Shown here: in pieces, positions 1 through 64,000 of the stretch
Position numbering within the stretch: the stretch's first letter is position 1
How the letters are laid out: every line of letters begins with the position of its first letter
DNA from: a bacterium
GTDB lineage: Bacteria > Armatimonadota > Zipacnadia > Zipacnadales > UBA11051
Assembly (NCBI GenBank): GCA_030604405.1
Contig: JAUVVY010000001.1
Coordinates: forward strand, 186,001-250,000
Direction of reading: 5' to 3'
Length of the DNA: 64,000 nt
Notes under the pieces: generated by a model
What the model was told of the DNA's origin: nothing
Database searches by the model: none
The model's input: the letters and a program-made list of their open reading frames with translations, nothing else
Translations under genes and position numbers: made by a program

Positions 1-1
1 A

Positions 2-451
2 TTATCTTTCCCCGGGTTTCCAGTGCGGCGGGAAATAGCCCAGTTCGCCGCTGTGGTAAACGACAAACTCCGCCGGCTCAAAGCGGATCAGCACGTAGTC
101 GGGGGAGGTGGGGCCGTCGGGCCAATACTGGTACCAGTGCTCCCGGAAGTGCTCTGTGCGGACCTCCTGGTCCTCGACAATAGTTGCCTCGGCCATCACG
201 TGGACGTACTTGCCCTCCTCGGCCAGCCAGTACATCAGCCCGACCTTGGAGTTGGCCCTTATCTCTGCCACCTTGCCAGTGCGCGCCGATGTAGCCAGCC
301 AGAAGACGAGGTCGTCGGCGACGTTATGGTCCTCCAGCACCCGCGCGTTTGGGTATCCGTCCAGCCCGTAGGTGACGAGAATGCAGGTTCCGCAGGCGTT
401 GGTGATTCTGATAATCTCCTCGCGCATGTGTTCGTCGCTCATGGCTTCCAT
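2..451 (-). CDS. Pyridoxamine 5'-phosphate oxidase-family flavoprotein
   Basis: A 149-residue protein with the pattern of the FMN-binding split-barrel (PPOX/general stress protein 26) family: an N-terminal helix (EEIIRI), then strands around CILVTYGLDGYPNAR, a central SKVGLMYW strand and a C-terminal segment with IRFEPAEFVVY. Family members bind FMN or another flavin/heme and are usually oxidoreductases of unknown substrate, so only the family is claimed. An upstream in-frame extension to 532 is possible, but the ATG at 451 has a GGAGG ribosome site 9 nt upstream and starts just before the conserved helix. It is the last gene of the minus-strand run, after the split nucleotidyltransferase. 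It ends with a TAA at the window edge and is complete. Confidence 0.8.
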   Translation of the reverse strand: MEAMSDEHMREEIIRITNACGTCILVTYGLDGYPNARVLEDHNVADDLVFWLATSARTGKVAEIRANSKVGLMYWLAEEGKYVHVMAEATIVEDQEVRTEHFREHWYQYWPDGPTSPDYVLIRFEPAEFVVYHSGELGYFPPHWKPGER

Positions 452-518
452 GACTGATGACCTCCGTGGTTTGAGCTGTTGTACTCGAACATATTCCCGC
501 CCGGCGAAGAGAGTCCTT

Positions 519-1400
519 TCACCGGGGCGCAATGCCGTGGTATTGGGCCACGCGGCGGGCGAGTTCGAGGGCTTGCTCTTTGGTGGTAATCTCCCCGTCC
601 ATGTGGGCGTCTTCCACTGCCCTCAGGATTTCGCCGAAAATCGCTCCCGGTTCGTAGCCGGCGGCGATGAGGTCTTTGCCGGTGAGAAGCGGCTCGCGGG
701 CCTGCTGCTTCTTGTAATCCAGATAGCGCCGTAACATGTCGTCGAGGATCAACTCAATCTCGGTCTGATACTGTGGCGTGGCAGCGGGGCCCATCGCCGC
801 TCGCGAATCGGCAATCGCCAGCAGCATCAAGCCTAACTCGTGCGGCTCGACCTCGCGAAATAGCCGCCTTATCGCCGACATCGTCACGAACTGCTCGGAG
901 TGTTCCTGCTCGATGATGCCATCTTGCCCGCGGCCTGCAAGTTCGAGCGGGCGCAGGTGGTGGTGTGTGAAGCTGGCGACGGTGCGGCGCACCTCCATGG
1001 ACCAGGCAAAACGGCCCAGAATCTCCCGCGCGACCTGCGCACCGACCTTGCCGTGGCCCTTGAAGCGGATGCGGCCGTCTTCATCCTGTGTGAAGCAGCG
1101 CGGCTTGCCGATGTCGTGCAGCAGCGCAGCCATCAGCAGCATCGGCGGAATCTCGCAACGTGTCAGATACTCTTCAAGCTCGTCATGGGAGGCGGCCAAG
1201 GCGCCGGTCGGGTCCATGATGAGTTTTTCCATTTCGGCTACGGAGGCGAGGATATGGTCGCGGACATCGAGGTGGTGGAGAGACGGCTGTGGCATGTCAC
1301 AGCCCTCCTCCAGCTCGGGCAGAATCACCGCAAGCACACCGTCTTGGTCCATCATGTCGAGGGTCTCGGCGACGCGGGGAGGGTAGAAGAGCTTGTGCAA
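519..1400 (-). CDS. C-terminal (HD domain) half of a split CCA-adding/poly(A) polymerase-type enzyme
   Basis: This reading frame carries an HD phosphohydrolase domain (HDIGKP motif near residue 94, then GHGKVGAQVA and HHHLRP) followed by a helical tail, the usual C-terminal part of bacterial tRNA nucleotidyltransferases with an HD domain. It is in the same frame as the upstream nucleotidyltransferase half ending at 1458. Reading through the single TGA at 1458-1460 gives IRPLALELSKVAGQRVGDEL and then HKLFYPP, which is the expected neck/body of the family. The ATG at 1400 is therefore probably not a natural start; the gene looks broken by one nonsense codon, for example CGA to TGA. A sequencing or assembly error, or readthrough, would restore a protein of about 500 residues. 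Confidence 0.75.
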   Translation of the reverse strand: MHKLFYPPRVAETLDMMDQDGVLAVILPELEEGCDMPQPSLHHLDVRDHILASVAEMEKLIMDPTGALAASHDELEEYLTRCEIPPMLLMAALLHDIGKPRCFTQDEDGRIRFKGHGKVGAQVAREILGRFAWSMEVRRTVASFTHHHLRPLELAGRGQDGIIEQEHSEQFVTMSAIRRLFREVEPHELGLMLLAIADSRAAMGPAATPQYQTEIELILDDMLRRYLDYKKQQAREPLLTGKDLIAAGYEPGAIFGEILRAVEDAHMDGEITTKEQALELARRVAQYHGIAPR

Positions 1401-1457
1401 CTCGTCGCCGACGCGCTGACCGGCAACCTTGCTCAGTTCGAGTGCCAGCGGGCGGAT

Positions 1458-2024
1458 TCATGCGCGGGTCCGCTCCTCGATGGTAAAGCCAAGCTCTGCA
1501 GCCAGCCGATAGGCCCGCAGGCAGCGCAGCGGATCCGCCCGCAGATTCTCCTGGCCCAGAGCGCGGATAATGCTGCTGCGGATATCATCTATGCCGCCAA
1601 GCGGGTCAATCAGCTCCGGCTCGGCGAGATTATAGGCGATGGCGTTGATCGAGAAGTCACGGGCGGCCAGGTCCTCCTCTATGCTGTTGCTACGCAAGTG
1701 GCAGAAGTCGAATAGAGTGTAGGCCTCGTCGTCCTCGCCCCCTTTCGCCAGGCTCCGGGCAGGCCGCAGCGGCACCCTTGCAGTCGGCTGCTCCTCGTGC
1801 AGCACGATGACCTTGCTGGCTTGGGCGTCGGCGAACTTCGCGGCGAATTCCATCGCGCCGGCGCCGGCAAAGTCCCAGTCGCGCACCGGCCGGCCCAGTA
1901 GCATATCCCGCAGCGCTCCGCCGACGAGGTAAAGCGGCTCAGCGGCATCCTGCGCCATCTGCACCAGCATACGGCAGAAGGGGTCGGCACTGCAGCGGCG
2001 CATTATGCGGCGAAGGTCGGGCAT
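1458..2024 (-). CDS. N-terminal (nucleotidyltransferase) half of a split CCA-adding/poly(A) polymerase-type enzyme
   Basis: Contains the class II nucleotidyltransferase head: YLVGGALRDMLLG, the metal-binding D-x-D in RDWDFAGAG, ARDFSINAIAYNL, and DPLRCLRAYRLAAELGF, then stops abruptly at TGA after EERTRA. These motifs define enzymes that add CCA, CC or A to tRNA 3' ends, or poly(A). The ATG at 2024 is preceded by GGAG with 6 nt spacing; a longer ORF start at 2072 has no such site. The reading frame resumes without a shift and codes for the missing neck and HD domain (519-1457). A second, intact family member lies at 8737-9993, so this organism may use the two-enzyme (CC-adding plus A-adding) arrangement known from Aquifex, Deinococcus and Synechocystis; which activity this one has cannot be told. 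Confidence 0.8.
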   Translation of the reverse strand: MPDLRRIMRRCSADPFCRMLVQMAQDAAEPLYLVGGALRDMLLGRPVRDWDFAGAGAMEFAAKFADAQASKVIVLHEEQPTARVPLRPARSLAKGGEDDEAYTLFDFCHLRSNSIEEDLAARDFSINAIAYNLAEPELIDPLGGIDDIRSSIIRALGQENLRADPLRCLRAYRLAAELGFTIEERTRA

Positions 2025-2043
2025 CGCGTTCTCCGAGAGATGC

Positions 2044-3591
2044 CTATGGCTGGACGGGAATGATATAGGCAAACAGGCAGATAGCAGTGGCTAGCTGGGC
2101 GGCAAGCAGCAGGGCAATATAGCAGGCCTGCGACTGGTCAGCGACATACGAGCGCAGGTGCGCGGCATAGATGGCAAAGAGCGGCATGAAAAAGACCCAG
2201 ATGCGGCCGACCTCACCACGCGTGCTGCCCGAGGCATCCAGTAGCACGAACGCGGCCAGCAAGCCGACCGCCATGTGGCTAGTCGCGTGGAACAGGCATC
2301 CTTGTCCGTCAGTGCCGTGCGGATCGGCCCTATACAGCGCACAGGTCAGCCCCGCCAGTGAGGTTAGCGCCAGCATCGGGCCGAAGAACAGGCCGAAGTC
2401 GTACAGGTTCATGAAGGTCCAGGCCAGGCGATCGCGTCCCGCCCTGGCCATTATCTGCTCTTGCGAGCGCAGTATCTCGGCGATGTTAGACACCGGGTTA
2501 TAGCCTGCGGCGAGATACAACACCACAAATGTGAGGGCGAATACTCCGGCGGCCATTGCCGACACTCCGAGGGCTGCTCGCCGCTGGTCGGGCTGGCGAA
2601 TATAGTATATCAGCACAGCCGCCGCCGGCAACACCAGCACGAGCAGCCCGATGCTCCAGAAAAACGCCGCCGCCCACAGCAGACCCGACAGCACCGCCAG
2701 TGCATAGCTTCCCCGCCGTAGCGACCATAAGAATGCCGCCAGAGCACAGAGAGCGACTACCGTCCCAAGGCCGTCAATACTGGGCACGAATAGCAGCAGA
2801 GAAGGTATCACTGCGGCCAGCAGAGCGCTCACGAGCGCCGTCTTGGGCTCCGTAACAGCCGCTGCCACCAGGAACAGTGCCGCGGGCGTCAGAACACCGA
2901 GAAAGCTGAGGAAAAGGCTGGCGACCAGCCCGGCAGCGACATCCTCAGCCGTCATCGGCACGGTGGTATATCCGAAGGTTAGACGGGGGATATCAACAAG
3001 GGATATGCCCTCACTCGCAAGCAACCTCTGACCAAAGTCAAGTAGCGCCGGGGAACTAAGAATAATCCACTTGGCATAGACATAATACAGCACCGCGCCC
3101 GGCGGGTGTGTGCGGAGCCGGTCCGGGAGCCCTTGCCGACCCTCGAAGTCACCGTAGCTCTGCAGCAAATCGCTAACATCATCGGTCAAAACCGCCTCAC
3201 CATAGTAGGGCAGAGCCGCGATGGCGACGGTGGTGCGTGCGCTGCGCGCATGCGGATAATCTTCGGCCAGATACAGCCCCGCCATCATGCCAACAGCTGC
3301 GATACAGCACAAGAGCACCGCAAGCACGTACTGGTCCGGCTTTATGGGGGATCTGAGGCGGAGCAGATGGATCACATAGGCGGCCGCGGCGGCTACTAAG
3401 ATGACACCTGCGAGCGTGGACAGGTCGAAAGCTAGGGACATCTGCCGCAGCGGCCAGTACCACTGCCCGGCGATGCCCAGTGGCAGCATCCGCAGCCACA
3501 GCAGCACACACGCGGCGACCGTCAGCGCCAGGCCAAGCCCTACAGCCAGCCACGCGAGCGGTTTGCACCACTGGGGCCTACTTGCGATCAT
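2044..3591 (-). CDS. Polytopic membrane protein, GT-C glycosyltransferase-like
   Basis: About 515 residues with roughly a dozen hydrophobic helices. After the second or third helix comes a soluble loop with ED, YYGEAVLTDDV and THPPGAVLYY; an acidic site in the first outside loop and a THPPG motif before the next helix are recurrent in GT-C (ArnT/PMT/GT39-like) lipid-linked sugar transferases. The substrate is unknown. The chosen ATG at 3591 overlaps the end of rluB by 14 bp (weak AAGG upstream); a start at 3621 would lengthen the N-terminus by ten residues. It lies within the housekeeping run, between rluB and the split nucleotidyltransferase. Other polytopic families cannot be excluded. Confidence 0.6.
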   Translation of the reverse strand: MIASRPQWCKPLAWLAVGLGLALTVAACVLLWLRMLPLGIAGQWYWPLRQMSLAFDLSTLAGVILVAAAAAYVIHLLRLRSPIKPDQYVLAVLLCCIAAVGMMAGLYLAEDYPHARSARTTVAIAALPYYGEAVLTDDVSDLLQSYGDFEGRQGLPDRLRTHPPGAVLYYVYAKWIILSSPALLDFGQRLLASEGISLVDIPRLTFGYTTVPMTAEDVAAGLVASLFLSFLGVLTPAALFLVAAAVTEPKTALVSALLAAVIPSLLLFVPSIDGLGTVVALCALAAFLWSLRRGSYALAVLSGLLWAAAFFWSIGLLVLVLPAAAVLIYYIRQPDQRRAALGVSAMAAGVFALTFVVLYLAAGYNPVSNIAEILRSQEQIMARAGRDRLAWTFMNLYDFGLFFGPMLALTSLAGLTCALYRADPHGTDGQGCLFHATSHMAVGLLAAFVLLDASGSTRGEVGRIWVFFMPLFAIYAAHLRSYVADQSQACYIALLLAAQLATAICLFAYIIPVQP

Positions 3592-4324
3592 CTTCGACCT
3601 TGTCCAAGCCGGTAGCCGCATAGAGTTGCGCGACTTCTTCGGAGGTCAGTTCCCTGTACTTGCCGCGCCCGAGATCTCCAAGCTCAAGCGGGCCCACCGA
3701 CACCCGCTTCAGCGCAATTACACGGTGCCCAATGGCCTCGCATAGCCGCTTGACCTCGCGCTTGCGGCCCTCGTGCAGAGTCAGCCTGAGCACCGTGCTG
3801 GCGGTGGGCAGTTCGACTATCTCGGCAGCATCGGCGGCCGCAAAACCATCCTCCAGCTCCACCCCGTCGAGCAGCGCCTGCAGTTTGTCGGCGCTCACCT
3901 GCCCCGGCACTGTCGCCAGGTAGGTCTTGGGTATCTCGAAGCTGGGATGAGTGAGAGCGTGCGCCAACTCGCCGTCGTTGGTCAACAGCAGCAGGCCCTC
4001 GGCGTCCATGTCGAGGCGGCCGACCGGATACACGTAGGCGCACAGGCGCTGAGGGATTAGGTCCATGACGGTGGCGCGCCCTTGCGGGTCGTGGCGCGTC
4101 GAAAGAACTTCCGCCGGCTTGTTGAGCAGGAGATAGTGCTTAGACTCGGCGAAATTCAGCACTTCACCGTCCAGGGCAATAGTATCAGACTCGGGGTCGG
4201 CTTTGGTGCCCGGCGCTGTGACTATCTTGCCGTTGACTGAGACGCGCCCGGCGGCTATCAGCTTCTCACTTTCTCTGCGCGAGGCGATACCTGCGCGCGC
4301 CAGCAATTTTTGCAGCCGCTCCAT
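3578..4324 (-). CDS. rluB: 23S rRNA pseudouridine synthase, RluB/RsuA type
   Basis: A 248-residue protein with an N-terminal S4 RNA-binding domain (MERLQKLLARAGIASRR, then VSVNGKIV) and a catalytic pseudouridine synthase domain with the catalytic Asp in GRLDMDAEGLLLLTNDG and the downstream REVKRL segment. Enzymes of this family isomerise a single uridine in 23S (RluB/RluE/RluF) or 16S (RsuA) rRNA; RluB is favoured because it follows scpA-scpB, the classic Gram-positive/terrabacterial arrangement. The start lies 59 bp inside the end of the upstream carboxypeptidase gene, so translation is probably coupled. Which uridine is modified is not proven by sequence. Confidence 0.9.
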   Translation of the reverse strand: MERLQKLLARAGIASRRESEKLIAAGRVSVNGKIVTAPGTKADPESDTIALDGEVLNFAESKHYLLLNKPAEVLSTRHDPQGRATVMDLIPQRLCAYVYPVGRLDMDAEGLLLLTNDGELAHALTHPSFEIPKTYLATVPGQVSADKLQALLDGVELEDGFAAADAAEIVELPTASTVLRLTLHEGRKREVKRLCEAIGHRVIALKRVSVGPLELGDLGRGKYRELTSEEVAQLYAATGLDKVEDDRK

Positions 4325-5486
4325 AGACTAACACCCCGACAGATGAGGCCAGCAAGAGTAACAATAAGGCCGCCGGTACGTAGTTGTCAACAAGCTCTGC
4401 CCACATGCTCTTGTCCACCGCTGCTGTGGCCACCAGCGGGATGCGATACTCGTTGTCCCGGTAGGCCACCCACAGATAACCGAGCTCTTGGCCCACCTCG
4501 ATGGGGGCCTCGGCCGGCGGCAGATCAATGTCAGGCTTGGGCGGTTTGGCATCGCGCTTCACCGTCAGCACCAGCTCTTCGGTGGCAGCGACCGGCACGC
4601 TTTTCTGCCTGCCTTTGTTGACTGTGCAGGAGATCTGTGCTGGGCCTTTTCTGACAACCTTCACCAGGTGGTAGTTCTCAAAGCCCCACTCTAGTAACGC
4701 CCGGCCGTCGCCGAAGGTATCCTTGCAGCCGAGGCAGACGCCGATCAGCCGCCAGCCGTCAACAGTCGCCGAAGCCACCAGACACCGGCCCGCCTGCTTG
4801 GTGTAGCCGGTCTTGACGCCGTCTGCCGCCGGCCATTGTGCCAGCAATTGGTTGCGGTTGACAAGCTTGCGGTCCCACGGCTTGCTGGGCCAGGGGATCA
4901 CAGCCTCCTCGGTATCAACTATGTTCTGGATGTCTTCGACGGCCATGGCCGCGCGCGCCAGATGCGCCAGGTCGTAAGCGGTCGAGTAATGGTCCTCGTT
5001 GTGCAGGCCGTGGGGGTTGGTGAAATGCGTGTCCTTCAGGCCCAGCTCGCGGGCCCTGGCGTTCATCATTTCGATGAAGGAATCATAGTCGCCGCCTACC
5101 GCCTCGGCTGCGGCCACCGCTGCGTCGTTGGCCGAGTTCATCAGCATGCCGATCAGCAGGTGTCGAAGCTTGATCTTTTCGCCCTGCTCCAAATTCAGAG
5201 TGGCCTCGCCGACGGCCGCCGCCCGGGCGCTGACGGTGACGCTCTGATCCAGGTCCCCCTTCTCTACACACAAAAGCGCCGTCATAATCTTGCCGATGCT
5301 GGCCGGATAGCGCCGCTGGTGAGCGTTGGATTCGTAGAGGGTAAGACCGGTGGTGTCATCAATGAGGATGGCGGCTTTGGCGGACACAACGGGGTCGCCG
5401 GATGCGGTGGGCTTAGGCTGTGCGTCGGCGGCCTTCTCCCCGGCGGCAGCCTCGGACACAAACCACGACGCCGCCAGGCAGGCCAA
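4266..5486 (-). CDS. D-alanyl-D-alanine carboxypeptidase (penicillin-binding protein, S11 family)
   Basis: Exported low-molecular-mass PBP that trims the terminal D-Ala of peptidoglycan stem peptides. Motifs: SxxK in RYPASIGKIMTALL, SxN in MNSANDAAVAAAE, and KTG in DGVKTGYTKQAGRC, with a C-terminal transmembrane anchor (VPAALLLLLLASSVGVLVYG). The first usable standard start is a TTG at 5486, but that gives a signal peptide without charged residues. The open frame continues upstream to 5534 and encodes RSRRRIRAIAVAALACLAAS, a textbook signal peptide n- and h-region. An ATT codon at 5526-5528 with an upstream GAGGA would include it, so a non-canonical start overlapping scpB is likely. The gene overlaps rluB by 59 bp. 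Confidence 0.9.
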   Translation of the reverse strand: MACLAASWFVSEAAAGEKAADAQPKPTASGDPVVSAKAAILIDDTTGLTLYESNAHQRRYPASIGKIMTALLCVEKGDLDQSVTVSARAAAVGEATLNLEQGEKIKLRHLLIGMLMNSANDAAVAAAEAVGGDYDSFIEMMNARARELGLKDTHFTNPHGLHNEDHYSTAYDLAHLARAAMAVEDIQNIVDTEEAVIPWPSKPWDRKLVNRNQLLAQWPAADGVKTGYTKQAGRCLVASATVDGWRLIGVCLGCKDTFGDGRALLEWGFENYHLVKVVRKGPAQISCTVNKGRQKSVPVAATEELVLTVKRDAKPPKPDIDLPPAEAPIEVGQELGYLWVAYRDNEYRIPLVATAAVDKSMWAELVDNYVPAALLLLLLASSVGVLVYGAAAKIAGARRYRLAQRK

Positions 5487-5497
5487 CGCCGCGACTG

Positions 5498-6124
5498 CTA
5501 TAGCGCGGATTCGTCTTCGGCTTCTAATGGCGCTTCATCCTCTGGAGCAGGCTGCTCAGCCTCAGACTGCTGGGCTGCTTCATCCTGGAACAGCCGACCC
5601 GAGTCGGCTCTGGCGGCAGGCAGCGGCAGCTCAAGCTGGGGCAGGTCGTCAAGATCGCTCAGACCGAACACAGAAAGAAAATATTCTGTCGTCGCCAGCA
5701 AGAACGGCCGGCCGAGCGCCTTGGCTCGTCCAGTGATGCGCAGGAGGTCCTTCTCAATAAGCGAGTTTATCACTGCGCTTGAGTTGACGCCGCGGAGGGC
5801 GTCTATTTGCGGCCTGGTAATCGGCTGCCTGTAGGCCACAATCGCCAGGACCTCAAGCGCCTGCCTGGAGAGCCGCTGCGGGTCAGGCTCCAATAGCGCC
5901 TGCACGTACTCGGCATAGTCCGGAAGGGTGGCCAGTGTGTAGCCGCCGGCGAGGTGCACCACATGCAAGCCGTGGCCCTGGAGCTTGTGCTGCAGCTTCT
6001 CAATCAGCTCCGCAACTTCTTCGGGCCTTATCTGCAGTATCTCCGCGGCCCGCTGCGGCGATAGCGGCTCTTCGGCCACGAAAAGCAGGCACTGCAGTGC
6101 ACTGACTAGATCTGTTGAGCTCAT
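5498..6124 (-). CDS. scpB: Segregation and condensation protein B
   Basis: About 208 residues with the two winged-helix domains of ScpB: the N-terminal LVSALQCLLFVAEEPLSPQ and the second domain with LEVLAIVAYRQPITRPQIDALRGVNSSAVI, ending in a Pro/Glu-rich acidic tail. ScpB is the kite subunit that dimerises on ScpA to bridge SMC heads during chromosome condensation. The ATG at 6124 has GAGG 8 nt upstream. It follows scpA with a 53-bp gap. The acidic tail after residue 170 (many Glu and Pro) is long and probably disordered. Confidence 0.92.
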   Translation of the reverse strand: MSSTDLVSALQCLLFVAEEPLSPQRAAEILQIRPEEVAELIEKLQHKLQGHGLHVVHLAGGYTLATLPDYAEYVQALLEPDPQRLSRQALEVLAIVAYRQPITRPQIDALRGVNSSAVINSLIEKDLLRITGRAKALGRPFLLATTEYFLSVFGLSDLDDLPQLELPLPAARADSGRLFQDEAAQQSEAEQPAPEDEAPLEAEDESAL

Positions 6125-6177
6125 CAATTACGCCTCAGTTTGGCGTTGTCAGAGGTGTGTCTTTGTGCATGGAGGTG

Positions 6178-6942
6178 TTATTTCGTCAGCCAGACCTGAA
6201 AGTTGCTCTCGCCTTCTACCGGCCCGACCTTGGCCCGCCCGCGACGGATTAGCTCCAGGATGGCCAGGAAGGTGACGATGATATACACGCGGGAGGCGGG
6301 CATATCAACCAGGTCAGTGAACCGCAGCCCCTCTCCACCTGCGGCGTGTAGCTCGGTGAGTATTTCGGGCAACCGCTGGCCGACCGTGACCAGGCGCCGG
6401 CGCAGGAGTTGTGGCGGCTCCGCGGTGGCACGCCTGAGCAGCTCTCCCACAGCGGTTACCATGTCGAAGATGGAAACATCGCTGAGGTCCACAAAGCCGG
6501 TGCCGATCTGTTCCTCGCCCGTGGCGCGGAGGTAGATGCGCTGTCGCAGCTTGCGGGCCTCGTCGAGTGTATCTGCGGCTTCCCTGTAAGCGCGATATTC
6601 CTCGAGACGCCGGGCCAGTTCCACCTGCGGGTCCAGATATAGCTCATCTTCCGCCTCTTCATCCGCGGACACGGGCAGGAGGTTTCGCGACTTAAGATAA
6701 ATCAACTGCGCGGCGAGAACCACAAACTCGGCGGCCAGCTCGACATTCAACTCCTCCAGGGCTGCCAGATACGCCAGGTACTGGCCGGTGATCGCCGAGA
6801 CATTGATCTCAGCGATATCAACCTGTTGTCGCCTCACGAGATACAGCAGCAAGTCCAGCGGCCCCTCGAAGATGGTTATGCTCACCTCGAAGCCGCTGAA
6901 GAGGCTTAGCTGGTCCTGCGGGATGTCGTAGCGCTTGGCCAT
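6178..6942 (-). CDS. scpA: Segregation and condensation protein A (kleisin)
   Basis: 254 residues starting with the family hallmark FEGPLDLLLYLVRRQQVDIAEI, followed by YLAYLAALEELNVELAAEF and AQLIYLKSRNLLP, then a C-terminal winged helix (FTDLVDMPASRVYIIVTFLA). ScpA is the kleisin that closes the SMC ring with ScpB. Its length and order before scpB, the carboxypeptidase and rluB match a common bacterial neighbourhood. No good ribosome site is visible before the ATG, and the gene starts 16 bp after the preceding gene ends, so translation may depend on coupling. Confidence 0.92.
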   Translation of the reverse strand: MAKRYDIPQDQLSLFSGFEVSITIFEGPLDLLLYLVRRQQVDIAEINVSAITGQYLAYLAALEELNVELAAEFVVLAAQLIYLKSRNLLPVSADEEAEDELYLDPQVELARRLEEYRAYREAADTLDEARKLRQRIYLRATGEEQIGTGFVDLSDVSIFDMVTAVGELLRRATAEPPQLLRRRLVTVGQRLPEILTELHAAGGEGLRFTDLVDMPASRVYIIVTFLAILELIRRGRAKVGPVEGESNFQVWLTK

Positions 6943-6957
6943 TTTCGAAATCAGTAT

Positions 6958-8034
6958 TCAGATCACCCGTATCTGAGCCATATCGCCCAGCAGCAGATGC
7001 AGAGGTGCGCTGCTGCGCGCATCGCCCACCACCACAACCTGCTCGCCCAGCACTGAACGCCTCAGCCCGCCGGGGAGATTCTCGATGCGAGAGCCTGACT
7101 GGATGATGGCATCCTCGATGGTGCTGTTGCGGACCTGACAGCCATCTCCCAGCGAGACGTACGGCCCGATGGTGGCATCTTGCAACACGCAATTGTCGCC
7201 GATGAAACAGGGGCCGCTGATGCGGCTGTTATTAACGCGGCTGCCCAAGCCCACGTGCAAGGCGCCGCTGACTTGGGAGGCGGCGTTGATGGTGCCCTCG
7301 ATGACCGGCTCCAGCCGGCCTAGATAGAGCCGGTTTGCCCGTAGCAGCGCCACCGGCTCACCAGCATCTTCCCAGAAGCCGCCAAGTATCGCCGACGAAA
7401 CGCGGCGGCCGTTTTCAACAAGCCACTGAATCGCATCCGTTATCTCGTATTCGCCGCGCGCTGAAGGCTGGATGCTGGCGATGGCATCGAAGATGCAGCT
7501 ATTGAACGCATACACACCGACAATCGCGAGGTTACTTTTCGGCTCGGCGGGCTTTTCGACGAGCCTTTTTACGGTTCCGTCGGCACTGAGTTCAGCTACG
7601 CCATATCGCCGGGGATCCTCGACTTCGCGCAGCACCAGCGCCGCATCGGGCTGGTCGTGGCAGAAGTCGTCTGCGAAATCCTTGATGCCGGCTTCCAGGA
7701 GATTATCGCCTAGAAACACGATGAAAGGGCTTTCGCCGACGAAGTCCTTGGCACAGTTGACGGCATGCGCCAGACCGAGCGGCTGCTCCTGGAGGATGTA
7801 TGTAGCCTCAATATCCCAGGCCGCCCCGCCACCCACATAGGCTTGCACAACCTCGGCCTGATGGCCCACCACCAGCGCAACGTGCCTGATGTCGGCTTCT
7901 CTGATGGTATCCAGCGCTCTGCCCAGCAGGGGCTTGCCCGCCACCGGCAGCAAATGTTTGGGACGCGAAAAGGTCAGTGGCCTGAGCCGCGTGCCCTCAC
8001 CGGCACACAGGATAACTGCTTTCAGTTCAGACAT
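6958..8034 (-). CDS. Sugar-phosphate nucleotidyltransferase with left-handed beta-helix (long glucose-1-phosphate thymidylyltransferase type)
   Basis: About 358 residues. The N-terminal Rossmann-like domain has the nucleotide-binding signature KAVILCAGEGTRLRPLTFSRPKH, then FLGDNLLE and the EYEITDAIQWL and GFWEDAGEPVALL segments. The C-terminus is a hexapeptide-repeat left-handed beta-helix (GSRVNNSRISGPCFIGDNC and GPYVSLGDGCQVRNSTIED). This architecture fits the long RmlA/archaeal-type dTDP- or UDP-glucose pyrophosphorylases that activate sugars for envelope polysaccharides. The sugar and nucleotide cannot be read from sequence. The ATG at 8034 with GGAGAG upstream begins MSELKAVIL; the longer ORF to 8139 overlaps the M50 gene and is less likely. 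Confidence 0.82.
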   Translation of the reverse strand: MSELKAVILCAGEGTRLRPLTFSRPKHLLPVAGKPLLGRALDTIREADIRHVALVVGHQAEVVQAYVGGGAAWDIEATYILQEQPLGLAHAVNCAKDFVGESPFIVFLGDNLLEAGIKDFADDFCHDQPDAALVLREVEDPRRYGVAELSADGTVKRLVEKPAEPKSNLAIVGVYAFNSCIFDAIASIQPSARGEYEITDAIQWLVENGRRVSSAILGGFWEDAGEPVALLRANRLYLGRLEPVIEGTINAASQVSGALHVGLGSRVNNSRISGPCFIGDNCVLQDATIGPYVSLGDGCQVRNSTIEDAIIQSGSRIENLPGGLRRSVLGEQVVVVGDARSSAPLHLLLGDMAQIRVI

Positions 8035-8075
8035 AGCACAGAACTCTCCGTAGCGCGGCTTCAACAAGGGCCGGG

Positions 8076-8705
8076 TCAGAACAGACTCCCTGTGAGCACC
8101 CAGTAGAGCCCGTAGATGGGTATCATCAGCACCTTCCATCCGAATCCGGAAAAGAGCAAGAACAGCACCGCTATCATGACAAGCTGGCCGTGACGGGCAT
8201 AGAAATAGTCAAACCGTCGGGCCATGTCTGCGGGCAGCAGCGCAGACAGAATATGCGACCCATCGAGCGGAGGTATCGGTATCAGGTTAAAGACGGCCAG
8301 TACACAGTTGATCAATACAATGAACTTCACGGCCTCAGTGTACCTACCCAATACGTCCAGCCGCAAGAATATCGCCAGAAAGGCTGCGAGTAAGACGTTA
8401 CTGAGCGGCCCCCACAGCGCCACCCAGAGCGCATCAGTGCGCGGTCTGCGGAAATTGCGCGGGTTGACGGGCACGGGCTTGGCCCAGCCGAAGCCGGCGA
8501 CTATCAGCAGGGTGGTGCCGATCGGGTCATAATGCGAGAGAGGATTAAGGGTAACACGACCGGCGGCAAGAGCGGTTTTATCGCCGGCGGCAAGAGCCCT
8601 GCGGGCATGAGCGTACTCATGCACCGTGATGGCCACTGCAGCCCCGATTATCCAGGCTAGAAACTGGCCCGCGCTCACACGGCTCTGCAAGAACTCGATC
8701 AGCAT
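8076..8705 (-). CDS. Site-2-protease-like membrane metalloprotease (M50 family)
   Basis: 209 residues, mostly membrane helices. The zinc motif HEYAH (residues 29-33) is in the first helix and the third ligand is in the IPIPPLDGSHIL segment, the NPDG-type motif of M50B/rhomboid-like compact S2P proteases. It also has the family segment LNPLSHYDPIGT followed by GWAKPVPVNPRNF. These small S2P homologues cut transmembrane substrates inside the bilayer, but no substrate is indicated here. The ATG at 8705 starts directly before the first helix. It lies in the middle of the minus-strand run, 41 bp from the next gene. Confidence 0.88.
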   Translation of the reverse strand: MLIEFLQSRVSAGQFLAWIIGAAVAITVHEYAHARRALAAGDKTALAAGRVTLNPLSHYDPIGTTLLIVAGFGWAKPVPVNPRNFRRPRTDALWVALWGPLSNVLLAAFLAIFLRLDVLGRYTEAVKFIVLINCVLAVFNLIPIPPLDGSHILSALLPADMARRFDYFYARHGQLVMIAVLFLLFSGFGWKVLMIPIYGLYWVLTGSLF

Positions 8706-8736
8706 GTGATAACCGTTTCATGCGGCTCTGCTAGCT

Positions 8737-9993
8737 CTAAGGCTTGTCTTCATCTTGCAACACCTGCACCGCTGCCGCCAGTTGGGCCTCACGGTCCGCG
8801 TCCTGGTCGAGCTTGGCCGCCAGAGCCGCTGCCAGTGCCGCCTTGAATCTCGGCCCTGCTTCGTAGCCAAGTGCCAGGAGGTCCTCGCCGCTGACGTCAG
8901 CTTGGATACTTGCAAGCCGGCGGCAGAATCGCGTCAGGTTGCCGCGTACGGCGCTCTCACCCGCCGCCCAGCCGGCCAATAGTGCTGCCGCCGGTAAGCC
9001 CTGCAGCGCCGCATATAGTTTACTACTTTGTGGCGAGGTTGAAAAGGCTACGGCCGGTGGGGCATGCGCCATAATCGCGGCCTGCCGTGCGGCCTGCTGC
9101 TCACTGCTCGTAAGCGGCCACCTGGCAAGCCACCGTTCGAGCCGCTCCGGGGCCATCAGCAGCCCCAGTGAGGCCGCTATCAATGCATCCGCTTCGGGCC
9201 GCAGCGCCAAATCGCGCTTGGCAGGCAGCAGATTGTCCAAGAGCGGCAGCCGCCCGGCGGCTTTGCTGTCAAGGCCCAGAGCGTCCAGCGCACCCCATTC
9301 CCTCAGCAGCTCTAACGCCCACCTGGCAGCCGGCTCTGCAAACATGTAGCGCAGCTCGGTCACTATCCGCTGCGCCGAGACCGTTGCCAAAGCACTGTCG
9401 GCGATGGCGCTATTGATCCATTGCAATGTCGCCGGCTCAATTCGCAGGCCCAATCGGGCTGCAAACCTCGCCGCCCGCAGTATTCGGGTCGCATCGTCGA
9501 GGAAGCTTTTGTCGTGCAGCGCCTGCAGCCGGCCCTGCCGCAAGTGGCGGTAGCCATCGTACGGATCAACCGGCTCGCCGAAACTGCCGGGGCTCAGCGA
9601 CATGGCTATCGCGTTTATGGTAAAGTCGCGTCTCCGCAGGTCCTGGGTGATATCGGCGGGACTCACCTCAGGCAAAGCCCCGGGGCATGAGTATGTTTCG
9701 CTGCGGGAGGCGGTCACATCAACATGGCTGCCGTCGGCGTAGGTTACCGTTGCGCCGTAGAATTCGGGGTACTCTACGAGCTTTGCCTCGTCGCGCTCTG
9801 CCAGCCGTCGGGCATAGTCGAGGGCGTCGCCTTCGACTGCGATATCGGTATCGAGCTCCAAGCGGCCCAGGATCAGATCGCGCACCGGGCCGCCGACAAG
9901 ATACACAGGCCGCCGCGTCTCGTCCAGTTGGCCCAGACTCCGCAGCCACTCAAGCTTAGCTCGGGTTATACGCCCGCTCATTGCCAGCCGCAT
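8737..9993 (-). CDS. tRNA nucleotidyltransferase (CCA-, CC- or A-adding enzyme)
   Basis: 418 residues. The head domain has VYLVGGPVRDLILG, the metal-binding D-x-D in LDTDIAVEGDAL, HVDVTASRSETY, RRRDFTINAIAMSL, and DDATRILRAARFAARLGLRIE; the rest is a helical body of variable sequence. There is no HD motif, unlike the interrupted paralogue at 519-2024. The family completes or repairs the tRNA 3' CCA end using CTP/ATP without a template. Having two family members suggests either CC- and A-adding division of labour or one CCA-adding and one poly(A) polymerase. The first ATG (9993) is used; a second at 9981 is also possible and neither has a strong ribosome site. Confidence 0.88.
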   Translation of the reverse strand: MRLAMSGRITRAKLEWLRSLGQLDETRRPVYLVGGPVRDLILGRLELDTDIAVEGDALDYARRLAERDEAKLVEYPEFYGATVTYADGSHVDVTASRSETYSCPGALPEVSPADITQDLRRRDFTINAIAMSLSPGSFGEPVDPYDGYRHLRQGRLQALHDKSFLDDATRILRAARFAARLGLRIEPATLQWINSAIADSALATVSAQRIVTELRYMFAEPAARWALELLREWGALDALGLDSKAAGRLPLLDNLLPAKRDLALRPEADALIAASLGLLMAPERLERWLARWPLTSSEQQAARQAAIMAHAPPAVAFSTSPQSSKLYAALQGLPAAALLAGWAAGESAVRGNLTRFCRRLASIQADVSGEDLLALGYEAGPRFKAALAAALAAKLDQDADREAQLAAAVQVLQDEDKP

Positions 9994-10026
9994 GGTAATA
10001 AGCCCCGATTCCTGCCGCGTGGTGGG

Positions 10027-11334
10027 CTAGATCAACCGCTGTGGAATCACATCGTGACGCACGAGGTCCTCGAGGCCTTCACGGGTGACTATCAACTCGG
10101 CATTGCCGTCATTAACCAGGACCATCGCCGGCTTGGTGAAGCGGTTGTAGTTGGATGCCATCGCATATGTGTAAGCGCCGGTGCTCTGGACGGCCAGTAT
10201 ATCGCCGGGCTGCGGGTCGGCCAGGTTGCTCTCTGGAAACAGCGTGTCTGTCTCGCAGTGCGCCCCGGCCACCCTCACGATGCGGTCAGGCGGCTGATTG
10301 GCACGGTTGGCGATCATCGCCTCATACTCCGCATCATAGAGAAGCGGGCGAGGGTTGTCAGATAAGCCGCCATCCACAGACACATAGGTTCTGACACCGG
10401 GTATTTCCTTGACTACGCCGATAGTGTAAAGCGTCACGCCGGCCTCGCCAACAATCGAACGCCCGGGCTCGAGGATCAGCTCCGGCAAGGGGACATTATG
10501 CTGGTCGGCGGCAGCCTTAAGCGCCGTGCAGACCTCCTCCGCCAGGTGGTCTATCGTAGGTGGCACGTCGTCTTCCTGGTAGCGGATGCCCAGTCCGCCG
10601 CCGATGTCGAACTGCTCGGCCACGTAGCCGGTCTCCGCTCCCGCCTGCGAGATGAAATCCATAACGACGGCGGCCGTGCGAACAAAACCGTTGGTGTGCA
10701 GAAGCTGCGAGCCGATGTGGCAGTGGAAGCCGTGGAGTTCGATGTTGGGTAGCTCCAGGGCCAGCCTGGTCGCCGTCATGGCCGCGCCACCAGCCAGCCC
10801 GAGGCCGAACTTGCTGTCCTCCTGGCCGGCGCGAATCCGCTCGTGAGTATCGGCCTTTATACCGGGAGTTATCCGGATCAGAATATGGCCCTGCTTGCCC
10901 AGCTCGCCGGCCACCTCAGATATCAGCGCCAGTTCCGGCAGACTGTCGGCGACGATCCGACCGACGCCATTCTCGATGGCCATCTGCAGCAGAGCCGGCT
11001 TCTTGTAATTGCCATGGAGCTTGATTCTTGCGGCGGGGAAGCCCGCCTGCAGGGCCGTGTAAAGCTCGCCCTCTGAGGCCACGTCCAGAGCCATCTGCTC
11101 CTGCTGCATGATCCTGCAGAGCGCCTTAGTCATCAACGCCTTGGAAGCATAAGCGATCTCGGACCGGGGGAGTCGCTGGGCGAAGGCCTGGCGGTACTGC
11201 TGGCAGTTGTGCCGCACCATCTGCTCATCGAGCACATACAGCGGCGTGTCGTACTCGCGAGCCAATGCCACGGTGTCACAACCGCCCACGACCAGGTGTC
11301 CGTTGGAATTGACGGACTGATTGGGCAATAACAT
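10027..11334 (-). CDS. lysA: Diaminopimelate decarboxylase
   Basis: 435 residues, full length for the fold-III PLP decarboxylase. Visible motifs are the PLP lysine in AYASKALMTK (Lys65), FHCHIGSQ, FDIGGGLGIRY, ILEPGRSIVGEAG and the substrate-binding cysteine region AGAHCETDTLFPE. It converts meso-diaminopimelate to L-lysine, the last step of lysine synthesis. The ATG at 11334 has GGAGG 9 nt upstream. It is the first gene of the long minus-strand housekeeping run; a hairpin terminator directly upstream separates it from the secreted-protein gene at 11455. Confidence 0.93.
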   Translation of the reverse strand: MLLPNQSVNSNGHLVVGGCDTVALAREYDTPLYVLDEQMVRHNCQQYRQAFAQRLPRSEIAYASKALMTKALCRIMQQEQMALDVASEGELYTALQAGFPAARIKLHGNYKKPALLQMAIENGVGRIVADSLPELALISEVAGELGKQGHILIRITPGIKADTHERIRAGQEDSKFGLGLAGGAAMTATRLALELPNIELHGFHCHIGSQLLHTNGFVRTAAVVMDFISQAGAETGYVAEQFDIGGGLGIRYQEDDVPPTIDHLAEEVCTALKAAADQHNVPLPELILEPGRSIVGEAGVTLYTIGVVKEIPGVRTYVSVDGGLSDNPRPLLYDAEYEAMIANRANQPPDRIVRVAGAHCETDTLFPESNLADPQPGDILAVQSTGAYTYAMASNYNRFTKPAMVLVNDGNAELIVTREGLEDLVRHDVIPQRLI

Positions 11335-11375
11335 GAATCGCGCCCTCCGGAACTTGGCGATACAGCTATAAGGTA

Positions 11376-11411
11376 CAAAACAACCTCAAAAGCGCCGTTG
11401 CACTTTTGAGG
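11376..11411 (-). terminator. Intrinsic terminator after the Ig/stalk-domain gene
   Basis: A perfect 9-bp inverted repeat, CCTCAAAAG at 11384-11392 and CTTTTGAGG at 11403-11411 with a 10-nt loop. On the minus strand it is followed by a T-rich run (TTGTTTTGT). It lies between the stop of the gene at 11455 and the start of lysA, so it probably ends the upstream transcript; lysA would then need its own promoter in the short stretch after it. Confidence 0.7.
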
Positions 11412-11454
11412 CTGTCAGTCATAACTGGCGGGTTAGATGGACAATGCCAGCGGG

Positions 11455-13524
11455 TCAGAACTCGTTGCTGCTGATGACAATCTGCTGTGTAGTCGGCTCG
11501 TAGGATATCGTCACGTCAAGCAGGTCCGCGATAGACTGCAACGGCAGCATGGTGCGGCCGTGCTTTATGTACGGGGCCAGGGGCACCTGCTCTGTTGAGC
11601 CATTTATCTGAATGTCGGGATTACCTATCGTCAGGTACACGTCACTGTCGGCATTGATCGCCCGCACTTCCTTGGTAATCGGGAACCAGTACAGCACGCC
11701 ATCGGTGTACTCAAATACTTCGCGCAGCGGGCCAGTGGCGATACCGTCGAGGGTCTCCGGCGCGGTGCGCAGCGCCAGAGCCTCGCCATCAAATACGATC
11801 GCGATGTCCTTAACTGGCGACCGCGCTATCCCCGCGGCTAACTCTGACAATGCGGGCTTGCTCGTGTAGCCTTGGCCCAGCGGGCCCGATGCCTCGGTTT
11901 TCGGAAGCATTGCCACGCGGATCTCCTGCGGAGGTGTCGTCCGCTGCGGCAGTGCGCCAGCCATCATGCCGGCGCCGGGCACGACCTTGGTGATGAGCCT
12001 CAACGTCGGTATGGTCGCGTCGAGGTCAACTGCTCTGGGTGACGTTGTGGGCAGCGGCGTGACGAGCTGTGGCAAAGAAACGTGCTGATCGGCAACTTTG
12101 AGATCGGCGCGGGCCAGTGTCGCCGCGGTGCTCGTCCGTCTGGGCAACTCCACAGGTGTCGCGGCGCCCGCAGCGGCTTGCGGAGCCACATAGCCGGGAC
12201 TCGTCACTTTCGGAAAACCGGAATACGCGGCTATCAACTCGTCGGGGCGGTCGGCTGCAGTGGCCTTCTGCGCGGCAATCCGGCCATCTTGCGGGCTGCC
12301 GACTGCGGGCGGCTCCCGCTTCAGTGTCTTGGGGACTACCGCCAGAGTGCCATGGCTGGGGATGGTGCGAGTGATCTCAACCGGCTGCGCAGGCCGAAGC
12401 TCACCGGACGCCTCGGGCGCTTGCAGGACTCTTCCCGGATCTGTCGAGCGCGGTGCCTGCGTGTAGTCCCTGTAAGTGGCCTCATAGGATGCAATCGGAC
12501 TCTGCTGCCCTCCCAGTTTCGTTGAGAAGGCCATAGCCAAGGTCGGTTGCTCGACGGCTTGCGGCACAAGGGTCGGCACAGACGCGGGTGTTGTGACCTT
12601 GGGATCGCCGGCTGCCACAATCTTTGAAGGCTCTATCACTGTCGGGGCTGGAATCGCCGACGGCTGCGGCTGGACGGGCGCAGGCGTTGTAACCACAGGC
12701 TGAGACGGAGGCTGGACCACTACGGGCGATGGGGTTGCCGGCTGCGGCTCGGTCGCTGGCGAGGGCTGCACCGACAGGGCCGTCGCCTCGGTGTCCATGC
12801 GGGTCATGGCGTGGTTCTCTACGATTACGGTCACCTGGGCGGAGCGGGCCTCGTTGTCGGCGGCGTCAATAGCGGCGGCCTCCAGCACGTGAATGCCATC
12901 GCTCGTCTTCCTGGTATCCCATTGGTCGTAATACGGCGGAGAGGAATTGCCAATCAGCTTGTGCAGCCGGCCGTCTATGCTGAAATAGACAAACTGCACG
13001 CCGACATTATCGCGGGCTTCAGCACGTATTTCAACCAGACCGTGAACCTTGGCCCCTTGCGCCGGATAGTAGATGTTAACCGTCGGCGGTATCACATCTC
13101 TGGCGCCGGGTTGCGTCGCGGTAGTCTCTACCTTGCGCACCGTGACGGTGATGGTCGCAGAGCCGCTGGCACCCTCGCTGTCAATGGCTTTGGCTGATAT
13201 GGTGTGGGTAGTGGCTGCGAGAAGGCTGAAATCCCACTGGAACGACTTATTGCCCGCCTTCTCAGGCGCAGCAAGGTTGTACTTCCTGACCTGATCGTCA
13301 ACGTATATCTCCAGCCTGGTCACCGGCGCGTCAGTAGTCGTCGAATAGCTGACGTCAATCCATATCACGCCGCTGACAATCTGGCTCTGTCGTGGCTGCA
13401 GAATCTGCACGGTAGGCCCTGCAAAGGCTGCCGTGGGCAGTATGGCTGTGACTGCAAAGCTGACTAATAAGAGCGCATACATGGACGACCAGCACAGCGA
13501 CCTGAGGTTTAACATTGTGTTCAT
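11455..13524 (-). CDS. Secreted protein with bacterial Ig-like domains and a copper-amine-oxidase-type stalk domain
   Basis: About 689 residues. After a signal peptide (YALLLVSFAVTAILPTAAFA) come two Ig-like beta-sandwich modules of the Big_7 kind (PTVQILQPRQSQIVSG and PPTVNIYYPAQGAKVHG each begin one). A long Pro/Thr/Val-rich disordered region follows (about residues 250-540), and a C-terminal copper-amine-oxidase N-terminal-like (stalk) domain with GRTMLPLQSIADLLDVTISYE. This is a cell-surface or wall-associated protein; no enzymatic residues are seen. GGGAGG lies only 2 nt before the ATG at 13524 and 11 nt before the ATG at 13515, so either could be the start. A terminator hairpin follows. 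Confidence 0.72.
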   Translation of the reverse strand: MNTMLNLRSLCWSSMYALLLVSFAVTAILPTAAFAGPTVQILQPRQSQIVSGVIWIDVSYSTTTDAPVTRLEIYVDDQVRKYNLAAPEKAGNKSFQWDFSLLAATTHTISAKAIDSEGASGSATITVTVRKVETTATQPGARDVIPPTVNIYYPAQGAKVHGLVEIRAEARDNVGVQFVYFSIDGRLHKLIGNSSPPYYDQWDTRKTSDGIHVLEAAAIDAADNEARSAQVTVIVENHAMTRMDTEATALSVQPSPATEPQPATPSPVVVQPPSQPVVTTPAPVQPQPSAIPAPTVIEPSKIVAAGDPKVTTPASVPTLVPQAVEQPTLAMAFSTKLGGQQSPIASYEATYRDYTQAPRSTDPGRVLQAPEASGELRPAQPVEITRTIPSHGTLAVVPKTLKREPPAVGSPQDGRIAAQKATAADRPDELIAAYSGFPKVTSPGYVAPQAAAGAATPVELPRRTSTAATLARADLKVADQHVSLPQLVTPLPTTSPRAVDLDATIPTLRLITKVVPGAGMMAGALPQRTTPPQEIRVAMLPKTEASGPLGQGYTSKPALSELAAGIARSPVKDIAIVFDGEALALRTAPETLDGIATGPLREVFEYTDGVLYWFPITKEVRAINADSDVYLTIGNPDIQINGSTEQVPLAPYIKHGRTMLPLQSIADLLDVTISYEPTTQQIVISSNEF

Positions 13525-13716
13525 GGCCTCCCTAATTGCAGAATCCGCTGCATCCAAATCGGAGCCGTCAACTTACCCTCAGGCGGGACCCCCATCACAG
13601 TAGGATACAACTGGGCCCAGGCTATCCACCCGTCTGACTCGATCAAGCACTTTTCTGTGACAGAAGGTAACACATTCAAAGAGTCGATGTCAAGAATGTA
13701 TGGAAACTAACTGCGC

Positions 13717-14421
13717 CTATTCCTCAAGCTCGAACTTATAGCCAACTCCCCACACCGTGGCCAGGCTCCATGGCACATCATAGGCTTCCTCGAGTTTCTG
13801 ACGCAGACGTTTGATGTGTGTGTCAACCGTACGCAGGTCGCCGCCCACCGGCTTGTAGCCCCACACCGCCTCGACGATCTCCTCGCGGCTGAATACCCGT
13901 CGGGGCTGCGAGGCCAGGAAAAACAGGAGATCGAACTCCTTCGGGGTAAGCCGTTGCACATCACCCTTTACCGTAACCGTGCGGGTGGGCAGGTCCAGGT
14001 GCAAACCCGGGTAATCGAGCTGCTTTTGCTGCGCGGCAGCCTTCTCCGTCAGCACGGTACGTCGCAGCATTGCCCGCACCCGCGCCGCCAACTCACGCAC
14101 CCCGAACGGTTTGGTAATATAATCGTCAGCTCCCAACTCCAGACCAACCACCTTGTCAACCTCGTCGTCGCGCACACTGACTATAATTATCGGAACATCA
14201 CCCTTGGCGCGCAGACGCCGACACACCTCCAAACCGTCTATCCCGGGCAATATCACGTCCAACAATACCACAGCCGGCTGCTCCTGGTCGTAGAGCTCGA
14301 GGCCCTCCTCGCCGCTGGCTGCCTCGATCAGTTCATAGCCTTCCCTGCTCAGTGCCGCCCGTACCAGGTTCCTGGAGCCCTCGTCATCATCTATCACTAG
14401 AATTACGTCGTCGTCACTCAC
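13717..14421 (-). CDS. Two-component response regulator, OmpR/PhoB family
   Basis: 234 residues: receiver domain with the acidic pocket DDDE, the phospho-acceptor Asp55 in VVLLDVILPGIDG, and the conserved Lys in DDYITKPFG, followed by a winged-helix DNA-binding domain (LTPKEFDLLFFLASQPRRVFS, RTVDTHIKRLRQKLE, VWGVGYKFE). The start is a GTG at 14421 with AGGAGG 8 nt upstream. No histidine kinase is encoded next to it, so it is an orphan regulator in this window. A TTGCAA/CATACT pair on the minus strand around 14485-14510 could be its promoter. Its targets are unknown. Confidence 0.93.
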   Translation of the reverse strand: MSDDDVILVIDDDEGSRNLVRAALSREGYELIEAASGEEGLELYDQEQPAVVLLDVILPGIDGLEVCRRLRAKGDVPIIIVSVRDDEVDKVVGLELGADDYITKPFGVRELAARVRAMLRRTVLTEKAAAQQKQLDYPGLHLDLPTRTVTVKGDVQRLTPKEFDLLFFLASQPRRVFSREEIVEAVWGYKPVGGDLRTVDTHIKRLRQKLEEAYDVPWSLATVWGVGYKFELEE

Positions 14422-14639
14422 TGTGTTCTCCTCCTGTTTACATCTGACGGCAATTTACGCTTCTCGACTCCAGCATTCTTTCGAGAAGTATGACAGATTT
14501 CCAGTAGTTTTGCAAACAGAAAGAGAGTTCTTGTTTTATTTGTTTATCAATACACCCCTTCACCTACTGGACATAATTGGCCAGATGCGTTGACACTAGC
14601 GGCGGCCAGTTATGCAGGAAGTAAACTCGACCGGGTGCA

Positions 14640-15359
14640 TCAGAGGCCAGCTCCCGGCCACCACACTGGCAGCCAATCGTACAATAGGAACTCCACCCGT
14701 CCGATCAATAGTGATATGCGCGCCATCACAGTATTGCCAAACCCTGCGCCAAAAGCGACCATCAAGAACCATATTCCGATCTTTGAACTCACTCCCAGCG
14801 CGCCCTCGTGAGGCCGCGAAAAATAAAAGTATGTCAGGGTACATATCACTCCGACCAGTACCACCAGGCTACTGACGGCCACCCACCAGCCCACATCTGC
14901 GCCCGGCACCAGCGGCTTCATGGTGGCACCCATCTGCCTAAGTAGGTAGGCCGGGACGATGCGGGGGATGCCGGTGCCCGCATACAGCCCGACGGTGAAT
15001 GCAATCGGGTAGCGAGACAGCCAGTCATACTTTGGCATGAAGCGGGTGAGCATGAGAAGCCCCAGAATGCCAGGGATTATGACCCAGTGATCAGCGGTTA
15101 CGTCGGCCTTGGCGCTGAGTTGGGGCCACAGCTTGAAAACGAGCAGCAAGAGGACTGCTTGCTGCCAGACGATGACAGCCCCGTAGCCTGCGGATATGCC
15201 GACAAAGACGTGTTCGGCGAACTTGTAAACCCGGTTGTCGCCCCACAAAAACGAGAATATCGCAAAAGTCAGCACCGCCTGAAGCCAAAGGCCGAGCACT
15301 TCTGGGTTGAATGTCAGCCCAAGAAACACCAGTTCAGTGCCTTGTTGCGCCTCTGGCAT
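14640..15359 (-). CDS. Membrane protein of the mutL-linked cluster (6-7 helices)
   Basis: 239 residues with about six or seven hydrophobic helices and short loops (for example LGLWLQAVLTFAIFSFLWG near the start and WWVAVSSLVVLVGVICTLTYF later). I do not recognise a family. It is the last gene of the run mutL, carrier-like protein, FN3/membrane protein, membrane protein, membrane-anchored protein, this one. The spacing to its upstream neighbour is under 50 bp, so it is probably cotranscribed and part of the same membrane assembly. The ATG at 15359 is used. The strand-opposite frames here are shadows. Confidence 0.65.
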   Translation of the reverse strand: MPEAQQGTELVFLGLTFNPEVLGLWLQAVLTFAIFSFLWGDNRVYKFAEHVFVGISAGYGAVIVWQQAVLLLLVFKLWPQLSAKADVTADHWVIIPGILGLLMLTRFMPKYDWLSRYPIAFTVGLYAGTGIPRIVPAYLLRQMGATMKPLVPGADVGWWVAVSSLVVLVGVICTLTYFYFSRPHEGALGVSSKIGIWFLMVAFGAGFGNTVMARISLLIGRVEFLLYDWLPVWWPGAGL

Positions 15360-15407
15360 CAGTTTCTGCCTTTCGCGGAATCAGTCGCACTCATGCGCTG
15401 AGCATTC

Positions 15408-16235
15408 TCACGGCCGCCTGCGTGCCAGGAAATAGCCGATGTTGCCAAGAATTACGAAGAATATGATCAGAGCATGGGCGATGGACTGTGACGACATCCC
15501 AAGCATCCCATCACCGGGCACTTGGATAAGGTCTTCGTATTCAGCAGCGCCCTTGAGGCCGTTGATGACGCCGACAAGCTGTCCGGATTTCCAGAACGGG
15601 TAAAGGTCGGTAGCCATGACGGCAGTGACCCCGACGCCCACTTTCAGTTCATACTGTTCGCACGCGTAGGTAATCCAGGCGAACGGGATGTTGCCGGCGG
15701 CAAAGTCAATCATGAGGTCAATGTCATCATAGTTCTTCACGCCTGCCATCACAGGCATGTTCGACAGCGCATTGCCTTCTGCGTCGGTATCCTCAAACAC
15801 GCCGATGATATCTTTGCCCATGCCGAGGATGACGGCGACGCTGCCGGGCTTGAAGCCGGCGTTGACGTAATCTGTCGCGTATGTCTTGTTCATTTCGGGT
15901 GCCACTTCATCCAGGACGCGGTTGACCATCATCGCTCCTTCGGGGAACAGGGCCATGGCGATGACACGATGCCCACAGGTAAATGCGTGCCGGACCACGG
16001 CTTTGGCCATCGGTTCCAGTTCAGCCATGGACGCGGGGCTGTAATCAACAGAGATCAGAATAACAGAGCCGGGCGCAAGCCCGTCAATGTAATCGTAAAT
16101 ATCCGTGGTTGCCGGGCTGGCAACGCCGGCCGGCAGCTTCAGGCCGGTGAGGAATGGAATTACCACTGCTGCGAATATCAGCAGATAGAGCCAGCGGCGG
16201 TCAATTTCCTGGAGGCGGCTGAAGATGTCTCGCAT
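15408..16235 (-). CDS. Membrane-anchored protein of the mutL-linked cluster, unknown function
   Basis: 275 residues with one N-terminal helix (WLYLLIFAAVVIPFLTGL), a soluble alpha/beta-looking domain of about 190 residues (VILISVDYSPASMAELEPMAKAV, HRVIAMALFPEGAM, VAVILGMGKDI) and a C-terminal helix (IAHALIIFFVILGNIGYFLA). The soluble domain looks Rossmann-like and resembles in layout the soluble domain of the neighbouring protein at 16998, but no catalytic motif is recognisable. The two helices bracket the domain, placing it on one side of the membrane. Function unknown; the gene order suggests a shared complex. Confidence 0.65.
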   Translation of the reverse strand: MRDIFSRLQEIDRRWLYLLIFAAVVIPFLTGLKLPAGVASPATTDIYDYIDGLAPGSVILISVDYSPASMAELEPMAKAVVRHAFTCGHRVIAMALFPEGAMMVNRVLDEVAPEMNKTYATDYVNAGFKPGSVAVILGMGKDIIGVFEDTDAEGNALSNMPVMAGVKNYDDIDLMIDFAAGNIPFAWITYACEQYELKVGVGVTAVMATDLYPFWKSGQLVGVINGLKGAAEYEDLIQVPGDGMLGMSSQSIAHALIIFFVILGNIGYFLARRRP

Positions 16236-16241
16236 AGGCCA

Positions 16242-16895
16242 CTATCCACCCAGGTGTGAGCGTTCGATACCAAGTATAATGCGCAGTGAAGTGGCGATAG
16301 CACCCAGTGCTACGCCGAAAAGAATCCCCCGCTTGCCTGCCAGCGCTGGAAACTGCATGATCCACTCGTATATCTGCGGCATCTTCGCGTCAATGTGCTC
16401 GCCGTGAGGCAGGTTGAACAATTCAGCCATCGGAACGCGGCCCAGCATGATGATGATGGCGGCAACGATCAGCAAGATGGCTTCGAAGTTGCGGGCGCGG
16501 AAGGTGCGGTAGGCCGCCGAAGCTATGAAGAAGGCCAGCAGAGAGAACATTGTAGCATCTAGCGGCACCTGAACATTGTTAAAGAGCCACTCGAACAGTG
16601 CGCCGCTCTTGACGGTCACCAGACGCTCCGCGAGCGGGCCCTGTCCACTTCCGTAAATGATGCCGGCCCAGACCATGAGCGCGAAGGATGCCAGCGTTAC
16701 CACACTGTAGCCCCATTGCGACTGCCGGCGGCGGATCTTGTTCCAGTGGGTTCGGAACAGGCTCGCGAGGCCCAGGATCAGGGCGAAGGCGCCGATGATG
16801 CGCGCCCATTCCATCAGCATCCATTCGCCCTGCGTCCCGACGGCGTGGGGCACAAAGAAGTTAACCACCATAAAGATGCCGGCGATAAAACCCAC
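16242..16895 (-). CDS. Membrane protein of the mutL-linked cluster (about 6 helices), start uncertain
   Basis: At least 217 residues, nearly all hydrophobic helices (ARIIGAFALILGLASLF, WGYSVVTLASFALMVWAGII, ILLIVAAIIIMLG). The first standard start is a GTG at 16895, but it has no ribosome site and lies inside what looks like the first helix. The open frame continues upstream to the TGA at 16932-16934, adding SKITVRTRIPLLV, a charged stretch expected before a helix. An ATA at 16925 lies 10 nt after GGAG, so a non-standard start is possible. Family not recognised. It lies 6 bp before the next cluster gene. Confidence 0.6.
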   Translation of the reverse strand: MGFIAGIFMVVNFFVPHAVGTQGEWMLMEWARIIGAFALILGLASLFRTHWNKIRRRQSQWGYSVVTLASFALMVWAGIIYGSGQGPLAERLVTVKSGALFEWLFNNVQVPLDATMFSLLAFFIASAAYRTFRARNFEAILLIVAAIIIMLGRVPMAELFNLPHGEHIDAKMPQIYEWIMQFPALAGKRGILFGVALGAIATSLRIILGIERSHLGG

Positions 16896-16997
16896 TAACA
16901 GCGGAATACGGGTGCGGACGGTTATCTTCGATCAGCTCCGTTTCCGGGCCGTCTGGTGCGCCATTTACAAAGCTAGCAATTACGCGCCTACCCGCGC

Positions 16998-18251
16998 CTA
17001 TTCACCCAAGGTGAACCAGGAGATAAAGCGCTCGAGAACCTGGGCTGGGGGAGCATCCGGCATCAGGGCAGCGATTGTCGCAGCGGCTGCGCCAGCCAGG
17101 AGCAGGGCGATAATGACAACTTTGCCGATGTCCTGTCCCTTGAGTTGGGCCAGCAGCAGTGGGCTGCGGGAAAGATAGGCGCTTGCAGCGTACAGTTCCT
17201 CGCCCATCAGCGTGTAGTCGCAGGCGGTGATAAAGAACGGCAACTGGGTGTCGGAATCGGTGCCGGCGATCTGGATGGCGCCGGTGGCGCTGCCGGTTTC
17301 GGCCAAAATCAGCGATTCGGCGTAAAACCCACCCATATAGAAATTCGCTGCGGGCTTTTCGCGCAACATAATGCCGTCAACGGCTGCGACATAGCCAAAC
17401 TGGCTGTCGGTGATATAGAAGATATTATCCGGATCGTAGTTCTGCGGCTTGCCAGCCTCGATGTAAGCGTCACGGACGATTTCGCGCTCGACCGCCATGA
17501 CTATCGGGTCATTGCACGGCACGATAATGGGCGTTTCATAGGCGGCGGTCCGTTTGACCAGGTGACCCAGGATCAGCATCGCGGCGATGGTGGCGATGTC
17601 ACTTACGCCCGACAGGCCGGTGATATACAGAATCGGCTGTCCCATTTCGGTCGCCCGCCCGATCGCCTCGTCCACCGCTTCCAGCCCCGCGATCGGACGG
17701 ATATACATATCCCGCCGCTGAGCGAAGTAAATGGTAAGCAACACGATGGCCGAATAGACAAGCACCAGCACCAGGACGGTGTTATGCCGGGGCTCATACC
17801 ACTTGCCGACCGGGCTCATCGGTTCAGCGGACATCGCCGCTACAGAACGACGAATCCTGACAATTGGCACGGACAATTGACCGAGGCCGGCCCGGACAGT
17901 GCGAGGCTTGATCGCCACGTAAAGGCTGTTGACACGGGCGTGATACCGGCGCCATGGCGCCAGCCCTGTGGCGCTGACCTGGTTGGCTGCAGCCCCAGGG
18001 ATGAGGGCGATTTGCTCGAAATCACGCGGCACTTGCCGCACATAGACCTCATAACCAGCCAACTCGTAGTCGCCTACTTCCGTCTCAGCAGGCGGCTGCC
18101 ACGTAATGACCGCTACGCTGCCCTCGTCATCCTCGCCATCGTCGGCCATCGTTACCTGGCTGGGCGCAGGCACCTGCGGCTGGGCCATTGCCAGGCAGCA
18201 GAGCCCTGCCAGCACGATAGCCGTGCATGCTGTGGTCAGATAGCGCTTCAT
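16998..18251 (-). CDS. FN3-domain membrane protein of the mutL-linked cluster (DUF6754-like)
   Basis: 417 residues. A signal peptide (ending CCLAMA), then a fibronectin type III-like domain (TWQPPAETEVGDYELAGYEVYVRQ), a transmembrane helix (NTVLVLVLVYSAIVLLTIYF), a cytoplasmic alpha/beta domain of about 190 residues (GQPILYITGLSGVSDIATIAAM, ETPIIVPCNDPIVMAVEREIVRDAY) and a C-terminal helix (IALLLAGAAAATIAALM). From memory this matches DUF6754-type proteins encoded next to mutL-like genes; the number should be checked. Its ATG overlaps the stop of the upstream gene (ATGA, 18248-18251), so translation is coupled. It joins an outside FN3 module to an inside domain. Confidence 0.7.
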   Translation of the reverse strand: MKRYLTTACTAIVLAGLCCLAMAQPQVPAPSQVTMADDGEDDEGSVAVITWQPPAETEVGDYELAGYEVYVRQVPRDFEQIALIPGAAANQVSATGLAPWRRYHARVNSLYVAIKPRTVRAGLGQLSVPIVRIRRSVAAMSAEPMSPVGKWYEPRHNTVLVLVLVYSAIVLLTIYFAQRRDMYIRPIAGLEAVDEAIGRATEMGQPILYITGLSGVSDIATIAAMLILGHLVKRTAAYETPIIVPCNDPIVMAVEREIVRDAYIEAGKPQNYDPDNIFYITDSQFGYVAAVDGIMLREKPAANFYMGGFYAESLILAETGSATGAIQIAGTDSDTQLPFFITACDYTLMGEELYAASAYLSRSPLLLAQLKGQDIGKVVIIALLLAGAAAATIAALMPDAPPAQVLERFISWFTLGE

Positions 18252-19384
18252 TCCTGCATCAGCTCCACATTGCTGCGGGGAACGGTTACAATGGTTCCGT
18301 CAGCCAGCCGGGCTTGCAGCACCCGGACCTGGGCCTCGGTCTCGATCTCAGTCGGCTCCGGCGGCAGGGCTACCACCTCCGCCAGTTGCCCGAAGTATGG
18401 CGCTCTGATGAGGCGGACCTGGCTGCCGACGCTCATCTGTGAAACCGGCGCCTCCGCCGAGGCGGCCTCCGGGCGCTGGCCGGTGGAGACGATTATCTCC
18501 GGACGGATTACGCCGGCGCGGATCTGCGTTGCCCCGCTTACCGAAGCCCGCTCGCCGCTCAGGCCTTCCAGTATCGAGAAGGTCCTCTGTGCCATGGCCA
18601 GTTCGCCGAAGCCTTCGGTAATTATCAGTGTTACCGGGATCGCCTCCTGGCCAGTGATGGCTACACCAATCGGCTCGCCCATGAAGCTGTCCAAATCCTC
18701 GGATTCGATGCCGCCAGCCACTACTGCCGAAACGCCAAGCTCGATTGCTCGGCCGATCGCCTCAAGAGTGACCAGCGATCCGCCGACCACTACGCAGCCT
18801 TCACACGCCTCATCCAACAGACCGGCAGTCAGCGTCTCGTCGGCGGCATTGACCAGTACCTTCAGCTCCCCGTAGCGCTCCCCGCCGATGCCGAAGATGC
18901 CCTGCACCAGCGCACACTGCGTCTCGATGGTCACACCCTCGTCGGCGTGAACCTCGGCCACGATACCATCAACGTAGGCGTCCAGTTCGACCGGCATCGG
19001 CTCGGCGCGAAACAGAACCTGCCCGGTGGTGGAGCTTATTGACTCGATGATGCCTTCGATCGGCGCTTTGACGAATGAATGAAACAGGCCCCAGAGCGCC
19101 CTGCTTTCGGCAAGTATCTCGCCGTGCTCGACGGTGTCGCCTTCTGCCTTGACCATGAAGCTGCCGATCTCGGCCGGCTGGCAGTTCAGCTCATGGGCGA
19201 CATTGAGAGTGTGCACGCGCCCGGGCAGCTCCGTAGAGGCCACCACGTCGGCGGCCTTCACCTCGTCGCCGAGCTTCACATGCACCTCGCCGGGCAACGG
19301 CAGCCGGCGCACCTTGCGCAAGACCGCCCTGTCAGTCGCCCGCAGCCCGGGAGTATAGGCATGTACCGCCTTGTCACTGGTCAT
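18248..19384 (-). CDS. Carrier-like barrel-sandwich protein with C-terminal KOW-like segment, mutL partner
   Basis: About 378 residues. The N-terminal third looks like a barrel-sandwich hybrid (biotinyl/lipoyl-like or RnfC-like) fold: LPLPGEVHVKLGDEVKAADVVAS, then a quasi-repeat with VKAPIEGIIESISSTTGQVLF. No lysine in the usual biotin/lipoyl MKM or DKA context is visible. The middle is an alpha/beta region with CVVVGGSLVTLEAIGRAIELG, and the last 60 residues (GSQVRLIRAPYFGQLAEVVAL) resemble a KOW/SH3-like module. The start ATG at 19384 lies 11 bp inside the end of mutL (an ATG at 19390 is also possible), and the stop overlaps the next gene by 4 bp, so the three proteins are made in a coupled way. 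Function unknown. Confidence 0.68.
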   Translation of the reverse strand: MTSDKAVHAYTPGLRATDRAVLRKVRRLPLPGEVHVKLGDEVKAADVVASTELPGRVHTLNVAHELNCQPAEIGSFMVKAEGDTVEHGEILAESRALWGLFHSFVKAPIEGIIESISSTTGQVLFRAEPMPVELDAYVDGIVAEVHADEGVTIETQCALVQGIFGIGGERYGELKVLVNAADETLTAGLLDEACEGCVVVGGSLVTLEAIGRAIELGVSAVVAGGIESEDLDSFMGEPIGVAITGQEAIPVTLIITEGFGELAMAQRTFSILEGLSGERASVSGATQIRAGVIRPEIIVSTGQRPEAASAEAPVSQMSVGSQVRLIRAPYFGQLAEVVALPPEPTEIETEAQVRVLQARLADGTIVTVPRSNVELMQE

Positions 19385-21182
19385 TGGCATCAGTTTCCGG
19401 GTAGGCATTTAACGCCGCCTGCCACTGCCGCACCTTTCCGATCCTCTCTGCCTCATCGTCCGGGAATGCCAGCGGCCGCCCGCGGGCGTCTATTACAAGG
19501 CCCGCCTGGCCGCCTTGCACTTGCTTCGTCACGGCCCGACCCCTGCCGGCGCCCATGTCCGCACCACCCAGCGGGTCGGCCGTGACCGTGGCCGTCTGGC
19601 CCTCGCCGAGCCCCACCAGCACCAGATCGCCCCAGTTGATGTCAAGCTCGCGCGGCCCATCGGGAAGCTGTACTGACACATGCAAGCACTTTCTTCCTTC
19701 CCGAAACCGGCCTGCAGGCGCCAGGCAGGTGCCCAGCGCGATCAGACAATCGCGGAAGAAGACCTCGGTGGCGGCCTCGCGGTGTACCTCGGCCAGAACT
19801 CCGAGCTGCGGCATCATGAAAATCGAGTCCACCGACAGCCGCGTGAAGCCTTCGGGCAAGAAGGCGTCAATGAGCATCATCGCGGCTTGGCTGCGGCGCG
19901 GCGCGTGCGACAGCACCCCACCAGATCCAACGAGTAAATCCAAGTCCATCATCTTGACAATGGATTCCTCGGCCACCTGGCCGAAGGCGTCGCTGATGTC
20001 ACGGGCCCGCTGGACGCCCCTCAGGCCGGCGGCGAGTGATTTGTGCTGCTCGAAGGCCAGCCGCAGCGCCTCGCGGGCGATGCCCTGTTCGACCTGCAGG
20101 CCCGAAATCTGCTGGGGTATCGTAGTCGGCCGGATCATCTTGTTGCGAATCTGGTTGATGATCCAGCCGCGGTCAATTTGCCTTGGCACCCAGCGCAGGA
20201 TGTTATCAATGCCGGCCTCGGCCAGCACGTTTGATATCGAGTAGCTCAGCCCCAGGTTGGCGCTGACGGTGCGGTTGAACTGGCCGGAAAAGACACTGAA
20301 AACATCGGTGGTCGCGCCACCGATATCCACACCGATGGCGTTAATGTTTTCTTCTGTGGCTACAGTCTGCAACAGGTTCCCGACCGCAGCCGGCGTGGGC
20401 ATGATGTCTGCGTCGGTCCAGGGCACCAGGCGGGAATACCCAGGTGCTTGAGCCATGACGTGGTGCAGGAACAGGTCCTGGACGACCAGCCGCGTCGGCT
20501 GGAGGTTCTCCTGCTCCATGCTCGGGCGCAGGTTATCGGTCACCGTCAGGTCGGCGATCTCGGCCAGAGTATCTTCAATGGCGAGGCGGGCATCAATATT
20601 GCCGGCATAGATTATCGGGAGTCGATACTTGGCTCCAAGGCGGGCGGTCGGATTGGCTGCTGCGACCAGTTCCGCCATCTCGACGACACGGCGCTCTTCG
20701 CCGCCATCAATGCCGCCGGAGATCAGGATCATGTCCGGCCGCAACTGGCGCATCCGCTCGATGCGCTCGTGCGGCATGCGGCCATCATCCAGCGCCAGCA
20801 CGTCCATGACGATAGCCCCGGCGCCCAGTGCCGCGCGCTCGGCCGACTCAGCGGTCATCCGCCGCACCAGGCCGACGACCATGATCTGCAGCCCGCCGCC
20901 GGCCGAGCTGGTGGACAGGTACAGGTCGGTGCCCGTGTCACCGGAGACCGGGCGGATGATATCCTCGCCATCCAGCAGTCGCCGCCCCGCGAGCTCCTCG
21001 ACCTCGGCCACAGCGTTAAGCACCCCACGTGTGACGTCCTCGTAGGGCGCTTCGACGGTGGTAGGCGCCTCGCCGCGCGCGACCAGACGGTACTGGCCAT
21101 CCTGCTTTTCAATCAGGATCGCCTTAGTCGTCGTCGAGCCACAGTCCGTGGCCAGTACCCTTGTGATCTCGCGCTCAGCCAT
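19374..21182 (-). CDS. glmL: MutL/GlmL-family ASKHA ATPase
   Basis: About 602 residues. The N-terminus has the ASKHA phosphate-1 loop ATDCGSTTTKAILIE and the second phosphate loop GVDIGGATTDVFSVFSG, with GGIDGGEERRVVEMAE and GSGGVLSHAP between and after. This is the MutL/GlmL family, named for a gene beside glutamate mutase and thought to be a chaperone or reactivation factor for that B12 enzyme. No mutase subunit is in the window; instead the gene leads a cluster of membrane proteins, so a different client is likely. The ATG at 21182 (MAEREITRVL) fits the conserved start; an ATG at 21206 has no ribosome site. It overlaps the next gene by 11 bp. Confidence 0.88.
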   Translation of the reverse strand: MAEREITRVLATDCGSTTTKAILIEKQDGQYRLVARGEAPTTVEAPYEDVTRGVLNAVAEVEELAGRRLLDGEDIIRPVSGDTGTDLYLSTSSAGGGLQIMVVGLVRRMTAESAERAALGAGAIVMDVLALDDGRMPHERIERMRQLRPDMILISGGIDGGEERRVVEMAELVAAANPTARLGAKYRLPIIYAGNIDARLAIEDTLAEIADLTVTDNLRPSMEQENLQPTRLVVQDLFLHHVMAQAPGYSRLVPWTDADIMPTPAAVGNLLQTVATEENINAIGVDIGGATTDVFSVFSGQFNRTVSANLGLSYSISNVLAEAGIDNILRWVPRQIDRGWIINQIRNKMIRPTTIPQQISGLQVEQGIAREALRLAFEQHKSLAAGLRGVQRARDISDAFGQVAEESIVKMMDLDLLVGSGGVLSHAPRRSQAAMMLIDAFLPEGFTRLSVDSIFMMPQLGVLAEVHREAATEVFFRDCLIALGTCLAPAGRFREGRKCLHVSVQLPDGPRELDINWGDLVLVGLGEGQTATVTADPLGGADMGAGRGRAVTKQVQGGQAGLVIDARGRPLAFPDDEAERIGKVRQWQAALNAYPETDANDQ

Positions 21183-21227
21183 GCTTCCTTTCGGCACCGG
21201 TGGCATGTTGTACGCTGATGTTTGGGC

Positions 21228-22007
21228 CTATGAGAGAGCTTCTTCGTTTATGTAACGGGTGATTCGATCCCGGTTCGGATGAAGGCTGGAGAATTGCTTT
21301 TCACAGACATCGCTGAAACGCGCCAGTACTTTGCGATTAATCTCTTCCTGATTCTCAAAAACTGCCATCGAGCGAGAATGTACAGCCCATTGCTCAAACT
21401 TCAGAAGAGCAATCGTAGCGTCTCTTGCCCGGGCGTCAGTGGGAAGCGCATAGACAAAGAGAGGGTGAACCTGGCCATTGATGCGGCAATCCACAGCGTA
21501 ATTACCCTCGGGGTCCCTTTCTGGGTCATGCCAACCAAACTGGCGCCGCTCTTCAGGAACCACATCTGACAGCAACTCCCTGAAGTCTTCGATGAAGGTC
21601 GAACGAACCTGTTCCCGCGATAGGAACTTTACATCAGAGATCTTCAATAGGGCTTGGACGAAACTGTACAGTGCATCGCCGTATCCGCCGTGTTCAACAG
21701 TTGCGAGCAATTCACCGTTGCGGTCCTCAACGCCGAAGAATGACAAGGCATTCTGAATTATCCTGTTGCGATTGCCACTACGCAGCACATCGTTCAGGTC
21801 CACTGCGTAGCTCAAGTGCATGAAGGTGTGGCCTTCGTCTGACAATACCCAGCCTTGGCCTTCTTTCCTAAGAACTATTGAAAGGCAGTCACCATCATCA
21901 AACATGAAGGGCGTGAAAACGCGATACCTGTCCTTGCCCTCGGAAGCAATCTCAACCTCTGCGCAGACCTTTTCTTGGAAATCTCTCCGAATATCCGCAA
22001 CCGACAC
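21228..22007 (-). CDS. DUF1828/DUF1829-type protein
   Basis: 259 residues. The N-terminal half has the pattern of DUF1828 (FTPFMFDDGDCLSIVLRKEG, then WVLSDEGHTFMHLSY) and the C-terminal half fits DUF1829. Proteins of this pair of domains are common on mobile and defence-rich DNA and have no established biochemistry. The start is a GTG at 22007 with a perfect AGGAGG 7 nt upstream; the ORF upstream of it is the tail of the partner gene in another frame. It follows the 22010-22492 gene by 2 bp, so they form a two-gene unit. The unit lies directly upstream of mutL and between two groups of conserved-looking genes. Confidence 0.75.
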   Translation of the reverse strand: MSVADIRRDFQEKVCAEVEIASEGKDRYRVFTPFMFDDGDCLSIVLRKEGQGWVLSDEGHTFMHLSYAVDLNDVLRSGNRNRIIQNALSFFGVEDRNGELLATVEHGGYGDALYSFVQALLKISDVKFLSREQVRSTFIEDFRELLSDVVPEERRQFGWHDPERDPEGNYAVDCRINGQVHPLFVYALPTDARARDATIALLKFEQWAVHSRSMAVFENQEEINRKVLARFSDVCEKQFSSLHPNRDRITRYINEEALS

Positions 22008-22009
22008 CG

Positions 22010-22492
22010 CTATCCCTCCTCGAACAGTGGAAGTTGTTGGTCCGGTGGTACGTCGAATCCGCAATCCTTCAGTAGGCAATCCAATGCCTGGTCTATGTTG
22101 GCGAACCTACTTGAGCACTCGGCATACGTCTCCTCGTGTGCCCCCAGTTCCTGGTAGCGCTCGGTCGCCATGTGTATATGGAAGTCGTAAAACCTGTCAC
22201 CCTCTATGGTGTTCCTGTGTTGCGAGTGCTTTCCGTTGTACCTGCGTAATCTGAATAGTTGGTTGCTCCTGGGTGGCCGCACTGCAAGTACGGCGGAGAA
22301 GTCCAGGATGTTGCGCTTGTTCTGCCTTAGTATGATGCAGAACTCGTTCCCGTCTTCGCCGATTACGTCCAGTTGGCGCTCCATCTGACGATTCTTGTCT
22401 CTTACCTTTAGCCTTTGACGATGATCATCAGGGAGAGGTTTCCTCTCTTTTAGCAACTGCTCAATGTCATCGTCGGTGTACCTTACAGCCAT
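22010..22492 (-). CDS. DUF6978-like protein, partner of the DUF1828 gene
   Basis: 160 residues, charged, no signal peptide or membrane span. It has a Arg/Lys-rich N-terminal part (RQRLKVRDKNRQMERQLDV), a central strand-rich stretch (EFCIILRQNKRNILDFSAVLAV) and FYDFHIHMATERYQELG. I associate this with DUF6978, which often precedes a DUF1828 gene, but from memory only. The ATG at 22492 has AAAGGG about 9 nt upstream. Two-base spacing to the next gene suggests a toxin-antitoxin-like or defence pair; that function is a guess. Confidence 0.6.
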   Translation of the reverse strand: MAVRYTDDDIEQLLKERKPLPDDHRQRLKVRDKNRQMERQLDVIGEDGNEFCIILRQNKRNILDFSAVLAVRPPRSNQLFRLRRYNGKHSQHRNTIEGDRFYDFHIHMATERYQELGAHEETYAECSSRFANIDQALDCLLKDCGFDVPPDQQLPLFEEG

Positions 22493-22546
22493 GGCTGATG
22501 CCCTTTCACGACAAGCATTGACCAATCAGAACTATTCAGCGTATTG

Positions 22547-22894
22547 CTACAGACCTTTCTTTGGCCCACCGTTGGCTTCCTTTGGCCGACTGCGTGCTTC
22601 CTCGGCGGCTTCGAGGCGCTGGATAAGCCATTCGATATTGTCGCGGTTCTCCAAGCCCTCGGCTACCAGGCGGTAGTCACCCGGCGAGCAGAATGCTTCG
22701 AGAATCGGCTCGAAGAATATCATCGCCTGGCTTGCCACAAAGCTCAGCGGACGGCCGGCTTCCAGCATGAAGATAGCGGGCATGCCCAGACGCCGCTCGC
22801 TTACCAGGTCCGCCAGCCGGCCCAGGACTTCCCGCTGCTTTTGCGTCTCATCATCCGCCTCTAGGTTTTCCGGGTGCGACGAACTGCTCGACAT
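22547..22894 (-). CDS. Small soluble protein, unknown
   Basis: 115 residues, no signal peptide. It is acidic at the N-terminus and ends in a Lys/Arg-rich tail (RSRPKEANGGPKKGL). The middle (MPAIFMLEAGRPLSFVASQAMIFFEPILEAF, shown here in two helices) is amphipathic helical, followed by a helix with NIEWLIQRLEAAEEA. Not recognised. Its start lies 44 bp inside the end of the upstream membrane-protein gene, so the two are coupled. They may belong to the mutL cluster, from which the DUF6978/DUF1828 unit now separates them. Confidence 0.6.
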   Translation of the reverse strand: MSSSSSHPENLEADDETQKQREVLGRLADLVSERRLGMPAIFMLEAGRPLSFVASQAMIFFEPILEAFCSPGDYRLVAEGLENRDNIEWLIQRLEAAEEARSRPKEANGGPKKGL

Positions 22895-23303
22895 ACGCTC
22901 TTACCTCAGCCAGATTATCCGGACAGCGCAGGTAGATACCACGCCGGTACGCCATCCAGTTCAGCTTGGAATATGGGCTCAGAAACACGCCGGCCTCATC
23001 AGCGAAGTGGGCGGCAAATGCCTCCCAGGGCCGGACCGTCGTCGTAAGCGGCGTCCGCAGCCTCACGCCGTCTTTGTCAATGTGATAATCCGTGGGCAGA
23101 TAGTACGGCGCGGTCGCGGCGAACAGGGCGACGAGAACCATCACGCCATACCAGGCGCTTTCGTAGGACAGCACCACAACGGCCGATATGACGATGATGA
23201 ACACGGCTACGGATACGGAAAGGGCCCGCCGATCGCGCGCTGGCCACTGCGTCCATTCCATCACACGGCCATTGTGCTGGACATCGGCCTGGGTCTCGCT
23301 CAC
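22851..23303 (-). CDS. Two-helix membrane protein with PH-like cytoplasmic domain
   Basis: 150 residues: a short N-terminal segment, a pair of hydrophobic helices (LSVSVAVFIIVISAVVVLSY and AWYGVMVLVALFAATAPYYL), then about 80 residues with YHIDKDGVRLRTPLTTTVRPWE and GIYLRCPDNLAEVRAYVEQF, the layout of small bacterial PH-domain (YdbS/YvbH-like) membrane proteins. The start is a GTG at 23303 with CGGAG upstream. Function unknown. It overlaps the next gene by 44 bp and is the first gene of this minus-strand run. Confidence 0.65.
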   Translation of the reverse strand: MSETQADVQHNGRVMEWTQWPARDRRALSVSVAVFIIVISAVVVLSYESAWYGVMVLVALFAATAPYYLPTDYHIDKDGVRLRTPLTTTVRPWEAFAAHFADEAGVFLSPYSKLNWMAYRRGIYLRCPDNLAEVRAYVEQFVAPGKPRGG

Positions 23304-23731
23304 TTGCCACTGCTCCGGTTAGACAGGATGCGATACCTGCGGCACTTGGCTATTCAATTCGCCAAAGCAGCAAGACTTCCTCCTTGTGCCATGCCGCCAT
23401 GGAGAGGAGAGTGGCTGCAAGCGGCGAAGGTGTTTGAACGTTCGTCCTGTATTTGTGGGCCGGCGAAGCCATCTACAGCTCAGAAAAGGGGCAGCGTGAC
23501 TCTGCTTTCCGACTGGTTGGAGAATTATTTGAGCTAATATTGATGCTGTTTTGATGTATGTATGTGCTACTAAGGGGAATACTGGCTTAAAGGTGATAGC
23601 AACTAGCGTTGCTCTTGCTACATATTGACATGCTTGCGAGAGTGTTATAGACTTCTTGGAATAATCGGCCAGCTAGTATTTGCAGTTCATGTCCGCGTGC
23701 GCCGTGTGGAATGGCCACAGGAGGAATATGA
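23304..23731. other. Intergenic region before the pilin gene
   Basis: No convincing gene in about 430 bp. It holds a 6-bp perfect palindrome (AGCAAC-tagc-GTTGCT near 23598-23613), a promoter-like pair (listed separately) and the ribosome site of the pilin gene (AGGAGG at 23719-23724). It must also hold the start signals of the divergent minus-strand gene at 23303, which I cannot place. The stretch is AT-richer than its surroundings from about 23520. Confidence 0.5.
23625..23651 (+). promoter_or_regulatory. Putative sigma70 promoter for the Flp-type pilin
   Basis: TTGACA at 23625-23630 and TATAGA at 23646-23651 with a 15-nt spacer, about 75 bp upstream of the pilin start. The -35 is a perfect match; the spacer is shorter than the optimum 17 nt. 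The palindrome just upstream could be an operator. Confidence 0.45.
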
Positions 23732-23926
23732 ATGTCTAGTGTCCTGAAGGCCTACTGGCTGGATGAGGACGGCGTAACAAGCCTTGAGTACGCCTTGCTG
23801 CTGGCGTTGTGTGTGGTGGCAAGCATCGTTGCGTGGCGGTCTCTTGGAACAAGCGTAAACAGTGTCGCGAATCAAGCTGCCGACCATTTTCCCAGTAATG
23901 GCGGCGGATGTGAGTATAATCCCTGA
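23732..23926 (+). CDS. Flp/Fap-type (type IVb) pilin-like small protein
   Basis: 64 residues. DEDGVTSLEYALLLALCVVASIVAW has the prepilin layout: a Gly before the mature part, a Glu at position 5 of the hydrophobic helix (T-S-L-E-Y) and one long N-terminal helix, as in Flp pilins of Tad systems. The mature protein would be about 50 residues. The ATG at 23732 has AGGAGG 7 nt upstream, strong support that it is real. No Tad ATPase, prepilin peptidase or secretin gene is in the window, so assembly must rely on genes elsewhere. It could alternatively be a pilin-like component of another system. Confidence 0.75.
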   Translation: MSSVLKAYWLDEDGVTSLEYALLLALCVVASIVAWRSLGTSVNSVANQAADHFPSNGGGCEYNP

Positions 23927-24406
23927 GCATGACGATAGCTGCTAAGCGTTAATCTCCGGTCCAAGATCGGACCGGGAAGCCGGCGAATATTGAGGCCGTC
24001 CTTGAACACACAAAGGGCGGCTTTTGTGCGTTGTCTGAGAGCGTCTCCGTGTTTCTCGTCCACTAGGCACACGACGGCGACAACCCACAAGTGCATTGTC
24101 GCCAAATTCGCTCGGCCGAGGCCAACAGAAAGAGAAGAACAGCTTAGCCCCCGGAGGAGAATATCTCCTGGTCGTCATAAGAGGTGGCACAAGTGTCCTC
24201 GACGGCAAGCCTCCGCGGGTAGAATTGCCCTTTTTCGAGCAACGACTTGCTGTGTGCGGCAGGAAAAAGCGCTCACGAAAGCGAACACTAGCCGCGAGTA
24301 GAACCCGTGGCCGTTGGGCGAGCGGCGGACAGTGTTTGGCGTCCGCTGGAGTGCACGTGAGTGCGGGTGCCAACATCGGCCGGGAAATGTCAATGGAGGT
24401 GCGGAC
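23927..24406. other. Gap between pilin and lipoprotein genes
   Basis: About 480 bp without a convincing gene. Open frames exist on both strands (minus 23942-24475, plus 24096-24410), but they are rich in Arg/Pro/Ser, lack ribosome sites and show no family pattern. A possible stem around GGAGGAGAATATCTCC (24154-24169) is the only structure I noticed. The last bases hold the ribosome site of the lipoprotein. Confidence 0.4.
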
Positions 24407-24958
24407 ATGAGGGCATCGAGTTGGATTTGGTTGGGGCTGTCGGTGATGCTCATCGCTGTGCTTGCAGGGTGTCATGGCGCCAGCAGTCTGATCCCGCCGG
24501 ATAACGGTGGCAATGGTGGAAACGGCGCTCTGAACGTGAAGGCCTATGAGGGAAACTGGCAGGGCCAGTGGGTGAACATCACCTTTGGCGGCCAGGGCGA
24601 CGCTTCTGTGCAGGTTACGGTGGATGAGGCGGCACAGACAGCGCAGTTTGTGGTGGACCTGGACGGCAACGTGCTGGGCGCGGGCGACCCCCCTCCGATC
24701 ACCTTTAACGCCACGTACGATGAGAATTCCCTTACCGTGGACGGCTCCTCGGCGCTGTTCGGCGACGTTTCGTTCGAGGCGGCCAGGGGCGGCGACCTTA
24801 CCGGCAGCGCCACCAACGTGCCTAATGCTGCCATTGACAGGGTGGATGTGACCGGGAACGCCACTTCGACCACCATCACCCTTAATTACACGGTGACGTT
24901 CTCAGCCCTCGCAGGTGGCGGGACGGCCACCGGCACGCTGACTCTGAACAAGCAGTGA
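24407..24958 (+). CDS. Secreted lipoprotein, beta-rich
   Basis: 183 residues. Lipoprotein signal peptide with lipobox LAGC (Cys22), then a short Gly/Asn-rich linker and a beta-rich domain (YEGNWQGQWVNITFGGQGDAS, FNATYDENSLTVDGSSALFG, ALAGGGTATGTLTLN). The repeats of polar/hydrophobic strands suggest a small beta-sandwich or lipocalin-like domain that I cannot name. The ATG at 24407 has GGAGG 7 nt upstream; the longer ORF from 24314 starts on a TTG and is rejected. Likely anchored in a membrane facing the periplasm or surface. Confidence 0.75.
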   Translation: MRASSWIWLGLSVMLIAVLAGCHGASSLIPPDNGGNGGNGALNVKAYEGNWQGQWVNITFGGQGDASVQVTVDEAAQTAQFVVDLDGNVLGAGDPPPITFNATYDENSLTVDGSSALFGDVSFEAARGGDLTGSATNVPNAAIDRVDVTGNATSTTITLNYTVTFSALAGGGTATGTLTLNKQ

Positions 24959-25021
24959 GGAGCCTGAGACAGTCCCCCGCCACAAAGCCGGAGCGTGTTG
25001 CGATTTCAGTGAGGTGCGCCT

Positions 25022-25294
25022 ATGGACCTGAAGCCGTTTGTTTCAACATTTGTGCTCCTGTTCCTGGCGGAGCTTGGAGACAAGACGCAGCTTGCTGTAG
25101 TAGTCCAAGCTGCCAAGTTCCAGCGGCCGTGGCTGGTGCTTGCCGGCGCCGTGTTGGCCTTAGCGCTGGTCAGCGCCGTTGGGGCAGCCCTCGGGCAGGC
25201 TTGCGGCGAGCACCTCCCGCGCGAGGTCATCCGTTACGTCGCCGGCGCGTTGTTTATCATCATGGGTGTACTCATGCTGCTGAAAATCATCTGA
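25022..25294 (+). CDS. Half-size GDT1/TMEM165 (UPF0016) cation transporter
   Basis: 90 residues and three hydrophobic helices. The family motif E-x-G-D-K-T/S appears once as FLAELGDKTQLAVVVQ. Full UPF0016 proteins have two such motifs in inverted repeats and move Mn2+ or Ca2+; single-motif forms like this are expected to pair as homo- or heterodimers. No second half is visible nearby, so a homodimer or a distant partner is implied. The start ATG at 25022 lies just after a GAGGTG stretch. It is 63 bp after the lipoprotein gene and could share its transcript. Confidence 0.85.
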   Translation: MDLKPFVSTFVLLFLAELGDKTQLAVVVQAAKFQRPWLVLAGAVLALALVSAVGAALGQACGEHLPREVIRYVAGALFIIMGVLMLLKII

Positions 25295-25842
25295 AGAGTG
25301 CTTTCGGGGCTAATTTCGCGGGCAGCTAGACGTCGCGTGCTTCAGTTTGAGAGGGATCGAGTCTGTGCCACAGCGACGGTGCGTGGCCTGGAAGATCGGA
25401 GATGATCTCGCGGGCCTTTTGCCGAAATCGTATTGGCCGCCCACGGGCTGATGTGGTTGAATACTTGTCGTTGGCCGCTTGCGGCGACATTCCCATGAAC
25501 AGACGCACATCGAGATCTGTCAATGGATCGAGTTCGCCGTTGAGCGCGGCGCAGGCCAGTGTCGGGCCTCGCTCTGAGTCGTGCAACGTGCCCATCGCGC
25601 GGGTACCCACGCTCTTGGCGTGGGGCGGGCTTTCCAGCCTGACAATTGCCATTACTTATCCGCATAGGTCGGGCTTCCAGCCCGACTCACACGACATCCG
25701 CTTGGTCAATTCGCCAAAGCGCACCGACTTCCCCCTTGCGTAAGGCGAGCACAGCGCTTCAGTATGCATATCCGAGGCCAGGGGGGAGGAAGCGGCCGGC
25801 CGCCGTGGAAATGACTGAATAGTCGCCAATCGCCAAGAGAGG
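25295..25842. other. Gap with palindromic repeats and possible gene relic
   Basis: About 550 bp with no gene I can support. A minus-strand frame (25326-25652) has a protein-like stretch, TDLDVRLFMGM followed by RPIRFRQKAREIISDL, but no ribosome site or known family; it may be the relic of a gene or transposase. Two copies of a short palindromic repeat lie at 25619-25686. Confidence 0.4.
25619..25686. repeat. Pair of REP-like palindromic repeats
   Basis: GTCGGGCTTCCAGCCCGAC at 25668-25686 is a perfect 8-bp inverted repeat with a 3-nt loop. A degenerate copy, GCGGGCTTTCCAGCCTGAC, lies just upstream at about 25625-25643. Such short GC-rich hairpins in pairs are typical of REP-like elements spread between genes. 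They flank the accessory block. Confidence 0.6.
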
Positions 25843-25851
25843 ATGATAGGT

Positions 25852-26199
25852 ATGGTCGAGGGGTCATCGCACGGCGGGCAATTGTCGCCTGAGTTCAGAC
25901 AGCAGGTACTGGGGCGCATTGGTCACTGGCAGCGATTGGCTGCCACCGAGGAGGAAAAGCTTGACTTGGTGGCAGCAGATGCCGAATGGACTCGTCTCAC
26001 CGAACTTGAGGTGGCACTTGAATCCATGTCAACCGAGTGCTGCAAGATTGGCCAGCAGATTGCCTCGCTGGAGGTGTGCCACGAGCACTACGTGGAGAAT
26101 GTGAAGGACATCGCGGCGATGATTGACTCGATGACGCCCGGTCGCATCTTGGATTGCGGCCAGGCCAAGGCTGCAAAGCGCACCCGGATCGCCATGTAA
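25852..26199 (+). CDS. Small hypothetical protein, helical
   Basis: 115 residues starting at an ATG (25852) with GAGAGG 9 nt upstream; the ATG at 25843 is too close to that site. The sequence is charged and predicted helical: an N-terminal helix (EFRQQVLGRIGHWQRLAATEEE), a possible coiled coil, three Cys (including a CC pair, STECCKIG) and HEHYVENVKDIAAMID. No family recognised, no signal peptide. It opens the accessory block on the plus strand and is separated from the next ORF by 124 bp without features. Confidence 0.45.
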   Translation: MVEGSSHGGQLSPEFRQQVLGRIGHWQRLAATEEEKLDLVAADAEWTRLTELEVALESMSTECCKIGQQIASLEVCHEHYVENVKDIAAMIDSMTPGRILDCGQAKAAKRTRIAM

Positions 26200-26323
26200 T
26201 CGTGTCTCGTTGCCCTCGATCTCTATCCTGTCCAACGGCAAGTTGAGGTAGCGCTTCGTCAGCCTGTGCTCGTCTGAGAGAAACACGGTCCGCAAGTGGG
26301 CGGACCTGCTCAAACATCGAGCC

Positions 26324-26767
26324 ATGACCATGCTCTGGTCGGAGGACTGGCGGTGGCGGATACCCGTCCTCACCCCCGAAGGCTACGGCTTCTTGCTTGA
26401 CGCCCTGGGCCGGGCCCCTTACACTAAGCGGTGGGATAGACTAAGACAATTGCTTGCCGCCAGTAACGGGAACACCGCTTCTGTCAAAGCCTGTATCACA
26501 ATCCATGCGCATATATTCTCACGACTGGCTACAGCGAAGATAAACGAAGTCAAGCGAAATGGCTACGCGCTGTTAGTGACGGCGTATCACGCCGATGAGC
26601 TACTGGTCGGAGGGTCTGCATGGGCACACTTACGAAAACGCGACTACGTGGCGAGAAATCCAGATGGGTTACACGTGCCGTCTATACGTGAGGACATAGC
26701 GTTATGCTATCTTACTGCCGCTGAAGCTGGTAGCTCAGCCAAGGAACCGAAACCAAGAGTCCGGTGA
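26324..26767 (+). CDS. Hypothetical protein
   Basis: 147 residues, no signal peptide or membrane helix. Segments such as WRIPVLTPEGYGFLLDALG, KRWDRLRQLLAASNGN and NGYALLVTAYHADELLVGG look like a folded domain, but I do not recognise it. No ribosome site is visible before the ATG at 26324 (a second ATG at 26330 is possible). Its stop lies at the ribosome-binding region of the methyltransferase, which suggests coupling and supports its being a gene. Confidence 0.4.
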   Translation: MTMLWSEDWRWRIPVLTPEGYGFLLDALGRAPYTKRWDRLRQLLAASNGNTASVKACITIHAHIFSRLATAKINEVKRNGYALLVTAYHADELLVGGSAWAHLRKRDYVARNPDGLHVPSIREDIALCYLTAAEAGSSAKEPKPRVR

Positions 26768-26783
26768 GGAGAAAAGAAACGCA

Positions 26784-27608
26784 ATGAGGCGTGACACAAA
26801 TAACTCATCTGAAGTAGCGCCAACGCAAGTCGACCAACAGAAAATAGCTGAGCACGTGAAACTCGAGTTTGACCAAGTAAGCGCGTACTATGCGACAGAA
26901 CGTGAACACTCGCGCGCATACCAACTGCAGGCATCTCACGTGCTGCGAGCAGTTCCGCCAGGATGCCTTAGGGTTTTGGATATTGGAGCGGGGCCTGCGC
27001 TTCTGGCGGATCAACTCATCAGCCGCGGAGCAGTTTATTATGCTGTAGATGTATCCTTGGAAATGCTAAAATGGGGGCAGAAGTGTCATCCTCAGCAGAA
27101 CGTCCATTGTATGCTTGCCGACGCCACCAGTCTTTGCTGCGCAGATGGTTGTGTGGATGTTATCGTGGCTATGGGAGTCTTGGAGTACGTACCTGAACCT
27201 ACTAGTGCGCTAAGGGAGTTCTGGCGAGTACTTAGCCGAAGAGGAATAGCAGTTATCACTGTGCCTAACGCTCAGTGCCTTTATGACATAAGTAAACAGA
27301 TATATTGGCAGACCAGTACAAACACCAAGCGATTGCTGGCATTACGGAGCAAGGAGAATGCTCAGTTGGGCGTGGGCTGTGAACTCCCGCACAGGTTTGG
27401 GCCAGCGGTGTGGCAGGAAATGGCTGAAGAATCTGATTTCGAGGTTACCGCAATTGCGTTTTGTGATTCTCGCATGATCGCTCATCCGTTTGCAAAGTGG
27501 TTGCCACATCTGGACGACTGGCTTGGTCGGCACACGGATTTCCTATGTGGGTTATCAGGTGCCTCGCGCATATGTAGTCAGCTAATTATGCAACTCCACA
27601 AAACGTGA
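26784..27608 (+). CDS. SAM-dependent methyltransferase (class I), 3' end at an IS
   Basis: 274 residues. Class I Rossmann methyltransferase with motif I VLDIGAGPALLADQL, the acidic residue at the end of strand 2 (YYAVDVSLEML), motif II region CMLADATSL, and VDVIVAMGVLEYVPEPTSALREFWRVLSRRG typical of the UbiE/SAM_MT11 group. Substrate unknown. Base composition and codon use are visibly AT-richer than the surroundings, a sign of transfer. Its stop TGA (27606-27608) is the first three bases of the IS terminus TGACCTGCCCCC, so the IS insertion has set the current C-terminus; a few native residues may be lost. Confidence 0.82.
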   Translation: MRRDTNNSSEVAPTQVDQQKIAEHVKLEFDQVSAYYATEREHSRAYQLQASHVLRAVPPGCLRVLDIGAGPALLADQLISRGAVYYAVDVSLEMLKWGQKCHPQQNVHCMLADATSLCCADGCVDVIVAMGVLEYVPEPTSALREFWRVLSRRGIAVITVPNAQCLYDISKQIYWQTSTNTKRLLALRSKENAQLGVGCELPHRFGPAVWQEMAEESDFEVTAIAFCDSRMIAHPFAKWLPHLDDWLGRHTDFLCGLSGASRICSQLIMQLHKT

Positions 27609-27610
27609 CC

Positions 27611-27763
27611 TGCCCCCAAGAATGCTACCACTTGCTGTGTCAGTCCTACAGCCTGTGCCCTTGCCCCCATCTTAGTACCACCTGCAGTGAGAGTTTTTAG
27701 CCTGTTTACTCTTGCCCCCGTCTTAGTGCCACCCGCAATGAGAGTTTTCAGCCTGTTGGGCAA
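27611..27763. repeat. Three tandem 51-bp repeats at the IS terminus
   Basis: Units start at TGCCCCC at 27611, 27662 and 27713, exactly 51 bp apart. Units 2 and 3 are close copies (CTTAGTACCACC/CTTAGTGCCACC, GAGAGTTTT, AGCCTGTT); unit 1 is more diverged. Because 51 is a multiple of three, the minus strand reads as a 17-residue peptide repeat (NRLKTLTAGGTKMGARA type), though it is probably not translated. Repeating the IS tip suggests terminal duplication by slippage or abortive transposition. Confidence 0.8.
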
Positions 27764-28368
27764 AGGATTTCGTGCCTTTGCAGGGCCGTTGCTGCCGTGT
27801 CTTTGATGTCCTCTCCACCCCCATGGGGGTGGGCGCCAAGCGCCTGCTTTGCGAACTCGTCCGGGGTCATGTTCTCAAGCGAACTGTGAGGCCGTTCGCT
27901 GTTGTAGTCTTCCCGCCAGGTGTCCAATATCTCCTGAGCATCGGCCACCGACAGGAATCAGTGTTCGTTGAGGCATTCGGCCCGTAGACGCCCGTTGAAC
28001 GCTTCTATGAGGCCGTTGTCAGTTGGCTTGCCAGGGCGGCTGAAGTCCAGTGTCACGCTGTTCCAGTAAGCCCATTGATCCAGCACCTTGGACGTGAGCT
28101 CCGTACCGTTGTCCACACGGATGCTGGCCGGGATCCCGCGCTCCTGGACCAAGGCCTTCAGCGTCGCAACCACCTCGTCGCCGGTCAGGCGAAAGCCGGC
28201 CCGCAAAGCCAGGCTCTCACGACTAAAGTTATCCACTATCGTCAAAATGCGGATCGGCCGCCCCGAATACAGCTGATCGGCCATGAAGTCCATGCTCCAG
28301 CTCTCATTGCAGCGGTTCGGCGCGGGCACGTTTTCCCGCCTGGCAGGGGAAAACCTGATCCGGCTTTG
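27748..28368 (-). pseudogene. IS3-family transposase (OrfB integrase core), 5'-truncated with an in-frame TGA
   Basis: The retroviral-integrase-like core is readable: first Asp in ESWSMDFMADQL, second Asp in RVDNGTELTSK, and the Glu in DNGLIEAFNGRLRAECLNEH. The frame then meets TGA at 27958-27960 where homologues have Trp (EHWFLSLADA), and continues in the same frame as FLSVADAQEILDTWREDYN, SERPHSSL. A TGG to TGA change explains this. The N-terminal part of OrfB and all of OrfA are absent. Coding stops just inside the 51-bp repeats. Confidence 0.88.
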
Positions 28369-28406
28369 TTATCCGCTGCCTGATTTCGGTAAACGATTCG
28401 GTCATG

Positions 28407-29306
28407 TTACGCACCCACGGCCAGGGCGAAGATTCCGCCGAGTATAAGTAGCCCGGCCAGCAGGCGCACGCCCAGTGTGCCCTCGCGCAGCCGGGTCGCT
28501 CCCAGCACAATACCCACTAGAATGCTGATATTGCGCGCCGCCGCGACATAGGCCACCGACTCACGCATCATGGCAGTGACGACCAGGCAGTAGGCGATAT
28601 ACATGAGTACGGCGGCGCCAACGATGATGCGGCCGTTTTGACGAAATTCGGTCCTGACCGCGGCGAGATCTTTGCGAACCAAAAGCAGCGGCATAATCGA
28701 CAGGATTATGACCGTTTCCATCAGAAACAGATAGCTTGTCACCGAGGAGCCCTGGGCTCCCGCCTTATCTACCACATGATACAGTGCGATGGTGACGGCT
28801 GCAAACAGTGCAAAGCCTACCGAGGAGGCGGGTCGGGAAGTGGCCGCTGGGGCGGTCTCTCCAAACAGCAGGTCATAGGCTAGAATCAGCGTGCCGATGA
28901 GGATGACAATGATGCCGGCGGAGCCGACGACTGAGGGCTGCTCGTGCAGAAATACCCAGGCCACCCCGACGATGATCACCGGCGCGGCCCCCCGTGAGAC
29001 GGGATAGACCACAGATAGATCGCCACGGTTGTAGCCGGCGCCCATAAATGAAAAGTACGCCGCTTGGATGACACCACCCAGGATCGCCAGCTTCCAGGTG
29101 CTGAAGTCAGGTGCATGACCGAACTGGCGGGAGGATAATGTGTAGATGAGATAGTCACCCAGCACCACAGCACCGGCCACCAGAGGCGCCACCGCAGCCA
29201 GACCCCACAAAAAGCTGAGGCTGTCTTTGGCGCGCTTGGCCCAGTAGTTCCAGGCCGCATGCATGCCGGCCGATGCAAAGACCAATATCAGCGCTATGGG
29301 GTCCAT
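28407..29306 (-). CDS. EamA/DMT-family transporter
   Basis: 299 residues and ten hydrophobic helices in two halves with the EamA pattern: AGMHAAWNYWAKRAKDS in the first, PVSRGAAPVIIVGVAWVFLHEQ at the end of the first repeat and GIVLGATRLREGTLGVRLLAGLLIL at the end of the second. Members export or import small metabolites, often amino acids or nucleotide sugars; substrate unknown. The ATG at 29306 is used. The IS remnant lies immediately downstream, but the C-terminus looks intact. Confidence 0.85.
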   Translation of the reverse strand: MDPIALILVFASAGMHAAWNYWAKRAKDSLSFLWGLAAVAPLVAGAVVLGDYLIYTLSSRQFGHAPDFSTWKLAILGGVIQAAYFSFMGAGYNRGDLSVVYPVSRGAAPVIIVGVAWVFLHEQPSVVGSAGIIVILIGTLILAYDLLFGETAPAATSRPASSVGFALFAAVTIALYHVVDKAGAQGSSVTSYLFLMETVIILSIMPLLLVRKDLAAVRTEFRQNGRIIVGAAVLMYIAYCLVVTAMMRESVAYVAAARNISILVGIVLGATRLREGTLGVRLLAGLLILGGIFALAVGA

Positions 29307-29410
29307 CTGGAAAACTCGCTTCGAGTTACGTCAAGACACCTGGGAAGGTACGTTCGGGGCCCGCGAGCTACATTCCTTCTCTGGCGGCGAGCGATGCCTG
29401 CTACGGCAGC

Positions 29411-29445
29411 AAAAAGGGCCGGAAAACCTGCGAGTTTCCCGGCCC
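29411..29445 (-). terminator. Intrinsic terminator after the Ig-like lipoprotein gene
   Basis: On the minus strand GGGCCGGGAAA pairs with TTTTCCGGCCC (one bulge, 9-nt loop) and is followed by TTTTT at 29415-29411. It lies just downstream of the lipoprotein stop at 29469 and upstream of the EamA gene, so it ends the lipoprotein transcript. Confidence 0.8.
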
Positions 29446-29468
29446 GTGTGTGAACGCGAATGGGTGGT

Positions 29469-30503
29469 CTAAATGAGGTCGTCGGGCGGCGGGCCTGGCG
29501 CATCAATGCCCGCCACTACGACATCGAAGAACTCGGAGACAGCGGTCTGTCCGCTCTTGTCCCGGGCATAGACCCTGATACTGTAGGTGAGGGGTTGGGT
29601 GGCATCTTCCTGGCTCTGGCGGATGAGGTTAGGATCTATGAGTATGTCATGGGTTGTCTGGTTGTCTTGGCTGCGGTATGTGCCGTCTTTGGTAGTGCCC
29701 GACACCAATTGCAAACTGTAGGTCTGCTCGTTGTTGTTGGGGTCCACCATTTCCGCGCGGACGACCTCAAGTCCGTTGCCGTCATTTACTGCGGCGGTCA
29801 CGGTGACGTATCCCCCGGACGCGTTGAGTGCCAGAGGGCTGACGAGGACACTGGTAATCTCGGGCGCGCGCGCTGGTGTGACCAGAATGTTGCCTTCGGC
29901 GGAGATATTGCCACTGGTGGCGACTACCGTCCCGGTGCCCTGTTTCAGTGCGGTGAACCTGCCGTTGACGTCTATTACCCCGATGTCATTAGTCAGATAC
30001 CAGGTCGGCTGGACCGACAGCCGCCCGGATGCACTGTTGACAGGAGCGGCGAACTGGATTTCGCCGTTGATATCCACGGTGGCCTGGCTGGGCGTGACGT
30101 TGATGTTGTAGGGCAAAGCCAGGGCCAGCGGCAGCACCGCGACGGTGATGGCAGTTGTCTGCCCCTTGGAGATGCCGACTCCGGACACGGTCTGCGTACC
30201 ATAGGCGGGGTCACTGACGGTGTCCACGGTCAGCTCGACGGCCCCTGTACCGACCGCTACGTCTTGAATGGTGAAGTCGCCCTGGGCATCAGCGACCGTG
30301 GACTGGCCGGTGGACAGCGAAACAAGGCTGCCGCCCAAGGCTTCAGTGGTGTTATCAGCTTTGATGACCCGGCCCGTAATAGTGCCGGTGTCCACCGGCG
30401 CTGGAGGCGGTGGGCCTGGTGGTGCGGCATCGCCGCCACAACCGGCGACAATCACGATAGCCAATACCAGGACTACGATCGCGAGGCGGCCATAAACCGA
30501 CAT
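29469..30503 (-). CDS. Surface lipoprotein with carboxypeptidase-regulatory-like and Ig-like domains
   Basis: 344 residues. Lipoprotein signal peptide with VAGC (Cys near residue 22) and a Pro-rich linker, then a carboxypeptidase regulatory-like beta-sandwich (GTITGRVIKADNTTEALGGSLVSLS), a Big_2-type Ig-like module (NVTPSQATVDINGEIQFAA, TALKQGTGTVVATSG) and another beta-sandwich (PEITSVLVSPLALNASGGYVTVTAAV). No catalytic motif. It lies 53 bp downstream of the subtilase gene at 30557 on the same strand and may share its transcript; a hairpin terminator follows. Confidence 0.8.
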   Translation of the reverse strand: MSVYGRLAIVVLVLAIVIVAGCGGDAAPPGPPPPAPVDTGTITGRVIKADNTTEALGGSLVSLSTGQSTVADAQGDFTIQDVAVGTGAVELTVDTVSDPAYGTQTVSGVGISKGQTTAITVAVLPLALALPYNINVTPSQATVDINGEIQFAAPVNSASGRLSVQPTWYLTNDIGVIDVNGRFTALKQGTGTVVATSGNISAEGNILVTPARAPEITSVLVSPLALNASGGYVTVTAAVNDGNGLEVVRAEMVDPNNNEQTYSLQLVSGTTKDGTYRSQDNQTTHDILIDPNLIRQSQEDATQPLTYSIRVYARDKSGQTAVSEFFDVVVAGIDAPGPPPDDLI

Positions 30504-30556
30504 ACGTTGTCAGCCCTTTCTCAGTACCCAGTTCACGCTACCGACGGCTGCCAGCC

Positions 30557-33500
30557 TTAGCGACTGAGACTAACGCTCATGAGGCGTCGTACCTGCTGGC
30601 CGTTTTCGGCCCGCGCACTGACAGCCACCAAATAACGGCCGCCGGGCACGGGAGCGCCGTAGCTGTTATGTCCGTTGAATAATATAGTATGATTTCCGGC
30701 TAAACGCAAGTGCTGTTGCTCAATTTTACGCACACAGCGGCCGGCAATATTAAGGATTTCCACCGTGGTCTCGGCAGGTTGCGACAGTGAGAAGACGATA
30801 TGCACGGTGCCGCTGCCGGCAGGCTGGACACTCATCGAGCTGATGACCAGCGAGCCGATACCCTTCTCCTGGACGACGAGCTGCAGCCGGCGGGGCCGCT
30901 CAGAACGAGCAGTGAAACGGCAGCCACTCGCCGTGCGCATATAGGTGCTCTTGCCGCTGAGGGGGTCGTGCAGAGTGACACTGTAATTGTTGGGGACCGC
31001 ACTTAAGTCAGGCATGGCCACTTCGACCTCGGTACCAGGCTGCAGGTTGTGGATATCGAGGTTCCATACCCATTTGGTAGCGGTCTGGGCGCCCAGAGAA
31101 ATGGCGTACGGACTGAAGCCTTCATCGCGGTTGGCCGCGCTCAGATACAGTTGCGGGCGGCTGCTGATCGGCGGCGGCGAGGGGATGGTGTAATCACTCT
31201 GCGCCGTGCCGACATAGTTATTGGCGTCCACAGCGCCGCCGGCGCGCAATACTACCTGGGCGTGCCAGCCCTGGTCCCATATCGAGTCAGTACCGGCTGC
31301 GGAGGCAGGGGCTGTGGCGATGGTGCCGCCCGGGCGGGCAAGAGTCAAAGTGCAAGGTTGCAGGACTTCGACCCAGAAGCCGTTCCAGGGCGGAATCAGT
31401 GTACTATTCTGGCCCACGTCCGGATAGGCAAGCCGGTACTGACCGTCAGCGGCAGAGTAGATCCAGGCAAAACAGCGCATGATGCCGGCGGTTTCCGCGC
31501 TGGCCAGGTCCATGGTGTTGGAATTGTAGGTGACCGTGGAGGCGCCGAAATCGAGCGGCGCAAAGAATGGATTGCCCAACTGGTGCCAGCCCGGCGTCAA
31601 GACAATATCGAAGTCGCCGCCGGGAGCAGTAGCACCAGTGGGCTGTACGATAGTTGCCCGCTCAAGCTGTACCCAAAAGCCGCGACCTAAGGCCAGCTTC
31701 AGCACCTCGGGCAGACTGCCGGCAGAGTAGGTGACATATTCTCCGGCCGCCGTGTCCCAGCGGGCAGCTTGCAGGTCCTGGGCCGGGATGTTGAGCAGTG
31801 TGGCCGGGTCGCGATCCGGCGGCACCGCAGGAGGCCCCATAAACAGCAACCCGGGGCCAAGAGTGATGTCATTGTTCGGATACGACTGCACCGGCCCAAC
31901 AGCGCGGAGGTTGCGCTGCTCGTTTGACGCAGTATCACGCACCCCCACAGCGTAGTAGTAGTCAACCCCGTCCTGCGTGGTCTTGTCTATCCAGATCTTG
32001 GTATCGCGGCCGGTGATGGTCTTTATGACCGTGAGGCCGAGAGTTGACGAGAAGTTGCGCTCGGCGCGGTAGATGCGGTAAGAGGCGAAGTCAGCCGGCG
32101 GCGTGTAGCTGGGCCAGGTAAGCACGATAGCGCCGCCGTCATCATTGGCGCGATCGACAGCCGACAAGTCGTCAATGGGCGACGGCGCTCCGTCGTTTTG
32201 CGGGATGGCGCCATCAGAGGTCGCGCTGTTGGAGGTGAGAGTCCCATCGGTGGAGCGAACGATATAGTAATAGGTCTGGCCATCGCTGACATCGGTGTCA
32301 ACGTAGGTTGTGGTGCCGGCTGGCAGCTCGGCGATCCGCTGGAAGTTGCCGCTTTCGCCCTGGCGGCGCAGTATCAGGTAGGCGGTCAGCGAGTTGGCGC
32401 CGCCACCGTCGTCGGCGGACTTGGTCCAGGTCAGAGTAATGCTGCCACCATCATCATTGGGCGTGTCGAAGGCCCGGAAGTTGGTCACCGCAGCGGGCGC
32501 TAATACCTGGCCCAGCGTGCGCCCGCAGTTGATGCGGCCGGTGCCCAGGGTCCCCTCGTATCCGGGGTTGAGGCCGTCTATATTGTCGGTGTTGTTGCGG
32601 ATGACCTCATAGACCTGCGCCGGGCTGTAGCCGGGATGGCGAGTGAGCACCAGAGCGGCCAGGCCGGACGCCAGAGGACAAGCAAACGAGGTGCCGGTGT
32701 TGGTGCCAAAATAGCTGTCCAGATGGCTGAAACGGGGATCGTAATAGTTCGGTCCGAAAAGCTGTGAGCCGGGTGCGGATACATCTACGAAGTTAGCTGA
32801 CGAGGTGTCAAAGTTGCTATACCAGGCCAGCTTATCATGGCGGTCCACACCAGTAACTCCAAGAATGTAATTGTCCGCAAACACGTTCGGCCCGTCATTG
32901 CAGACCGGCGAGGTCCAGGTGCTTTCGGAATTGGTAAGCTCCTCGCCTGCGTTGCCGGCGGCGCATACCACTACTATGCCCGCCTCGTAGGCGCGCTCGA
33001 TCGGCGAGCTGAAGCTTTGCTCGTAAGGCGAGCCGATGCTGAGGTTGATGATGTCGGCGCCGTTGTCAACAGCGTAGTCAATCGCCTCAACAACCGTCGA
33101 GACGTAGGTCGTGCCATCGTCAGGGAACACCTGAAGGGCCATGATGGTGGCGCGCCAGCTTACGCCGACAGTGCCGAAGCTGTCGTTGCCGATGGCTGCG
33201 GCCAGGCCGGCTACCAGGGTGCCGTGGCTGACCTGGTCGTCCGGCTCGCCATTATTGTCGTTGTCCAGTCCGTCCGGCTCCGGGTTAGGATTATTATTGT
33301 CGTTCTGGAAGTCCCAGCCCCGCCAGTCGTCCACGTAGCCGTTGCCGTCGTCGTCGAAGCCGTTGCCGGGGATCTCGTCGCCGTTGATCCAGATGCTGTT
33401 TTGAAGGTCAGGGTGGTCGGTGTCCACGCCGCTGTCAATGATGGCTATGACAACGTTGCTGGAGCCGATAGTCACATCCCAGCCGCTGGGAGAGTTAATC

Positions 33501-34042
33501 TGGGGATGGTGGTACTGATCAGAGTAGCGAGTGTCGTTGGGTATGCGGGCGGTCTGGACGGCCAGATCAGGCTCCACGAAGCCGGCACCGGCAGCAGCGA
33601 TGCGCGCAGCGGCAGTGTACAAGTCGGTGCCGGGCGGCAATTCGACTACGGCGATGCGGCCGCCTCCAAGCAGCTTCGACACTTTCCCGCCGGCTGCTGT
33701 GGCGAGGCGCACGGACTCAGCGTGGACCTGGCTCAGAGAAAGCGGGCGAATACGCGTGCGGGCCGGGCCAATGCCGACCAGCAGGCGATCGGCAGCGGCA
33801 ATCAACGGCTGGCGCACCGATGACACGTGGACGCTACCGTCACTGAGTTGCCAGTGGGAAAGCCGGATAGCTTTGCGGGGAGCGGCGAAGCTCTGGGAGA
33901 CAGACAGCACAACGGCCAGTATGATGAAGACGACAATCCCAGCGACATGGTGTCGGGCTGCCCTTCGACTTCGCTCAGGGCGGTGAGCCTGCCGAGCCGC
34001 AAGCCTGACCCACGCGATAACAAGGTTATTCTTACGATTCAC
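30557..34042 (-). CDS. Large secreted subtilisin-like protease (S8) with FN3 and FlgD-like tail
   Basis: About 1161 residues. Catalytic triad: Asp in AIIDSGVDTDHPDL, His in SHGTLVAGLAAA, Ser in GTSFACPLASGLAAL. A pro-region precedes it (VHAESVRLATAAGG). After the protease come two fibronectin III-like modules with the recurring phrase NDDGGSITLTW / NDDGGAIVLTW, a beta-rich module and a C-terminal FlgD/T9SS-sorting-like Ig domain (VEILNIAGRCVRKI, GGRYLVAVSARA). It is a paralogue of the next gene. The start GTG at 34042 has no clear ribosome site, and the Arg-rich n-region of its signal peptide is encoded by an inserted repeat (33957-34010), so the true N-terminus is uncertain. Confidence 0.85.
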   Translation of the reverse strand: MNRKNNLVIAWVRLAARQAHRPERSRRAARHHVAGIVVFIILAVVLSVSQSFAAPRKAIRLSHWQLSDGSVHVSSVRQPLIAAADRLLVGIGPARTRIRPLSLSQVHAESVRLATAAGGKVSKLLGGGRIAVVELPPGTDLYTAAARIAAAGAGFVEPDLAVQTARIPNDTRYSDQYHHPQINSPSGWDVTIGSSNVVIAIIDSGVDTDHPDLQNSIWINGDEIPGNGFDDDGNGYVDDWRGWDFQNDNNNPNPEPDGLDNDNNGEPDDQVSHGTLVAGLAAAIGNDSFGTVGVSWRATIMALQVFPDDGTTYVSTVVEAIDYAVDNGADIINLSIGSPYEQSFSSPIERAYEAGIVVVCAAGNAGEELTNSESTWTSPVCNDGPNVFADNYILGVTGVDRHDKLAWYSNFDTSSANFVDVSAPGSQLFGPNYYDPRFSHLDSYFGTNTGTSFACPLASGLAALVLTRHPGYSPAQVYEVIRNNTDNIDGLNPGYEGTLGTGRINCGRTLGQVLAPAAVTNFRAFDTPNDDGGSITLTWTKSADDGGGANSLTAYLILRRQGESGNFQRIAELPAGTTTYVDTDVSDGQTYYYIVRSTDGTLTSNSATSDGAIPQNDGAPSPIDDLSAVDRANDDGGAIVLTWPSYTPPADFASYRIYRAERNFSSTLGLTVIKTITGRDTKIWIDKTTQDGVDYYYAVGVRDTASNEQRNLRAVGPVQSYPNNDITLGPGLLFMGPPAVPPDRDPATLLNIPAQDLQAARWDTAAGEYVTYSAGSLPEVLKLALGRGFWVQLERATIVQPTGATAPGGDFDIVLTPGWHQLGNPFFAPLDFGASTVTYNSNTMDLASAETAGIMRCFAWIYSAADGQYRLAYPDVGQNSTLIPPWNGFWVEVLQPCTLTLARPGGTIATAPASAAGTDSIWDQGWHAQVVLRAGGAVDANNYVGTAQSDYTIPSPPPISSRPQLYLSAANRDEGFSPYAISLGAQTATKWVWNLDIHNLQPGTEVEVAMPDLSAVPNNYSVTLHDPLSGKSTYMRTASGCRFTARSERPRRLQLVVQEKGIGSLVISSMSVQPAGSGTVHIVFSLSQPAETTVEILNIAGRCVRKIEQQHLRLAGNHTILFNGHNSYGAPVPGGRYLVAVSARAENGQQVRRLMSVSLSR
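33957..34010. repeat. Dispersed short repeat inside the subtilase signal peptide
   Basis: CCCTTCGACTTCGCTCAGGG followed by CGGTGAGCCTGCCGAG is a sequence type (reverse CCCTGAGCGAAGTCGAAGGG) that I know as a dispersed repeat in many bacterial genomes. Here it is read as HRPERSRRAA within the N-terminal region of the S8 protease. Only one copy is in the window, so the repeat status rests on recognition. Confidence 0.5.
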
Positions 34043-34143
34043 GTGGCCGACAACCCCCTGATGCTGGCTGGTGCGTGATGAGTGGATGCAGGTCGGTAGC
34101 GGCCCGCCTTGTGCCTATCCCTCCCAGGTGTGACTTGTCCAGG

Positions 34144-37100
34144 TTAGCGTTGTATCTGTAGGGTGCCGATAGCCTTTGCCACCGACCCGTCGTCGGCCTT
34201 GGCGACCACGCAGACCAGATAGCGTCCCCTCGGGACCCGGGCGCCGTTGTCGGCCCGCTGATCCCACAGTACCACATTGGCCCCGCCTGGCAGCAGGCGG
34301 TCAGCGGCCAGTCTGCGCACACTGCGGCCGGAGATGTTGAGTATCTCGACATCCACTGCGGCGTCCTGCGACAGCGTGAAACACACCTGTGCCCTGCCGG
34401 CACCGGTGGCCATTGCTTGCAGCCCGCTGACTGTGAGTGCAGAAGCGCCTCGTTCACTTGCAACTACCTCAAAGTGCCGAGCATTGTGTTCCGCGTCAAG
34501 CTGATAGCTGTAGCCGGTGGTGGTCCGCATATTGATACTGCGGCCGGCTTCGACATCCGTCAGCTTCAATCTGTACGACGTCGGCACCTGGCTCAAATCC
34601 GGCCAGCTCAATCGGACGGTTTGTCCCGGCTCGGCGGCTGTGACCCTTACCTGCCATGTACCCGAGCCATCTACCGATTTGACGAAACTTGTGGCACTAT
34701 AGTTCCTATCGGCGGTGGCGACGGCCAGGTTAACTGCTCCGTCGAGTGGCGGCGGGCTGACTATCCCGGAGAGCTTCGCCGCCTGCGGGTTGACACCGAT
34801 GAAATTGTCAGTGTCAGCCGCGTCGCCGGCCTGTGCGACCAACTGCAGGGCCCAATGATCCTCGTCAACCACTGCTTCGGACCTCGCGGCCTGTCTGCTT
34901 GATGCAATCCCGACCGTCGGTCGCGGCAATTGTAGTGTGCCCTGTTCAAATGCCAGGAAGTAGAAGCCTTCGTCCTTGGGCAGTGCGTCTTCGGCAAAGT
35001 CCATGTACTCGCTTATCAGCTTGTAACTGCGGCTGGGTGGGTCATAGCGCCATATATAGTCCCGCGTGTAGCCAATGCTATTTGACGCAGCCAGATCCAT
35101 CTCGGCTCCAAAGACGGTAACCATAGCGCCCGCGATCGGCATCTTCTCACCGTAGGGATTGCCGAACTGGTTCCAGCCCGCGGAGAAGTCCACAGAAACA
35201 CTGCCCGGCGGCGCGGGGATGCCGCTGATGTTGAGCACCTTCGCAGTCGGGGTGCGATACCAGAAGCCCCGGCCAAGCTGCTGCTCCAGGAACGCAGCGT
35301 TGGGCGACTCGGAATAGACGACATAGTCCCCGTCGTCGCCCAGAGTGGGATTCCAGCGGGCCAGTGACAGGTCGGCGGGGTCATCCACCCCGAAGATGTC
35401 GCCCATGTTGCTGTTGTGGGGTACCGCGCCGATGGCGATCATGCTCAGCCCCGGCGCAAAGACGACCGTAAAGTTGGGGCTGGCGACGACCGGCCCCACA
35501 CAGATAGCCTCGGTGATCTCGTTGGGCTCCAGCTCGTCGTCTTGGACGGTGACGGCGTAGTAATACTCCGTGCCGTCAACGACTTCTTCTTCAGCAGTCT
35601 CGGGGTCGTCCTCGTCAACGTAGCTCTTCTGGTCGCCGTCGGTGATGATCGCTATCGGCTGTTCCAGGGCGGTTACATTAGTGAACGGCGCCTCGGCCCG
35701 CCACACCCGGTAAGCCCCGAAGTCATCGGGCGGACTGTAACTGTTCCAACTCAGCGAGATAGCCCCGCCGTCATCACCTTGAACATCGTCGGCGACCAGA
35801 TCGCCCTCTTCAAGCGCCGCTGGCGCGGTGTCGTCGCGGGCTTCCGCGGCCATGGTCGGGTCGGTGAAGACTTCGGTGGAGGCGTCGCGAACGCCCACAC
35901 GATAGTAGTATGGCGTGTAGTCAGTCACCGGGCTGTCCACATAGCTTGTGATGCCCGGGTCCAAGCTGGCCAACGTGACAAAAGAGGCTTCTTCGCCGGT
36001 TGCAGAGCGCTGCACCCGGTAGCCGATGACATCGTCGAAGCCTCTGCCGTCATCAGCCGATGGCGACCATGCCACCGAGATGCTGCCGCCGTCATCGTTG
36101 GGTGTGTCGTAGGCTGCAACAGTGCGTGGCAGTGCAGGTGGGATGTCCTGCAGGCAGTTCTGGGTATTGACCCGCCCCGCCCCCATCATGCCCACGAAGC
36201 TGGGGTTCATGTCATCTATGTTGTCCGCGGCAGCCCTGATCTGCTTGACAATTCCGGCAGGAGGCATTGCCGGGAAATGCGCCTGAATCAGGGAGACGAG
36301 GCCGGCAACCACGGGACAGGCCATCGAGGTGCCACTCGCGCTTGCGTAAGGATTGATGAAACCGAGTTCCGGCTGGTCAGGATCGTAATAGTACGTACTA
36401 AGGATATCCTGTCCGGGGGCCATGACATCCACGAAGTTGCGCGATGAGCTGTCAAGGTTACTGAAGTATGTGACACCGTCGTAGCGGTCGGTGGCGCCGA
36501 CGCCGATGACGTTGTTGTCGGTAAACTCGGGCCCGTCGTTACATACTGGTGACATCCAGTATCGCGGGTCGTCTGTGAACGCGTAGCCGTAATTGCCGGC
36601 GGCGGCGACTACGGTGACGCCGGCTTCTACGGCATCGACAATCACCTGGGTCCATTGCTCATCATAACCCCCAGCGAGGCTGAGGCTGATTACCCCCGCG
36701 CCGTTGGCGACCGCGTATTGGACGCCGGCTATAATGGTGCTGCTGAACGCGCCACCGTCGTCGGCGAATACCTGGACGGCCATCAGCCGGCAGTTCCAGT
36801 CATGACCGGCCACGCCCTCGCTGTTGTTAGTCATCGCGCCGATAATGCCCGCACAATGGCTACCGTGAGCTGCAGTATCATCCACATAGCCGTTTTCGTC
36901 GTCATCCTCGCCGTTTGGTGTCGGCATCGGGTTATTGTTGTTCTCGGCAAAGTTCCAGCCGTACACGTCATCTATGTAACCGTTGGCGTCATTATCCACA
37001 CCATCGTCGGGGATCTCGCCCTCGTTGATCCATATCCGAGCCATGAGGTCGGGATGGTCTAGATCAATGCCGCTGTCAACTACCGCGACGATGGAGGTTG

Positions 37101-37620
37101 TGCTGCCGGTCTGCACGTCCCAGGCCTCCTCAGCGTGAATCAGAGGCCAGTGCCACTGCTGGCTGTACCTGGGGTCGTTGGGAACGCGCAAAAGATACAT
37201 GAGCCGGTCAGGAGAAGCCAGCCCTACCTCGGGCCTGCCGTTGAAGTCATCAACGGCTTCGACGACGCCTTGGCCGGCGGGGAGTTCGAGCAAGAAGAGC
37301 TCGCCGTCGGGATAGGTGCGGAGAATGCTGGTGCCCGTGTCCGCAAGCAGCGCCTCCACTTCGGCTGGTGTTATGCCCGTGCGCATGCGCACGAGTATCT
37401 GGCCGGACGCCGCCAGATCAGGAACTGTGCGCACAGTGCCCCCCGGGCCGGGAGCTCTTAACATGCGAGGGGAGACTTGCTCCAGCCTCACCTCGCGCCC
37501 CATCTGAGCCACAGCCGCCTGCGTGATCAGTGTGGACAATACGATCGCAACCAATAGGGCGCGTACACACAAACGCCCAACGCCAGTTTCTGGCCTCAGT
37601 ACTCGGCCGGAGTTGATCAC
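34144..37620 (-). CDS. Large secreted subtilisin-like protease (S8), paralogue
   Basis: About 1158 residues, starting at a GTG (37620) with AGGAGG 9 nt upstream; the longer frame to 37857 would run through the promoter and is rejected. Signal peptide LLVAIVLSTLITQAAVAQ. Catalytic residues: Asp in AVVDSGIDLDHPDL, His in AAHGSHCAGIIGA, Ser in GTSMACPVVAGLVSL. The catalytic domain carries calcium-loop-like acidic inserts (NGEDDDENGYVDD). Two FN3-like modules (NDDGGSISVAW, GDDGGAISLSW) and a FlgD-like C-terminal domain (VEILNISGRSVRRL, GRYLVCVVAKADDG) follow. It shares the full architecture with the downstream gene, a tandem duplication. Probably degrades extracellular proteins for nutrition. Confidence 0.9.
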   Translation of the reverse strand: MINSGRVLRPETGVGRLCVRALLVAIVLSTLITQAAVAQMGREVRLEQVSPRMLRAPGPGGTVRTVPDLAASGQILVRMRTGITPAEVEALLADTGTSILRTYPDGELFLLELPAGQGVVEAVDDFNGRPEVGLASPDRLMYLLRVPNDPRYSQQWHWPLIHAEEAWDVQTGSTTSIVAVVDSGIDLDHPDLMARIWINEGEIPDDGVDNDANGYIDDVYGWNFAENNNNPMPTPNGEDDDENGYVDDTAAHGSHCAGIIGAMTNNSEGVAGHDWNCRLMAVQVFADDGGAFSSTIIAGVQYAVANGAGVISLSLAGGYDEQWTQVIVDAVEAGVTVVAAAGNYGYAFTDDPRYWMSPVCNDGPEFTDNNVIGVGATDRYDGVTYFSNLDSSSRNFVDVMAPGQDILSTYYYDPDQPELGFINPYASASGTSMACPVVAGLVSLIQAHFPAMPPAGIVKQIRAAADNIDDMNPSFVGMMGAGRVNTQNCLQDIPPALPRTVAAYDTPNDDGGSISVAWSPSADDGRGFDDVIGYRVQRSATGEEASFVTLASLDPGITSYVDSPVTDYTPYYYRVGVRDASTEVFTDPTMAAEARDDTAPAALEEGDLVADDVQGDDGGAISLSWNSYSPPDDFGAYRVWRAEAPFTNVTALEQPIAIITDGDQKSYVDEDDPETAEEEVVDGTEYYYAVTVQDDELEPNEITEAICVGPVVASPNFTVVFAPGLSMIAIGAVPHNSNMGDIFGVDDPADLSLARWNPTLGDDGDYVVYSESPNAAFLEQQLGRGFWYRTPTAKVLNISGIPAPPGSVSVDFSAGWNQFGNPYGEKMPIAGAMVTVFGAEMDLAASNSIGYTRDYIWRYDPPSRSYKLISEYMDFAEDALPKDEGFYFLAFEQGTLQLPRPTVGIASSRQAARSEAVVDEDHWALQLVAQAGDAADTDNFIGVNPQAAKLSGIVSPPPLDGAVNLAVATADRNYSATSFVKSVDGSGTWQVRVTAAEPGQTVRLSWPDLSQVPTSYRLKLTDVEAGRSINMRTTTGYSYQLDAEHNARHFEVVASERGASALTVSGLQAMATGAGRAQVCFTLSQDAAVDVEILNISGRSVRRLAADRLLPGGANVVLWDQRADNGARVPRGRYLVCVVAKADDGSVAKAIGTLQIQR

Positions 37621-37679
37621 GGTAGATCTCCTCCTGTTGCTTTGTTCTGGCTTCTCTCGAAGGACGAAGTAGCCCTGAT

Positions 37680-37706
37680 AGTATAACCTATCGAAGCACG
37701 TGTCAA
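37680..37706 (-). promoter_or_regulatory. Putative sigma70 promoter for the subtilase genes
   Basis: On the minus strand TTGACA (37706-37701) is followed after 15 nt by TATACT (37685-37680), about 60 bp before the GTG start at 37620. Spacer is short but both hexamers are strong. The plus-strand porin promoter lies next to it, so this 300-bp gap is a divergent promoter region. Confidence 0.5.
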
Positions 37707-37738
37707 CAAGTAGAGTATTAGATAGACTCAAGGATGTA

Positions 37739-37767
37739 TTGACGTCGAGTAGCTGAATCTGTATCAT
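37739..37767 (+). promoter_or_regulatory. Putative sigma70 promoter for the porin gene
   Basis: TTGACG (37739-37744), 17-nt spacer, TATCAT (37762-37767): five of six matches in each box with ideal spacing. It would leave a 5' untranslated region of about 155 nt before the porin ATG at 37929, long enough for regulation, though I see no known riboswitch in it. Confidence 0.55.
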
Positions 37768-37928
37768 GTATGGTGTTGTCTGCAAGAAAATCTGAGATGG
37801 GCGCCTGCGGGCAAGACCTGAATCAGGGTGGGGAACAAAGGAAACAAGCCCTGGCATTTTGCGAAATGTCGCAGGTTAGAGGCCCAGAAGTGCGGCGCCG
37901 CAAACACTGTCTGGGAGGGACAGATGAG

Positions 37929-38966
37929 ATGAAAAAGTATGTAGTGCCGATGATGGTGGTACTGGCCTTTGTGATTGCGGCCTGTGCCAGCGCCCAGGGC
38001 AACTGGGCGGAGAGAGTCAGCATATCTGGCTATTTGCAGTTCAGGTATGAGGGCGGCGACGAGCTGCCTGCGACGATGGATGATCCGGAGGACTTCAGTC
38101 TCCGCCGCGCCTTCTTCAACATCGCGGCGAGTGCCGGCGACAGAACTAACGTGGTATTGACACTCGCGACGTTCGACCGCCTTGAGGACGTAGGCGCTCT
38201 CAACTACAGCACCGACGATCTGATCGTGTACAACCTGTTTATTGACTACCAAATCAATGATCAGTGGTCAGCCAGGTTCGGCCAGGTTCCGACCTACTTC
38301 GGCCTGGAGACGTGGCAGCAGTCCTGCGATCGGCTCGCACTGGAGCGGGCGATGATCCTGGAGGGCGATTGGGCCGGCAGCAACGCGTCGGGCTTCTACT
38401 TCCTGGGCCCCTCTGACCGCGGTGTGTGGCTGAAACGTGCCGGCGAAGAGAGACAGCCAGATGTCTATCTAGGTGTATGCAACGGCCAGGGCCGCGCCAG
38501 GGACGTCAACAGCAGCAAGAACTACACCGTGGACCTGAAGTGGGAGCGCGACTGGGGTATCTGTGGCGTGAGCTGGTTTGACGGCGACTTGACGGTCGGC
38601 CCTCCCATCGGGGAGCAGTCCCGCGATGCCATCAACGCTTACGTGAAGTTCATGCGCGGCCCCTGGGACGTTCAGGCCGAATGGGCCGACGGCACGATGT
38701 TCGGCTTCGACCGCGACGGCTGGTATATCCAGGTGGCCAAGGTCCAGGAGGCCAAGGATTGGACACCTTATTTGAAATATGAGGAGCTCAATTCTGCGGG
38801 TCCGGGCACCCCGCTGGACTATGAGGCCATCCACGCCGGTGTCGCCTGGCAGCTCGACGGTAACAACGAGGTAACGCTGCAAGTCTCGGACATTGACTAT
38901 ACGCCGGGCGCCGGTCCGACCACGGAAGCGGTTAAGTTCGGCCTTTCGTGGCAGGCCGGATTCTAA
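37929..38966 (+). CDS. Outer-membrane porin, phosphate-selective porin O/P-like
   Basis: About 345 residues. Signal peptide MKKYVVPMMVVLAFVIAACASAQ, then ISGYLQFRYEGGDE, DFSLRRAFFNIAASAGDRTNV and alternate polar/aromatic strands through DAINAYVKFMRGPWDVQAEWADG to a C-terminal ...FGLSWQAGF. The terminal Phe and preceding strand are the outer-membrane assembly signal. Family OprO/OprP-like barrels form trimeric anion or substrate-specific channels; the substrate here is not predictable. Its presence is the best evidence that the host is diderm. The ATG at 37929 has GGGAGGGA about 9 nt upstream; the ORF from 37770 is too long. A strong terminator follows. Confidence 0.85.
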   Translation: MKKYVVPMMVVLAFVIAACASAQGNWAERVSISGYLQFRYEGGDELPATMDDPEDFSLRRAFFNIAASAGDRTNVVLTLATFDRLEDVGALNYSTDDLIVYNLFIDYQINDQWSARFGQVPTYFGLETWQQSCDRLALERAMILEGDWAGSNASGFYFLGPSDRGVWLKRAGEERQPDVYLGVCNGQGRARDVNSSKNYTVDLKWERDWGICGVSWFDGDLTVGPPIGEQSRDAINAYVKFMRGPWDVQAEWADGTMFGFDRDGWYIQVAKVQEAKDWTPYLKYEELNSAGPGTPLDYEAIHAGVAWQLDGNNEVTLQVSDIDYTPGAGPTTEAVKFGLSWQAGF

Positions 38967-38991
38967 GGGCTACGGCCCTGCAAAGTGCGAG

Positions 38992-39019
38992 GAGGCCGGC
39001 ATCAAGCCGGCCTCTTTTT
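38992..39019 (+). terminator. Intrinsic terminator after the porin gene
   Basis: GAGGCCGGC (38992-39000), 5-nt loop, GCCGGCCTC (39006-39014), then TTTTTC. A perfect 9-bp GC-rich stem with a U tract on the plus strand, 25 bp after the porin stop and before the convergent L,D-transpeptidase gene. Confidence 0.93.
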
Positions 39020-39038
39020 CTGTGTGTTCGCGTCGGAA

Positions 39039-40103
39039 TCAGAAGATGTACACAGGCATGCCGACGGGGACCATTTGGTACAGGATCTTAGCATCGCCGC
39101 GGTGCTGGCGAATGCAGCCGTGCGAGGCCGGGCCGCCCAGCCGGCGATAGAAGCGCGGCGAGGTGGCGTGAATGCCGTGGCTGCCGGTGGAGGTAATCTG
39201 CAGCCAGTAGGGCATCGGGCAGTGGTATGCACGACTCCATGCGCAGGGGTCCTTGCGAAATACCTTACCCATCGCGCCTCGTCGCCTGTCGTATGAGCCC
39301 GGGTGCATCAGAGGCGTCCAGTAGCCCCCGCGCCCCGTGGACACCATGTGCATGCGTTTGACGCGCGCGTCAACGTAATAGTACAGCCGCTGCTTGCGCT
39401 TGATTATCGCGACGCACGTAGAAGCAATGTTGGCAAGCTCTCTAGGGCGGAACCGCACGCCGATTTCGTCGGAGGCCAACAGCTTGCTGCCCGCGTCGTA
39501 GCCGGCGATGCGGATGCGAAAGGCGGAGCTGTCCATCCACGGCACCGCTGCCCAGCGGAATTGGCCATCGTTGGCGATCATCGGAGTGACCAGAGCGCCA
39601 AAGCGGCCTCGGGAGCGGCCCGCCAGCTTGCAACGGTCGTAATAATAGTAGATGCGCACTTGCGCGATGGGCCGGCTAGCCAGCCATCTGAGCGTGACCG
39701 GCGCGCCCTCGATCCACTCCTCCTCAGGCTGGGGGGAGATGAAGACTATGCGGGGCTCGCCCAGCAGATCGGGCTCAATCCGTAACAGCGCCAGATCGGC
39801 GCGGCTCGAGGCGGGCGGCAGATCGTCAATATCGCCCATCCATGTCGGCTGCTCAAAGCCCTGCGCGACCGGGTCATCCGGCGGCAATGGCTCGACCGGC
39901 AAGTCTTCCTCGGCGCGGCTGACAGTCGCGGCCTGCGCCGACTCGGGTGTCCCTACCTCGTCTTGCTGCAGTGTGTAGGCGGGGTGAAATTCCTGGTCCG
40001 CCGGCAACGGCTCGACCGCAACATCGCTGCTCTGCGGGGCAACAGCAGCTCCCGCAAAAACCAGCGCAGTGATGACTATAGCCAGTGCTCTTGACAATAA
40101 CAT
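39039..40103 (-). CDS. L,D-transpeptidase (YkuD domain)
   Basis: 354 residues. Signal peptide (RALAIVITALVFAGAAVA), an acidic Pro-rich linker, an Ig-like or beta-rich middle (ITLRWLASRPIAQVRIYYYYDR type) and a C-terminal YkuD domain with GRGGYWTPLMHPGSY, ITSTGSHGIHATS and the catalytic SHGCIRQHRGDAK (Cys in SHGC-x-R). L,D-transpeptidases make 3-3 cross-links in peptidoglycan or link lipoproteins to it. The start ATG at 40103 precedes the signal peptide. It converges on the porin and shares the intergenic region with its terminator. Confidence 0.9.
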   Translation of the reverse strand: MLLSRALAIVITALVFAGAAVAPQSSDVAVEPLPADQEFHPAYTLQQDEVGTPESAQAATVSRAEEDLPVEPLPPDDPVAQGFEQPTWMGDIDDLPPASSRADLALLRIEPDLLGEPRIVFISPQPEEEWIEGAPVTLRWLASRPIAQVRIYYYYDRCKLAGRSRGRFGALVTPMIANDGQFRWAAVPWMDSSAFRIRIAGYDAGSKLLASDEIGVRFRPRELANIASTCVAIIKRKQRLYYYVDARVKRMHMVSTGRGGYWTPLMHPGSYDRRRGAMGKVFRKDPCAWSRAYHCPMPYWLQITSTGSHGIHATSPRFYRRLGGPASHGCIRQHRGDAKILYQMVPVGMPVYIF

Positions 40104-40151
40104 CAGCCTCGAGATGTGCAGAATCTGTTGCGAGTATTGCTGGCTCGGTGG

Positions 40152-41114
40152 CTACAACGGCTGACGCGCCAACTGCTCGACTTCCTGCCACGTCGGCAAG
40201 GACTGCATGTCAGCACAGCGGCTGATGCGCAGCGACGCAGCGTCACAGGCGATGCGTCCGATCTGGTGCGGTGGCAGGCCCGCCAGATACGCGGCGACAA
40301 GCCCGGCATGGAAAGTGTCGCCGGCGCCGATGTCGTAGGTTACCTCTACCCGCCTGGCCGCGATAGTGTGCAGCTCGCCTTCTCCATATAGATATGCCCC
40401 GTTTTCGCCATCGGTAATCGCAATCAGCTCGGGCCCCATTTCAGCAATTGCGGCCGCCGCCTCGGTGGGATCGCGCGTACCAGTGAACAGCAGCGCCTCC
40501 TCGCGGTTCATCAGCACAATGTCGGCCAGCGCAAAAGCCTGCTGCTGGATCTCGGCGATCTGTTCGGCCGGCGCCTGCCATGAGCCGGGGCGATAATTGA
40601 GCGCATAAACCACCTCCTGCCCGGCAGCCCTGGCATTTCGTGCCGCCTGCATGGTGGCATCCCGCAGCGGCTGCTTGCGGATTGTGGCCTCACTGAAGTC
40701 GAAAATCTGCGCCCGTCCAATAGTCTCCGGGCCGAGTTCCTCTGCCCGCAAGCTGGCCATCGGGTCGCAATAGCCGGCAAATCGGTAGAAATAGAATCGC
40801 TTGGCCCCGGCCTGATCCATCCAGCAGAAGGACACGGGGGTAAGCTGCCCCTCCACGGCGCGCGCAAGGCCCTCGGTTACCACCCCGAAGCTGTTGAGCT
40901 TGCCCAGCAGCCACTGTCCCAGTTCATCGTCGCCAACACGGGTGATGAAGCCGGTCTTGATCCCCAACCGCGCCAGGGCGGTGGCGAAATTCGATGCAGC
41001 CCCGGATGGCAGGGCCAGGTACTCATCGGCCCGGGTCAGGTCGAGTCCGCTCTGCTGCGGGGTCATCTCCACCAGGCACGAGCCCAGCGCGATTACCTGC
41101 AAATCCGGCGTCAA
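40152..41114 (-). CDS. PfkB-family carbohydrate kinase
   Basis: 320 residues. N-terminal LPSGAASNFATALARLG (the substrate-binding GG/GA motif region) and the C-terminal ATP/anion-hole signature VTYDIGAGDTFHAGLVAAYLAG with catalytic Asp in GAGD. The family phosphorylates sugars such as fructose, ribose, 2-keto-3-deoxygluconate or nucleosides; the exact substrate is open. The start is a TTG at 41114 with AAAGGG 9 nt upstream. It lies between the L,D-transpeptidase and the divergent glycosidase-like gene and has no evident sugar-pathway partner beside it. Confidence 0.88.
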   Translation of the reverse strand: MTPDLQVIALGSCLVEMTPQQSGLDLTRADEYLALPSGAASNFATALARLGIKTGFITRVGDDELGQWLLGKLNSFGVVTEGLARAVEGQLTPVSFCWMDQAGAKRFYFYRFAGYCDPMASLRAEELGPETIGRAQIFDFSEATIRKQPLRDATMQAARNARAAGQEVVYALNYRPGSWQAPAEQIAEIQQQAFALADIVLMNREEALLFTGTRDPTEAAAAIAEMGPELIAITDGENGAYLYGEGELHTIAARRVEVTYDIGAGDTFHAGLVAAYLAGLPPHQIGRIACDAASLRISRCADMQSLPTWQEVEQLARQPL

Positions 41115-41277
41115 TATACCTATCCCTTTGACACTGTGAATATCTGCGGATAGGGTAACCTATTCGCTAGCCGGCTGGCCGTCACCTGCCGCGATAGTTC
41201 GTACAAGACAGGACTCACTGGCAGTACGGGCGAATCCATTAGGGGGAAGTAGTTGTTCAGGAAGGGAATGGCGGAAC

Positions 41278-43893
41278 ATGCAATATCGCATTTGCATAAT
41301 TGTCGCACTGCTCTCGATCTGCGCCGCAGGGCCGATCTGGGCTCAGGCTGCGAATGAGAATCTGCTGGCTAACCCGGACCTGGCCAGGAATATTGAAGGC
41401 TGGGTGCGGCATGAGGGCACGAGACTGCAATGGGATGAGGCACGCGGCAAGGCGGCGCCGGGCAGCCTGATGGTGCCGGGCGAGGGCGGCAGGCAAGCAG
41501 CGGTGCAGCAAATCGAGCTCGCCGAGCCGTACAACTGCCTGGAGTTCTCAGGCTGGTGCTATTGCGAGCGTGTGGACGGCGATAAGCCCATGGCAGCTCT
41601 GGATATCGGCATCACGCTGGACAATGGACAGCTTGTATGGTTTGTGCCGATGGGTGCAAAATTGTCCAAGGGCGCGACAGACTGGCAGCAGCTTGCTGGC
41701 CGCTATCTGGCTCCTGAGGGGCGCAAAGTTGCAAGCCTCAAATTCTTCTGCCTCAACTACCGCAACAGTGCGCCGGCGTGGTTTGATGATCTGTCTTTAC
41801 GAGCCTCGCAACTGAAAGTCGAAGCCGCCGAGGTCACTATCCTGGCGGCAATGAGTGTTGAGGGCAAAGAGCGCGAGGCCAGTTTGCGGGCTCTGGGCGA
41901 GTCGATGGGCCAGGAGCTGGCCACGTCGCCGTTGGTGCCGTCGGCGGACGAATGCAAGTTACTGATCGTGCCCGAGTGGGAGAACAGTGACAGGTTCCTG
42001 GAGCAGGTTAAGACCTTTTCATACAGCGGCGGCCGCGTGCTTTTGGCCGACCTGCCGACTGAAGGCACCGGGCTGGCGATGTGGTATTGGCTCTTTGGCG
42101 GCGTCCAGAGAGACGAAATAGTTGCCGACAGCAGTGGGATGGCTGCGGCATGGGCGCCGGAGTACGAGCCGTCATCTCAACAGCTTGCCGAGGCCATGAA
42201 GAGTGTGCTGGCCGCCGAGCCAAAGTTGCCGCCGGTGCCAGAGCCGGCCGCAGCTTGGCCTGCCCCGAAGTTGAGCTTTGACAAGCACGCGGTGTACGTT
42301 GACGGCAGGCCGACACTGCTTTTTGCCGCCGGGGCGTACAGTGTGGGCGCGGACTCGACCGACCCGCCTGCCGACATGGCTGAGTTTGCCGAATTGGGCA
42401 TGAACGGGGTCGTGCTGTACGTAAAGACCGACTATCCTGTCGAGGATTTGGGCAGCGTACTGGATGCGGCCCACGAGCACGGCCTGTATTGCCTGCTTTA
42501 TCTCCGACACGGGCGTGGTACGCATCATCCCGGTCGTCCGTGGCGGGCCGAGTGGATTGCGAAATTCTCCGCGCTGGCCGGTCACCCGGCGTTCCTGGCC
42601 TGGCTCACCGGCGACGATGTGTTTGGCCGCCACCAGGATATGATGATCCGCACACGAGAGTTAATCCGGCACTATGACAAACGCGCGCTGATCTGCATGA
42701 CGCTGATGGACCTGCGCAGGCCGGAGCGACTCGAGCCGCCACACTGGCGACGCTGGGACGAAGCCTTCGACTTCCCGGTGCCCTACGTCTATACCTTACA
42801 GCGCGGCGAGGGTTTTCGGACAGCCAGCGCCATGCTGGGCGGTCTGATTGACCTGCAGCGCCTCAGTGACAACGCCGCCGAATGTTTCCCCGAAATGCCG
42901 CACTTTCAGTGGGTCCAGGCGCACATGCAGCAAGATATGTGGAAGAAGCTGGGCCTGGCGGTGCAGGAGCGGTGGCTGCCCACGCCCCAGCAGCAGGCGT
43001 TGCTGGTATTGCATGCGCTTGCAGGCGGCGCCGACGGTCTGCTCTATTTCATGCATCGGTCTATCACCGCGCAGGCAGGGGGGCTGGGTCGCCGCTGGCA
43101 GCTTAAGGTGCTGCATCACCAGCTCAAGCCGATTTCTGAAATCCTACTGCTGGGTGAGAAGCAGCATCTGGAGGTTGAAGGCGAAGCGGCCGCGACCCTG
43201 TTTGATACCGGCCAGCAGGCGGTCATTCTACTGCGCCGCGTGCATGATTTCGACCAGGCGCAGGTCAATATCGGCAGCCCGGTCGCGCTTACTCTAAAGC
43301 TGCCAGAGAAGTTCAACGGCAAGCGCTTCGTGCGAGTCACGCCGCTGGGCACGGAGGCATCGGCGACCGTACTGGATGCGAAGCTGACATTTGAGGCTTT
43401 TGTCGGCTGGGAGATTCTGGCGGCCTCAGCCAATGAGGATGACATAGCCGGCTGGGATGCGGCACTGCACGAGAATTCGGCGGCCATCCGCGAGGCTGTT
43501 ATCGAGATTCTACGGGATACCTATCTGAAGACGCAGGCGGTGATACAGGTGCTGGGCAAAGCCGACCTGACCTCGCCCCAGGCACGGGAATTGATGAAGG
43601 AATTCGCGGATTTGGAGGGCTTTCTGCCGCAGGCGGACCTGCCAGCCGATGAATTTGTGCAGCTTGCCGAGGCGCTGCGCCGCGTACTTGGCCGAGTGCA
43701 GGAGGCGCATCTGTCTCAGGCGGGCGCTTTCTGGGCTGCCCGCTCGAAGGAGCCTCTGCCTGAGGCGGCTCGCACTTTCTATGGGCTGCCTTACTTCTAT
43801 CAGCTAGCCGGGACCAATCTGGGTTACGAGCCGGGCCTGATGGGTAAGATGATTGCGGAGTCGAGATCGCAGGACGCGGACAAAGAGCGCTGA
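41278..43893 (+). CDS. Secreted glycoside-hydrolase-like protein with N-terminal carbohydrate-binding-like domain
   Basis: 871 residues. Signal peptide (IIVALLSICAAGPIWAQA), a galactose-binding/CBM-like domain (NLLANPDLARNIEGWVRHEG, WFDDLSLRAS at its end), a flavodoxin- or GATase-like region (KLLIVPEWENSDRFLEQ), then a TIM-barrel-like domain entered at FDKHAVYVDGRPTLLFAAGAY with FAELGMNGVVLYVK, LVCYLRHGRGTHHPG-like turn and FLAWLTGDDVFGRHQD; C-terminal helical stretch. The D-D or E residues that would act as acid/base are not certain. Family resembles GH2/GH42-like barrels; specific activity is not claimed. It reads towards the ubiquitin-like operon but has its own weak ribosome site (GGAAGGGAA). 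Confidence 0.65.
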   Translation: MQYRICIIVALLSICAAGPIWAQAANENLLANPDLARNIEGWVRHEGTRLQWDEARGKAAPGSLMVPGEGGRQAAVQQIELAEPYNCLEFSGWCYCERVDGDKPMAALDIGITLDNGQLVWFVPMGAKLSKGATDWQQLAGRYLAPEGRKVASLKFFCLNYRNSAPAWFDDLSLRASQLKVEAAEVTILAAMSVEGKEREASLRALGESMGQELATSPLVPSADECKLLIVPEWENSDRFLEQVKTFSYSGGRVLLADLPTEGTGLAMWYWLFGGVQRDEIVADSSGMAAAWAPEYEPSSQQLAEAMKSVLAAEPKLPPVPEPAAAWPAPKLSFDKHAVYVDGRPTLLFAAGAYSVGADSTDPPADMAEFAELGMNGVVLYVKTDYPVEDLGSVLDAAHEHGLYCLLYLRHGRGTHHPGRPWRAEWIAKFSALAGHPAFLAWLTGDDVFGRHQDMMIRTRELIRHYDKRALICMTLMDLRRPERLEPPHWRRWDEAFDFPVPYVYTLQRGEGFRTASAMLGGLIDLQRLSDNAAECFPEMPHFQWVQAHMQQDMWKKLGLAVQERWLPTPQQQALLVLHALAGGADGLLYFMHRSITAQAGGLGRRWQLKVLHHQLKPISEILLLGEKQHLEVEGEAAATLFDTGQQAVILLRRVHDFDQAQVNIGSPVALTLKLPEKFNGKRFVRVTPLGTEASATVLDAKLTFEAFVGWEILAASANEDDIAGWDAALHENSAAIREAVIEILRDTYLKTQAVIQVLGKADLTSPQARELMKEFADLEGFLPQADLPADEFVQLAEALRRVLGRVQEAHLSQAGAFWAARSKEPLPEAARTFYGLPYFYQLAGTNLGYEPGLMGKMIAESRSQDADKER

Positions 43894-43935
43894 GGCGAAC
43901 CGCTGAGAACGACTGGACCGGCACCACGCATTTCT

Positions 43936-43965
43936 TTGTCATAACGGGTGTTCTTGTGGTAAAAT
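43936..43965 (+). promoter_or_regulatory. Strong sigma70-type promoter of the ubiquitin-like operon
   Basis: TTGTCA at 43936-43941, 18-nt spacer, TAAAAT at 43960-43965. Each hexamer matches consensus at five of six positions. Predicted start of transcription near 43972, about 50 nt before the first E2 gene (ATG 44024, GAGGA at 44010-44014). No operator or terminator was found between promoter and gene, which suggests expression without a dedicated repressor site I can see. Confidence 0.6.
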
Positions 43966-44023
43966 GACTCAAACTGAACTTTGCACTGCTTCATCCGATT
44001 CTCTCCTCTGAGGATGCTGTTGT

Positions 44024-44524
44024 ATGAAAAGATCTACGGCTGAAAGGCGAAGCAGCCCACGGCTGCGGCGGCTGTGGGCTGATTATATGGCCCTGAACGA
44101 ACTGGTCAAGCTGAGCGATCTTATCGAGATCGCTCCCGGTGGCGACCCGGCGGACCGCTACCGGGTGCTTTATCGCTGCCGGAGTCTGGTAATCGTAACA
44201 GGCCAAGATGCCCCGGAGGTTTCAGAGCGGCACATCTGTGATATCTATCTGCACCGCGACTACCCGCAGCGGCCGCCGTACTTGATCTGGCGCACCTCCA
44301 TCTTCCATCCCAACATCATGCCGCCCGAACGCGGCGGGGCGGTATGCATCGGCGGCTGGAGCCCCAGTGAGAGCCTGCCCAACCTTGTCTTGCGAGTCGG
44401 GGAAATGATACAGTATAGAAACTTTGACCTCGATGATGTGCTCAACGAGGAAGCCGTGAAGTGGGCCAAGTATCATCAGGACCAGTTTCCGATTGACGAC
44501 AGGCCACTCGCGCCTGGTCACTAA
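44024..44524 (+). CDS. E2-like ubiquitin-conjugating enzyme 1
   Basis: 166 residues with the UBC fold: N-terminal helix RLRRLWADYMALNELV, strands ending in ICDIYLHRDYPQRPP, then WRTSIFHPNI containing the HPN motif (95-97), and GAVCIGGWSP with the catalytic Cys108 and following Trp, then the helix NLVLRVGEMIQYRNFDLDDVLNEEA. This order (YP-x-x-PP, HPN, Cys, W-S/P) is that of eukaryotic E2s, closer than many bacterial E2 relatives, which often lack HPN. It would carry the Ubl as a thioester. A C-terminal FPIDDR motif is shared with the second E2 of the cluster. The ATG has GAGGA 9 nt upstream. It is the first gene after the promoter. Confidence 0.85.
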   Translation: MKRSTAERRSSPRLRRLWADYMALNELVKLSDLIEIAPGGDPADRYRVLYRCRSLVIVTGQDAPEVSERHICDIYLHRDYPQRPPYLIWRTSIFHPNIMPPERGGAVCIGGWSPSESLPNLVLRVGEMIQYRNFDLDDVLNEEAVKWAKYHQDQFPIDDRPLAPGH

Positions 44525-44548
44525 TAAGAACCCGTGGAGGCGATAGTC

Positions 44549-45562
44549 ATGTCCCGACCACACTGGCTGCTGGGCGTTGTCTGCTGTGCGACATTGCTGT
44601 TGGGGGCGGCGATGTGCAGCGCTGATTTCAGTCAGGCCTTCAAGCAGATTGACCCCGCTGTCGTCACCATCACCGCCGGGGAGAAGTCCGGCTCCGGTTT
44701 CATCGTTTCTGCTGACGGCCACGTCGTCACCAACCGCCACGTGGTGGAGGAGGACGGGGACGTACAGATCGTGGTCAAGCTGCAAAACGACGAGGAGGTT
44801 GAGGCAGCCATCGCCCACAGTTCTATCGAGCGCGACCTGTGTGTGCTGAAGATCGAGCGCGCCAATCTGCCGGTGGTGCAGTTCGCCTCCTCCGACAAGC
44901 TTGAATCAGGCCAGGAGATTGCGGCGATCGGCGCTCCGCTGGGCCTGGAGCATTCCGTGACCCGGGGCGTCATATCAGCGCTGGCCCGCGAGATCGAGGG
45001 CAAGACCTATATCCAGCTAGACGCCGCGCTGAATGAAGGCAACTCCGGCGGCCCGGTTATCAACGAGGACGCCCAGGTAATCGGTATGGCGGTGATGGTG
45101 GCCGAGGAGGCGGAGAACGTCGGCTTCGCCATCCCCAGCGTCGCGGTCATGCAGTTTCTGCAGGCCAATGGGCTGAATTTCAACGTTGCACTGGGGGAGG
45201 CTCCCGCTCCGCCATCAGCACCGGTGGAGCCTGAAATCGAGGCTGCAGAAGGCGAGGCGGAGGAGCCCGCCCCGGAACCGACGCCTGGGGAGGTTGCGCC
45301 TCGGCCGGAGGCTGCCGGTGCGGGAACGGGCCAACCGCAGATGGGGGCTTCGTGGTTGGGCCTGGTGATCCTTATTAGCTTCGTAGTAGCCCTGCTGACC
45401 GCCCTGGTAGTGAGCCTGATACTCGCACGGCGGACGCCGACCCCGGCTGCGCAAGTCGCGGCCGGCGGGCCTACAGGGCCCGCTACGCCGGCAGCGCCAC
45501 CGCCACCGGCTCCCGAAGAACCGGAAGACGATCTTAGCGACATAGACATAGATCTGCACTAA
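44549..45562 (+). CDS. Membrane-anchored trypsin-like (S1C/DegP-type) serine protease without PDZ domain
   Basis: 337 residues. Signal peptide (LLGVVCCATLLLGAAMCSA), protease domain with His64 in VVTNRHVV, Asp96 in SIERDLCVLKI and Ser166 in NEGNSGGP, then an Ala/Pro/Glu-rich linker, a transmembrane helix (about 270-292) and a short cytoplasmic acidic tail ending DIDIDLH. The HtrA-type catalytic domain lacks a PDZ module. Topology puts the protease in the periplasm and the tail in the cytoplasm. The ATG at 44549 has GGAGG about 8 nt upstream (the ORF from a GTG at 44534 covers it). It sits between E2 and Ubl genes, a surprising place for a periplasmic protease; it could sense envelope state or process substrates. 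Confidence 0.88.
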   Translation: MSRPHWLLGVVCCATLLLGAAMCSADFSQAFKQIDPAVVTITAGEKSGSGFIVSADGHVVTNRHVVEEDGDVQIVVKLQNDEEVEAAIAHSSIERDLCVLKIERANLPVVQFASSDKLESGQEIAAIGAPLGLEHSVTRGVISALAREIEGKTYIQLDAALNEGNSGGPVINEDAQVIGMAVMVAEEAENVGFAIPSVAVMQFLQANGLNFNVALGEAPAPPSAPVEPEIEAAEGEAEEPAPEPTPGEVAPRPEAAGAGTGQPQMGASWLGLVILISFVVALLTALVVSLILARRTPTPAAQVAAGGPTGPATPAAPPPPAPEEPEDDLSDIDIDLH

Positions 45563-45574
45563 GGAGGCTTTGCA

Positions 45575-45844
45575 GTGGGTAAAGTAAAAGTCACAATCAC
45601 GGATACAACCGGCAGCAAATCTCAGGAGGCTTCTCTGCCCGATGACGCACCGGTGCGCCGCATCATCGCCAAGCTCGTCCAGATGATGAGCCTGCCCACC
45701 ACGGGACCAGACGGCCAGCCGATGAGCTACAAGTTTCATCACAAGGCCTCGGGGACCCAGCTTGCTGACGAGCAGACCCTCGCTGACGGCAAGGTCCAGG
45801 ACGGCGACGTGCTGCGCTTGCAGCCTGAAATCACGGCGGGTTAG
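45575..45844 (+). CDS. Ubiquitin-like protein (YukD-like beta-grasp), C-terminal Ala-Gly
   Basis: 89 residues. KVKVTITDTTGSK opens the first hairpin, then LPDDAPVRRIIAKLVQMM is the helix, then SYKFHHKASGTQLADEQTLADG and VQDGDVLRLQPEI, the beta-grasp pattern of ubiquitin/YukD-type proteins with the D-G-D turn before the last strand. The C-terminus is ...PEITAG followed directly by TAG, leaving a single free terminal Gly, so it would not need a protease to mature. Start is GTG at 45575 with AAGGAGG overlapping the upstream stop. It is expected to be adenylated by the adjacent E1 and transferred to the E2s. C-terminal single Gly rather than GG is a deviation from ubiquitin. Confidence 0.85.
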   Translation: MGKVKVTITDTTGSKSQEASLPDDAPVRRIIAKLVQMMSLPTTGPDGQPMSYKFHHKASGTQLADEQTLADGKVQDGDVLRLQPEITAG

Positions 45845-45855
45845 GCGGGCGGCGG

Positions 45856-47082
45856 ATGAATGACGAACAAGCTCAGGAGCAAGCTGTAGAGGTCACCTTC
45901 CCGGAGCCAATCGATGTTGACCTGCATGAAGACAGGTACCACCGGCTGCGGCTGATTCAATGGTGGGACCAAGAGCGCCTGCAGAACGCGCGCGTACTGG
46001 TCGTTGGCGCCGGTGCGCTGGGCAATGAGATTCTCAAGAACATTGCCCTGCTTGGCATTGGCCGCACGATGATCGTGGATATAGACATCATCGAGGAGTC
46101 CAATCTCACTCGCTCCATTCTGTTCCGCGCCTCCGACAACGGCGGCGAAAAGGCGGCAGTGGCCGCCCGCGCCGGGATGGAGATCAACCCCGACATCACG
46201 GTCGAGGGCCGCAACGCCGACATCAATTACGATGTCGGCCTGGGCGTGTTCGGTGAGATGGACGTCGTCTTCGGCGCCCTGGATAACCGTGAGGCGCGCG
46301 TGACGATGAACTCGGCATGTTACAAGCTGGGAGTGCCGTTTGTTGACGGGGCCATCGAAGTGACAAATGGGATGGTGCGCGTGTTTGTGGGCGGTGAAGA
46401 TCAGCCCTGCTACGAATGCACCATGTCCGAGTTGGACTACCAGTTGCTGAATATGCGGCGTTCCTGTGCGCTCTTGACCCGTGACGAGATTCTCGAGGGC
46501 AAGGTCCCGACCACCCCCACCATTGGCTCCATCATCGCCGGCATGCAGGTGCAAGAGGCCATCAAGCTGCTACACGCCGACCGCGGCTTGTCCACACTGG
46601 CGGGCAAAGGCTACTTCGTTAACGGTCTTACGCACGACTCTTACATCATCAACTATAAGCGCCGCGAAGACTGCCCAGCCCATGAAACTCTGGAGGATAT
46701 TCAAAAACTCGATGTCCGCAGCACTGAGCTCACCGGGGCCGAGGCGCTGGAGATGGCGCGATCGCAAGTGTCAGCCGAGGCGGTCGTAGAATTCCACCGG
46801 GAGCTGTGCACGCGGCTCTACTGCCCAAAGTGTGACGAATACGAGGACTATTTCCGCTCGCTGGGCAAGCTTTCGGTCAAAGAAGCCGAGTGCCCGCACT
46901 GCGAGACCATGCGCGAGCCGGACCTGACCCACAGCCTCAACGGCACCGAGGATTACCTGGACAAGACCTTAGCCGAGCTGGGGCTGCCGCCTTATGATAT
47001 AATCACCGGCCGCGCCGGCTGGGACATGAAACATTTCCTCATCGCTGGCGACCGCCAGGAAGCTTTGGGCAGCATCGCCTGA
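45856..47082 (+). CDS. E1-like Ubl-activating enzyme (ThiF/MoeB/UBA family)
   Basis: 408 residues. Adenylation domain: GAGALG (51-56), VDIDIIEESNLTRSILF with the E1 Arg finger region, GGEKA (Lys99), and ALDNREAR (143-148) that binds ATP/Mg. Zinc: CYEC (185-188), then C273-P-A-H276 instead of the second CxxC of MoeB, and a C-terminal zinc-ribbon-like pair CPKC (323-326) and CPHC (346-349). Cys204 (RRSCALLTRDEILEGKVPTTPTIG, in part) is a candidate catalytic Cys in the place where E1s carry theirs. The extra C-terminal ~130 residues could recruit E2. The segment before the fold holds IDVDLHED (19-26). The ATG at 45856 lies 11 bp after the Ubl gene. Confidence 0.88.
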   Translation: MNDEQAQEQAVEVTFPEPIDVDLHEDRYHRLRLIQWWDQERLQNARVLVVGAGALGNEILKNIALLGIGRTMIVDIDIIEESNLTRSILFRASDNGGEKAAVAARAGMEINPDITVEGRNADINYDVGLGVFGEMDVVFGALDNREARVTMNSACYKLGVPFVDGAIEVTNGMVRVFVGGEDQPCYECTMSELDYQLLNMRRSCALLTRDEILEGKVPTTPTIGSIIAGMQVQEAIKLLHADRGLSTLAGKGYFVNGLTHDSYIINYKRREDCPAHETLEDIQKLDVRSTELTGAEALEMARSQVSAEAVVEFHRELCTRLYCPKCDEYEDYFRSLGKLSVKEAECPHCETMREPDLTHSLNGTEDYLDKTLAELGLPPYDIITGRAGWDMKHFLIAGDRQEALGSIA

Positions 47083-47241
47083 GGCAGGCGGAGGTTGGGT
47101 GCAAGGGGGCGACATGCCGGGGCGGGGTGCCCGGCGCCAGCGATAGTAATGCAGAATAGCAGTCGCCCGAGAAGCGAAGAACTGAGACGTATTCTGGCCA
47201 AACGTGCCCTGCCCTCAGCAAGCAACAGGGAGGCAAAAACC
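47083..47241. other. Gap between E1 and hicB
   Basis: About 160 bp. An in-frame extension of hicB (from 47095) reads SEELRRILAKRALPSAS, Arg-rich, without a ribosome site; it is probably not translated. The sequence GGCGGGGTGCCCGGCGCC has inverted pieces that could fold. This is likely where HicBA transcription starts or where the cassette was inserted. I see no clear promoter hexamers. Confidence 0.4.
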
Positions 47242-47517
47242 ATGAAGCGGACATACACAGTGATTCTAACCAAGGAGCCGGAGGGTGGCTATGCGGTGAT
47301 TGTGCCGGCCCTGCCGGGGTGCTTCACGGAGGGCGCGACCATACCAGAGGCGCTGGCAATGGCACAGGAGGCCATAGAGTGCTACGTAGAAAGCCTGCTG
47401 CAGCATGGTGAACCGGTGCCCGAAGACGGCCCGATCCTGAGCTTTGATCGGGGCAACGTCACTGAGGGCTTCCTGTTTCGCGTGACGGCCAACCCTGAGG
47501 TGCCTGTACATGTCTAA
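47242..47517 (+). CDS. hicB: HicB-family antitoxin
   Basis: 91 residues. YTVILTKEPEGGYAVIVPALPGCFTEGAT followed by EALAMAQEAIECYVESLLQHGEPVP is the partial RNase-H-like fold of HicB (a recognisable G-x-Y-x-V-x-x-P-x-L-P-G-C motif). HicB neutralises the HicA mRNA interferase and usually represses its own promoter; here no DNA-binding domain is visible after residue 60. The ATG at 47242 has AGGGAGG about 9 nt upstream, preferred to the upstream frame. HicB comes before HicA with an 8-bp overlap, the less common order. Confidence 0.88.
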   Translation: MKRTYTVILTKEPEGGYAVIVPALPGCFTEGATIPEALAMAQEAIECYVESLLQHGEPVPEDGPILSFDRGNVTEGFLFRVTANPEVPVHV

Positions 47518-47737
47518 GCTGCCCCGCGTGACCGGCAAGGAAATGGTTCGCGCGCTACAGAGGGCAGGCTTTGTCGAAGATCGGCAGAAGGGCAGCCATC
47601 TGACCCTGCTTCACCCTGAAACGCGCCTCAGGACGGTTGTGCCGATACGCGGGCGCGCCCTGGGGCCAGGTCTCACCCACAGCATTCTCAAACAGGCCGG
47701 CTTGACTGCGGAAGACCTACGCCGCCTGTTGAAATAG
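47510..47737 (+). CDS. hicA: HicA-family mRNA interferase toxin
   Basis: 75 residues: KLPRVTGKEMVRALQRAGF, then RQKGSHLTLLHPE with the catalytic His of the double-stranded-RNA-binding-like fold, and a C-terminal helix (LTAEDLRRLLK). HicA cleaves mRNA in the absence of HicB. It overlaps hicB by 8 bp (ATGTCTAA). The stop is TAG at 47735-47737, and the JAMM gene starts 66 bp later. The pair may be a passenger stabilising the operon, or it may be under the control of the Ubl pathway. Confidence 0.88.
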   Translation: MSKLPRVTGKEMVRALQRAGFVEDRQKGSHLTLLHPETRLRTVVPIRGRALGPGLTHSILKQAGLTAEDLRRLLK

Positions 47738-47803
47738 TAATCCGGACACGTGGGGAAGCGGGGTGGGCATCTGCATGGGCCGAGGGAAGAAAGGACATGG
47801 GCG

Positions 47804-48868
47804 ATGGAACACAAACCTCCCGAGCAGCATGACGAGGAGCCACAAATAGATTTACACGAGCAGGAAGCAGGGCCTGAGGAGGCCGCTGTAGTTGCGCGAG
47901 TACCGGTTATATACTTCGCCGAAGAAGTTGTCGCTGAGATGAAGCGACACGCTCGCTCGGACACGCGCCAGGAGATCGCGGGCGTGCTCCTGGGCGAAGT
48001 CAACTACCAGCGCAACACGGTCTTAGTGCATGCCTCCATCGCCGCCGAACACACCCAGTCTTCGCGTGGCAACGTGACCTTCACTCACGACACCTGGGCC
48101 CAGATCAATGCGGCGGTGGATGCACAATACCCGGACCAGGCTATCGTCGGCTGGTATCACAGCCACCCGGATTTCGGCATTTTTCTCTCCAACTATGATA
48201 CCTTTATTCACCAAAACTTCTTTTCAGCCCAGTGGCAGATTGCCTATGTTGTGGACCCGGTGCGGCAGGAAGAAGGCTGCTTTGTGTGGGAAAATGGGCA
48301 ACTGGTGCGGGTGCCGGATCTGAAGCTGTACATGAACGCATCGGACTACCACGAGGCGAGCGAAATGGAGCAACCGAAGCTGCCGGATCCGTTCACCGCA
48401 GGCGGCGACAGGGTGCCTGAGGCGTATCTCCAGACCGGACAGAAGTGGGCGCTGGGTATTCTCGCGGTGCTGGTGGCCATGACGCTGGTGCTGCAGATGT
48501 ATGCGCTGGGCGAGGTCCACCGGCTCAGAGATGAGATCGCGGGAACCAGAGAAGCTGTCGCTGCCATTGAGGCCGATCTTGCTGGCCTGCACAGTCCTGA
48601 GGGCGATGTAGCGCCGGGCGAAGCGGAAATGGGGCCTGACATCGCCGCACCACCAGCCGCTGTCCTGCCCTGCGATGTCTATGAGGTTACGCCCGGCGAT
48701 ACGCTGCAGGCCATCAGTGAAGAATTCTATGGAACTCCCGATAACGCGCAGATGATTGCGCTAGTCAACGACCTTGGAGAAGATCAGCAGTTGATGCCCG
48801 GCATGGAGTTGTGGATACCGCAGTTGCCCGGACCTGAGGACGAGGCCGACGAAGCAGTGGAGCGATAA
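47804..48868 (+). CDS. JAMM/JAB1 deubiquitinase-like metalloprotease with membrane span and LysM domain
   Basis: 354 residues. N-terminal tail with QIDLHEQE (14-21), JAMM domain with Glu57 (RQEIAGVLLGE) and the zinc signature H119-S-H121-P-D-F-G-I-F-L-S129-N-Y-D132, exactly HxHx7Sx2D. Then a transmembrane helix (about 215-235), a short coiled coil (LRDEIAGTREAVAAIEADLAG) and a C-terminal LysM domain (VYEVTPGDTLQAISEEFYG ... MPGMELWIP, 292-338). With the JAMM domain in the cytoplasm the LysM would lie outside, against peptidoglycan. It would remove the Ubl from targets. ATG at 47804 with AAGGAC 7 nt upstream; a GTG at 47750 is poorer. A JAMM-TM-LysM protein is unusual. Confidence 0.85.
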   Translation: MEHKPPEQHDEEPQIDLHEQEAGPEEAAVVARVPVIYFAEEVVAEMKRHARSDTRQEIAGVLLGEVNYQRNTVLVHASIAAEHTQSSRGNVTFTHDTWAQINAAVDAQYPDQAIVGWYHSHPDFGIFLSNYDTFIHQNFFSAQWQIAYVVDPVRQEEGCFVWENGQLVRVPDLKLYMNASDYHEASEMEQPKLPDPFTAGGDRVPEAYLQTGQKWALGILAVLVAMTLVLQMYALGEVHRLRDEIAGTREAVAAIEADLAGLHSPEGDVAPGEAEMGPDIAAPPAAVLPCDVYEVTPGDTLQAISEEFYGTPDNAQMIALVNDLGEDQQLMPGMELWIPQLPGPEDEADEAVER

Positions 48869-48871
48869 GCG

Positions 48872-49411
48872 ATGAGTAGTGCCAGATTGCGCAGGCTATA
48901 CGCCGATTACCAGACCGTGCGGGATGAATTCGCGGGCCATCCGCTGATAGATGTGACGGCGCTGGCCGGCGACCCGCCTGAGGTCTATGAGGTCGTCTAT
49001 CGCATCAAGGGCCTGGAGCTTGACGAACGCACCGGCCGGCCCCGGGAGCGCAACCACCACAAAGCCAAGATCTACCTGACCCGGGCCTATCCGCGTGAGA
49101 AGCCGAAGTGCGACCTGGAGACGCCGATTTTTCACCCCAACTTCGGCTCCTATATATGCATCGGCGACCACTGGGCCGCCGGCGAGACGCTCGTGGACGT
49201 AATCATCCAGATCGGGGAGATGATCCAGTACCAGAGCTACAATCCCAAAAGCCCGCTGAACGCCGTCGCCGCGCAGTGGGCCCAGCAGAATAAGCACTTG
49301 TTTCCGATTGACGACCGCGACCTCTACCAGCCCGAGGTTGACATAGACCTCCTGGGCGAGGAACAAGGCGGCGGAGAAGAGGACAACGACCTGGGTATCG
49401 AGCTGCTATAG
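48872..49411 (+). CDS. E2-like ubiquitin-conjugating enzyme 2
   Basis: 179 residues. UBC fold with RLRRLYADYQTVRDEF, YLTRAYPREKPKCD, ETPIFHPNFGSYICIGDHW giving HPN (88-90) and catalytic Cys96, then IIQIGEMIQYQSYNP. A paralogue of the first E2: they share RLRRL-x-ADY, the YP turn, FHPN, the CIG-x-x-W stretch, GEMIQY and a C-terminal FPIDDR motif. It has an acidic tail absent from the first: VDIDLLGEE (156-164) and a stretch of Glu/Gly/Asp. It follows the JAMM gene by 3 bp. Two E2s per Ubl suggest different targets or a relay. Confidence 0.85.
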   Translation: MSSARLRRLYADYQTVRDEFAGHPLIDVTALAGDPPEVYEVVYRIKGLELDERTGRPRERNHHKAKIYLTRAYPREKPKCDLETPIFHPNFGSYICIGDHWAAGETLVDVIIQIGEMIQYQSYNPKSPLNAVAAQWAQQNKHLFPIDDRDLYQPEVDIDLLGEEQGGGEEDNDLGIELL

Positions 49412-49511
49412 CCGGTCCGCGCAGCCTGCACCGATACTTCGGAGTCCATGCCGGCAGATAGCAAGTCTATTTCATTGCGCGACCGCTCGCCGTGCCAGTT
49501 CATCTACAGCT

Positions 49512-50330
49512 ATGCGCTGCCCTTTCTGCAAGGACAATATCAGGATACAGGGAAGGTTCTGCCCGCGATGCGGCGAGCAGATATTCGGCCTGCCTGTTAG
49601 CCGGCCCGGTCGCCAGCCCGGCGCGCCAGGCTCTACTCCACCCGACGCGGCGCCGCCCTCGCCCGGACTCCCACGGCCGGTTACTCCACCCACTCAGTCG
49701 GGTCCCGCAGCGCCGCCGGACACAGTTTTCCTGGATCTGGATTTCGGAGCCCAAGAGCCTGCGACAGCCCCTGGTGGCGGTGCTGCCGGCGTACAAGTGG
49801 CTGACGACGAGTACGTAGGCAAGATCTGCCCATATTGCCGCTTCCCGATTAAGTCCGCCGAGGAGATCGTCGTCTGCCCGCAGTGCGAGGTGCCACACCA
49901 CCTCGACTGCTGGCGGGAAAACGAGGGCTGCACCACCTACGGTTGCACCGGCGGTACGCCTGCCGCCCAGCCGCTAACGCGCGGCGGCCCGCTGCCATCA
50001 CAAACCGCTTCGCGTCACGGGCCCCAGTCTCCGCCTTTGACCCCGGACGCACGGCGCCGGGTGGAGGCCACCTTCGCCGAGATGCAGGTGCGCGAACTCA
50101 ATGCCCGAGCCACCAACGCCCTCGTGCTGTCGGTGCTGGGCATCCTGTGCTTTTTGCCGGCAATGATCGGCTTCTTCATGGCTATCGCGGTGCTGAGTAA
50201 AGTCGCCCAGAATGCCGCATTTGCCAATCATCCCGCCAAAGGCCGTGCCATCGCCGCAATAGTCATCGGCGTATTCTGGCTCTTCGTATGGGGCTCCGTC
50301 ATGCTGTCAGGCCTCGGCGGTATGGGCTAG
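49512..50330 (+). CDS. Membrane-anchored zinc-ribbon/RING-like protein (candidate E3)
   Basis: 272 residues. N-terminal zinc ribbon (C3-x2-C6, C17-x2-C20), a Pro-rich linker with VFLDLDFGAQE (72-82), a RING-like treble clef: C106-x2-C109, C122-x2-C125, H129/H130, C133 followed by Trp, C140-x4-C145 (CPQCEVPHHLDCW), then a Pro/Thr-rich linker and two C-terminal helices (about 203-224, 244-264). This matches the prokaryotic RING type found in E2/Ubl operons. It would hold the E2 at the membrane. The ATG at 49512 has no good ribosome site, so translation could depend on the 100-bp leader. Confidence 0.82.
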   Translation: MRCPFCKDNIRIQGRFCPRCGEQIFGLPVSRPGRQPGAPGSTPPDAAPPSPGLPRPVTPPTQSGPAAPPDTVFLDLDFGAQEPATAPGGGAAGVQVADDEYVGKICPYCRFPIKSAEEIVVCPQCEVPHHLDCWRENEGCTTYGCTGGTPAAQPLTRGGPLPSQTASRHGPQSPPLTPDARRRVEATFAEMQVRELNARATNALVLSVLGILCFLPAMIGFFMAIAVLSKVAQNAAFANHPAKGRAIAAIVIGVFWLFVWGSVMLSGLGGMG

Positions 50331-50431
50331 TACTGACGCTATTGCAATCCAATAACCAGTGCCCCTGCAAAGAACGCCGCAGGCCTTGCTATTGGTGGCT
50401 CAGACGGTCCCTGCAGAGCCGCCGTCAGCTC

Positions 50432-51232
50432 TCATTCCTCCAGCCCGAATATCTTCGCTGCCGTACCGCCCCAGATCATATCCCGGTACTTCTGCTCCAT
50501 GTCCACGTGATCCATGAAGCGCTCGTAGTCGTTTTTCACGTCCTCCATCATCTCCGGGTCAACGTCCGTGCCGAAGACGATCTTCTCATACGGGTGCTTG
50601 TCGCCCATCAGGCCGTACTGCTCATCGCGCGCCCACCAGAAAACATCAGCGACGAACTCAGGGCTTTTCTTCTTGAAAGTGGAGCCGGTGATGTCGAAGA
50701 CGATATTGGGGTGCATGCGGGCAAGCTCACCGGCCTCATCGTACCACGGGTTGCCCAGGTGCGCGCCGATGATGTTCAACTCCGGGAACCGCCGTGCTAT
50801 TCGATCCAGGTAGACCGGCCGCATCCGCGCCATCGAAACGTCCATGAAGCGGTCGGACGGCTGGTTGCGGGCGATGATGCCCAGGTGAAAGAGGATCGGC
50901 ATATTCAGCGACGCCGCTCGCGCGTAGATCGGCATGTACTCATCGGCGTCATAGTTGTCCAGCGGCAGGATCATCTTGAGGCCCTTGAGGCCCAGGTCCT
51001 TGCAGCGGTCCACGGCCCGCGGGCTGTCCTCGCCAAGGCGGATGAAGCCCATGGTCAGGAGAAAATCAGGGTGCGCCTCCTGCGCTTTGGCCATGGTGTC
51101 GTTGTCAATTTCACCCGGCGGCCAGCCGGTGATCACAACGCGGTCAATGCCGAGCTTGTCGGCATGTTCAAGCAGCCGGTCCATATATTCTTCCCACGGC
51201 TGCCACAAATGATGATGCGCATCAATTACCAT
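50432..51232 (-). CDS. Amidohydrolase-family metallo-hydrolase (amidohydrolase_2)
   Basis: 266 residues. MVIDAHHHLWQPWEEY gives the H-x-H at the start of the TIM barrel, with FLTMGFIRLG, MKILFHLG-type stretch (LFHLGIIAR), RFPELNIIGAHLGNPW and VFGTDVDPE (Asp at the end of strand 8). This is the amidohydrolase_2 group (gamma-resorcylate decarboxylase/TIM-barrel hydrolases). Substrate unknown. The ATG has AAGGAGG 8 nt upstream. It is about 70-75 percent identical by eye to the next gene, a tandem copy. Confidence 0.85.
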   Translation of the reverse strand: MVIDAHHHLWQPWEEYMDRLLEHADKLGIDRVVITGWPPGEIDNDTMAKAQEAHPDFLLTMGFIRLGEDSPRAVDRCKDLGLKGLKMILPLDNYDADEYMPIYARAASLNMPILFHLGIIARNQPSDRFMDVSMARMRPVYLDRIARRFPELNIIGAHLGNPWYDEAGELARMHPNIVFDITGSTFKKKSPEFVADVFWWARDEQYGLMGDKHPYEKIVFGTDVDPEMMEDVKNDYERFMDHVDMEQKYRDMIWGGTAAKIFGLEE

Positions 51233-51273
51233 CTAAGAGACCTCCTTGCAAGTTTGGCAAGAACGCTGCGTCG

Positions 51274-52074
51274 TCAGTCGGCCAGTCCAAATATCTTCGC
51301 TGCCGTGCCGCCCATGATCAGGTCGCGGTACTTTTGCGCCATCTCCACGTGATCCATGAAGGCTTCGTAATCGTTCTTGACATCTTCCACCAGGTCGGTG
51401 CCGACATCGGTGCCGAAAACGATCTTCTCAAACGGGTGCTTGTCGCCCATCAGGCCGTACTGCTCGTCGCGTGCCCACCAGAAAATATCGGCGATGAACT
51501 GCGGGTGCTTTTTCTTCAAGGTCGAGCCGGTCAGGTCAAAGACGACATTGGGGTGCATGCGTGCGATTTCGCCGGCCTCGTCGTACCACGGGTTGCCCAG
51601 ATGCGCGCCGATGATGTCCAGTTCCGGGAAGCTGCGGGCGATGCGATCCAGATACACTGGCCGCATCCGCGCCATTGACACATCCATGAACCTGTCGCGC
51701 GGCCCGCGGGCCACTATGCCGAGGTGGAACAGCATCGGCAGGCCCAGGCAGGCGGCGCGGGCGTAAATCGGCATGTACTCGTCGGCATCATAGTTGTCCA
51801 ACGGGCGGATGACCTTGATGCCGTGGAGGCCGAGGTCCTTGATGCGGTCCGCCGCGCGTGGACTCTCCTCACCCAGCCGGATGTAGCCGAGGCAGAGCAG
51901 AAAATCGGGGTTGGCCTCCTGCGCCTTGGCCAGGGTATCGTTGTCAGACTGCCCCGGCGGCCCTGACGAGCAGACCGCGACGCGGTCAATGCCGAGATCG
52001 GCGCAGACCTCACGCAGCTTGTCAACGTACGGCTCCCAGTCTCTGGGAAGATGATGATGCACGTCAATTACCAT
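51274..52074 (-). CDS. Amidohydrolase-family metallo-hydrolase, tandem paralogue
   Basis: 266 residues, nearly the same length and order of motifs as the 50432 gene: MVIDVHHHLPRDWEPYVD (H-x-H), DNYDADEYMPIYARAACL, LPMLFHLGIVARGP, FPELDIIGAHLGNPWYDE, VFGTDVGTD. Differences cluster in the loops and the first 60 residues. The ATG has GGAG 7 nt upstream. The pair, together with the cupin upstream, are colinear and may form an operon for an aromatic or carboxylic substrate. The duplication may be recent or the two may differ in specificity. Confidence 0.85.
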   Translation of the reverse strand: MVIDVHHHLPRDWEPYVDKLREVCADLGIDRVAVCSSGPPGQSDNDTLAKAQEANPDFLLCLGYIRLGEESPRAADRIKDLGLHGIKVIRPLDNYDADEYMPIYARAACLGLPMLFHLGIVARGPRDRFMDVSMARMRPVYLDRIARSFPELDIIGAHLGNPWYDEAGEIARMHPNVVFDLTGSTLKKKHPQFIADIFWWARDEQYGLMGDKHPFEKIVFGTDVGTDLVEDVKNDYEAFMDHVEMAQKYRDLIMGGTAAKIFGLAD

Positions 52075-52125
52075 CGCGGTCTCCTTGCATTTCTGAATAA
52101 TACCAGTTAGTGGGTTCGCTGTGGC

Positions 52126-52467
52126 CTACTCGACCAGGTGCTGGTCATCGGCATCAAAGGCGGGGACGCAAATCACCAGGACCTTCACATCGCCCTCCGG
52201 CGCATGCTTGATCCCGGGAGGTATCCAGACAACCGTGTTCGGCTCCAGATCAATAGTCTCGTCATCAAGGTGCAGCTTCCCCGAACCCTCCAGCACGTAG
52301 TAGAACTCAGTAGTCTCGTTGTGGTAGTGGCAGCCGGCCTCATGCACAGCCAGGTACGTGATGCTGGCAGGGGTGCCGTCATCTTTTTTCAGAAGACGCT
52401 GGCGAAAGCCACAAACCGAGCGCTCTTTTTCAACGTCGTCCAGACGTCGCGCAACCGGGCTCATCAT
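52126..52467 (-). CDS. Cupin-domain protein
   Basis: 113 residues. Single cupin barrel: motif 1 CHYHNETTEFYYVLEGSGKLHL with two His and Glu, motif 2 PNTVVWIPPGIKHAPEGDV with the third His. Such small cupins often bind a metal and act as isomerases, dioxygenases or sensors. The ATG at 52467 lies 7 nt after AGGAGG (a TTG at 52470 also fits the frame). It is colinear with the two amidohydrolases, with 51 bp to the next gene. Confidence 0.85.
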   Translation of the reverse strand: MMSPVARRLDDVEKERSVCGFRQRLLKKDDGTPASITYLAVHEAGCHYHNETTEFYYVLEGSGKLHLDDETIDLEPNTVVWIPPGIKHAPEGDVKVLVICVPAFDADDQHLVE

Positions 52468-52587
52468 CAATCATCCTCCTTGGTGCAACATTTCCTGATC
52501 TGTCCAAGGATCCCTCCTGTCGCTTCCCACAGTCTTTGGGCCGCAAGACAGGGAGTAACGCACGGCATGATGAATATAGAGATGATG

Positions 52588-52730
52588 CCGTTGTAGGGGC
52601 GTGATTGATCACGCCCTCCAGACCGCTGTTGATTGGGCCTTGTTGTAGGGCGCGGGCTTGTACCGCGCCGGCCCTACTCCCTCCACGCTCCCGCTGATTG
52701 GGCGCAATCAATTGCGCCCCTACAACAACG
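52588..52730. repeat. Cluster of three palindromic GGGGCG-type repeats
   Basis: Three related elements: TTGTAGGGGCGTGATTGATCACGCCC near 52590-52615 (first 20 bases are TTGTAGGGGCGTGATTGATC), TTGTAGGGCGCGGGCTTGTA followed by CCGCGCCGGCCCTAC near 52641-52675, and GGGCGCAATCAATTGCGCCC with CTACAA near 52698-52725. Each is an inverted repeat with the same core of TGTAGGGGCG, a pattern I know from dispersed palindromes in other genomes. They fill the 300-bp gap between the divergent cupin and the next gene. Confidence 0.65.
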
Positions 52731-52777
52731 TCAGAACCACAAGGCGAGTAGTTAGTGGAGAAAAGGGCGTGGCTGCT

Positions 52778-54043
52778 ATGCCAGGCATTCCGGATGCGGC
52801 AAGTGTGAGACATAAGGCTGTAATGTGTATGGTTGCTGCTGTCGGCTTGCTGATTCCCACTGTGGCCCAAAGTGCGCTTGGAGGGATGCAGATGAATTAT
52901 CGCGTGATCGAAAAGCACTATGGCCCCGAAATCCACTTCAACGATTGGGAGACCAGGGGCGGGGAGCTGGTGTCTGCGGGCGGCACATTGCAGATCTTCG
53001 CCGAGGCCACCGCCACCGTTACGCGCAATGATTACCCCCTGGCCGGAGGCGGCGACATCGAGCTTTCGCTGAGCTTCAATCTCGAACGCATTGGAGACGA
53101 TGGCTCGCTCGCCGTACAGTTCAACTGCAGGAACAAAGGTGCCGTCGGCTTCCAGGTCATTATTGACAAGCAGCACGTGACAGCCTTGCACAAAGATAAA
53201 GAGGTGTTCAAGGGAGATGGTCCCTCCACGGACAAGGACGCGTCGCACACGGTGAAGCTGGCTACTCTGGCCGAATCCTATGCCATCTATCTCAACGGTG
53301 AGCGTCTGGCGAGTGGGCAAATGGACCCACCTTTCGCCGAGAATGAGGGGCGGCTGAGGCTCATCGTGCAGGATGCCGACGTAAGGGTCATCAATTGCGA
53401 GGAGAACTTCATCGTCCACGACGTGGGCTTTCCAGGATGGGAGCGCACGGAGCTGCTGTACGAGGAGAAGTTCGGCGAGGCTTCGTTGGCAAGCAACTGG
53501 GTCTGCACCGGGGAGGCGCCCGAGTTCCGGGAAGATTGCGCTCTCTTCAACCCGATGAGTGTGTGCGCGTTGAAGCAGCGATTTGAGGGGCCGCTCGCCG
53601 TTGATTGCATCGCCACGCCAAGCCCTACGGAGGAGTTCTCGGCCGGAGTGACCGATGCGATCTTCATCTGGATGCTCGACAAGCCGGATGGGGATCTGGT
53701 GGAGTATATGGAAGGGCTGCCGGATGGGAGCCTGAGCCATTATATGCCCCTGCCATTCTACTGGGTGGACTTCGGCGGGACCAATAACAAGACGACGCGG
53801 ATGAGGAAGAACCCGGACCGTCAGATGGTGAGACAGTTCAGCGACCGCGCGCGGCTGCTGGATCGGGGCAAGTCATATCAGGTTACCCTGGTTCAGAACG
53901 GCAATATCATTGAATTCTGGGTTGACGAGGAGCGCTGGATCCAGGTCTATGACCCGACAACACTGGTCGCGGGGCACATCGGCTTTCGCGCGTATGTGGC
54001 GGGGCTGACAATAAGTCAACTGAAGATCTGGAGGATCAAATGA
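52778..54043 (+). CDS. Secreted protein with two concanavalin-like (LamG/DUF1080/DUF6250-type) domains
   Basis: About 421 residues. Signal peptide (HKAVMCMVAAVGLLIPTVAQSA), a first beta-sandwich (ELVSAGGTLQIFAEATATV, LSLSFNLERIGDDGSLAVQF, YAIYLNGERLASG) and a second (ELLYEEKFGEASLASNWVCTG, FDFGG-type turn, GKSYQVTLVQNGNIIEFWVDEERWIQVYDP, GHIGFRAYVAGLTISQLKIW). The second is typical of DUF1080/DUF6250 domains found in carbohydrate-active proteins. Which sugar is bound is unknown. Start: ATG at 52778, or a GTG at 52769, after AAAAGGG. It overlaps the next gene by 4 bp (ATGA). Confidence 0.72.
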   Translation: MPGIPDAASVRHKAVMCMVAAVGLLIPTVAQSALGGMQMNYRVIEKHYGPEIHFNDWETRGGELVSAGGTLQIFAEATATVTRNDYPLAGGGDIELSLSFNLERIGDDGSLAVQFNCRNKGAVGFQVIIDKQHVTALHKDKEVFKGDGPSTDKDASHTVKLATLAESYAIYLNGERLASGQMDPPFAENEGRLRLIVQDADVRVINCEENFIVHDVGFPGWERTELLYEEKFGEASLASNWVCTGEAPEFREDCALFNPMSVCALKQRFEGPLAVDCIATPSPTEEFSAGVTDAIFIWMLDKPDGDLVEYMEGLPDGSLSHYMPLPFYWVDFGGTNNKTTRMRKNPDRQMVRQFSDRARLLDRGKSYQVTLVQNGNIIEFWVDEERWIQVYDPTTLVAGHIGFRAYVAGLTISQLKIWRIK

Positions 54044-55005
54044 TGGTACGAATTGTCGTGCTGGGAGCCGGGAACCATTCGTCGGGGACTCATGGCCCTG
54101 CTCTGAGGACCTATGCAGCCCAGCATCCGGATGAGATCGAATTGGCCGCAGTGTGCGATCTCGACAGTGCGAAGGCGCAGAAATACGCCGATGCCTTCGG
54201 CTTCGCCAGGACATACACGGATATAGAGGCGATGCTGGCTGAGCAACAGCCGGACGGTCTCATCGCTGTCACGCCAATAGTACTGACAGAGGAAATCGTC
54301 AGCGGCCTGCTGCCGCACCGGATTCCGATGGTCATCGAGAAGCCGCCTGGGGAGGATTCAGCGGCGACCAGGCGCTTGTTGGCCGCCGCCGAAGCGTCCG
54401 GCACGCCGCACATGATCTCCTTCAATCGGCGCTTCAGTCCGGCGATGATGAGAGCGCGAGAGTGGCTGGCACAGACAGCCGAAGAGCGGCCGCCACAAGT
54501 GGTTCTCTGCCGGATGCTGCGGCATAATCGGCGGGAAGATAATTTCGTCATCGGAACGGCCATCCACTTGCTCGATGCGGCCATCTCGATACTGGGCAAA
54601 CCCGTCCACGTCACGGCCACAAACCTGACGACCGCCACTCCAGGGGCATATCTGACCCAGGCGTGCATCTCATTTGCCGACGACAGGCGCGCACATTTCA
54701 TCATCTCGCCCACGGTAGGCACGCTCGAGGAAACCTGCGAAATCCACGGTGAGGACTACTGCATCCAGGTTGACGCCGGTAATTGCACCATCAATGTCTG
54801 GGACGGGGGCGAGCAGGTGCTGTCCTGGCGTGCGCCGGCAGATGCCGACAGCGAGTATGCCAATGGCACGCTCGGGGAAACCGAAGCGTTCATCCGTGCG
54901 GTCGAGACAGGCGCAGGCTTTCGCCCCGACCTCCAAGAGGCTCTCGTGTCAATGCTTGTCTCCGAAGCCGTGGCGGCGGGCGGAGAGACCGATATTGTCG
55001 TGTGA
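54040..55005 (+). CDS. Gfo/Idh/MocA-family oxidoreductase
   Basis: 321 residues. N-terminal Rossmann fold (IVVLGAGNHSSGTHGPALRTYAA with an altered GAG-N-H loop instead of GxGxxG), CDLDSAKAQKYADAFGFA, DGLIAVTPIVL, then IEKPPGED (the EKP motif with the conserved Lys of this family), FNRRFSPAMMRAREWL and the C-terminal substrate domain. Members oxidise sugars or inositols with NAD(P). The gene overlaps the previous one by ATGA, so a bound glycan-derived sugar may be its substrate. The unusual nucleotide loop is a notable deviation. Confidence 0.85.
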   Translation: MMVRIVVLGAGNHSSGTHGPALRTYAAQHPDEIELAAVCDLDSAKAQKYADAFGFARTYTDIEAMLAEQQPDGLIAVTPIVLTEEIVSGLLPHRIPMVIEKPPGEDSAATRRLLAAAEASGTPHMISFNRRFSPAMMRAREWLAQTAEERPPQVVLCRMLRHNRREDNFVIGTAIHLLDAAISILGKPVHVTATNLTTATPGAYLTQACISFADDRRAHFIISPTVGTLEETCEIHGEDYCIQVDAGNCTINVWDGGEQVLSWRAPADADSEYANGTLGETEAFIRAVETGAGFRPDLQEALVSMLVSEAVAAGGETDIVV

Positions 55006-55037
55006 CTATTCCAGCGTGCCGCACAAGCGGCATCTGC

Positions 55038-58000
55038 CTATTCGGTGACTTGCAGGGCATAGACGCTGCCGTCGTCACAGGCGACTGCGATTTCCTTGGT
55101 CGCCGGGTTGCCGTCTAGTTCACAGACCGCTACCTGCCGCATCCATCCGGCCCCGCGGTACCAGGCTACTATCTCGCCCTCGGCGCTGACGATCTTTACG
55201 GTCTTGTCCTCGCATGCACAGATGATCTCAGGTGCGTCGTCACCGAGGACATCACCTGTAGCGATGTCGCGAACGGCGGCCAGCAGATTGCTTTGCCACA
55301 TCAAGGCGCCATCTGAGTCGAATGCGTAGAGAATGTAGTTTCTCGAAGCCCCGACGCTTTCCAGCTTGCCGTCACCGTTGAGATCGGCAATAGCCACCGC
55401 CGTCACGTCGCTACCGGTATTGTACATGGGCATCTGGCGGCCCTGCCATTCCTGGAACCAGAGCCTGCCGGAGCGGTCGCCGACGAGTAGTTCAGCCTTG
55501 CCATTGCCATCCAGGTCGGCACAGGCGAGGGCAGTAGTCGCCCCGCCTCTGGCCACGCCACGCAGCAGTTTACCGGTCGAATCGTAAACCTGGATCGCGA
55601 TAGAACTGATATTGCCCATGAGGACTTCCTTCAGGCCGTCGCCATCGAGGTCGCAGACTGTGACAGCACTAGGCGTGTGTGCCCAGCAGCACTCGTCCCA
55701 GATTAGCTCGCCGTTGTGATCGTAGGTGTAGGCGCGCCAGTTGGCCGAGCCGATGATTATCTCGGCATCACCGTCATTATCAATATCGGAGTTGGTAGCC
55801 AACACCAGGCGGCCGGTGAAGGGCTTGACGCCGCGATAGTGAGGCCGCGCATAGGTTCGTGGCGGCGGCATGACGGTGAAGTTCTCACTGCCGTCCTCCT
55901 TGACCGAATACATCTGCTTGTCATCGCAGGCTGCGACGATCTGATAGTTGCCATCACCGAGGCTGTTGACAGCGGTGAGATCGTTTATGGCGGCAGCAAC
56001 GGGGTAGCGCCACAAGGCCGAGCCGTCAGCGCTGAGGGCATGGAGGACCATGTCTGTGCCACCGAGGAAGATCTCTTCGCGGCCGTCGCCGTCAATGTCG
56101 GCCACCTGCATGGCATTGATGTGGAAGCCGCTGAGGGCAATCTCCGCCTTGTCTGCGACGGAGCTTATCTCCACTGAGTCGAGATAGACATTGTGGGCTT
56201 CTGTGTAGGGTACGCACTCGATGCGCACGTAGCGGCCCTTCACCGGCTTCTCGACCCGCAGCGGGTAGGGCACCATCGCATCTTGCAGCGGATCCGTGAT
56301 GTCTCGCCGGCCGAACAGCCGCTTGTCGCCGGCGAAATTATCGTCGCTCAGCCAGATGTTGATCCGGCTGACGCCGCAGCCACCGTTGAAAGTGAGCAGT
56401 TGGCGGGAGTTGACGATGATTTCGGAGATTTTCACAGGCTTGACGAGCTCGATGTCCAGAACCAGGCTCTCGCCGTCGGGGAACATCAGGTTGCCATCCT
56501 TGCTGAGCAGTTGGAGAGGCTCGGTCCCGGAGGCCACCCCGGTCTGCTCCGGCGTCATTGCTGTGAGGTTGGCTTTGATCTTGTTGCCGGGCAGCGGGGC
56601 GACGTTGGTGTAGGCGTGGAAGTCATTGTACTCCCACAGCTTCGTCAGCTTCTCGCCGGTGCCCGGAATTCGTCTCTCCTCACCGGCAGCCGCTGATGCG
56701 GACCGCCGGTAGCCCTCGTCAAGTGCTTCGGCGATGGCCCGCAGAGCCAACTTGTCAGGGGGTTGCAGCTTCAAGGCGTGCGTTCCGGCCTCAAACGTCT
56801 CTGTCTTCTCGCCGTCAGCGGAGGAATAGGTGACTTCGACCTGCTCGGTGGCCTGCATCTGAGCTTCGCCGGTGACGAGGTTGACCTGGACATTGACCGG
56901 CATGTTGGATGTCAGCAGCGGGCCGCGGACGCGCAGCCTCGTCGCGGCAGCCGCTGTGAGAGTGTCGGCTGTCACATAGAAGGCCGCCGCCCTGATGACC
57001 ACGCCGGGCAGTGCGCTCGCGTGGTTGATGCCCGCGGCGGCCAGCTTCCCGTCATCGTTAATTATGTAAGTTGTGCTGTCCTCGCCGGCGCGATAGATGT
57101 CAACATGCTGCACGTCGCCCTCGAGGTTGGCGGTGTAGAAGAGATTGGCAAACTGGTAGCTGTCTCCGCGGCCCATGTCGGATTTTGCCGCCTGCACCAG
57201 TGCGCGGGCCTCGGTGAGTGCGAAGGGCTTTGCGTTGAGCGAGGTGCCTGCCGATTCTTTCTCGGACAGTGCCGCATCTGAGGCGACGACGAGGTTGAAG
57301 CGGCCGGGGTCTTTTTCGGATGTCCAGCGGCGGCCCTGGAGCTTCGCATTGCCCTGGGTGCGCCAGATGCACTGGAAGCTATACTGTGCCGGGTCAATGC
57401 ACTGCAGGTCATCTACGACCAGGAAGTAGCGTCCTTTCGGCCAGATAACGGCACGATCCCAGTACACGCCATTGTAATCGTCGAGGCGCGATTCGAAGAT
57501 GCCGACATCTCGGAAATCGGCCTCGGCGGTGACTTGCGCCAACTCCGGTGTCCACCCCGCCCAGCCGTCCTTCAGTATGGTCACGGTGTTGTGCTCGCTG
57601 AGCGAGCGGATCATGTAGCCGTCATCATACAGTCGGGTCTGGCCCTTGTCCGAGTAGTTGATTATCGCATTGGCGTCGGCGTGAGAGTGAAAGCCATACC
57701 CAAAACCGCTGAAGCACACGTACTGGTCCTGGGGGTCGAAGCCGCTGCGGAATGAGACCTTGTCAAAGCAGTCGGCGATGGGGAAGTTGCGCGTCTTCTC
57801 GTAGCTTTGGCGGTCGTAGATCCACTCTGCAAGCGGCGCCTTGTTGACGCCCAGCAGGTCATCAGGCCGCTGTCTGGCAATTATCTCGGGCGGGACCCAA
57901 TAACGGTTGGGGCCGCGGCCGTGGTGCTCCCACCACCACAGGTAACGGCCATCCTTGTACAACCAGGAGGCGAGTGAATAGGCGTTGACCAGGTACGAGC

Positions 58001-59261
58001 CGCGTAGGCCGCTGGCGTCGCCGAAGCCGGAGGGCTGGCCCAGGTTGGTGGTAATCAGCATGTCGTAGTCGGCCATCTTGCGCAGGCAGTCCGTGTCAAA
58101 AAAGCGCCAGTCAGGCCGGTTCAGCGCCCAGTCATAATTGCCGGTCAGAGTAATGTTGCCGTAGCCGGGACAGTCCTCGTTGACCTTCCAGTTGATCATG
58201 TTGGGCTCATAGTAAGTGTCCATGTTGTCGAGGATCTGCTTGCCGATTGGCAGCTCCGGGAAGTAGCGCGTAAAGTACATTCCGGCAAAGCCTGCGCCGC
58301 TGGCATTCCAGTTGTTGCCGTGCGGCATAGCTGAGGCCTTGAGCATCTGTTTGGCGTACAGAAGCCGGTTCGCGAAACGGTGAAAGATGTTGGCCAGTTC
58401 GAGCCGTTCCTGGTCGGTGAACGCCGGGCCTTCGTCAATGCTGTCGTACTGATTGAAGATATAGCGGCAGGTGCGGACATCGTCAGCGGTACCCTCGGCC
58501 TCCTGCAACTTGTCGAGCTTCCTCATCGCGGCCAGGAAGACTTTGGCCCATTGCGGGTGGCCGGTTGTGAAGTAAGCATCGACATATCTCGCCGCCAACC
58601 CGCCCATGGTCCGCGAGGAGGTCTCCGCCTCGATCTGCTTGAGATAATTGGCAACGGCATCTTCAGTGGGTGGCGCGCCGGCGCCTGCGATCTCGATCAG
58701 CGGGCCGACGCTGCCGCCGGGGCTTTCCTTCAGTATCTCGATGAAGCGGTCAACGGCCGCCTCGCAGCCTGCTGGAGTTACGCTGCCGATATATACCACG
58801 TTCTTGCCGGTCAGCCACGGGTTGTGGACGGTGCGTATGACGTAGGCGGCCTCGCCTTTCGGCCAGGACCAGTCGCAGCTTACCAGCGAGCGGTGATAGA
58901 GCTTCTCGACGACGGGGTTGTTGGCGAAGACGCCAAGCGCGATGATGTTGGTCGTCTTCACGGTCTCTTCGGGAATCTCGCCTGCTCGCCTCGGTTCCAG
59001 AGCGACTCCGCAGACCTCCTTGATGGCCGCAGCCAGCCTTGTAGCAGCCTCGCCGTAGCCAATCTGGTCGGGGACGGCGATGATGCAGCTCGGTGCGCCG
59101 TCGGTGACCAGCGCGGTGTCGAGATACATCTCCCTCAGCTCGCCAATCTCCGCTATGTCGGCGGCCCAGCCGATTGCACCCGTAGCAAGCAAAGTCAGTG
59201 CAAATATCACACAGCACATCCTGCCTACTAGTGGCCTGCTCAGTGCAGAATCACGCTTCAT
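55038..59261 (-). CDS. Giant secreted heparinase II/III-like protein with discoidin-like and FG-GAP/PQQ-like domains
   Basis: 1407 residues. Signal peptide (CVIFALTLLATGAIGWA), an N-terminal domain like those preceding heparinase/alginate-lyase modules (CIIAVPDQIGYGEAATRLAAA), an alpha/alpha-toroid followed by a beta-sandwich with GFGYGFHSHADANAIINYSDKGQ (heparinase II/III catalytic His/Tyr region), then an F5/8 C (discoidin)-like domain (SEIIVNSRQLLTFNGGCG), then repeats ADIDGDGREEIFLGG, CDLDGDGLKEVLMG, ADLDGNGKAELLVG and ADLNGDGKLESVG (FG-GAP/PQQ-like propeller blades). Likely cleaves an acidic polysaccharide such as alginate, heparin or chondroitin. ATG at 59261 with GAGGAG 8 nt upstream. 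The fusion of lyase and calcium-type propeller is unusual. Confidence 0.82.
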   Translation of the reverse strand: MKRDSALSRPLVGRMCCVIFALTLLATGAIGWAADIAEIGELREMYLDTALVTDGAPSCIIAVPDQIGYGEAATRLAAAIKEVCGVALEPRRAGEIPEETVKTTNIIALGVFANNPVVEKLYHRSLVSCDWSWPKGEAAYVIRTVHNPWLTGKNVVYIGSVTPAGCEAAVDRFIEILKESPGGSVGPLIEIAGAGAPPTEDAVANYLKQIEAETSSRTMGGLAARYVDAYFTTGHPQWAKVFLAAMRKLDKLQEAEGTADDVRTCRYIFNQYDSIDEGPAFTDQERLELANIFHRFANRLLYAKQMLKASAMPHGNNWNASGAGFAGMYFTRYFPELPIGKQILDNMDTYYEPNMINWKVNEDCPGYGNITLTGNYDWALNRPDWRFFDTDCLRKMADYDMLITTNLGQPSGFGDASGLRGSYLVNAYSLASWLYKDGRYLWWWEHHGRGPNRYWVPPEIIARQRPDDLLGVNKAPLAEWIYDRQSYEKTRNFPIADCFDKVSFRSGFDPQDQYVCFSGFGYGFHSHADANAIINYSDKGQTRLYDDGYMIRSLSEHNTVTILKDGWAGWTPELAQVTAEADFRDVGIFESRLDDYNGVYWDRAVIWPKGRYFLVVDDLQCIDPAQYSFQCIWRTQGNAKLQGRRWTSEKDPGRFNLVVASDAALSEKESAGTSLNAKPFALTEARALVQAAKSDMGRGDSYQFANLFYTANLEGDVQHVDIYRAGEDSTTYIINDDGKLAAAGINHASALPGVVIRAAAFYVTADTLTAAAATRLRVRGPLLTSNMPVNVQVNLVTGEAQMQATEQVEVTYSSADGEKTETFEAGTHALKLQPPDKLALRAIAEALDEGYRRSASAAAGEERRIPGTGEKLTKLWEYNDFHAYTNVAPLPGNKIKANLTAMTPEQTGVASGTEPLQLLSKDGNLMFPDGESLVLDIELVKPVKISEIIVNSRQLLTFNGGCGVSRINIWLSDDNFAGDKRLFGRRDITDPLQDAMVPYPLRVEKPVKGRYVRIECVPYTEAHNVYLDSVEISSVADKAEIALSGFHINAMQVADIDGDGREEIFLGGTDMVLHALSADGSALWRYPVAAAINDLTAVNSLGDGNYQIVAACDDKQMYSVKEDGSENFTVMPPPRTYARPHYRGVKPFTGRLVLATNSDIDNDGDAEIIIGSANWRAYTYDHNGELIWDECCWAHTPSAVTVCDLDGDGLKEVLMGNISSIAIQVYDSTGKLLRGVARGGATTALACADLDGNGKAELLVGDRSGRLWFQEWQGRQMPMYNTGSDVTAVAIADLNGDGKLESVGASRNYILYAFDSDGALMWQSNLLAAVRDIATGDVLGDDAPEIICACEDKTVKIVSAEGEIVAWYRGAGWMRQVAVCELDGNPATKEIAVACDDGSVYALQVTE

Positions 59262-59440
59262 TTTTCAGGCTCCTCTCATTAGCCCCTGTCTGGGCTGACT
59301 CAAGTTCTGTTTACGTGTTTGTGATATGGTTCGACGCCACAACACCTTTCACCTGTTGATAACTGCAGGTAAAGGCCTCACAGAAGACGAAGTCAACTGC
59401 CAGCCCGAACGCTTTCAGTATGTGCTGATCGGAGGCCAAA

Positions 59441-62400
59441 ATGGTGCGCACCCTTGCTCTGACGCCAGTTGTGCTCGCGCTGACGGTGTGCTTTGCCAAC
59501 GCCAGGCAGTTTACGATGCCTGTTGTCCCCGAAGGCCCGGAGTTGCACGGCGATCTGTCCAGCGCGATCTGGCAGCAGGCCGCGAAGCTGGGCGATTTCA
59601 TCGCTACGGACGAAGTCAGCAAGCCCCGGGCCCCGACGGAAGTGCTTGCCATCTGTGACACGCAATATCTGTACGTGGCCTTCATCTGCCACGAGCCCAA
59701 AATCAGCCAACTGGTCACCGAAACCTCAGGGCGCGATGGACCGGTCCGCACTGATGACTGCGTTGAACTCGCTCTGGATGTGCCCAATGGCAGGATCCAG
59801 GTTTACAACTGGATTGCCAACTCCGATGGGATTATATGGGATGCCCTGCATTGCCCCACCGGCGTCGGCTGGCGATGGAATTCTGGCGCGACAGCCAGGT
59901 GCAGCGTGCAAAACGACCGCTGGGTCTGCGAACTGAGAATTCCGTTCGAGGACCTGGGCGCAAAGCCGCAGCCAGGTGAAGTGTGGGGCCTGAACTTCTG
60001 CCGTACACGCCGAGCGGACGAGCCGGAGTTGACCTCCTGGTGTCCGGCACAAAGCGGCTTCGCTGACCCGGACAACTTCGGTGAAGCCCTGTTCACTCCG
60101 TCGCCGGGAGCAGTACGAGTGAGCGTGCTTTCTCGCGGCGGTGTCTGCGCGGATGCTGATCAACAGAGGCCGAATCTCTTCTCCGTGCGAGCCGAGAACA
60201 ACGGCCCAGGCCCCGCCACCGTCCGTGTGCAGGTTGCGATGGAGGGCACGATAGTAGCGGACAAACAAGCCGTTATCGCAGCCGGCAAGGCTGAGACCGT
60301 GGCGTTGCCGTACACGGTGCCCTATCCGGGACGGCCTGTCTTCGGCTACGTGGTGCAGGTAAACGGGAAGCAAGTGTATCAGAGCAAGTTGCAGGCCGTT
60401 GAGCCGATGTATCGGGGCCCGCGCTCGTGGGTGGTTCCCGACCCGCTGTTTGAGGAGGTCCTGAGCGATGAGCCACCCGGCCTGCGCCGCGAGGGCGTGC
60501 TCATCTGGGGACATTTCAACGATGTTTCGCTACTGCGCGAGACGGCCAAACGTTTCGGGATCCGTTATACCGAGGACGAGGCATACCGGGAGCACGGTGT
60601 CCACGGACTTCACCTGATCGGTCATGGCATTCGTCAGAAAGTGCCAGGCGATCCGTGGACGCGCTGGAATGTCACCAATGTCCCGGTCAGTCCGCAGACG
60701 GCCCCTGATGTTCCCTGGATACTGGACCCCCGCTCAATTGACTACCATATCGAGTTCATGCAGAACATACTGACCATGTCTCACCCGCTGGTGTGGGGCT
60801 TTTTTGCGGGTGACGAGCTCGATGGGCACGCCCTTGCTCAGGGCGCTCAGCTCATGGCCAAACCGGGAGATTATGCGTACATCAAGCAGGCAGACGAGGA
60901 GGTCAGGCGGGATTATGGCGGAGGCAAGTGGGGCATCCCGACCGGCATCAAAGAGCAGGACCCCGACCCATACAAGTGGATCGCCTACCGGCGCTGGTGC
61001 AATGCCAGGATGCGACAGCGACACCGCCGCCTGCGCGAGGTGGTCAGACGCCACGAGCCTGACATGCCTATCGTTTCGACGGATGCTGAGGGCGGCTTAC
61101 ACCCCTACGAGTGGAGCACCCAGGCCGAATACTTCGACATCTTCACCGCCCAGTACGCACCCAGAGGCGACCAGTGGCGCGCCGAGCTTGGGTGCATGTG
61201 CAAGGTGGTCAGCGACCTGACCGCTAAGGAGTTCTGGCCCTGCGCCCACATCGAGCACTACCGCATAGCCCCAACGCCCGAGGAAACGGTCGAGGAGTTG
61301 AGCCAGGTCTTCCGCAACGGCGGCAGCGGCCTGCACTTCTTCCTGCCCGATACCGCCAATGGGCCTAAACTCGTGGGAGATACCAGGTCCTGCTATTTCG
61401 GCTCACCCAGGCGTTGGCACACGCTGATGAACATAGTGGACCTGCTGAAGACGACGCCGCGGCCCAAGTATCCGGACTATGACCGGACTGCGGTCCTGTT
61501 CAATGACGATACCCTCGCAGCCATGCCCTATGACGCGGAGCGTCCTTATGGCGAGAACACGGAGGCGTGTTACACGATGCTGGGGCCGGTGGCGCGGTCG
61601 TGGTTCAAGTTCATTGACTGCGCGCAAGTTATCGAGTGGCAGTCCCTGCGCGACCGCTTTGATATCATCTATGTGCCGACCGCCAGGTATCAGCAGACCG
61701 AAGTCGTGGACAAGCTGCGCGATTTCGTCGCAGCCGGCGGCACGCTCGTCTGTGGTGATCCGCAGGCCTTTGAGACCGACATCCTGGGCAATGACACCGT
61801 CGCCGCGCGTACCGAACTCTTCGGCGTGACAGTCGGGGATACGCTGCCAGTCAAGCAGCTAATCCCCGCCGCAGCCAGCCTGGGTAAGGAACTTGCACTG
61901 CACGGGGAAGCCTACAGCCTGACGCTGGACGCGCCGGTGCAGGTCATGGCCGCCTACGACGATGGCTCACCGGCCATAACTGCGAACAGCTTTGGACAGG
62001 GCCGGGCCATACTCTTCGGATGCAATCCCTTCAGCTTCACTGCTATCGCCGACAGCCAATGGCGCGGGTTCTTCACGAGCTGGGTCAAGGCAATGGGCGC
62101 ACCGACCGATCTGGACATCTGGCGCTTCGAGTTTCCGCGCAGCGTTATCTGGAAGGAGCCACAACAGCCGGGGCTTTGTCTCACCAACAACCGCGTTGTC
62201 TGGCAGGAAGAGAAGCCGCACTATCTGCAGAACCGCGCCATCGGCGCGACCTACCAGTATTCCCTCGCTCCTGACGCGATGCCCGACATAGCCCCGGCGG
62301 GCCACGCTATCCCGTGCGAACGGGGCCACCTGACCGACCGTCGCAAGGCCATCAAGGCACGAAAAGTTGCGTACTACCGTTCCGCGCCATACGAGCTGCC

Positions 62401-62731
62401 GGCCAGCCGCTGGATGGTTGGGTGGGAGACGACGGACGCGGTATCAGTCGCCTTCGACTTGCAGCAGCCGTGGACGCCGTTGGAGTTGAAGCTATGGTTC
62501 TGTGATACCATGTCGGAGGTAACAGTGGAAGGCAGCCTCGATGGACAGCGGTGGCAGCCGCTGGGCAGTGCGCCGGCAGAGCAAGCAGGGGAGGATGTCT
62601 ATGATATGGTGATCCCGCTCGACCAGGCGATACCTTGCCGCTACCTGCGGGCGATGTTTGCTGCCCGCCAGGCGAACCAGGAACTGACCCTGGTGGAGGT
62701 CGAGGTATGGGGGGATGAGATTAGTGGATGA
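59441..62731 (+). CDS. Secreted CBM9-like/glycosidase-like multidomain protein
   Basis: 1096 residues. Short signal peptide (LALTPVVLALTVCFANA), a CBM9/DOMON-like domain (PELHGDLSSAIWQQAAKLGDF, YVAFICHEP, VRTDDCVELALD, GEVWGLNFCRTRR), a linker beta domain, a TIM-barrel-like central domain (FGIRYTEDEAYREHGVHG, HPLVWGFFAGDELDGH, YEWSTQAEYFDIFTAQY), a GATase-like region (DYDRTAVLFNDDTLAAMPYD, FVAAGGTLVCGDPQAF) and a C-terminal F5/8-like domain (PLELKLWFCDTMSEVTVEGS). Catalytic residues not assigned, although E/D in GDELD could act as acid. Start ATG at 59441 after GGAGG. Divergent from the heparinase gene. Confidence 0.72.
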   Translation: MVRTLALTPVVLALTVCFANARQFTMPVVPEGPELHGDLSSAIWQQAAKLGDFIATDEVSKPRAPTEVLAICDTQYLYVAFICHEPKISQLVTETSGRDGPVRTDDCVELALDVPNGRIQVYNWIANSDGIIWDALHCPTGVGWRWNSGATARCSVQNDRWVCELRIPFEDLGAKPQPGEVWGLNFCRTRRADEPELTSWCPAQSGFADPDNFGEALFTPSPGAVRVSVLSRGGVCADADQQRPNLFSVRAENNGPGPATVRVQVAMEGTIVADKQAVIAAGKAETVALPYTVPYPGRPVFGYVVQVNGKQVYQSKLQAVEPMYRGPRSWVVPDPLFEEVLSDEPPGLRREGVLIWGHFNDVSLLRETAKRFGIRYTEDEAYREHGVHGLHLIGHGIRQKVPGDPWTRWNVTNVPVSPQTAPDVPWILDPRSIDYHIEFMQNILTMSHPLVWGFFAGDELDGHALAQGAQLMAKPGDYAYIKQADEEVRRDYGGGKWGIPTGIKEQDPDPYKWIAYRRWCNARMRQRHRRLREVVRRHEPDMPIVSTDAEGGLHPYEWSTQAEYFDIFTAQYAPRGDQWRAELGCMCKVVSDLTAKEFWPCAHIEHYRIAPTPEETVEELSQVFRNGGSGLHFFLPDTANGPKLVGDTRSCYFGSPRRWHTLMNIVDLLKTTPRPKYPDYDRTAVLFNDDTLAAMPYDAERPYGENTEACYTMLGPVARSWFKFIDCAQVIEWQSLRDRFDIIYVPTARYQQTEVVDKLRDFVAAGGTLVCGDPQAFETDILGNDTVAARTELFGVTVGDTLPVKQLIPAAASLGKELALHGEAYSLTLDAPVQVMAAYDDGSPAITANSFGQGRAILFGCNPFSFTAIADSQWRGFFTSWVKAMGAPTDLDIWRFEFPRSVIWKEPQQPGLCLTNNRVVWQEEKPHYLQNRAIGATYQYSLAPDAMPDIAPAGHAIPCERGHLTDRRKAIKARKVAYYRSAPYELPASRWMVGWETTDAVSVAFDLQQPWTPLELKLWFCDTMSEVTVEGSLDGQRWQPLGSAPAEQAGEDVYDMVIPLDQAIPCRYLRAMFAARQANQELTLVEVEVWGDEISG

Positions 62732-62830
62732 ACGTCTAATCCAGACAAAGGTGAGCGGGCTGAGATACCTCAGATACATGGGCGTTCAAGAATCTCTACC
62801 CAGTGCCGATCTGTATGGAGCTCTTCTCCG

Positions 62831-64000
62831 TCAGTCCTGCTGCATGTTTGCAAGCAGAGCCATTGTTTCAGGACACCCATAAACGCTCGACGAATACGTC
62901 TTTCCGAAGCCCCGCAGCTCATCGGGGTCAGCCAGAGCGGCCGACGCTGACCTGAGCCGCTCGAATTTGGCATCCCACGCTTTGCGCAGAATCCTCAAAT
63001 GCTCAGGATCACCTGTGAGCTTGACGCTGTTCGTCAGCGCCATGACTGTTACGCCGTGCTGATTGCCGACGTTGCTTTGTGGACATGATGTATAGCGCCA
63101 ACTGCTACATTCATCTCGCCACGTATCATTGTTAAGATGAGTTACGCCGCGTTGTATCGCATCAGGGATGCGCTCATCCCCCGAGAGTTCATAGTAACGG
63201 CTCAGGCCGTTTAGCCTGACCGCTGTGATGAAACCGGCCTCTCCGACGTGCTTGCGGGTAGTGCAATAGCAATGTCCCCAGGGCAATTCATAAAGCCAGC
63301 CGCCACAGTTGGGGTCCTGTTCTCCGAGCGCATCTTCGGCGAGCAGCTTCATCGCCTGCAGATAGCGGTCGTCCGGGTCCACGTCATAGGCTCCGGCGAT
63401 GGCGAGCATCGTCCAACCATTAGTCCGGCCACAGTGACTCCAACCCTTGAATTCGAACTGCCGGTCCTCAACCAGTTTAGCAAGGTTAGCGCCTATCTTC
63501 TCTACCGTCTCTTTCACCCACGGGTCGCCGGTGAGGAAATACTGGTACGCCATGCCCTGTGTGAACACGTGGCCGAGGTTGTAGGGATCGAGGCACAGAT
63601 ACGGGTCCTTTCGCTTGCCTATGTCGAGCGAGACATACAGTTCGCGGATCTGTTCTACGCTGTGAAAGCCCCCTACGTGGCCGACGGAATGTTCGTGGAC
63701 CATGCCGGGGCGAATCGGGTAGTCAGGATCTTCGCCCACCTCCTCCACAAAATAGCGTTTCAGATCCTCATTGATGAAATGGATCACGTCAACCTCGCTG
63801 GTATGACGCGCGGCGGTGTCGCCCACATACAGATACTTCGGATCGCCGGTCCTGGCGAACTGAACCAGCATGTGTTTGGGTGTATCGTACTCGTGATTTC
63901 CCCAGTTGCAGTTGCGCTCACCCCACCAGTCGCCCCAGTTCATCGCCCCGTAATCCCGCTGCAGCTCTATTGATTCGCAATAGGCGCCGAAAAGGTTTTC
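62831..64000 (-). CDS. Rhamnogalacturonan-lyase-like (PcRGLX/YetA-like) toroid domain protein, partial at window edge
   Basis: At least 389 residues read in one open frame to the window end; the 5' end lies beyond base 64000. Just inside the edge the sequence is LQRDYGAMNWGDWWGERN, then WGNHEYDTPKHMLVQFARTGD, and HEHSVGHVGGFHSVEQI, followed by alpha/alpha-toroid helices with FKGWSHCGRTNGWTM. These motifs are typical of the C-terminal toroid of exo-rhamnogalacturonan lyases (PcRGLX/YetA-like). It probably degrades pectic rhamnogalacturonan. It ends at 62831, converging on the 59441 gene. Confidence 0.78.
   Translation of the reverse strand, partial: ENLFGAYCESIELQRDYGAMNWGDWWGERNCNWGNHEYDTPKHMLVQFARTGDPKYLYVGDTAARHTSEVDVIHFINEDLKRYFVEEVGEDPDYPIRPGMVHEHSVGHVGGFHSVEQIRELYVSLDIGKRKDPYLCLDPYNLGHVFTQGMAYQYFLTGDPWVKETVEKIGANLAKLVEDRQFEFKGWSHCGRTNGWTMLAIAGAYDVDPDDRYLQAMKLLAEDALGEQDPNCGGWLYELPWGHCYCTTRKHVGEAGFITAVRLNGLSRYYELSGDERIPDAIQRGVTHLNNDTWRDECSSWRYTSCPQSNVGNQHGVTVMALTNSVKLTGDPEHLRILRKAWDAKFERLRSASAALADPDELRGFGKTYSSSVYGCPETMALLANMQQD

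What the first reader, a model, noticed from the sequence alone, without database searches (positions are those of the whole stretch)
44024..50330. Full eukaryote-like ubiquitin-type operon in a bacterium with membrane-tied enzymes
The sequence shows in one run: two E2s with HPN and catalytic Cys, a ubiquitin-fold protein with free terminal Gly, an E1 with all ATP-site motifs, an exact JAMM deubiquitinase signature and a RING-like protein. The RING and JAMM proteins and the associated protease all have membrane spans. Known relatives: Caldiarchaeum-type operons, YukD-like Ubl/E1/E2/RING/JAB sets found by comparative genomics, and the BilABCD and Cap2/Cap3 systems. I infer a membrane-proximal conjugation pathway; its targets and trigger are unknown. 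The individual families are known, but I am not aware of a described system with this full set plus an S1C protease, HicBA and LysM.
Basis: partly seen in the sequence, partly recalled or inferred. Interest (0 to 1): 0.93.

Follow-up and report, generated by a model that had tools for sequence, protein, structure and literature searches.

The report
Membrane-tied bacterial ubiquitin pathway operon
In one run of genes this bacterium carries every part of a ubiquitin-like protein-tagging pathway, three of its proteins with predicted membrane spans; the pathway is predicted to tag proteins at the inner membrane, its gene set recurs in several other bacterial phyla, and many of its proteins share a short motif that may bind the tag.

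Summary
At 44024-50330 lie two HPN-Cys E2s, an HtrA-like protease, a YukD-like Ubl ending at Gly, an E1, HicBA, a JAMM-TM-LysM protein and a membrane RING. The organism belongs to Armatimonadota (Ca. Zipacnadia/WS1). Its genome holds one such E1, one YukD, one Prok-RING_1, one such JAMM and two E2s, all here.

The set recurs: Ubl, JAMM, HPN-E2 and RING lie near E1 in 39 of 45 loci with enough flank, across Armatimonadota, Clostridia, Planctomycetota, Acidobacteria and others. HicBA is a passenger.

This kind of operon was predicted by comparative genomics (Burroughs 2011, recalled, not read). It is not BilABCD or CBASS.

New here: (1) all 73 Ubls found share PEIxAG and 44 carry a tail beyond it, two of them a lipoprotein, so JAMM maturation is likely. 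(2) A short acidic-hydrophobic motif such as DIDIDL recurs in protease tail, E1 start, E2 tail, JAMM start and RING linker of Armatimonadota and, in a smaller set, Clostridia, above shuffled controls; it is absent or rare elsewhere. A SUMO-type (SIM-like) Ubl-binding role is inferred; one AlphaFold test did not show docking. Targets and trigger remain unknown.

The parts
44024..44524 (+). first E2 (E2a), UBC fold, HPN...Cys108
   Evidence: UQ_con 1.9e-8; HPN..C motif; found near E1 only in some relatives
44534..45562 (+). HtrA-like trypsin protease: signal/TM 12-30, protease domain, TM 278-296, proline-rich tail ending DLSDIDIDLH
   Evidence: Trypsin_2 8e-34; spans; motif in 18 of 19 Armatimonadota-type and 14 of 14 Clostridia proteases
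45530..45559 (+). C-terminal motif of the protease (DLSDIDIDLH)
45575..45844 (+). YukD-like ubiquitin-like protein, 89 aa, ends LRLQPEITAG
   Evidence: YukD 3e-16; PEIxAG in 73 of 73 Ubls; profile matches only ubiquitin chains in PDB at E up to 0.01
45856..47082 (+). E1: adenylation domain, Cys204, Zn knuckle C185/C188/C273/H276, C-terminal domain with C323/C326/C346/C349; N-terminal motif IDVDLHED
   Evidence: ThiF 3e-52; alignments; AlphaFold pLDDT 90 and PDB matches
47242..47517 (+). HicB-like antitoxin (passenger)
   Evidence: HicB_lk_antitox 6e-14; not conserved at this place
47510..47737 (+). HicA-like toxin (passenger)
   Evidence: HicA_toxin 2e-17; not conserved at this place
47750..48868 (+). 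JAMM metalloprotease, TM 235-253, then LysM; start GTG 47750 or, more likely, ATG 47804; weak N-terminal motif QIDLHEQ
   Evidence: JAB 6e-14, LysM 1e-5; JAMM residues invariant 48 of 48; nearest solved relatives Rpn11
48872..49411 (+). second E2 (E2b), HPN...Cys96, with motif VDIDLL and a looser C-terminal NDLGIELL
   Evidence: UQ_con 6e-10; H88 P89 N90 C96 invariant in 25 of 25 chosen
49512..50330 (+). membrane RING protein: zinc ribbon, motif FLDLDFG, Prok-RING_1, two C-terminal TMs
   Evidence: Prok-RING_1 2e-12; eight ligands invariant in 19 of 19 chosen; TMs
43936..43965 (+). sigma-70-like site just upstream of the first gene
   Evidence: 3 such sites in the region against a shuffle mean of 2.5, so weak

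Best explanation
The operon encodes a single complete ubiquitin-type conjugation set (one YukD-like Ubl, one E1, two E2s, one RING protein and one JAMM protein, the last two with predicted membrane spans) with conserved catalytic residues, and it is predicted to attach the Ubl reversibly to proteins at the cytoplasmic face of the inner membrane. Inferred course: the JAMM enzyme frees the Ubl C-terminal Gly where a tail is present (in this genome the gene already ends at Gly) and later removes the tag; the E1 adenylates the Ubl and loads it on Cys204; its C-terminal domain would pass it to Cys108 or Cys96 of the E2s; the RING protein would direct transfer at the membrane. A short acidic-hydrophobic motif (DIDIDL type) on the cytoplasmic tail of the HtrA-like protease, the E1 N-terminus, the E2 C-terminus, the JAMM N-terminus and the RING linker is most likely a SIM-like docking site for the Ubl, the one part found nearly everywhere that does not carry it as a tail. 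This would couple tagged membrane proteins to a periplasmic protease and to a peptidoglycan-binding deconjugase, i.e. envelope protein quality control. Shown: genes, residues, motif enrichment, gene-set conservation, Ubl tails. Predicted or inferred: spans, topology, each reaction, motif partner, role.
Against: No biochemistry was found for any of it. The AlphaFold model of a natural Ubl-E2-motif fusion (P0130) gave no ordered, docked motif: the tail has pLDDT about 49-62 and no strand, and its relative P0131 lacks the motif. The motif was defined after looking at these sequences, and they are related. In Clostridia the E1 lacks it (1 of 25, shuffle mean 4.8) and few RING-type hits have it (5 of 49, mean 3.1); the Clostridia E2 matches lie inside or just after the fold, not at a terminus (0 of 22 terminal). 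In the other phyla it is absent or at chance: protease 0 of 10, E2 0 of 16, JAB 1 of 34, E1 1 of 34, RING 2 of 42, so the core cascade does not need it. Two Ubls match the pattern by chance. For E2 tails the motif is only moderately more alike (0.57) than the stretch before it (0.34). The window's own JAMM protein has only a weak version and its E2b C-terminus (DLGIELL) does not match the strict pattern. Topology rests on hydropathy alone. A strict H-D-S pattern for the protease was met in 9 of 17 Armatimonadota-type, 12 of 14 Clostridia and 2 of 10 other proteases (GxSGG-type motif 17, 14 and 6), so not every homologue is shown to be active. No target or trigger is known.
Confidence: 0.6

Rival explanations
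1. It is an anti-phage defence operon that works like BilABCD or CBASS Cap2/Cap3, tagging phage or signalling proteins on infection.
For: The bacterial Ubl systems with known function that I know of are mostly defence (recalled; PMC10097602 seen as a listing); E1 and JAMM give weak hits to PADLOC E1-E2, BilD and JAB profiles (2e-14, 2e-8, 1e-9) and to NF058523 far below its cut-off. HicBA nearby.
Against: No gene in the operon looks like an effector. tblastn with this E1 found one distant record (33% identity) among 72,556 plasmids at E up to 1e-40 and only two partial MoeB matches among 50,697 phage records at E up to 1e-20. E1 is present in 23 of 41 genomes of its order at E below 1e-60, and two more hold a fragment. 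Membrane and LysM parts fit an envelope role.
Confidence: 0.15
2. The motif is not a Ubl-binding (SIM-like) site but docks these proteins on another hub, for example the FHA protein of the system or a partner outside the operon.
For: 12 of 14 Clostridia proteases have a Thr just before the motif (TDF) and in a Clostridia locus an FHA domain is fused to the E2; AlphaFold shows no docking on the Ubl.
Against: The window genome has no clear FHA partner of this type (best 7.7e-4) yet keeps the motif; a planctomycete and an acidobacterial locus have the FHA protein while that group lacks the motif in protease and E2.
Confidence: 0.25
3. A sulfur-carrier or cofactor pathway of ThiF/MoeB type with unrelated extra genes.
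Against: HPN-Cys E2, RING and JAMM kept beside it in 39 of 45 loci; profile nearest to eukaryotic E1s.
Confidence: 0.03
4. The Ubl serves a type VII secretion system, like YukD in Bacillus, and the enzymes regulate it.
For: Pfam and NCBIfam name the Ubl YukD / EccD N-domain.
Against: The only YukD found in the genome lies here; no secretion gene in the operon. Other T7SS genes were not searched.
Confidence: 0.04

Closest known systems
Bacterial YukD-like Ubl/E1/E2/RING/JAB operons predicted by Burroughs, Iyer and Aravind 2011 (Mol. BioSyst.; recalled, not held)
   Same: Same set of families, from memory
   Different: Whether that paper described the HtrA-like protease, LysM, tails, lipoprotein fusion or the shared motif could not be checked
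Caldiarchaeum subterraneum E1/E2/RING/Rpn11 cascade (PMC5654768, passages read)
   Same: E1, E2, small RING, and a JAMM that cleaves a pro-ubiquitin tail; the JAMM profile here is nearest to a PDB entry named N11-like (6fjv, the Caldiarchaeum enzyme as I recall) and to RPN11
   Different: Ubl ends AG not GG and is YukD-like; here RING, JAMM and protease have predicted membrane spans; two E2s
BilABCD (described in PMC11354881, passages read)
   Same: Bacterial E1, E2, JAMM and Ubl in one operon
   Different: Bil has a two-domain Ubl, an E2 with a CEHH motif, an E1 with inactive plus active adenylation domains; here one-domain Ubl, HPN E2, single adenylation domain E1, plus RING
Operon types 6a-6e of Iyer 2006 (PMC1779556, passages read)
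   Same: E1, E2, JAB and, in some, Ubl neighbours
   Different: In the passages seen E1 is often fused to JAB or E2, and rows 6a-6e, as far as shown, list no RING gene
SUMO-interacting motifs (PMC12751080, passages read)
   Same: Short hydrophobic core with acidic flank, in disordered tails of ligases and effectors
   Different: Here hydrophobic residues alternate with acidic ones; binding untested

Membership tests
Bacterial YukD-Ubl/E1/E2/RING/JAB conjugation systems (features recalled) | YukD-family Ubl with C-terminal Gly | tested here: met
   YukD 3e-16, ends ITAG, PEIxAG 73 of 73
Bacterial YukD-Ubl/E1/E2/RING/JAB conjugation systems (features recalled) | E1, HPN-Cys E2, Prok-RING_1 and JAMM in the same operon | tested here: met
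Bacterial YukD-Ubl/E1/E2/RING/JAB conjugation systems (features recalled) | ATP-dependent thioester relay and conjugation | not testable with these tools
   needs purified proteins
BilABCD | Ubl with two beta-grasp domains | tested here: not met
   89-aa protein with one YukD domain
BilABCD | E2 with CEHH active site instead of HPN | tested here: not met
   both E2s have HPN..C; CEHH from PMC11354881 passages
BilABCD | E1 with inactive and active adenylation domains | tested here: not met
   408 aa, one ThiF domain 31-274
CBASS Cap2/Cap3 | fused E2-E1 and a nucleotidyltransferase neighbour (as row 6b of PMC1779556; naming recalled) | tested here: not met
   separate E1 and E2 genes; no such family among the nine operon proteins
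Caldiarchaeum-type cascade | Ub precursor with di-Gly cleaved by Rpn11-like JAMM | tested here: inconclusive
   JAMM profile nearest to Rpn11; Ubl has AG, and the window gene has no tail
SUMO-interacting motif (SIM) | binds the Ubl groove as an added beta strand | tested here: inconclusive
   AlphaFold of natural fusion P0130 shows no ordered motif, low tail pLDDT
HtrA/Deg proteases | Ser protease domain with H, D, S triad | tested here: met
   Trypsin_2 8e-34; the window protein has the H, D and GNSGG motifs; no PDZ hit, and the HtrA-type NCBIfam scores are below their cut-offs

The most novel reading that the evidence does not exclude
Bacteria of several phyla run a ubiquitin-like envelope quality-control pathway, and two of the lineages have their own SIM code: a short acidic-hydrophobic tail motif on E1, E2, RING, JAMM and a transmembrane HtrA-like protease reads the Ubl, so that tagged inner-membrane proteins are handed to a periplasmic protease and untagged by a peptidoglycan-anchored JAMM enzyme, a bacterial counterpart of SUMO/ERAD logic.
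Probability: 0.28. Interest if true: 0.88.

Novelty: new variant of a known kind. Interest (0 to 1): 0.66.

Why it matters
In the listings of the eight answered paper searches made here I saw no report of a reconstituted bacterial cascade with HPN E2s and a RING protein; subscription journals and preprints are mostly not held, so this is weak evidence of absence. The family looks chromosomal, is single-copy in this genome, is present in named Clostridia strains (Massiliimalia massiliensis, Anoxynatronum buryatiense) and is built from enzymes whose nearest solved relatives by profile are mostly eukaryotic or archaeal. If it works as predicted, it gives a tractable bacterial system for the origin of E1-E2-RING transfer, Ubl precursor processing and SIM-type reading, and it ties Ubl conjugation to the cell envelope rather than to phage defence.

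Tried and rejected
HicBA as a functional part: rejected, not conserved at this place. Extra proteins with the C-terminal motif elsewhere: of the 30 true-stop matches in 26 genomes, 14 were not of this system; four are copies of one unrelated enzyme family, and the other ten lie in unrelated, short or antisense frames or could not be assigned, so no new target was found. A second pattern gave 10 matches in the same 26 genomes: three end in TGG; of the other seven, five are E2 ends (three of them already in the first search) and two are repeats of an E2 end just downstream of the E2 in one genome. AlphaFold docking of the motif: no support. An alignment mixing Ubls and E2s (A3) was misaligned and not used. 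The per-family HMMs drifted: 'E2b' also caught an approximately 360-aa FHA protein and 'RING' also caught zinc-ribbon proteins; so E2s were restricted to ORFs with HPN..C (65 of 105 hits), and the RING requirement was repeated with a strict ligand pattern, while the RING rows still include non-RING hits. An FHA protein as missing partner in the window genome: none clear. Burroughs 2011 could not be read. PHROGs gave nothing useful. The proteasome-family hit in the genome rings in 10 of 14 control genomes too, E. coli and B. subtilis among them, and was not followed. Groups used are by record title, except that L066 ('Gelria') and L074 ('Syntrophomonas') were put with Armatimonadota because of gene order and identity. 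The scan kept 80 of 176 relatives, best first, so the phylum list is partial.
Full report
What is there. Family hits are clear for every gene. The window lies in a 4.37 Mb genome of 96.9% completeness. Two same-genus genomes have contigs of the same length as records named Candidatus Zipacnadia and candidate division WS1, so it belongs to Armatimonadota.

A single, self-contained set. In this genome the E1 family, Prok-RING_1, YukD and this kind of JAMM protein each have one copy and UQ_con has two, all inside the operon. At E below 1e-60 the E1 was found in 23 of the 41 genomes of its own order (G000-G040; two more, G030 and G039, hold a fragment) and in 40 of 291 in the phylum. It gave one distant hit (33% identity) in 72,556 plasmid records and only partial MoeB hits in two of 50,697 phage records. 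This looks like a resident chromosomal system, patchily kept.

Recurrence. One scan of named genomes found 176 relatives of which the best 80 were kept, from Armatimonadota, Clostridia, Planctomycetota, Kiritimatiellae, Victivallales, Verrucomicrobiales, Acidobacteria, Riflebacteria, Aminicenantes and a few others by record title. Of 81 loci (80 plus the window), 45 had enough flank; Ubl, JAMM, HPN-E2 and RING lay near the E1 in 39 of these, and again in 39 with a strict RING ligand pattern. Misses: L054 and L123 (RING), L099 and L122 (Ubl), L107 (E2), L112 (E2 and RING). The genes were found by HMMs iterated on these loci themselves, and some drifted, so E2 was required to show HPN..Cys and JAMM its metal motif. 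The protease was near in 14 of 14, 11 of 15 and 6 of 16.

Ubl precursor. All 73 Ubls found in these loci (all distinct) hold PEIxAG. In 29, the window included, the protein stops at the Gly; in 44 it runs on by 1-25 residues or, in two Ruminococcaceae genomes, by 318 residues that look like a lipoprotein with its signal and lipobox. Conservation stops at the Gly. This fits processing by the neighbouring JAMM enzyme, as shown for the Caldiarchaeum pro-ubiquitin (PMC5654768, passages). A separate internal start for the lipoprotein is not excluded.

Membrane anatomy. Hydropathy gives two spans in the protease (12-30, 278-296), one in the JAMM protein (235-253) before the LysM, and two at the RING C-terminus (204-222, 247-265), and none in the window's E1, E2s or Ubl. 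Among homologues, 21 of 47, 27 of 32 and 24 of 34 JAMM-type ORFs have a span, and 22 of 48 chosen JAMM proteins have LysM. The protease would sit in the periplasm with its tail in the cytoplasm; orientation is inferred.

The shared motif. The protease tail ends in DLSDIDIDLH here, in a close variant in other Armatimonadota, and in ERTDFDIDILE or a variant in Clostridia, after a linker that is poorly conserved (motif identity 0.78-0.79 among tails chosen for having it, linker 0.14-0.42; for E2 tails 0.57 against 0.34). Similar stretches stand at the E1 N-terminus, E2 C-terminus, JAMM N-terminus and RING linker. Counts against windowed shuffles are: for example Armatimonadota-type protease 18 of 19 (mean 1.9), E2 19 of 27 (2.4), RING 16 of 29 (1.3), while other ORFs of the same loci have 16 of 151 (19.2). 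In Clostridia the E1 (1 of 25) and RING-type hits (5 of 49) do not clearly exceed chance; in the remaining phyla nothing does (protease 0 of 10, E2 0 of 16, JAB 1 of 34, E1 1 of 34, RING 2 of 42). The regular expression was written after seeing the sequences and the sequences are related, so these numbers are descriptive. As a partly independent check I searched 26 genomes for any C-terminus of that pattern: 16 of the 30 matches with a true stop were this system's protease or E2, in some genomes with the E2 on another contig than the E1; the reversed pattern gave 21 matches with no stop filter, against 41. The Ubl is the part found nearly everywhere that does not bear the motif as a tail (two chance matches in 73), and E1, E2, E3, DUB and reader proteins all need to touch it; SUMO partners use similar motifs (PMC12751080, passages). 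Hence the SIM-like reading. A direct attempt to see docking in a natural Ubl-E2-motif fusion failed.

What it is not. HicBA is a local insertion. The set fails defining features of BilABCD and CBASS (membership table). It meets the sequence features of the YukD-Ubl/E1/E2/RING/JAB operons predicted in 2011, which I know only from memory. Iyer 2006 lists related operons without a RING gene in the passages read (PMC1779556).

Judgement. The core cascade prediction is strong; the membrane site, the motif's partner and the envelope role are hypotheses. Interest lies in the cross-phylum spread, the tail evidence and the shared motif, all testable with proteins made in E. coli.

Noticed in passing
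L094:8424-9929 and L104:8675-9895: Ubl ending ITAG runs in frame into a lipoprotein with signal peptide and lipobox in two Ruminococcaceae genomes, like a ubiquitin fusion precursor.
   Followed up: partly
L025:2631-3551: Natural fusion of a YukD-like Ubl, an HPN E2 and a C-terminal DDLEVEF motif in a genome of the same class.
   Followed up: partly
L069:15741-16823, L097:12584-13648, L127:12014-13081, L088:11174-12919: An approximately 360-aa protein with a C-terminal FHA domain is a further component; in L088 (Clostridia) it is fused to the E2. The part before the FHA domain got no Pfam hit over a cut-off in the four proteins scanned, apart from the E2 domain in L088. No clear copy in the window genome.
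   Followed up: partly
L162:6416-7567: The C-terminal coding end of the E2 (DELEIELL and stop) recurs twice more downstream at about 300-base steps in a same-genus genome.
   Followed up: no
L041:10532-11795 / L058:1490-2753: A different HicAB-like set is inserted upstream of the Ubl in another Armatimonadota locus.
   Followed up: no
window 50432-52074, - strand: Two neighbouring, similar 266-aa genes that look like amidohydrolases by eye, probably a tandem duplication, next to the operon.
   Followed up: no
L124:14764-15462, L127:14464-15111: Acidobacterial E2s end in EQKIVIS / TEKISLV, perhaps a diverged form of the tail motif.
   Followed up: no
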